A program made the translations under genes and the position numbers. The notes under the pieces were generated by a model, which was not told the DNA's origin, did not search any database, and was given only the letters and a program-made list of their open reading frames with translations. Shown one piece after another: positions 1 through 21,766 of a DNA stretch of 21,766 nt (the stretch's first letter is position 1; every line of letters starts with the position of its first letter). The stretch is from the IMG/VR virus record IMGVR_UViG_3300030580_000042, positions 1 through 21,766 of that record. One strand, written 5' to 3'. The DNA comes from a virus.

Positions 1-374
1 ATGCGTTTGGTGTGCTCGTTATCGCCGGCCAAACCTTGCCACGCAATGATAGTGCCGGGGGATAGGATCATCGGCCCATTGCGAAACGTTTCACCATCCC
101 ACTCATAATAGGACTTGGCAATATTGTCGGTTTGGAACATCACGCGGTACGGCCCCACGCGGTACGGTTTGTATTCCGGGTAGTCGTAGAACGCCGACAG
201 TTTGGCAAACGGCACGCCGGGCGTACTCAGTGTGATTTTGTCGGGTGTCACATCATGTACCGCGCCGCAGTTCTGACACTTCTGATGCTGCATGCCGTTT
301 CCGACGATGTACCAGTGAAACTGTACCGACACTTTCATCGGCTCTTGGCAAGTGTGGCAATTATAATTTCTCAT
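1..374 (-). CDS. Zinc-ribbon-like small phage protein, 3' end cut by window edge
   Basis: An open frame starts with ATG at 374 and runs off the left edge without a stop, giving at least 124 residues. Two CxxC pairs are visible near the N-terminus, C6-H-T-C9 and C33-Q-N-C36, an arrangement expected of a zinc ribbon. The rest is rich in Tyr, Trp and Pro and contains a short internal repeat (YRVGPYRV, encoded by a 12-base direct repeat). The start overlaps the end of the preceding gene (stop at 361) by 14 bases, so it is probably translated by coupling as the last visible member of the leftward operon driven from 2684-2712. No function is recognised. The metal-binding reading rests only on the cysteine spacing. 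Confidence 0.7.
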   Translation of the reverse strand, partial: MRNYNCHTCQEPMKVSVQFHWYIVGNGMQHQKCQNCGAVHDVTPDKITLSTPGVPFAKLSAFYDYPEYKPYRVGPYRVMFQTDNIAKSYYEWDGETFRNGPMILSPGTIIAWQGLAGDNEHTKR

Positions 375-555
375 TTTTCAGGCGTTCCAAGTGAGCGACT
401 AAGCGCGGTTGATCTTTAAATTCAGCGATGGCACGCGCTAGCCCCATACGCCAACCGAGCCGTGCGCCGCGTTCATAGGCATCGTCAAGCGCACGGGTAA
501 CATGGTCCGATGCTTGCGACGGCAGTAAGTCACGCTTCGGGAAATTCGAGCGCAT
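361..555 (-). CDS. Small basic hypothetical protein (64 aa)
   Basis: A predicted small, charged, helical protein rich in Arg and Lys, with the core ALDDAYERGARLGWRMGLAR and a C-terminal stretch ending in LERLKNEKL. It has no cysteine cluster, signal peptide or membrane segment. I chose the ATG at 555; a TTG at 579 would add eight residues. Neither has a convincing ribosome binding site, and the gene overlaps the upstream gene by 26 bases (upstream stop at 530), which suggests translational coupling. It is followed with a 14-base overlap by the zinc-ribbon-like gene. Function unknown; position in the early leftward operon suggests a host-interaction or DNA-associated role, but that is inference. 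Confidence 0.6.
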   Translation of the reverse strand: MRSNFPKRDLLPSQASDHVTRALDDAYERGARLGWRMGLARAIAEFKDQPRLVAHLERLKNEKL

Positions 556-919
556 AATAATCTGCAAACGCGTCAACAATTGCTAACCGCATTGCACGGG
601 TCGGGTCATTCTCCAACGGGCGTACATACCAGCGACTTGCGCCAATTTGAACGCGAGTATCAGCGTACGCCACAACGATACGTACAACCAATCTAAGACG
701 GGTGCGTGTAAAACCAATATGCGACACAAACCCATGCCGTTGCGCGGCTGATACCAACGCCATAGCGTCGACCGTATCATCTTCGGGGCTGAAATTGACG
801 CCGGAAACGCCCAATGTAAGACCCCCATGCAATTCACATTCCAACCCAACGGCACACGCGGCCAAATATGCGCGCCGCAGTTCAATCGGCAAACCTTTAC
901 TGTTGTTAATCTTTTGCAT
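530..919 (-). CDS. Hypothetical phage protein (129 aa)
   Basis: Soluble protein of 129 residues starting at ATG 919, six bases after a GAGG ribosome binding site. The C-terminal segment NDPTRAMRLAIVDAFADYYA recalls the end of small phage proteins of the NinX/DUF2591 type, where a DP.AM motif is followed by a helix, but the similarity is short and the rest does not obviously match, so I do not assign a family. It overlaps the upstream gene by 14 bases and the downstream gene by 26 bases, consistent with a coupled operon. No membrane segment or metal cluster is visible. Confidence 0.7.
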   Translation of the reverse strand: MQKINNSKGLPIELRRAYLAACAVGLECELHGGLTLGVSGVNFSPEDDTVDAMALVSAAQRHGFVSHIGFTRTRLRLVVRIVVAYADTRVQIGASRWYVRPLENDPTRAMRLAIVDAFADYYALEFPEA

Positions 920-1115
920 TTAGTACCTCACTCGGTAAGCGCGCATTGCCAGCGCTGCGGTTAAGCCACAAGCCGGTCGGGTGTTGATCAGTCGCAATAT
1001 GCCATGCCGACCAGCCCGGCGCCTCTACGCGCTTGATACGATAGAACAACAGCCCATCTTCGCGCCTAGCATACTGACGTTGCCGCCCGTCACCTGTAGT
1101 AAAGATGGGGCACAT
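906..1115 (-). CDS. Small hypothetical protein (69 aa)
   Basis: A 69-residue reading frame begins at ATG 1115, three bases after the stop of the preceding 57-residue gene, and ends overlapping the next gene by 14 bases. The sequence is mixed in charge with aromatic clusters (LLFYRIKRVEAPGWSAWHIA), the look of a small beta-rich fold. There is no clear Shine-Dalgarno sequence before the start, so reinitiation after the upstream stop is likely. Not recognised. Confidence comes from the tight packing between two better genes rather than from homology. Confidence 0.6.
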   Translation of the reverse strand: MCPIFTTGDGRQRQYARREDGLLFYRIKRVEAPGWSAWHIATDQHPTGLWLNRSAGNARLPSEVLNAKD

Positions 1116-1118
1116 GGG

Positions 1119-1292
1119 TTAGGCGTTCGGTCGGATCGTGACGGACGTTGCGCCATCGGTAAGCGCTTGTGCCATCCATTCAAACGCCGCGTCACGGTCA
1201 TCAAAGCGACGCTTGGTTGGTACGCGTTGTATCAATTCTTGACCTACGCCGGATGATTCAAGCGGCCATTTGGCCTTGACGAAATATTTCAT
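1119..1292 (-). CDS. Small hypothetical protein (57 aa)
   Basis: Read directly from the sequence: ATG at 1292 overlaps the TGA of the upstream 335-residue gene in an ATGA junction, and the frame stays open for 57 codons to TAA at 1119-1121. The product begins MKYFVKAKWPLESSGVGQEL and contains FDDRDAAFEWMAQALTDGAT. A beta strand, a linker and one amphipathic helix would be the simple prediction. The next gene starts three bases beyond its stop. Without it there would be a gap of about 170 bases in an otherwise packed operon, which supports it being real. Function unknown. Confidence 0.65.
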   Translation of the reverse strand: MKYFVKAKWPLESSGVGQELIQRVPTKRRFDDRDAAFEWMAQALTDGATSVTIRPNA

Positions 1293-2296
1293 ACGAACCC
1301 CATAAATTGTGATGTGTGAACGATTACCGCAGTCGGTTTGTTACGACCCATGCCTTGAAATGCGCGGCGTACGTCCGTCAATGCTTCACTACGGGAATCG
1401 CGCCGCGGGTATTGCCGAGCGCCAACCCATGCACACCAACCGCATTGAAATTGTGCTTTCGCCGCTGGCTGACGACTGATACCAAACGCCGCGGCCCGAT
1501 GGTTCAAGTACTCTTCGTCGGTCTCACCCGGCAACTTACTAGCATTCGCAGGCATTGCGTTTAGATCGCCATAGACAGCACTGCGCCGTAAAATCGGATT
1601 CTGCTGCACAATCCGATCAATAACGTCTTGTAACGAGACATTCACGCCCGTTTTTGCACGCGTCCCGTACAGCAGATATTTGCGATAATGTTGATCAGGC
1701 TCATTATTCAGGCGCGGTCCAAGTTTTATAAATTGGCCGATTAGATCGAGCGTCGCGCCGCTTGCCAGACGAACGCATTTCAGCTTGTTCGCAGCGGTCA
1801 ACGCTTCCCAAGTTTCTACCGTGAGTACGCCTGACAAGGTGCTCATAATATCGGCCGCAATTTCAGCATTTGATTTCAACGGGAACAGACCCAAATCGTT
1901 TGCACTGAGTGCAATGGGCTTTTGCTCATCGCTGTATAGCGGGTCTGGTTCTAGTGCGTCCGTCAACGGTATTTTCATAAGTACTTTATCGCCGTCAGAT
2001 ACAGTCATAACAAACGCCGCAGCGCGTGCATCCAACATTGCCGTTTCGAGCGCGGTATCTTCCGGCGATAGCGCCAAGTCGAAGAACTCATCGATATTGT
2101 CCGCCTGTGCAGGTGTTAGCTCTTTCATTTCGAGCATCGACGCACAGGCGCGCATTTCATTCAATACCGCGGGGTAGCCACTACGTACAAACGAATGCCC
2201 GCTCAAAGCATGCGTCACGTGATACTTGCCGGCAATCTTTTCAATCTCAAAACCGTGCGCGTCGGCGTACTCTTTCGCTTCTTGTGCTGGTGTCAT
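1289..2296 (-). CDS. Hypothetical phage protein with baseplate-like GESDxxY motifs (335 aa)
   Basis: The largest gene of the leftward operon, with 335 residues from ATG 2296 (GGAAA lies upstream). The N-terminal third is acidic and helical. The middle contains ATLDLIGQFIKLGPRLNNEP followed by DQHYRKYL, and later LPGETDEEYLNHRAA. These two stretches resemble the LD.LG...G..R..GESD..YR..L signature seen in phage baseplate J and related wedge proteins, which is unexpected outside the tail cluster. The last 60 residues include a C-G-W-C pair and differ in character. I checked the other frames there for an interrupted continuation and found no compelling evidence of a frameshift. It may be a structural or scaffold-like protein expressed with the small early genes. 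Function not assigned. Confidence 0.7.
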   Translation of the reverse strand: MTPAQEAKEYADAHGFEIEKIAGKYHVTHALSGHSFVRSGYPAVLNEMRACASMLEMKELTPAQADNIDEFFDLALSPEDTALETAMLDARAAAFVMTVSDGDKVLMKIPLTDALEPDPLYSDEQKPIALSANDLGLFPLKSNAEIAADIMSTLSGVLTVETWEALTAANKLKCVRLASGATLDLIGQFIKLGPRLNNEPDQHYRKYLLYGTRAKTGVNVSLQDVIDRIVQQNPILRRSAVYGDLNAMPANASKLPGETDEEYLNHRAAAFGISRQPAAKAQFQCGWCAWVGARQYPRRDSRSEALTDVRRAFQGMGRNKPTAVIVHTSQFMGFV

Positions 2297-2298
2297 GA

Positions 2299-2649
2299 TT
2301 ATTTCCAGATGGGTTTATGAAATGCGGTTTTGGGCCATGTCGACCAGCCCCCACCGTCTAGGGAGAAATAGTGAATCATTCCGTCATGGCGATTCGTCAT
2401 TTGCCAGCAACCACCACCAACCGTGTTACCGTGCGCGTCAGCAATCCGGTACGCATGCATGTCGTCTTGCCGCGCATTGTCACCAACGCACCAATTGGAC
2501 AGCAACAGAATGCGATCGCCAAACGCGTTATACGCCACCGCGACATATTCGGCCGGGTCTTGCAGCGTTGGGTACGCCTCGGCACGTGCGGCGAACAGCC
2601 ACAACGACACGATGCCCAGGAATGCCAGTAACTCAATGAGCCGTTTCAT
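2299..2649 (-). CDS. Secreted hypothetical protein with signal peptide (116 aa)
   Basis: First gene downstream of the 2684-2712 promoter, with ATG at 2649 and AGGA about eight bases before it. Residues 1-25 form a classic Sec signal: KR at the N-terminus, a hydrophobic core (LIELLAFLGIVSLWLFA) and an ARAEA cleavage site before YPTLQ. The mature part, about 90 residues, has two cysteines (SNWC and GGGC) that could form a periplasmic disulfide and ends in a Trp- and Gly-rich stretch. A periplasmic phage protein expressed early might act on superinfection, injection or envelope state, but nothing in the sequence identifies the target. Confidence 0.75.
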   Translation of the reverse strand: MKRLIELLAFLGIVSLWLFAARAEAYPTLQDPAEYVAVAYNAFGDRILLLSNWCVGDNARQDDMHAYRIADAHGNTVGGGCWQMTNRHDGMIHYFSLDGGGWSTWPKTAFHKPIWK

Positions 2650-2683
2650 GATTCGTTCCTAAAATGGTTGACAACTGAAACGG

Positions 2684-2712
2684 AGCATAAACCGTTAATA
2701 ACGGATTTGCAA
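2684..2712 (-). promoter_or_regulatory. Sigma70-like promoter P1, leftward
   Basis: On the minus strand TTGCAA (2712-2707) is followed by exactly 17 bases and TATGCT (2689-2684). Transcription would start near 2677 and read the secreted-protein gene at 2649 and the genes beyond. The spacer contains a perfect palindrome (2692-2704). The same box architecture recurs at 5799-5827 and 11854-11882. Confidence 0.75.
2692..2704. promoter_or_regulatory. Perfect 13-base palindrome in the P1 spacer, candidate operator
   Basis: CCGTTAATAACGG is a perfect inverted repeat (CCGTTA, one central base, TAACGG) lying between the -35 and -10 boxes of P1. A protein bound there would exclude RNA polymerase. A 12-base version sits at the same offset in the promoter at 5799-5827. 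The regulator gene immediately upstream (2773-3075) is the natural candidate to bind it. Confidence 0.65.
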
Positions 2713-2722
2713 GTGTGCGGAC

Positions 2723-2753
2723 AAAAAAAAAGCCACACCGTGAAGTGTGGCTT
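2723..2753 (-). terminator. Rho-independent terminator for the helicase-regulator unit
   Basis: On the minus strand a nine-base perfect stem, AAGCCACAC (2753-2745) with GTGTGGCTT (2738-2730), closes a six-base loop and is followed by a run of nine T (2731-2723). It lies 20 bases beyond the stop of the TetR-like gene. It separates the helicase unit from promoter P1, so the left operon is insulated from upstream read-through. Confidence 0.9.
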
Positions 2754-2772
2754 GCATGGGTCGGGCGGCACA

Positions 2773-3075
2773 TTACATAAGCGCCGACACTTCACGCTTC
2801 AATTCCCGACCCATACCAAAGTCGTCAAGCTCGTAATGCACTGCGCACGCGGCGAGGGTTTTAGCGTCTTTCTGCTCGATTGCAAACGCCATTACTTCCG
2901 ACCGCAACCCTTCGCGCCCGTCAAAGTAGTGATTGAGCAGGCCATGCGACACCTTGCACTCACGCGCCACACTAGCCCGCGTCACCTTACGGATACCCTT
3001 GGTTCGAGCGATCTTGTAGCCCGCTTCCAATAGTTGTTTCTTGCGGTCGTCCGCGATCATTCGAATTCGAGTCAT
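2773..3075 (-). CDS. Mini TetR-like transcriptional regulator (100 aa)
   Basis: A basic N-terminus and helix (DDRKKQLLEAGYKIARTKGI) precede VTRASVARECKVSHGLLNHY and FDGREGL, which match the TetR-family helix-turn-helix pattern (the VS.G...HYF..K..L signature familiar from BetI/TetR N-termini). TetR proteins usually exceed 180 residues; this one ends about 40 residues after the DNA-binding domain, so the ligand-binding and dimerisation domain is missing or replaced by one short helix. It is the last gene before the terminator at 2723-2753. A near-match to the CCGTTATTAACGG palindrome lies 5-17 bases upstream of the start codon (3080-3092), which suggests autoregulation. The ATG at 3075 has no clear ribosome binding site; an ATG at 3060 is an alternative. 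I infer that it is the repressor of the early promoters; an activator role cannot be excluded. Confidence 0.8.
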   Translation of the reverse strand: MTRIRMIADDRKKQLLEAGYKIARTKGIRKVTRASVARECKVSHGLLNHYFDGREGLRSEVMAFAIEQKDAKTLAACAVHYELDDFGMGRELKREVSALM

Positions 3076-3079
3076 AGTA

Positions 3080-3092
3080 TCGTTAGTAATGG
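3080..3092. promoter_or_regulatory. Operator-like palindrome upstream of the regulator gene
   Basis: On the minus strand CCATTACTAACGA matches the P1 palindrome CCGTTATTAACGG at 10 of 13 positions, with one mismatch in each half-site and one at the centre. It occupies most of the 33-base gap between the VRR-NUC gene and the regulator start. A weak -35 candidate, TTGTAA (3114-3109), lies upstream on the same strand, which would put the site over the -10 region. Confidence 0.45.
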
Positions 3093-3108
3093 TTTAGTTA
3101 TGGGGATA

Positions 3109-3597
3109 TTACAACGTTCCGGGACCAGTGGCAAACCTTGCATCTCCACCGTCTGCAATACACAGTTCGAGAAACGCCGATTGCGCCCGCTCGTGTGCGC
3201 TACCGCTAAACGTCCAATCTTCGGGTTTCATTTCGCGTAGCACGACCTGAGCAATGACACTCCCGACCATATTTGCCGTAATGTGCCGCTTGCGCCAGCC
3301 TACCAAGTCCGACGATTTGAGCACCTTATTAAGCGCAGCGCTGTCATTCGCCAACCCATACCGCACCATTTGCCCGCTATCGTCACGGTAGGCGCCGACG
3401 TTGTTACGATACAGACGCACACCCTTATCGGCCGCTTCCAGGCGTACCAAACTCTGTTGCCGGGCTTCGCTACCACGTGGCGCATCAAGAGATATTTCGT
3501 GAGGGTGAATGCCGCTTAACCCCATACGTCGCTCAAGCGCAACGACCGCATCGAGTGATACGCCGTATTCCGCGGCCCAGGTTCGGATAATGCTCAT
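3109..3597 (-). CDS. VRR-NUC domain nuclease (162 aa)
   Basis: A compact PD-(D/E)XK-fold nuclease of the VRR-NUC family. Visible motifs are E44 near the domain start, LYRNNVGAY (R64, N65, N66, G68), SSDLVGW with D97 as the likely metal ligand, and REMK with E122 and K124 forming the ExK half of the active site. The family-typical ending AQSAFLELCIADGGDARFA follows. Such proteins are common in phage replication modules beside SNF2/DEAD-type helicases and are thought to process branched or flapped DNA. The first 40 residues look like an extra helical region (WAAEYGVSLDAVVALERRMG). ATG 3597 overlaps the upstream stop in ATGA. Confidence 0.85.
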   Translation of the reverse strand: MSIIRTWAAEYGVSLDAVVALERRMGLSGIHPHEISLDAPRGSEARQQSLVRLEAADKGVRLYRNNVGAYRDDSGQMVRYGLANDSAALNKVLKSSDLVGWRKRHITANMVGSVIAQVVLREMKPEDWTFSGSAHERAQSAFLELCIADGGDARFATGPGTL

Positions 3598-3767
3598 TCA
3601 ACCGCCTTAAGCGTCATATGTGCGTATGTCCGCCCTATGGCGGGGTGGAAATATAAGTCGACGCAAACATAGTCACGGCCAAACAGTTGTATTGCTGTGG
3701 ACTTAATCGCGGCATCGCGTATTGCTTCATACTGCGCAGGACTTTCAATTAAAATTTCTAGTTTCAT
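3594..3767 (-). CDS. Small hypothetical protein (57 aa)
   Basis: I chose ATG 3767, which gives the ATGA overlap with the upstream stop; a longer frame extends upstream to 3857 but would lie inside the preceding gene and is low-complexity there. The product begins MKLEILIESPAQYEAIRDAA and ends YFHPAIGRTYAHMTLKAVE, an alternating strand-helix-strand pattern like a small alpha/beta domain. It is coupled on both sides (ATGA into the VRR-NUC gene), which suggests a stoichiometric partner in the helicase-nuclease module. Function unknown. Confidence 0.7.
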   Translation of the reverse strand: MKLEILIESPAQYEAIRDAAIKSTAIQLFGRDYVCVDLYFHPAIGRTYAHMTLKAVE

Positions 3768-4039
3768 TTCCGTGCCATCCGTTGTGTGAGGGTGTTTCCC
3801 TGACTGCGTTTTGCTGCGCGACGATGTGCGCGGGTCATTCGATGCATCGTCGGCCACGTCACTTGGGGCATTTCTTCCGGTAGCTCCAACGTCTTCAATT
3901 GTGCATCGAGCGCCTTAAGTTGCGCGGTTGCGTCGTTGAACCGTTCGACCGGCAAACCTTCGGCTTTTAGCGCATGTTGTAGCACTCTGCGCAATGATTG
4001 CAAGTGCCGAATTACGTCTTGTGGGGTTGGTGCTGTCAT
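3764..4039 (-). CDS. Small helical basic protein (91 aa)
   Basis: A 91-residue protein predicted to be mostly helical: heptad-like leucines run through VIRHLQSLRRVLQHALKAEG and LKALDAQLKTLEL, so a short coiled coil is likely. The C-terminus is strongly basic (MTRAHRRAAKRSQGNTLTQR), suggesting nucleic-acid binding. ATG 4039 overlaps the helicase stop in ATGA. It could be a helicase accessory or loader, judged only from position and charge. Confidence 0.7.
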   Translation of the reverse strand: MTAPTPQDVIRHLQSLRRVLQHALKAEGLPVERFNDATAQLKALDAQLKTLELPEEMPQVTWPTMHRMTRAHRRAAKRSQGNTLTQRMARK

Positions 4040-5790
4040 GCCGCTTGCTCCGCAGTGTTAATAATGGTTTCAGGTGGAACGATACCACGCAATTCAAGAT
4101 CGGCGCAAATTTTAGCGCGTAACGCGTCGGCGTCTTTGGCGTTTAGCGTCTTCGCCTGCATTACGTCAATCTTGAACGTGAACCAAAATCGACGCATGGC
4201 TACATTGGCGTTTTCGTGGCGCGACAGACACCAGACGGTAATCGCTTCACGCAATCGGAACTGTGCGGCCTGTCGTCGCATATGGTTAGCTACTACCGGC
4301 AATCGCGGCACGCCGTACGGCACAATTGGCGCGTCATCAATGCGCGCAATTTCGCCGCGATACTGTGCGAGCAAAAGCGGATCGATTTCGGTTATGTCGC
4401 CGTCAACGGTCAATGCCCCGCTTCGGTCAGATGGTGCGGGCGCCGCGGTTCCACAATGGGGGCACGCTGCATAAATACGCTCGTACGGTTGCGCACACGT
4501 GACATTAAGGCACACACGCATCGGTATTGCGTCGTCAGAGCCACGATTGCGCTTGCGACCATCGAGCGACCATACCCGCGGTTTATCAGGCGGTCCCTCA
4601 TGTCGATAGAAGTTAGCCGCATGGTCAAAGATATACGCGAACGGCTTCTCGCTCGATGCGATCAACTCTAACCGTCGTTGGGGCGGGTACATATCCCACG
4701 TCCCGGCGAGTATTGCCGATATCATCAAACGCAGCGCACGCCCCCATTGTTGACTGTAGAGCGCAAAAGACGCTGTAGGCCGAGCGAACGATACGCACTC
4801 GATTGCAGGTAAGTCGAAACCCTCGCCAAAAAGATCAACATTGACCAGTTGCAGCAATTCTCGATTCTTAAATTTTCGTAGTGCGATGCGGCGCTCATCG
4901 GGGGTGCTATCCGATGTAATCAGTACAGCCGGCACGCCTGCGGCGTTGAACGCATCGGTAATTTCTTGAGCGTGTGCAATGTCGACCGCGAACGTTACGC
5001 CCAGTTTGCCGCGTGCGTATTTGCAATAGGTTGCGACAACATCGCCAACGATCTTATTGGATTTATGAACCGCTTCACGTAGTTGTGCCGGGTTGAACTC
5101 ACCGTTTGCGCCGACTGCCACGCCATTTAAATCTAGGTCGGACGGGGGAATTGCATAGACTTTGTAATCCGTCAAATAGCCGTTATCGATCAACCAACGC
5201 ATCGGCGGCCCTTCAACCAACGCATCGGCTATGCCCCCTTCGTCGCGTCCCAAACCGTGCCCGTCCGCACGTATCGGCGTAGCTGTCGGCAATAACACGC
5301 GGGATTGTTGGGGAAATATCGATACGGCTTTGCCCCATTTGTTGTTCTCTAGCACATGGTGCGCTTCGTCAACAAATAGCAATCCAACCGTACTTGCCCA
5401 CCGACCCAAATCTTTACGTTTGTTGATGGTGTCGACGCTTGCCACACGCCACGGTGTGCGGGCGTTGTAATATGTGCGTCCAAGCTCATCAATATGCGCT
5501 TCAACAATGCTTCGTATGGTCCCAGGTTGCGCGATGATATCGTGCGGTACATCTTCACGAGCAAGCTGCATCGATAACTGTCCGACCAGTTCGGAACGGT
5601 GCGCCATTGCGCAACCACCGGGCAACGCCGGGTTCCAGGGTGTTGCGGCATGATCCTTTGCGAAGCTACCCATTACAACGGTTTTGCCGCCCCCGGTCGC
5701 CAGTTGAACCATTACGGCGCGGGCGCCAGCCGCGAACTCGTTGAGCGCATCTTGTTTTAGTTTGAACTGAAAGCCGCGCAAATTACTCAT
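4036..5790 (-). CDS. Superfamily 2 DEAH-box DNA helicase with C-terminal zinc finger (584 aa)
   Basis: A complete SF2 helicase. Domain 1 carries a Q-like region at the start (RGFQFKLKQDAL), Walker A ATGGGKT (31-37), DEAH (141-144) and the TATP motif III (169-172). Domain 2 carries VTFAVDIAHAQ (motif IV region), NVDLFGEGFDLP (motif V, about 318-328) and QQWGRALR (motif VI, 347-354). A zinc-finger-like region follows, with C427, C432, C443 and C446. This architecture is typical of phage replication or recombination helicases that unwind forks or branched DNA. It is the first gene of the leftward unit and starts at ATG 5790, only nine bases from the opposing promoter at 5799, so the two units diverge from a 79-base gap. 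The last ~100 residues show no further motif I recognise. Confidence 0.92.
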   Translation of the reverse strand: MSNLRGFQFKLKQDALNEFAAGARAVMVQLATGGGKTVVMGSFAKDHAATPWNPALPGGCAMAHRSELVGQLSMQLAREDVPHDIIAQPGTIRSIVEAHIDELGRTYYNARTPWRVASVDTINKRKDLGRWASTVGLLFVDEAHHVLENNKWGKAVSIFPQQSRVLLPTATPIRADGHGLGRDEGGIADALVEGPPMRWLIDNGYLTDYKVYAIPPSDLDLNGVAVGANGEFNPAQLREAVHKSNKIVGDVVATYCKYARGKLGVTFAVDIAHAQEITDAFNAAGVPAVLITSDSTPDERRIALRKFKNRELLQLVNVDLFGEGFDLPAIECVSFARPTASFALYSQQWGRALRLMISAILAGTWDMYPPQRRLELIASSEKPFAYIFDHAANFYRHEGPPDKPRVWSLDGRKRNRGSDDAIPMRVCLNVTCAQPYERIYAACPHCGTAAPAPSDRSGALTVDGDITEIDPLLLAQYRGEIARIDDAPIVPYGVPRLPVVANHMRRQAAQFRLREAITVWCLSRHENANVAMRRFWFTFKIDVMQAKTLNAKDADALRAKICADLELRGIVPPETIINTAEQAA

Positions 5791-5798
5791 GTTGCCCC

Positions 5799-5827
5799 TT
5801 GCAAAACCGTTATTAACGTTATATCCT
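5799..5827 (+). promoter_or_regulatory. Sigma70-like promoter P2, rightward, for the replication unit
   Basis: TTGCAA (5799-5804), a 17-base spacer and TATCCT (5822-5827). Transcription would start near 5834, and AGGA about ten bases before the ATG at 5870 serves as the ribosome binding site. Spacer sequence and geometry match the promoter at 2684-2712. The 79-base gap it lies in (5791-5869) also has to hold the leftward promoter of the helicase, but I could not find a convincing one: TTGCAC on the minus strand has only a TATAAC at 14 bases. Confidence 0.7.
5807..5818. promoter_or_regulatory. Candidate operator in the P2 spacer
   Basis: CCGTTATTAACG matches 12 consecutive bases of the minus-strand reading of the perfect 13-base palindrome at 2692-2704, at the same offset from the -35 box. 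A further half-site (CCGTT, 5833-5837) follows downstream. Because the helicase and replication units diverge here, one bound repressor could control both. Confidence 0.6.
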
Positions 5828-5869
5828 CAAATCCGTTGTGCAATCATAACCCATCAATAGGACTAAAAC

Positions 5870-7201
5870 ATGCAACCGCAACTAGTTTTCGCATTTGACC
5901 CGAATGAGGCAAGCGAGGTCATTCTGTATCAAGTGGCGCAGTGGCTTGAAATGCAAACGGCTGAAATTATGCACGTCGTTGAGTGTTTGCAGACCAGTAC
6001 GCCGCCCGTGCCGTCGCATATCAAGCGTGCCGTCGAAAGTATCGGCGCGAATAACCCGGCCGTAGGCGTCGAGTTGAATCCGGCCATCGCATTCGGCGCT
6101 CTAATGAACGGTGCCGCGGGAAACCAACCTGCAACCGTAAATGCCCAGTCTGGTGCGGTTGCCGAAGCGTTGCAGACTGCCCCGACGGGGAACGCGGCTA
6201 CTTCTCAAACTACGCCGCCCGCATCGTCAATACCTGTACCCCCTATCGCGAACGCGGCGCTTGCCCCCGCGGGCAATGTGGCCCCTTCGAACCATGCCGG
6301 CGTCGTACTTGATAAAGACGGTATCCCGCACGATGTACGTATCCACAGCAAAGAGCCGACGATGACGGATAAGGGCTATTGGCGCAAAAAGCGCGGCGTG
6401 ACGGATAGCACCATTCGGGACGTTGAGGCTCAATTACGCCAACTTGCCGCACTCACGCCGCCAGCGACGCAACATCATGCATCGAGCGATGCGGACGCGT
6501 TGACCAAAAAAACCAACGCACTCGCCTACGCCGATGCAGAAGCACGCAAAGTATGCGGCCCGACGCCGTTAGACGAAGCGACGCTAAAAGCGTTGAATAG
6601 CAACATTCCGACGACCGTTTCCGAAGAGCAAGCCGCATGGTTCAACGCTTATTCCGCGAAGCGTAACGCTGCATATAAGGCGTTTATGGCCGGCGAGGTG
6701 CAACTCACGCCCCCGGCGCCGTTGCCGCCTGCGCACGATACAACCGGCTTGCCGCACGATGCGCGTATTCACGTCACACCGTGGTCGGTCAATTCCGAAG
6801 GTGTGTTCGATCAGCGCATGGACGTATCACCCGAAACGAAGTTAGCGGTTATGGCGGAACTGAGGGGAAACGGTGCGGCACTGGTTGCTACTTCCCAAGT
6901 TGGCGCGGCTTCGTCTTCACCTGTTGTTCTATCGGTACCCGTTGCACCGGCCGTGACGCCAGCCGCCCCAGGTTTGCCGACTGTTAGCGCTACGGATGCG
7001 GGTACGTCGTTCCCGCTGTTGATGCGTTGGATTGTGCAAAACCAGAAAGCCGGGCGCATTACTGCAACGGCGCCGTCCGAGGTTGCGGGTTCGTTCGGCT
7101 TTGCTGATGCTGCCGGTGTTGGACAAATTGCACTCGCCGCATCGCGTGGGGATTTCTTCCCGCATTTTGTCGAAACCCTTCAAGCGTACGGCGCGGTCTA
7201 A
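5870..7201 (+). CDS. Phage replication-region protein with two GxPHDxRIH motifs (443 aa)
   Basis: First gene of the rightward unit. An N-terminal acidic region (residues 1-75) is followed by Ala/Pro/Thr-rich linkers and two copies of a motif: DKDGIPHDVRIH near 145-160, followed by a GYWRKKRGV basic patch, and TTGLPHDARIH near 295-305. The C-terminus (from about 385) is a small helical domain ending in FVETLQAYGAV. The G(L/I)PWDxRIHS...W+KKRGV element recurs, from memory, in many proteobacterial phage replication and recombination proteins; here Trp is His in both copies, and only the first copy keeps the basic extension. Its neighbours (nuclease, SSB, polymerase) suggest a role on DNA during replication or recombination. 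The exact function is unknown. Confidence 0.8.
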   Translation: MQPQLVFAFDPNEASEVILYQVAQWLEMQTAEIMHVVECLQTSTPPVPSHIKRAVESIGANNPAVGVELNPAIAFGALMNGAAGNQPATVNAQSGAVAEALQTAPTGNAATSQTTPPASSIPVPPIANAALAPAGNVAPSNHAGVVLDKDGIPHDVRIHSKEPTMTDKGYWRKKRGVTDSTIRDVEAQLRQLAALTPPATQHHASSDADALTKKTNALAYADAEARKVCGPTPLDEATLKALNSNIPTTVSEEQAAWFNAYSAKRNAAYKAFMAGEVQLTPPAPLPPAHDTTGLPHDARIHVTPWSVNSEGVFDQRMDVSPETKLAVMAELRGNGAALVATSQVGAASSSPVVLSVPVAPAVTPAAPGLPTVSATDAGTSFPLLMRWIVQNQKAGRITATAPSEVAGSFGFADAAGVGQIALAASRGDFFPHFVETLQAYGAV

Positions 7202-7202
7202 C

Positions 7203-8351
7203 ATGGCCGACGAAAGCCCGTTTGAGTTGCGGCTTTCACAGGCCGCGTATTGGGCGAAGTGCGCCGCGTTTGTGCGAATGAACCGGCGCCCCGAAACCGG
7301 TATTATTGAAGATGAGCAGGATAATACGATACGCGACGAAGGTACGGCGATGCATTGGGTTGCGCAACGACTGATGGACGTATTTGAGGTATTGCCAGAA
7401 GTTGGAGATGTTGCGCCGAATGGTGTCATATTGACCGACGACATTATCGATAGCGCAGCATTTTATTGCGAAGTGCTCAATTCGTATGCACTGATACCGT
7501 GGCGCATAGAGGAACAACTTGCTGCCCGGCGCATCCACCCAAAATGTGGTGGAACGCCTGACGCATTCGGGCATGATTTGTTCAAACCGAAAATTATTTT
7601 GCCCGATCTAAAAGGAGGTTATCGACCAGTTGAAGTTTTCCCCAATCCGCAATTGATTGGATATTTAGCCGCGATTCTCGATGAAAACCCGGCTTGGGAA
7701 ACGCCCAATGCCGTCGTTGAATTTGTCATCGTTCAGCCGCGTGCGTACCATCGTGACGGACCGGTACGCACGCATACAACGCGGCTTATGGATGTGTACC
7801 CATACATTGCGGAATTAGCGCGTGCTGCGGCTGTTGCGATGGGCGATGGCGCGATGTGTACGGCTGGCTCTCAGTGTGACGACTGCGGCGCACGTGCGGT
7901 TTGTGTCACGTGTCATGCGGCTGGCATGCGTGCGCTAGAGGTTGCGGGTGAGGCGGCGTTAAACGAAATAACCGTTGCGGCTGTCGATTACGAGTTGCTA
8001 CGTATCGAAGAAGCACAGCGAATGTTAGAAGCGCGGCTAACCGGCTTACGTGCGCATGCTGCGCATATGATTCGGCGTGGTGAGACGTTGCCCCATTTTG
8101 CGATCCAATCCGGCAAAGGTCGGCTCGATTGGATTGACGACGACGCGGAACAAAGCGCTATCGCAATGGGGGATTTGATGGGTAAGAATTTGCGCAAGCG
8201 CGAAGCGGCAATAACGCCCACGCAAGCAGCAAACGTAATACCGCGGGAATTGATCGACGCATATGCGGCGAGAAAGCGCGGCGAGGCAAAGCTAGTTCGC
8301 TTTGATGCTAACAGCATCGCTAAAGCGTTTTCTAAATTGACTTTGGAGTAA
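7203..8351 (+). CDS. DUF2800-type PD-(D/E)XK nuclease with cysteine cluster (382 aa)
   Basis: Starts at ATG 7203, one base after the upstream stop; a longer upstream frame overlaps the preceding gene and is ignored. Cas4/RecB-like features are visible in order: RDEGTAMH (44-51, with H51), E103-E104, GTPD with D120, DLKGG with D135 and K137 as the D...DxK active-site pair, and then Q150 and Y154 (QLIGY). Five cysteines at 219, 225, 228, 234 and 237 (CTAGSQCDDCGARAVCVTC) probably hold an iron-sulfur cluster, as in Cas4/AddB-type nucleases. The family normally sits beside the DUF2815 protein and the phage polymerase, as here, and presumably supplies exonuclease activity for replication or recombination. 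Confidence 0.85.
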   Translation: MADESPFELRLSQAAYWAKCAAFVRMNRRPETGIIEDEQDNTIRDEGTAMHWVAQRLMDVFEVLPEVGDVAPNGVILTDDIIDSAAFYCEVLNSYALIPWRIEEQLAARRIHPKCGGTPDAFGHDLFKPKIILPDLKGGYRPVEVFPNPQLIGYLAAILDENPAWETPNAVVEFVIVQPRAYHRDGPVRTHTTRLMDVYPYIAELARAAAVAMGDGAMCTAGSQCDDCGARAVCVTCHAAGMRALEVAGEAALNEITVAAVDYELLRIEEAQRMLEARLTGLRAHAAHMIRRGETLPHFAIQSGKGRLDWIDDDAEQSAIAMGDLMGKNLRKREAAITPTQAANVIPRELIDAYAARKRGEAKLVRFDANSIAKAFSKLTLE

Positions 8352-8357
8352 CACAAG

Positions 8358-9395
8358 ATGGAATTCACAACCCCAGTAGGGCGAATGGTCTACGGCAGTG
8401 TGTTCAACGGGTCCGATAAGGACTATAAGACGGGTCAGCCGCGCCTTATAAAAAGTGGCCCGAATGCTGGTAAGCCTGCAATGCAATGGTCTTTCGGTGT
8501 GGCATACCCGAAGATGCTCGCTAACGGCATGCCCAACGAAGAATTTAATGTATTCTTCCGTACCGTTATCGATATCGCTCGCACCGGATACCCGCAATTC
8601 TTCAATGGGCCTATCGATCCGTTCACAGGCAAACCGGGTTGCACAAACCCAAGTCTTACGTTCAAGATCAAAGACGGCGACGGATTCGATAAAAACGGCA
8701 AACCGAACAATGCGAAAGAAGGTTACGCCGGGCATTGGGTCGTTTCGTTTTCCTCGATGTATGCGCCGCGTTGTTTCGATATCGGCAAGTTCGCGCCTGA
8801 GCAGCAAATTCACGATCAAACGCGAATCAAGCCGGGGTACTTCGTCGCCGTATCGGGCGAGGTCAAACCCAACACCGGATCGGAAACGCCGGGCGTCTAT
8901 ATGAATGGCAACTTGGTTTGTCTTGTCGGTAGCGGCCCGGAAATTGTAAAAGGCGCCGATGCGGGCACGGCATTTGCTGGCGTTGCCGCTGGTACACTCC
9001 CTGCCGGTTGTGTCGTTGGTGCCACGCCTGCCAATGCGCCGGCCGTACCGCTCGCACCCGGTGCCGTTCCGCAAGTACCCGCAGCACCACACGATGCGTT
9101 AGCGGTCGCTGTCGCTAACGGCTGGATTCCGCACCCGACCTCACCGGGCTATTACTACAAAGGTCAGGATGTTAAAGCCGCTGGCGACGTTGCGGCGCTC
9201 TATCCGGCCCCCGCGCCCGCAGCAGTGCCCGTGCCGCCCGCGCCGGTCATTCCACCACCCCCGCCAGTTGTGCCGCCTGCTCCCGCGGTTGGTCCGACGC
9301 TTACCGAAGCCGGGCAAGCGTTAGGTACATACGACTCGTTCAAGGCGAACGGATGGGATGATGCGATGATGCGTCAACATGGCTACTTGGTTTAA
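8358..9395 (+). CDS. DUF2815-like single-stranded DNA-binding protein with proline-rich tail (345 aa)
   Basis: Residues 1-190 resemble the DUF2815/phage SSB fold: KDYKTGQPRLIKSGPNAGKP near the start, then FKIKDGDGFDKNGKPNN, GHWVVSFSSMYAP and a strand-rich end (FVAVSGEVKPNTGSETPGVY). A long Ala/Pro/Val linker follows, broken by WIPHPTSPGYYYKG, and a short terminal element (YDSFKANGWDDAMMRQHGYL). That element, a GW....M...G.L pattern, is a recurrent C-terminal peptide in phage SSB-like proteins and could recruit partners as SSB tails do. GGAG lies eight bases before ATG 8358 at the end of the upstream gene. The protein presumably coats single strands for the polymerase and the DUF2800 nuclease. 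Confidence 0.8.
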   Translation: MEFTTPVGRMVYGSVFNGSDKDYKTGQPRLIKSGPNAGKPAMQWSFGVAYPKMLANGMPNEEFNVFFRTVIDIARTGYPQFFNGPIDPFTGKPGCTNPSLTFKIKDGDGFDKNGKPNNAKEGYAGHWVVSFSSMYAPRCFDIGKFAPEQQIHDQTRIKPGYFVAVSGEVKPNTGSETPGVYMNGNLVCLVGSGPEIVKGADAGTAFAGVAAGTLPAGCVVGATPANAPAVPLAPGAVPQVPAAPHDALAVAVANGWIPHPTSPGYYYKGQDVKAAGDVAALYPAPAPAAVPVPPAPVIPPPPPVVPPAPAVGPTLTEAGQALGTYDSFKANGWDDAMMRQHGYLV

Positions 9396-9416
9396 GATAG
9401 CCTGATCGTCAATACG

Positions 9417-9443
9417 CGCCCGCTTGTTGCGGGCGTTTCTTTT
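9417..9443 (+). terminator. Internal rho-independent terminator before the polymerase gene
   Basis: A seven-base GC stem, CGCCCGC (9417-9423) with GCGGGCG (9429-9435), closes a TTGTT loop and is followed by TTTCTTTT. It lies 22 bases after the SSB stop and nine bases before the polymerase ATG at 9452, with no promoter visible in between. It therefore probably acts as a partial attenuator, giving more SSB than polymerase. Confidence 0.75.
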
Positions 9444-9451
9444 GGATCACT

Positions 9452-11347
9452 ATGTCACGCCCTATTGCGTACTGCGACCTCGAAACCTACCGCAACTATT
9501 TTCTGTGTAAGTTCCTGTTCGAAAATGATGGCTCGTTTCTTGACTTTGTGCTCATACCCGGCACGCGGCTAAACGCACTCGGCATTCTGTCAGTGTTGGC
9601 ACGCCACACTATAGTGACATTCAACGGCAACAATTACGACTGTCCGATTTTGGCGCTCGCTCTATCCGGTGCGACGAATCAGCAGTTGAAAGACGCTAAC
9701 GATATGATCATTACCAAGGGTCTAAAGCCTTGGGATTTCTACCGGGCGTATAACGTCAATATGCCGGCCTTCACCGATCACATCGACATTATGGAAATTC
9801 TTCCAGGCGTGCGCATTTCGCTCAAGACTTACGGGGGCATTGCGCATTGTCCGACCATCCAAGATTTGCCGATTGATCCGAGCGAGGATATTGCGCCGCT
9901 GCAACGTATGCAGCTATCGAAGTACTGCGGCAACGACCTGTTGACGACGCAAGCGCTTTACAAGATCGCAATCGAAAAGGAGTGGTTGCCGCTGCGCGAA
10001 CACATTAGCGCGGAAATTGGTATCGACGTTCGCAGCAAATCAGATGCACAGATTGCAGAAGCAATCACACGAGCAAAGTTAGGATTCCGGCCAACACCCC
10101 GCGTTGTCGAGCATGGGTTTCAGTTTCTCTATAAAGTGCCCACGTGTATCCAATTCCAAACGCCTCAGTTACAAGATGTGTTGCGCATTGTGTCATCGTC
10201 GTCGTTCACAGTATTGCGTAAAGAAGAATCAACCGGCGAGATTGACGAAGTGACGGGCAAGCCGAAAAAGTCCGGCATTCGCATGCATGGCGACGTTGCA
10301 AAGGTTCGCGTATCGATAGGTTCGAGCGTCTATAAATTTGGTGCGGGTGGATTGCACTCGCAGGAACACGGTGTTTATTATGAAACAACAGATACGCACG
10401 AAATTTGCGATGATGACGTGGGTGGGTTCTATCCCAAAATTCTTATCAGCTTGGGTCTGTACCCGCAAGCGTGCGGGCCGCAGGAACTCGCTATTTATAC
10501 CGCGACGTACCTTGAACGAATGGCGGCAAAAGCGGCCAAACGTAAGAAAGAAGCAGGGTCCAAAAAGATTGTTTTGAACGGTAAATTTGGCAAGCTCGGT
10601 TCACCGTACTCATTCTTTTACGAGCCTGAATTATTGATTCAAACAACGATAACAGGTCAGCTAATGCTATTGATGTTGATAGAGCGCTTGGAACTCGCTG
10701 GCATAAGCGTTGTGTCGGCCAATACCGACGGCATAGTGACACGCACGCCCAGGATACTCACAGCGCGCCGCATAGCCATTATGAACGAGTGGGAAGCGCA
10801 AACCCAAATGGAACTTGAGACGACCCACTATCGCGGTATCTACATGCGCGATGTGAATAATTATTTCGCTATTACGCTTGATGGTGAGGTGAAGCGTAAG
10901 GGTCTGTTCACGCCGCCCGAAGTTGGTAGCGGCCCAAGCGGTAGTAAGGCGCCGCACCGCGAAATTTGTAGCGATGCGGTTATTGCATTCGTTAAAGACA
11001 ATACGCCGGTTGACCAAACGATTTACAGGTGCCGCGACGTGCGCAAGTTTGTCACTGTTCGGGCGCCTAAAGGCGGTTGCGTGCGGCGCATACACGAAGG
11101 TACGGAGCGCGAACAGTTCGACCAAGACGCGCCCGGCCAAACGGAATACATGGGCAAAGTGGTTCGATGGGTATATCGTCGGGATTACGATGGCGCGCTG
11201 TATATGAAGGGTAGCGGTAATCAAGTTGCGGATAGTAAAGGGGGCTGGCCCGTTATGACATTGCCGGACCGTATGCCCGACTGGGTAGATTATGAATACT
11301 ACGTACGGCACGCTAACGAACTGCTGCGCGAAATGAGGCTGATATGA
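9452..11347 (+). CDS. Family-B-like phage DNA polymerase with 3'-5' exonuclease (631 aa)
   Basis: Replicative polymerase with proofreading. The exonuclease domain has Exo I D9-L-E11, Exo II N58-G-N-N-Y62-D63 and Exo III Y158-C-G-N-D162. The palm has motif A D322-V-G-G-F-Y-P, motif B K372-I-V-L-N376-G-K-F-G and motif C S-A-N424-T-D426-G. The order and spacing are those of family B, but the first Asp of the DTD motif is Asn, and the protein is short compared with the roughly 800-900 residues of T4/RB69-type enzymes. The catalytic second Asp (D426) and motif A Asp (D322) remain, so activity is expected. No terminal-protein insertion is obvious. The ATG at 9452 has only a weak GGA ribosome binding site and follows a terminator hairpin, suggesting low expression. 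Confidence 0.88.
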   Translation: MSRPIAYCDLETYRNYFLCKFLFENDGSFLDFVLIPGTRLNALGILSVLARHTIVTFNGNNYDCPILALALSGATNQQLKDANDMIITKGLKPWDFYRAYNVNMPAFTDHIDIMEILPGVRISLKTYGGIAHCPTIQDLPIDPSEDIAPLQRMQLSKYCGNDLLTTQALYKIAIEKEWLPLREHISAEIGIDVRSKSDAQIAEAITRAKLGFRPTPRVVEHGFQFLYKVPTCIQFQTPQLQDVLRIVSSSSFTVLRKEESTGEIDEVTGKPKKSGIRMHGDVAKVRVSIGSSVYKFGAGGLHSQEHGVYYETTDTHEICDDDVGGFYPKILISLGLYPQACGPQELAIYTATYLERMAAKAAKRKKEAGSKKIVLNGKFGKLGSPYSFFYEPELLIQTTITGQLMLLMLIERLELAGISVVSANTDGIVTRTPRILTARRIAIMNEWEAQTQMELETTHYRGIYMRDVNNYFAITLDGEVKRKGLFTPPEVGSGPSGSKAPHREICSDAVIAFVKDNTPVDQTIYRCRDVRKFVTVRAPKGGCVRRIHEGTEREQFDQDAPGQTEYMGKVVRWVYRRDYDGALYMKGSGNQVADSKGGWPVMTLPDRMPDWVDYEYYVRHANELLREMRLI

Positions 11348-11508
11348 CGTACTATCATTTGATCGCGTATGCACCAGACGGTTCTAGCGAATGGTGGCTA
11401 GTGCGCGCTGTCGCCGGGACCGAAGTTGAAGCCGTTGGGTCGATATTTAGCCAGATTCGCGATACAGGCCCAATGCCCATGATTTGCAACAAGAGCTATT
11501 TACACTGA
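11344..11508 (+). CDS. Small hypothetical protein (54 aa)
   Basis: Read directly: ATG 11344 overlaps the polymerase stop in ATGA and the frame runs 54 codons to TGA at 11506-11508. The product begins MTYYHLIAYAPDGSSEWWLV and ends ICNKSYLH, with a probable strand-strand-helix fold. The next gene starts one base beyond its stop. The packed junctions on both sides support translation. Function unknown; a polymerase-linked accessory is possible by position only. Confidence 0.65.
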   Translation: MTYYHLIAYAPDGSSEWWLVRAVAGTEVEAVGSIFSQIRDTGPMPMICNKSYLH

Positions 11509-11509
11509 T

Positions 11510-11725
11510 ATGCAAAACATTGTTGAAATTGTCAAAACCGACAACCTTCTGTCCATCGTGTTGCGCGACGTAACGACGATGACATACAGCACGCATGCTT
11601 ACAAACGCATTCCGAATGGGGAATTTACGCGGACCCCAGGCGCGTTGTACAAAGGTTCGAACTTGGATCGAGCAGTTGAAGCCGCAAACCAGTACGTTAA
11701 ACAGTCGTTCATACTTAGGAGTTGA
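11510..11725 (+). CDS. Small hypothetical protein (71 aa)
   Basis: A 71-residue protein starting one base after the previous stop. It begins MQNIVEIVKTDNLLSIVLRD and ends with an amphipathic helix (NLDRAVEAANQYVKQSFIL). Mixed alpha/beta composition, no cysteines, no signal or membrane segment. There is no Shine-Dalgarno of its own, so it is probably translated by coupling within the polymerase operon. Not recognised. Confidence 0.65.
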   Translation: MQNIVEIVKTDNLLSIVLRDVTTMTYSTHAYKRIPNGEFTRTPGALYKGSNLDRAVEAANQYVKQSFILRS

Positions 11726-11727
11726 CC

Positions 11728-11871
11728 ATGTTGATAGCTCTTTGCTGTGCCTCAGTCGTGCCGCTGTCCATCGCGGCCCACTTGTGCGGTTGCTTCGCTT
11801 GGAGTTATCACAAAATACCAACACACGACCGACAACCGAAAAGCGTAAATAGTTTGCAAAACCGTCAATAG
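11728..11871 (+). CDS. Very small membrane or secreted protein (47 aa)
   Basis: Read directly: ATG 11728 lies six bases after an AGGAG ribosome binding site, and the frame is open for 47 codons to TAG at 11869-11871. The N-terminal half is hydrophobic with four cysteines (LIALCCASVVPLSIAAHLCG, then CFAW), and the C-terminal half is polar and basic (KIPTHDRQPKSVNSLQNRQ). This suggests a single membrane span with a cytoplasmic or periplasmic tail. Its last codons contain the -35 box and part of the spacer of the next promoter (11854-11882). Function unknown. Confidence 0.55.
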   Translation: MLIALCCASVVPLSIAAHLCGCFAWSYHKIPTHDRQPKSVNSLQNRQ

Positions 11872-11882
11872 TGTTCTATAGT
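11854..11882 (+). promoter_or_regulatory. Sigma70-like promoter P3 with degenerate operator
   Basis: TTGCAA (11854-11859), a 17-base spacer and TATAGT (11877-11882). The spacer begins AACCGT as in the 5799 promoter and holds CCGTCAATAGTG (11862-11873), a degenerate form of the palindrome with mismatches in both halves. It gives the 78-residue gene at 11912 a separate start, with a 5' leader of about 23 bases. A weaker operator would make this promoter less tightly repressed. Confidence 0.7.
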
Positions 11883-11911
11883 GGAATCACTGAAACGAAG
11901 CGGAGCAAACC

Positions 11912-12148
11912 ATGATCACCGTAACCGACGCAGCGAAATACAGCACAAACGGCGAAGTGGCTTACCAAATTACCTACTCTGACAATACAAAGGTGCGTGC
12001 GGTTGAATCAACGGACGGTACGATCCGCAAAGAATACCTAGACGGTAGTACGTGGACTTTGGTTGGAAAGCCTTATACCGTAAAGCGCGATAAAAAGCGC
12101 ATTGCTGAAAAGATAAAAGATATCTGCGTGGAACTACTTAGTAAGTAA
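11912..12148 (+). CDS. Small basic hypothetical protein with its own promoter (78 aa)
   Basis: ATG 11912 is preceded by CGGAGC at good spacing and by the strong promoter at 11854-11882; the bidirectional terminator follows directly, so the gene forms its own transcription unit. The N-terminal half looks beta-rich (VAYQITYSDNTKVRAVESTD, then TWTLVGKPYTVKRD) and the C-terminal half is a basic helix (KKRIAEKIKDICVELLSK). A strongly expressed, single-gene early transcript is the usual setting for phage regulators or host-takeover proteins. No family is recognised. Confidence 0.75.
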   Translation: MITVTDAAKYSTNGEVAYQITYSDNTKVRAVESTDGTIRKEYLDGSTWTLVGKPYTVKRDKKRIAEKIKDICVELLSK

Positions 12149-12175
12149 AAAAAGCCCGCATCGAGCGGGCTTTTT
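12147..12175. terminator. Bidirectional terminator between converging units
   Basis: GCCCGC (12154-12159), loop ATCGA, GCGGGC (12165-12170), flanked by seven A on the left and five T on the right, so the hairpin works in both directions. It overlaps the stop of the rightward 78-residue gene by two bases and lies directly beyond the stop of the leftward late operon, ending both. Confidence 0.92.
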
Positions 12176-12415
12176 CTATTGCGCCGGGACTTGCAAGCGT
12201 TGCGCTGACCAGAATCGATCGATCAAATCGTATAACTGATTCAGCATGACAAGATCGTTTTCGGGTGCGCCGCGCTTGACCATCGCACCGCCCGGCACAG
12301 TGTAAGTAGGCGGATAGTAGACAACGAACGCGGCCGGTATCGCCTTGAACGTTGCGCATACGGGATGCGCCTGAATCGCCGCTGTTGCGGTCGGCACGTC
12401 AGGATAGTTTGCCAC
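12176..12415 (-). CDS. Last gene of the lysis-late operon, hypothetical (79 aa)
   Basis: The open frame extends upstream to 12550 inside the lysozyme gene, but the best start is GTG 12415, nine bases after AAAGGAGA at the end of the lysozyme gene. This gives a 17-base overlap and a product beginning MANYPDVPTATAAIQAHPVC. It contains FVVYYPPTYTVPGG and a C-terminal helix with LNQLYDLIDRFW. No membrane span or signal. It ends at the bidirectional terminator. Its place after the lysozyme suggests a late accessory function. No known family is recognised. Confidence 0.65.
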   Translation of the reverse strand: MANYPDVPTATAAIQAHPVCATFKAIPAAFVVYYPPTYTVPGGAMVKRGAPENDLVMLNQLYDLIDRFWSAQRLQVPAQ

Positions 12416-12896
12416 TTGTGCACATCTCCTTTTCAGCCTGTCGGCGTTGCCATACGCCGTAACAGTTGTTTGCGCGCACGCTGCAATCTTTGCCGGCGAC
12501 AAATCGCCAACGCAACAACTGATCACACGCCGCGGGCAACTTCTTTTCAAGTAGCATCGTGTGGTACATCGAATCTTTGTACGCGTTCACGCCAACGTTA
12601 TACGTAAAATCCAATGTTGCAACTTTGACGCCATCGGGTAGCGCTGCATAGTCCGGTGTGTTCGCTTCAATTTGCGCAGCAATACTCGTGAGCGTAACCG
12701 ACAGCATCGCATCGCATTGGGCGTTGGTGTAGTAATGCATGGGCACGCCCGTTTGACCGTCGCAAACCGTCCACGTGCCGCCCGTGTCTGCATATGGCGT
12801 GTTGCTCCGACCTTCGTTGTGCGGAACGAATGCAAGCGCCGCAGCGGCGACCGTAGCGCTTCCAAGTACCGTCACAAGTGTTCGACGTTGAACCAT
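12399..12896 (-). CDS. Phage lysozyme (GH24 endolysin) with N-terminal signal anchor (165 aa)
   Basis: A muramidase that degrades peptidoglycan for host lysis. The T4/P22-type catalytic triad is clear: E28 (HNEGRSNTPY), D37 (YADTGG) and T43 (TWTVCDG), with the offsets 9 and 15 expected for E-D-T. Residues 5-25 (RTLVTVLGSATVAAAALAFV) form a weakly hydrophobic Ala/Gly-rich segment after an Arg pair, as in signal-anchor-release endolysins, which use Sec export rather than a large holin hole. Six cysteines in the mature part allow disulfides. The later ATLDFTYNVGVNAYKDSM and QLLRWRFVAGK are typical of the fold. ATG 12896 overlaps the o-spanin stop by one base. Confidence 0.92.
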   Translation of the reverse strand: MVQRRTLVTVLGSATVAAAALAFVPHNEGRSNTPYADTGGTWTVCDGQTGVPMHYYTNAQCDAMLSVTLTSIAAQIEANTPDYAALPDGVKVATLDFTYNVGVNAYKDSMYHTMLLEKKLPAACDQLLRWRFVAGKDCSVRANNCYGVWQRRQAEKEMCTSGKLS

Positions 12897-13186
12897 TATT
12901 TAGCTGCCTTGTTTTGTTGTTCCCATTGACGCAGTGCGGCCCGGTCGCCCAGGCAAACCGATACGGCCGAACGTTCGTCAATGAGCGCATTGGCGAGATC
13001 GCGAACGCTACCCGCAGCATGCGCGGGGGCATGGTTGCAACCACCCGCAGCGGCAAAGAGCGTATCGGGTGGATACGCCGGCACGCTTTTTACAATCGTC
13101 ACGGTCTTTGGCTGCATCGGCGTATTGGCGCATGCCGCAAGCGTACAAGCAAGCAGTGCAACACTGATCAGTTTTATGATGTTCAT
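12896..13186 (-). CDS. Outer-membrane spanin lipoprotein, Rz1/LysC-like (96 aa)
   Basis: The N-terminus MNIIKLISVALLACTLAAC is a lipoprotein signal with lipobox LAAC and lipidated C19. A Pro- and Val-rich stretch follows (IVKSVPAYPPD), then VRDLANALIDERSAVSVCLG and DRAALRQW, a pattern like P2 LysC-type spanins. Together with the i-spanin upstream it should span the periplasm and fuse inner and outer membranes at lysis. The ATG at 13186 overlaps the i-spanin stop in ATGA, so the pair is tandem rather than nested as in lambda Rz/Rz1. Two cysteines beside the lipidated one (GGC and VCLG) may form disulfides. Confidence 0.85.
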   Translation of the reverse strand: MNIIKLISVALLACTLAACANTPMQPKTVTIVKSVPAYPPDTLFAAAGGCNHAPAHAAGSVRDLANALIDERSAVSVCLGDRAALRQWEQQNKAAK

Positions 13187-13578
13187 TGTTGCGCCCCAGT
13201 AGCGTTATAAATCGCGTCCCAAACTTCTTTGGGCAGTTGCACATCGAGCGTTTGCACGACGCCGGGCAACTTTGCAACCTGCGCTAGTTTGGCATGTGCT
13301 GCGGTTGCGTCGCTTGCTGCGGCTGTTGCAGTTGCTTGTGCGGTGCCTAGGGCAGTTTCAGCAATCACAAGCTGACTCTGTGCGTCGGCCGCGGCTTTGA
13401 GCGCTGTATCACGATCAGCCGCGGCTTGGTTTGCTGCATTTTGCGCCGACTGCATTTTAAGTTGCAGCGGCGCCAACTTCGCGTGCTCGTGATCCGCGTA
13501 CCACAACGAGCCAGCCGCGCCCAATACGGCGACAGCAAGCAAGCCGGCTAATACGTCTTCAAGTATTGAACTAAACAT
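13183..13578 (-). CDS. Inner-membrane spanin, Rz-like (131 aa)
   Basis: I chose ATG 13578, which follows GGGGAT and overlaps the holin stop by eight bases; a longer frame to 13668 lies inside the holin gene. Residues 5-25 (ILEDVLAGLLAVAVLGAAGS) are a transmembrane segment. A long Ala-rich coiled coil follows (for example LKMQSAQNAANQAAADRDTA), then the C-terminal LDVQLPKEVWDAIYNATGAQ. This N-anchored, coiled periplasmic layout is typical of i-spanins, which pair with the lipoprotein encoded directly downstream. Confidence 0.85.
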   Translation of the reverse strand: MFSSILEDVLAGLLAVAVLGAAGSLWYADHEHAKLAPLQLKMQSAQNAANQAAADRDTALKAAADAQSQLVIAETALGTAQATATAAASDATAAHAKLAQVAKLPGVVQTLDVQLPKEVWDAIYNATGAQQ

Positions 13579-13864
13579 TACTATCCCCATCGGTTGATTT
13601 CTCACCACGCCGGGCAATTTGCCACCAGCGCACCCAGTCACCATATCTAACACCGCGCCAGAATGCACAGGCTTGGTCCGTGAACCACGGGACGCATTTT
13701 ATGAGTTGCAAAATGCCGTATGAGATAGTGATAAACCAAATCAAAACCTGCGCGTTCTCACCTATCGACTGTGTAACCGATTGCATGCCCGACATTGCTG
13801 CGCCGGCCGTAACTGCTACAACTTTGACGGCCGACGCGCCGAATGATTCGCTTGCATTGCTCAT
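13571..13864 (-). CDS. Putative holin (97 aa)
   Basis: Small membrane protein at the head of the lysis cassette. The strong membrane segment is QVLIWFITISYGILQLIKCV (about residues 38-57), and a weaker Ala/Val-rich one precedes it (AVKVVAVTAGAAMSGM). The C-terminus is charged (RWWQIARRGEKSTDGDSNV). Position before spanins and lysozyme makes it the holin or pinholin that times lysis. I chose ATG 13864, five bases after GGGAG; another ATG at 13876 in the same frame would add four residues (MGAT), a layout that could give two products. The assignment is by topology and context, not by sequence family. Confidence 0.75.
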   Translation of the reverse strand: MSNASESFGASAVKVVAVTAGAAMSGMQSVTQSIGENAQVLIWFITISYGILQLIKCVPWFTDQACAFWRGVRYGDWVRWWQIARRGEKSTDGDSNV

Positions 13865-13878
13865 TGTTGCTCCCATGG

Positions 13879-14991
13879 TTAGGTCGGCTCGCTACCGCAA
13901 AGCGCTTGGATCATTGTTTGAACATAGAGTTTGTGCCCGAAGTCGCCGGGGTGATTCACTCCGCTGGCAGTCACGTCGTAATACGATTTGCTTTTTAGCA
14001 CGTCTTCCCACACGGCCGTAACGTCAACCACGCATATAGCCGTGGTGCCGACATATTGCCCAACGATTTCATGCATAACGTCACGATAGCCATGAAACAA
14101 CGGATTGTTTTCGATCCAATCGGGATTACTGGTAACTCCCGACACGAGAACGATTTCAACGTTACCATTGGTTTGACGTATCGTCTCTATCATCCCGATC
14201 AAGTTCGCCTTGAATTGCTGCTTGGTCAGACGGCCGGCACTACTTGAGTCGTTCATACCGAACGCCAGTACAACCATATCGGACGCCGTATCAAGAATAT
14301 TTCCCACATCAGCTAATGCGGTATTTGTAGCAATGCCGAATACCGACAGATTGCGCCAATAGATCGTACCGGCTGCTACGCTCGACAGGTACGCGCCGAA
14401 CATATCCGCATAATCGGGAAGTTGCGGCGCTTGGTTGTCGTTAGAGCTACACTGACCACCGAGCGTAATGCTATCGCCGTAAAACGTAATTGCGTAAGGC
14501 GTTTTCAAGCCTAACGCTTGCGACAGTCGGGGCAATGGATTTGCTTCAGGCGGCGTAACCGAGGCAGTCGTATAACTAACCGCAATTTGGTAGTTTGTGT
14601 AATTGCTGCCCAGGTAGAGCGGCGTGTTTTCTTTTGTCAGGCTTTGCGACAAGTAGGGACTTGACGGGTCAGGCGTGGTGAGGAATCCAGCCGGTGCCGA
14701 TACGATAGCGCTGCCGGCTGGAATAATTAACTTTCCGTCTGCATGCAGTGAGTAGTCAATGCCCTCTACGAAAGTTTTCCCAGTCGCGTATTGCACGACT
14801 TTGGTAATAGCCTGCGGTTTCCGCCATAGCGTGAAGCACTGCTCTACTCCCTGCGTCAAGGGCAAAACAGGCTCGTCGTCAATTTCACCGGCCCACCACC
14901 AATTAGTGGTTTTGCATGCGGCGACAACACCCGAATTCTGTGCGTACAGCGGGGCATTTTTGAACTTTGTGTAATCGGTATTTGATGCCAT
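13879..14991 (-). CDS. Tail-associated SGNH/GDSL hydrolase (370 aa)
   Basis: The N-terminal 150 residues look like a beta-rich attachment region. From about residue 166 an SGNH hydrolase fold follows: block I FYGDSITLG with S174 as nucleophile, a block II glycine near 219 (SVFGIAT), block III GMND (245-248) and block V SGVNHPGDFGH with H347. The Asp usually three residues before the catalytic His is not in the standard place. Such phage enzymes typically deacetylate surface polysaccharide during adsorption. ATG 14991 has AAGGG upstream and lies nine bases after the tail-fibre stop, between fibre and lysis genes, consistent with a virion-associated spike. Substrate cannot be read from the sequence. 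Confidence 0.85.
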   Translation of the reverse strand: MASNTDYTKFKNAPLYAQNSGVVAACKTTNWWWAGEIDDEPVLPLTQGVEQCFTLWRKPQAITKVVQYATGKTFVEGIDYSLHADGKLIIPAGSAIVSAPAGFLTTPDPSSPYLSQSLTKENTPLYLGSNYTNYQIAVSYTTASVTPPEANPLPRLSQALGLKTPYAITFYGDSITLGGQCSSNDNQAPQLPDYADMFGAYLSSVAAGTIYWRNLSVFGIATNTALADVGNILDTASDMVVLAFGMNDSSSAGRLTKQQFKANLIGMIETIRQTNGNVEIVLVSGVTSNPDWIENNPLFHGYRDVMHEIVGQYVGTTAICVVDVTAVWEDVLKSKSYYDVTASGVNHPGDFGHKLYVQTMIQALCGSEPT

Positions 14992-15000
14992 GATTTACCC

Positions 15001-16446
15001 TTAGATTGTATAACCGGATATATTAACGCTAAATTGCGGCGTCCCGGCGCCGACTGACACAGTGTAGTACGCTGTTTGGGCCGTGATTATCGGTGTTTCG
15101 AGAAGTGGGCCGGCGATGGATTCGCCGGGCGATGGTATGACGCCATTAATACCCGTGACGCCTATAGGCACTGCATTTGCGGCAATAGTGGCGGTTGTAT
15201 TCGTTATTACCGACGACCCAAGATTGTATGTACCTAGCCAAGTTTTTGCGTTCATTGGCGTCAGTAAATTACCCGACGTATCTGTACCAATGTTAAACGC
15301 CGTAGGGGCAAACTGATTTGCTGCGACGTTTAACGCTAAACCACTGACACACCAGCGTGTTCGGCCACGCTGGCAACCCACGGTAAAGTTTCCGCCGCCG
15401 GTTGCAAGTACGCCGACCAATCCCGATGCGGTATAACCCGCGGGCATATGCGCACCACCATAAATTGCCGGCGCAACAGCACCCGTGGTTGTGGCGTATA
15501 GCAGTGCTGGATTTGTAGATGACAGTGCGGCGTTTGGATTATAAATTACGTATTCGGCAACAAAATTTGTGCCAGCAACGCCCGTGTCCATACCATTCGG
15601 GCCGACAGTACCGAGATTTCCAGTTTTGTTAAAACCAGACAAACAATATCTCAAGCCGCCTAACGCCGTTTCAACAATAATTTCATCGGCGGTAACTACT
15701 TTAGTTGCCGACGCAGCGGCAACATTGCTAAAGAAATTTAATGTTTGTCCCGCTATGCCTGACACCTGCCCGAACTGTGCGGCTTGACCCGATGATACGG
15801 CCGGAATTACGCCTAACGCGCCGGTCATTGTCACACCACCTGCAAGCGGTACAACTTGCTGTAGTTGCGGCGCCTGCGTTGCTGCCACGGCCGACCCGAC
15901 ATTGAACACTTGCGAACCCGATCCGGCAAGTAACGCACGTAGCGCGGTTTGTTGCGCCACGAGTAACGGCGTCATGATCGATGCATTGTTGGTGCCGGCC
16001 GACGCCTGTGCTGCGGTTGCTATCGGGTCGCAAACTACTTGCCAACCTGTTGTTGCGCCCAACGGATCGGCCGTGCTTGGAGTCGCTACGTTCGCGGCAA
16101 CTAGCGATACGAATTTGGTGAACGGTGCATTGCCGCTGGTGCTGTACAGAACCACAGAACCCAGGCCGTATGAAATAGCCACGCCTGCATTTTGCGATGC
16201 AAGAATCCATTCCGGCACGGTTTCGTTTTGCAACGCCTGCAACGCGGTTGTAATCTGCAACAGCAACCAATTCATTGTTGATCGATCAATTGGCAATGCA
16301 GCAGGATCGGTCGCAAGGTCGCGTTGATAGTTGAAGTTCCAACCCTCAGTAAACGATACCGACCCGCCAACTTGTAGCGGGTCGGGAATTGCCGTAACGT
16401 CGCCGGAAAATCCGAACGGTACATCGAAATATTTTTGATTGCTCAT
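15001..16446 (-). CDS. Tail fibre protein (481 aa)
   Basis: The start ATG 16446 lies two bases after the stop of the DUF2612 gene; a TTG six codons upstream is less likely. The N-terminus reads YFDVPFGFSGDVTAIPDPLQ, then GGSVSFTEGWNFNYQRDL and a helix with MNWLLLQITTALQALQ. This P.P...G.VS...GW...Y..D pattern is common to the baseplate-attachment end of phage tail fibres. The rest is Gly/Ala/Thr/Val-rich and repetitive in style, as expected for a trimeric beta fibre, with several short helices (for example SGQAAQFGQVSG). It should carry host-receptor specificity together with the SGNH hydrolase downstream. The C-terminus shows no intramolecular chaperone motif that I recognise. Confidence 0.85.
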   Translation of the reverse strand: MSNQKYFDVPFGFSGDVTAIPDPLQVGGSVSFTEGWNFNYQRDLATDPAALPIDRSTMNWLLLQITTALQALQNETVPEWILASQNAGVAISYGLGSVVLYSTSGNAPFTKFVSLVAANVATPSTADPLGATTGWQVVCDPIATAAQASAGTNNASIMTPLLVAQQTALRALLAGSGSQVFNVGSAVAATQAPQLQQVVPLAGGVTMTGALGVIPAVSSGQAAQFGQVSGIAGQTLNFFSNVAAASATKVVTADEIIVETALGGLRYCLSGFNKTGNLGTVGPNGMDTGVAGTNFVAEYVIYNPNAALSSTNPALLYATTTGAVAPAIYGGAHMPAGYTASGLVGVLATGGGNFTVGCQRGRTRWCVSGLALNVAANQFAPTAFNIGTDTSGNLLTPMNAKTWLGTYNLGSSVITNTTATIAANAVPIGVTGINGVIPSPGESIAGPLLETPIITAQTAYYTVSVGAGTPQFSVNISGYTI

Positions 16447-16448
16447 GT

Positions 16449-17117
16449 TTAGTTTTCCGCCCAAAAAGTACCGTTGTTAAAATTCTGGTTAAACGAACCG
16501 AAACCGAATGCGGGCCGCGTCGAGATAATAAATTTGATTCCTACAGCGGCCGGTCGCGGCAATACATTGAAATTCTCAAGTACGAATTGTAAAGCGCTGT
16601 TCGGTTGAAACCCAAAAACGTACGTCGTGAATTCCATATCATTGCCATCGAGCACATACACGCTGCCGAACTCACCCAGGATCGCGGCGACTCGTTCGTT
16701 GATTTCTGGCACAGTGCAACGGCTGATCAGCTTGTAGTATTGCAACTGCAACAGGATGCGTTTTTGAGCGAGCGTCAAGCCCACACCAGCCTGTGACGAA
16801 CCAAAGTTTCCATTGTTGAAATTCTGGCGCGTGTTCGACGCTGGCCCGAATCCAAATTGAGGCCCGGCGTTGGGCGGTACGATCAACGATAACGGCGCGC
16901 CCAATATTTGCGCCCACACAGATAGGCCAAATTCGTTTGCAGTTTCCAGATTGAAAACGTTAGTTATCCAATCGTTCCAAAATTCCGTTTGATTCGTCTC
17001 ATACCAAGCGTTTTTGCTTTCAAGCAAACTTTGGATATTTACGGCGTCATCGTGTCGCCACAGCAACGCGTTCAAAAGATTTACTGAAAAATCAAATTCT
17101 TCGATACTTGCGCTCAT
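16449..17117 (-). CDS. Baseplate protein, DUF2612 family (222 aa)
   Basis: I chose ATG 17117, giving ATGA overlap with the baseplate J stop. The N-terminus carries the DUF2612 signature (LLNALLWRHDDAVNIQSLLE, then AWYETNQTEFWNDWITNVFN and ANEFGLSVWAQILGAPL). Members follow the J wedge in many myovirus tail operons and are thought to sit at the baseplate edge near the fibre. An FGFG...NFNNG.F motif occurs twice, near residues 86-104 and at the very C-terminus (FGFGSFNQNFNNGTFW), suggesting a repeated loop. The middle IAQK-like region LAQKRILLQLQYYKLISRCT is helical. Confidence 0.85.
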   Translation of the reverse strand: MSASIEEFDFSVNLLNALLWRHDDAVNIQSLLESKNAWYETNQTEFWNDWITNVFNLETANEFGLSVWAQILGAPLSLIVPPNAGPQFGFGPASNTRQNFNNGNFGSSQAGVGLTLAQKRILLQLQYYKLISRCTVPEINERVAAILGEFGSVYVLDGNDMEFTTYVFGFQPNSALQFVLENFNVLPRPAAVGIKFIISTRPAFGFGSFNQNFNNGTFWAEN

Positions 17118-18349
17118 GGTGTCACCGTCACAGTGAACGCGGTCGAATTGGTCTGTGCGCGCTGCTTTTGACCAATCGTTATATCGGCCGGCGTGAGTAC
17201 CCCCGGCACGGTTCCGATGCTGCAACCCATAACAATCGCACCGGGGCACGCCGAAACAATTGCCGCGGCGATTTCAAACGGCGAAACATTCTGACCAATG
17301 CCTAACGCTTGGAATCCGTCGAGTTGCCCGGTGAAGTAATTTACAACTGCGGCCGGCGCATCGGCTTGCAAGTTGCCCGGATACGAGCCTTGCCGAATCG
17401 TCAACGCCCCGTAGATGAAAACGTATGTTGGTACGTCGTACAAAACCGTGTACGTTTGACCGCTTGCAGGCTCCAGTACCGCGACACTTTGCGCGCCGTT
17501 CCAGCCCGCGCCATCCGTTTTATTTTTGAGTAGTGACGTAGCGATTTGAAGCGGTGTCGCGGTGCCATCGACGCAAGCCCAAACACTATGCGCGGTCAAT
17601 ACGACGCCGTTTATCGTTTCCGTCGCGCTCGTGACGTTCTCAAGATACGCAACACTCGTGACGCCCGGTATCGCGTACAAGCCGGATACTTGTGCTTGCA
17701 CTGTGCTGATACCTTGCAGCGCAAGTGTGTTGTTACGTAGCGCCCGCAACGATGCATCGTTCTGTTGCAGTGCGCCTAACGTCGTTACGCTTGCCGGTGT
17801 GCCCGATTGATTGTTGGTTATGGTTTCCCATCCCAACACAGTATCGAACGGCGTATTTAACGCACCACTTGGGCACGCTACCGGGCCGGTAGTTTGACAA
17901 ACGAACGTGCCATATCCCACGCCCCCACCACTGCCATTGTCGGCCAGCACTACACCGGTCTGTAACGCGAATATTGCACCGCCCGGCCCAAGCGTCGCAC
18001 GCGATCCGGCCGGGATAGGTGTATTGATTGCACCGTTTAACATCACATTCGTGACTTGGGTTGCTGTTGCCGGCGACCGCTTCAATCCCAACAAGGCGCA
18101 TAGTGCGTCTAAGAAAACGCCGCCCGCCAGATTCGGATTGATTTGGTTGGCAAGTTTGGCATTATTCTGTGCGACCGCAACACGTGTTGCGGTTTCAGCG
18201 TTGATCATCACACCTTGCGGCGTGCTCGGGTCGGTATCCAGATTTGCGCCGAACGCTGCTTGCCACTCGCCTTGAACCTCAGTCAAAACATCCGACGTGT
18301 CAGCAACAATGACGCCGGTTTCGGCTATGTAATTAAATGGCGTGCTCAT
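17114..18349 (-). CDS. Baseplate wedge protein J (411 aa)
   Basis: Baseplate J-like family. The N-terminal region FNYIAETGVIVADTSDVLTE and then LDTDPSTPQGVMINAETATR match the family opening, followed by FLDALCALLGLKRSPATATQ (the LDALG..G..R element) and PIPAGSRATLGPGGAIF, the beta region typical of J. The C-terminal part has GAWNGAQSVAVLEP-like strands and ends in TVTVTP. It forms the wedge ring that opens upon sheath contraction. ATG 18349 overlaps the gp25-like stop in ATGA, and its own stop overlaps the DUF2612 start likewise. Confidence 0.92.
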   Translation of the reverse strand: MSTPFNYIAETGVIVADTSDVLTEVQGEWQAAFGANLDTDPSTPQGVMINAETATRVAVAQNNAKLANQINPNLAGGVFLDALCALLGLKRSPATATQVTNVMLNGAINTPIPAGSRATLGPGGAIFALQTGVVLADNGSGGGVGYGTFVCQTTGPVACPSGALNTPFDTVLGWETITNNQSGTPASVTTLGALQQNDASLRALRNNTLALQGISTVQAQVSGLYAIPGVTSVAYLENVTSATETINGVVLTAHSVWACVDGTATPLQIATSLLKNKTDGAGWNGAQSVAVLEPASGQTYTVLYDVPTYVFIYGALTIRQGSYPGNLQADAPAAVVNYFTGQLDGFQALGIGQNVSPFEIAAAIVSACPGAIVMGCSIGTVPGVLTPADITIGQKQRAQTNSTAFTVTVTP

Positions 18350-18705
18350 TGGGCATTTACCGTTGTTGGTCCATAAATCGTATCGACCTGTGCAACATAG
18401 TCTAGGTCGTTGCCTTGCTTCTGTATGGTGAACGACGGCACACCCGTTACGTTAGGCGTGCCGTTGATAATCGAGCGTGCCGCGGCTTCGAACTGCTTAG
18501 GGTTAAATCTGTCCCATGCTGTTGCACGTGTCGGCATGCCTTGATCTTTCGCATACATCATTTCGCCGCGCTGCGATTCCACACGCGATTTGGTCAACTG
18601 CGCCGTTGCAATCGGGGCGCCTTGAACGTCCGTTAGAAACGCAATGTTGCCATCGTCGCCCAGGAACATATCGCGGTTTGCATTTTCAGCAATAGTTAAA
18701 CTCAT
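18346..18705 (-). CDS. Sheath-initiator gp25/XkdS-like baseplate protein (119 aa)
   Basis: A 119-residue protein directly upstream of J. Features of the gp25/W and XkdS-like group are RDMFLGDDGNIAFLTDVQGA, then a Q/R-rich helix with ESQRGEMMYAKDQGMP (the ...RGE..y....G.p element), and a final strand pair (PSFTIQKQGNDLDYVAQVDT). In myovirus baseplates this protein links the hub and J wedges and nucleates the sheath. Length and place between spike and J fit. Similarity is moderate, so the family name is given with some caution. Confidence 0.8.
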   Translation of the reverse strand: MSLTIAENANRDMFLGDDGNIAFLTDVQGAPIATAQLTKSRVESQRGEMMYAKDQGMPTRATAWDRFNPKQFEAAARSIINGTPNVTGVPSFTIQKQGNDLDYVAQVDTIYGPTTVNAQ

Positions 18706-19436
18706 ACGACACCCCCAGTATTTGCGCCGCCGTTCCCATTCGTGTGCTCATGCGTCGGAAACGGTCTACCATCAATAATCGTTGATGCTGGCAAATTAAA
18801 TGTACCTGTGCCAGTCGTTCCGCCCCCGCCCGTAGTATTGATGTTCAGTGCCGCGGCGTTAAGGGTTGCAACACCTGATGCGTTTAAATTAAAAGTTGTC
18901 GTATCGATTTCGACGGTCGGCGCGATGAGTGATATTTTACCCGGCCCTAGAACAATACGAGTCGTACCGTCTAAACTGGATATGACCATCGCATTCGCAT
19001 CGAGCGTAAATGTGTATCCATCAAACACATCGGGCATAAATCGCCCGTTATCGAACGAATGCAAAATCTTGGTATTCGGCGGCGACATTTGCGCGGTTTG
19101 CAGAAATAACGATATGTCACGGTCGCTCGCTTCAATCCAACCAAGATTGCCCTTAACAAGTGGAAAGCCAATAAAGAACCCGCCCCCGCCATGCGCAACG
19201 ACCGGCACAGAAACGATAGGAGCGCGCCCAACGCGTTGCCCACTGGTCGATATGACGCTGATAAGCGGTTGCACGCGGGCAAGGTTCGTTGCCCTGTTAT
19301 AGCTGACGATTTCCGCGGGTAATTGCCCGTCCGTCCGTTGTAGCAATTTGTTAAAGCACCATGCGAGCATAGCCCCCATATTGCCGTCTGCGGCTGGCGG
19401 TTTCGAAGGTGTCGCGGGTAGATTTGGGGTGCTCAT
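18702..19436 (-). CDS. Baseplate spike, Gp138-type with HxH tip (244 aa)
   Basis: Membrane-piercing central spike. Residues 25-110 form the Gp138-like OB domain (AEIVSYNRATNLARVQPLIS, then GRAPIVSVPVVAHGG and GFPLVKGNLGWIEASDRD). A beta-helix follows, rich in short repeats (IAPTVEIDTTTFNLNASGVA). The tip is FPTHEHTNGNGGANTGG; H229 and H231 form the HxH motif that holds an iron ion at the point of P2 gpV/phi92 gp138-type spikes. ATG 19436 overlaps the hub stop in ATGA, matching the usual hub-spike-gp25-J order of simple contractile tails. Confidence 0.9.
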   Translation of the reverse strand: MSTPNLPATPSKPPAADGNMGAMLAWCFNKLLQRTDGQLPAEIVSYNRATNLARVQPLISVISTSGQRVGRAPIVSVPVVAHGGGGFFIGFPLVKGNLGWIEASDRDISLFLQTAQMSPPNTKILHSFDNGRFMPDVFDGYTFTLDANAMVISSLDGTTRIVLGPGKISLIAPTVEIDTTTFNLNASGVATLNAAALNINTTGGGGTTGTGTFNLPASTIIDGRPFPTHEHTNGNGGANTGGVV

Positions 19437-20308
19437 ACTGGCATGCTCGCGGTGTAGAAAATTGCCGGGTATCGTGTCGCTTCGATCACGTCGTAAAACG
19501 GCGCGTCACGCGTTGCAATTTGGAACCCGGTTTTGTAAATCGTATAACTGCCGTTCAATGACGGGTTTTGTGTTGACGTTAAATTAAGTGTTCCGCCCAA
19601 CTGTACATTAGGCGACAGCAGACAACGCACGCGCACGCCCCACTCCGTAACTTCTACTTGTCCAATCATTCCCGATTCGGATGAAAGCGTGTGCACAGCA
19701 TCGGCAAGCGGCATACCCCGGTTTTTGCATACGAGCATGCCATCGTCAATGTATGCATCCATACCGCCTAGTTTATTGAGCTTATCGACTTGGCCCGCGG
19801 CGCTCCCAGTGTATGCATAATTTGCGACGTTCCTATCAGTCGCCTGAAACTTGAAACTAAGCCCCATCGAACTAGCCACGTCACCCGCTATTTGCGACAT
19901 CGGCGTGTTAGCCACAGCGTATGACTGTGCGAGAATGTCTTGCTTAAAAAACTGTGCCGTCTTGCTGCGAAACGACATGATGATATCGGGCGGTTGTGAC
20001 GGCACACCGCTGATAATGTCACCCTCATAGCGAAGGAATAAGCCAGTGCTCACGCGACCCGCCCACACCTGAAACGACTTGCGCGCCTTGTTGTAATCAT
20101 AGGGCGTTAGATTCGTTGCCAGTGCGTTGCGCAAGTCACGCGACAGGTTGCCGACTTGCAACTGACATTCATTCTGCGTCACGTCAACAAACTTTGTTCC
20201 GCTCGCTGTAATGTACGCCGGGTTGGATGGGTCAAGCGACGTATCCACGGTTTCGGTTTGCGTGCCGAAACCAAACACAATTTTTACGATTCGGTCATCG
20301 AATTGCAT
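19433..20308 (-). CDS. Baseplate hub protein (gp27/gp44-like, 291 aa)
   Basis: The sequence runs as two tail-tube-like beta domains. It opens DDRIVKIVFGFGTQTETVDT, has LRNALATNLTPYDYNKARKS and IAGDVASSMGLSFKF in the middle, and ends with ESGMIGQVEVTEWGVRVRCL, LSPNVQLGGTLNLTS and NGSYTIYKTGF. The (E/D).G(I/V).VR.LL.P....GG pattern is typical of phage hub proteins of the gp44/Mu P group. The hub connects tail tube to spike. The next gene encodes the spike with ATGA coupling, and the upstream stop is one base away. Family by pattern and context. Confidence 0.82.
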   Translation of the reverse strand: MQFDDRIVKIVFGFGTQTETVDTSLDPSNPAYITASGTKFVDVTQNECQLQVGNLSRDLRNALATNLTPYDYNKARKSFQVWAGRVSTGLFLRYEGDIISGVPSQPPDIIMSFRSKTAQFFKQDILAQSYAVANTPMSQIAGDVASSMGLSFKFQATDRNVANYAYTGSAAGQVDKLNKLGGMDAYIDDGMLVCKNRGMPLADAVHTLSSESGMIGQVEVTEWGVRVRCLLSPNVQLGGTLNLTSTQNPSLNGSYTIYKTGFQIATRDAPFYDVIEATRYPAIFYTASMPV

Positions 20309-20309
20309 A

Positions 20310-20675
20310 TCAAGGCGCCTGATTTGGAGCGAGCGTAATCGTTGTGACAGCCGCTGCGTTCGCGGCGCGTGCCGCGGCTAGTTCCGCGTTCGAGATGTAA
20401 AGCAAAACATCGCTCGATCCAAAATTCGCGTACTGCGGATTGTCGCCGCTCGCCGTGGTAAAAATGAAATTGCCCCCGTCACCTTCTAGGTATTCGTACG
20501 GCATGACAATTTGCCCAACGATACAAGGCAGTTGCGTTGCGACGACTGCGCCGTTGATCGATACGTCCATAAATGTCATATCGTCGTTACTGCGCACCGT
20601 CACGTTATATTGTTGATTGTCTGCAACGAACGTTACGGCTTGACTAGGTGTGACTTCAAGGTCAATCGTTTGCAT
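20310..20675 (-). CDS. Baseplate plug-like protein (121 aa)
   Basis: A beta-rich 121-residue protein. It begins MQTIDLEVTPSQAVTFVADN, continues with QQYNVTVRSNDDMTFMDVSI and ends Ala-rich (NAELAAARAANAAAVTTITL). The segment YEYLEGDGGNFIFTT followed by SSDVLLYIS matches small baseplate proteins seen between the Dit-like ring and hub in simple contractile tails, like the plug protein gp18 of cyanophage Pam3 (this comparison is from memory). It starts within the stop of the Dit-like gene (TGATG). It probably lines the inner channel between tube and hub. Confidence 0.68.
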   Translation of the reverse strand: MQTIDLEVTPSQAVTFVADNQQYNVTVRSNDDMTFMDVSINGAVVATQLPCIVGQIVMPYEYLEGDGGNFIFTTASGDNPQYANFGSSDVLLYISNAELAAARAANAAAVTTITLAPNQAP

Positions 20676-21265
20676 CAGAAAATCCCCTTTAGAAACTGGG
20701 ATGCGTCGTACAGTACCGACGTTTGCGGCTGTTGCGCGCCACGCGATACGGTTGATTCGTCGGTTGGACTTTGCACATTTTGCGGTGCGAGCGATTGATA
20801 TTGAACAGTGATCATTTGCACTTCGCGGAACTTGAACGCAACGGGCAACACGTCGAACATATCCGGCGACTCTTCGTGAGGCATCGCTTCGATAATCATG
20901 TCGTCGAACACGTCGGCCCGCGTCTGAATCGAAACCAACGTACGCGATAGGAAATAATTTTTCATTTCCTGATAAACAGACGCATATTCCTCGCCGGTCA
21001 AGATCATGGAAAGTTCGATACCGACGGGCATAATGATCGAGAAGTCTGAAACGATAGACCCGTTCTCAATCGGGTGATCCATAATTTTAGACGACCGATT
21101 TATGTTCGCTTTGATAGGTCGGGCCGTATCAAACAGTTGCTCGAATGTGACGTTATCGAAAACGCCAGTGGTATCCACACCGAACATTGATAGGATCGAG
21201 TCCGCAAAATTATTAACGGCGCCGACCGCACCCTGTACGTTGCCGACAACATTTATAAAGCTCAT
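20675..21265 (-). CDS. Dit-like baseplate ring protein (196 aa)
   Basis: Residues 40-150 carry a Dit-like pattern: FEQLFDTARPIKANINRSSK followed by IMDHPIENGSIVSDFSIIMP (the ehP.e.G..v.D......P element), then ELSMILTGEEYASVYQEMKN and LVSIQTRADVFDDMIIEAMP, ending the domain with FKFREVQMITVQYQ. The C-terminal 45 residues are polar and disordered in look (APQNVQSPTDESTVSRGAQQ). The protein would form the ring where tail tube meets baseplate. ATG 21265 overlaps the stop of the tail-lysozyme gene in ATGA. Confidence 0.8.
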   Translation of the reverse strand: MSFINVVGNVQGAVGAVNNFADSILSMFGVDTTGVFDNVTFEQLFDTARPIKANINRSSKIMDHPIENGSIVSDFSIIMPVGIELSMILTGEEYASVYQEMKNYFLSRTLVSIQTRADVFDDMIIEAMPHEESPDMFDVLPVAFKFREVQMITVQYQSLAPQNVQSPTDESTVSRGAQQPQTSVLYDASQFLKGIF

Positions 21266-21766
21266 ATCAATACCCCGTCATCGTGCGCATCGAGCGCATC
21301 GTTAATATGTTGCTTCAACAGGTCCGCGTGCGCTGCGGCAATGCCGGCCGCGTCGGTAGCTGCGGTATGAATAATCGTGTCGCCAGTTTGTACGCTCACA
21401 CTGCGATTGTTCGACGTGCTCGCCGCGATACTTTGTGACGATTGCGACGCCAGCGGGGTATTCGTTCCTGCGACTTGCGTTTGACCCGATGCGATCATGT
21501 TCGCATATTGCTCACGACGCGCTAGGTTCGCTTCGTCGGCGCCGGGGCGCTCGTAGTACTTCGAATGCGCGTCGGCCGCTTCTGCGGCTGTTTTGGCCTG
21601 CCGAATCATATCGCCCGCATGTTTCTCCTTGTGCGTCGTCTCGTAATTGAAAAATGCCAACTGATCATCGAGGCTTGACCCTTCTAACGGCTTGCCGGTG
21701 TACTTCTCAAAATCGTCACGCCGTGAACCTAGCCATTGACCCAAGCCATATGCGCCGCTCGTCGGA
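21262..21766 (-). CDS. C-terminal part of tail protein with phage tail lysozyme domain, cut by window edge
   Basis: The frame is open through the right edge, so the true start lies outside; a TTG at 21744 is not needed. The visible part opens PTSGAYGLGQWLGSRRDDFE and continues EGSSLDDQLAFFNYETTHKE, then AAEAADAHSKYYERPGADEA. This is the hallmark of the phage tail lysozyme (Phage_lysozyme2) domain (GlaQW...R...l). A Ser/Gln/Thr-rich linker and a final helix (IAAAHADLLKQHINDALDAH) follow. Such domains sit at the end of tape-measure or structural transglycosylase-like proteins and locally digest peptidoglycan during DNA entry. The position before the Dit-like gene fits a tape measure. Confidence 0.82.
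   Translation of the reverse strand, partial: PTSGAYGLGQWLGSRRDDFEKYTGKPLEGSSLDDQLAFFNYETTHKEKHAGDMIRQAKTAAEAADAHSKYYERPGADEANLARREQYANMIASGQTQVAGTNTPLASQSSQSIAASTSNNRSVSVQTGDTIIHTAATDAAGIAAAHADLLKQHINDALDAHDDGVLI

Follow-up and report, generated by a model that had tools for sequence, protein, structure and literature searches.

A palindromic operator set in the core promoters of uncultured phages and its proposed phage-encoded TetR-type repressor

At the level of sequence, a set of 17-bp dyads is fitted into the core promoters of several operons of a virus contig and its relatives, and across lineages these dyads are linked to a phage tetR gene. We consider it likely that the palindromes are operators of the encoded protein, an HTH-only TetR-type repressor that we call mini-TetR, which would give a self-limiting shut-off of many promoters. 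The contig (21,766 bases, analysed over its whole length and called the window here) is probably a fragment; its polymerase, helicase and other genes place it among phages known mainly from uncultured contigs, the nearest cultured polymerase being that of Pseudomonas phage Psp6 (43% identity).

The operator set in the window and its relatives

Three promoters in the window, which a first-pass annotation had read as TTGCAA-17-TATGCT, TTGCAA-17-TATCCT and TTGCAA-17-TATAGT, were correct base for base on re-reading, and all three have a 17-bp spacer with CCGT at the identical offset. The palindrome noted in the spacer is also present, but its 13-base form is better written as 17 bases, AACCGTTANTAACGGTT, an exact fill of the spacer. 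The features discussed below are as follows.

2299-2649, minus strand: unknown 116-aa protein with a signal-peptide-like start; first gene behind P2712, with relatives in G001 and G012
2684-2712, minus strand: promoter P2712; -35 TTGCAA 2712-2707, operator 2706-2690 (ATCCGTTATTAACGGTT; site 1), -10 TATGCT 2689-2684
2730-2753, minus strand: terminator-like hairpin after tetR, 10 pairs and a T run
2773-3075, minus strand: mini-TetR, 100-aa HTH-only TetR-type protein (TetR_N E=3.9e-8), proposed operator binder
3078-3094, minus strand: fourth operator, AACCATTACTAACGATA, 3 bases before the tetR start codon
3106-3134, minus strand: possible tetR promoter TTGCCA-17-TAATAT, weak, just upstream of the fourth operator
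3109-3597, minus strand: nuclease gene (phrog_93), just upstream of tetR and conserved in all relatives
4036-5790, minus strand: helicase of DEAD/ResIII type, with which the leftward unit begins
4053-4069, no strand assigned: fifth, weak site, located within the helicase gene at its 3′ end and 14 nt ahead of the 4039-3764 ORF
5799-5827, plus strand: promoter P5799; -35 TTGCAA 5799-5804, operator 5805-5821 (AACCGTTATTAACGTTA; site 2), -10 TATCCT 5822-5827
5870-11347, plus strand: rightward unit behind P5799, encoding an unknown 443-aa protein, a DUF2800 exonuclease, an ssDNA-binding protein and DNA polymerase
11854-11882, plus strand: promoter P11854; -35 TTGCAA 11854-11859, degenerate operator 11860-11876 (AACCGTCAATAGTGTTC; site 3), -10 TATAGT 11877-11882
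11912-12148, plus strand: unknown 78-aa protein (phrog_18800), first gene behind P11854

Two of the three reported sites are strong copies of AACCGTTANTAACGGTT, from which site 1 (2690-2706) differs by one base and site 2 (5805-5821) by two. Site 3 (11860-11876) retains the left half (AACCGT) and has mostly lost the right; its first 12 bases, TTGCAAAACCGT, are the same as in site 2. Within the window alone the palindromes are only mildly in excess (18 with at most three mismatches vs 7.8 expected), and we scored sites with a symmetric matrix built from 46 training sites, all from relatives, with the window left out. The matrix ranks 2690 first (25.9 bits) and 5805 second (23.0), followed by 3078 (17.0) and 4053 (10.1), where about 0.2 sites of at least 13 bits would be expected in the window by chance. 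The third site had been called degenerate, and so it is, since it reaches only 1.3 bits as a palindrome; similarity to the consensus is graded across sites 1, 2 and 3, so that the grading of site quality is real at the sequence level, and the degenerate site may be unregulated. The site at 3078 is missing from the first-pass annotation, whose figure of three early units is too low in view of this fourth window site at tetR and the roughly 10 sites found in relatives whose contigs are long. That the units behind the operator promoters are early is suggested by their gene content.

A DNA pattern of promoter plus palindrome matched 25 stretches in IMG/VR. Two contigs from the first pattern scan (L007 and L009) were dropped, since each had a single exact copy and nothing to indicate the site family. 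With at most one mismatch, CCGTTANTAACGG occurs in 1 to 7 copies in 20 of 21 contigs examined, and the reversed CCGTTANTAACGG pattern, used as a control, is absent from all of those 20. Each of eight long relatives holds 6 to 14 matrix sites of at least 13 bits vs 0 to 0.6 in Markov-model sequences, counts that are partly circular for the relatives supplying training sites and free of circularity for the window and G014; in a more distant relative, G027, the matrix search found no site of at least 13 bits. Taking at least 18 bits as a strong site, we counted 51 over seven near-full-length relatives (about 4-10 each), excluding G014 as a near-copy of G017. Strong sites lie outside conserved ORFs in 38 of the 51 cases vs 18.4% of the sequence being free of such ORFs (p = 4e-18, with approximate gene calls made in this analysis). 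The promoter hexamers, which played no part in site selection, match in at least 8 of 12 positions at offset 0 for 29 of the 51 sites and at offset +1 for another 8, and at the remaining offsets for 0 to 2 sites, except +11 (6); the operator promoters have spacers of 17-18 bp. Sites away from promoters stand about 10 nt before start codons (tetR, a 91-aa ORF, a head gene) or within genes.

These comparisons give good support to the existence of an operator set. The annotation had proposed such a set over several phage units and had named loss of the palindrome in related phages as evidence against it; that check was run, and the palindrome is kept, mostly intergenic and embedded in promoters, which upholds the idea. 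It is highly improbable that no regulator is involved and that the shared spacer merely reflects a type of strong promoter or a promoter copied several times, as might be argued from the third window promoter, which agrees with the others only in its -35 box and in the left half. The conservation is two-fold symmetric, the same dyad is also found outside promoters, close to start codons, and can be combined with other -35 boxes and shifted slightly in phase, and RNA polymerase does not need a spacer dyad. A role of the spacer-class sites as RNA hairpins was rejected because they precede the expected transcription start.

Gene units and positions of the operators

The operator of P5799 lies 15 nt before the start of the divergent helicase gene, and the promoter reads rightward into the replication genes, whereas P2712 reads leftward into the 2649-2299 ORF. 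The leftward unit runs from the helicase through small ORFs, the nuclease and tetR to the hairpin at 2753-2730, just before P2712. Hairpin and promoter are about 20 bases apart (2730-2712), and the tetR and P2712 units are thus closely packed yet separate.

All three promoter positions carry operators in relatives. Between the helicase and the rightward replication genes, as at P5799, an operator is found in eight relatives, shifted in G018 and G020 so that it overlaps a TTGACT -35 box. The position of P2712, just after tetR, has an operator promoter in G005 and G020 as well. Just after the polymerase gene, where P11854 stands, G001, G014 and G002 have a full or near-full operator, which makes site 3 look like a member of the set that has eroded. 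At the weak fifth site, several relatives have stronger sites 11 nt upstream of the ORF corresponding to 4039-3764.

Two further operator contexts were observed in other contigs. In several relatives a strong operator copy, AACCGTTAATAACGGAG, precedes a head/virion structural gene by about 10 nt (L033:606-622, L067:5502-5518, L070:1273-1289), and its right arm includes a GGAG stretch resembling a ribosome site, an arrangement suggestive of a late gene controlled by a roadblock or in a translation-linked way. An operator promoter (L031:15660) also precedes a possible outer-membrane beta-barrel gene (L031:14940-15692, minus strand; Pfam match below the cut-off), with similar operators before possible beta-barrel genes in G003 (9182) and G012 (44613); the predicted protein is a candidate for altering the surface of the infected cell.

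mini-TetR as the candidate binder

The tetR gene lies between operators, and its product matches TetR_N (PF00440) with 33.4 bits vs a cut-off of 24; in profile comparisons it matches solved TetR-family chains with a best E of 6.9e-7. The structure model, which is fairly confident (pLDDT 85.8), shows a TetR-type HTH and, beyond it, no more than two short helices. The Foldseek matches listed are TetR-family chains with a probability of about 1; none of them reaches E 0.001, which is not surprising for a fold of this size. At 100 aa the protein has no C-terminal ligand-binding/dimerisation domain of the kind that brings the total to about 200 aa. TetR searches of viral contigs (with a single protein) and of bacterial genomes (with an alignment) confirmed no relative.

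Operators also stand close to tetR itself, at 3078-3094 in the window and 11-14 nt before the gene in G003, G012, G017 and G005; G001, G018 and G020 have no good matrix site before tetR. The number of promoter-type matches in the tetR region, the weak TTGCCA-17-TAATAT candidate among them, does not exceed that in shuffled sequences. G027 appeared by tblastn to lack tetR, and it would have made a clean case of co-occurrence with its missing sites, but a divergent tetR came to light in a profile search, in G027 as well as in Silvanus, and we therefore replaced the co-occurrence argument with a comparison of operators and recognition helices.

For this comparison, cultured phages with a homologous mini-TetR were searched for recurrent palindromes, blind to promoters and to tetR. 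Six of them have a recurrent palindrome of their own, different from that of the window and mostly in promoters: TTGACGnnnnCGTCAA in JD001, AAM22 and C1 (11, 13 and 13 sites), TGACAAnnTTGTCA in Scuro, TAGCGCnnnnGCGCTA in PY6 and ATCATAAnTTATGAT in Psp6. Almost all sites in JD001, AAM22, C1 and Scuro, and all five perfect sites in PY6, have a fixed phase in a sigma70-like promoter, although in the former four phages only the -10 box (17-18 bp) is independent evidence because the palindrome includes the -35 box; in Psp6 only 3 of 8 sites pass the fixed-phase promoter test. Like the window, JD001 (Klebsiella, Jedunavirus), AAM22 (Pantoea), Scuro (Acinetobacter), PY6 (Pseudoalteromonas) and Psp6 combine promoter dyads with a mini-TetR near helicase and nuclease genes, but palindrome and recognition helix differ. 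The recognition helices vary along with the operators among lineages, being V[ST][DH]GL[LI]N[RH]YF in the window's clade, of a VAxGxxNHH type in JD001, AAM22 and C1, and different again elsewhere. A palindrome copy lies 49-61 bp upstream of tetR in JD001, C1 and Scuro, and in AAM22 at the annotated tetR start, which is upstream of the protein's conserved start. We rejected the Poisson P-values of de novo palindromes as proof: they are uncalibrated, shuffles of GC-rich genomes giving similar values (9.8 for G005, 12.9 for G001 and 19.0 for G012), and we therefore rely on the matrix scores, on the control with the reversed pattern and on the register of the promoter hexamers.

In eight further cultured phages with a mini-TetR this simple search brought up no clear recurrent palindrome, although some of them have strong promoters with dyad-like spacers. 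Shewanella phage SFCi1 (L097:24457 and 38292, minus strand), for example, has TTGACG-17-TATAGT promoters whose spacers, CCCTCAGAACAGAGGGC and CCCTCCTACGCAGGGGC, are dyad-like in another sequence. The TetR proteins of Scuro (L090:21424-21924) and of Shewanella phage SppYZU01 (L092:38065-38565) have a second, partial HTH-like repeat at the N-terminus before the main one.

The case for mini-TetR as the binder, built on sequence comparison, is indirect but strong. The operators could be real and yet serve a different protein, either a regulator of the host or a DNA-binding protein of the phage that went unrecognised, and the clade does conserve several proteins without known function; we regard this as unlikely, given that tetR is common to the lineages while the palindrome varies, that four lineages have their own palindrome upstream of tetR, and that no second recognisable transcription regulator is held in common. 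Indeed, only four families (TetR, nuclease, helicase and DUF2800 exonuclease) are common to the window's clade and all six cultured phages, and TetR is the only recognisable transcription regulator among them.

Proposed shut-off mechanism and its comparison with known systems

With mini-TetR as the repressor, host RNA polymerase would read all of these sigma70-like promoters on entry. As mini-TetR accumulates, a dimer would settle on each 17-bp dyad, filling the DNA between -35 and -10 and keeping the polymerase off; with tetR itself among the blocked promoters the process would be self-limiting, and several phage operons would be shut off together as infection proceeds. Here binding of the dyads by mini-TetR, repression, self-limitation and the early timing of the shut-off are all what we infer.

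It is quite improbable that the bound protein instead activates the promoters, by MerR-like twisting of the spacer or in the manner of LuxR/SmcR. MerR promoters do have their dyad in the same place, between -35 and -10, and LuxR, SmcR and HapR are among the nearest solved sequences, with titles of LuxR-DNA structures naming both ‘repression’ and ‘activation’. MerR promoters, however, have long spacers of 19-20 bp, whereas those found here are 17-18 bp and already optimal; moreover, the boxes match sigma70 well and should suffice by themselves, and the dyads of other lineages extend over the -35 box itself.

The proposed repressor system resembles TetR/tetO, QacR and RamR in its TetR_N helix-turn-helix, its short dyad operators in core promoters and its apparent autoregulation. 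It differs in the size of the protein, about 100 aa vs about 190-220 aa in the solved relatives, and in the proposed use of one protein for about 10 promoters of a phage; with no ligand-binding domain of normal size, mini-TetR probably works without a small-molecule inducer. The P22 repressors Arc and Mnt offer another parallel, as small phage repressors with an operator between -10 and -35 and a shut-down of transcription during infection, but they have the ribbon-helix-helix fold and act at a single promoter region, where we propose a TetR HTH and many promoters. Lambda Cro and CI likewise use 17-bp dyads overlapping core promoters, although they belong to another HTH family and their operators form a clustered switch, in contrast to the single sites spread over the genome here. 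No integrase or CI-like match was found among the window and G001 proteins scanned, which cover part of the genes, the window being a fragment.

For the group as a whole, we give about even chances to a broader proposal, in which phages on many Gram-negative hosts have one master repressor for shut-off, an HTH-only mini-TetR encoded beside helicase and nuclease genes. About five to thirteen units would carry a lineage-specific palindrome in their core promoters, at a phase that differs between lineages, protein and operator would co-diverge into specificity types, and operators near the start codons of other genes, the head gene included, would form a second, roadblock-type layer. The tetR gene is annotated in JD001, AAM22, Scuro and PY6 and unannotated in Psp6, and the literature searched, mostly without subscription papers, did not describe an operator or function for these phage genes, nor did it mention the operator of the window and its relatives. 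The proposal gives a large and little-studied group of phages a transcription programme open to testing; the group includes the Jedunavirus phages of Klebsiella, in which tetR is annotated and its target is not given. If true, it would also provide a natural set of small, apparently ligand-free repressor/promoter pairs with different specificities, and would predict which phages can repress one another.
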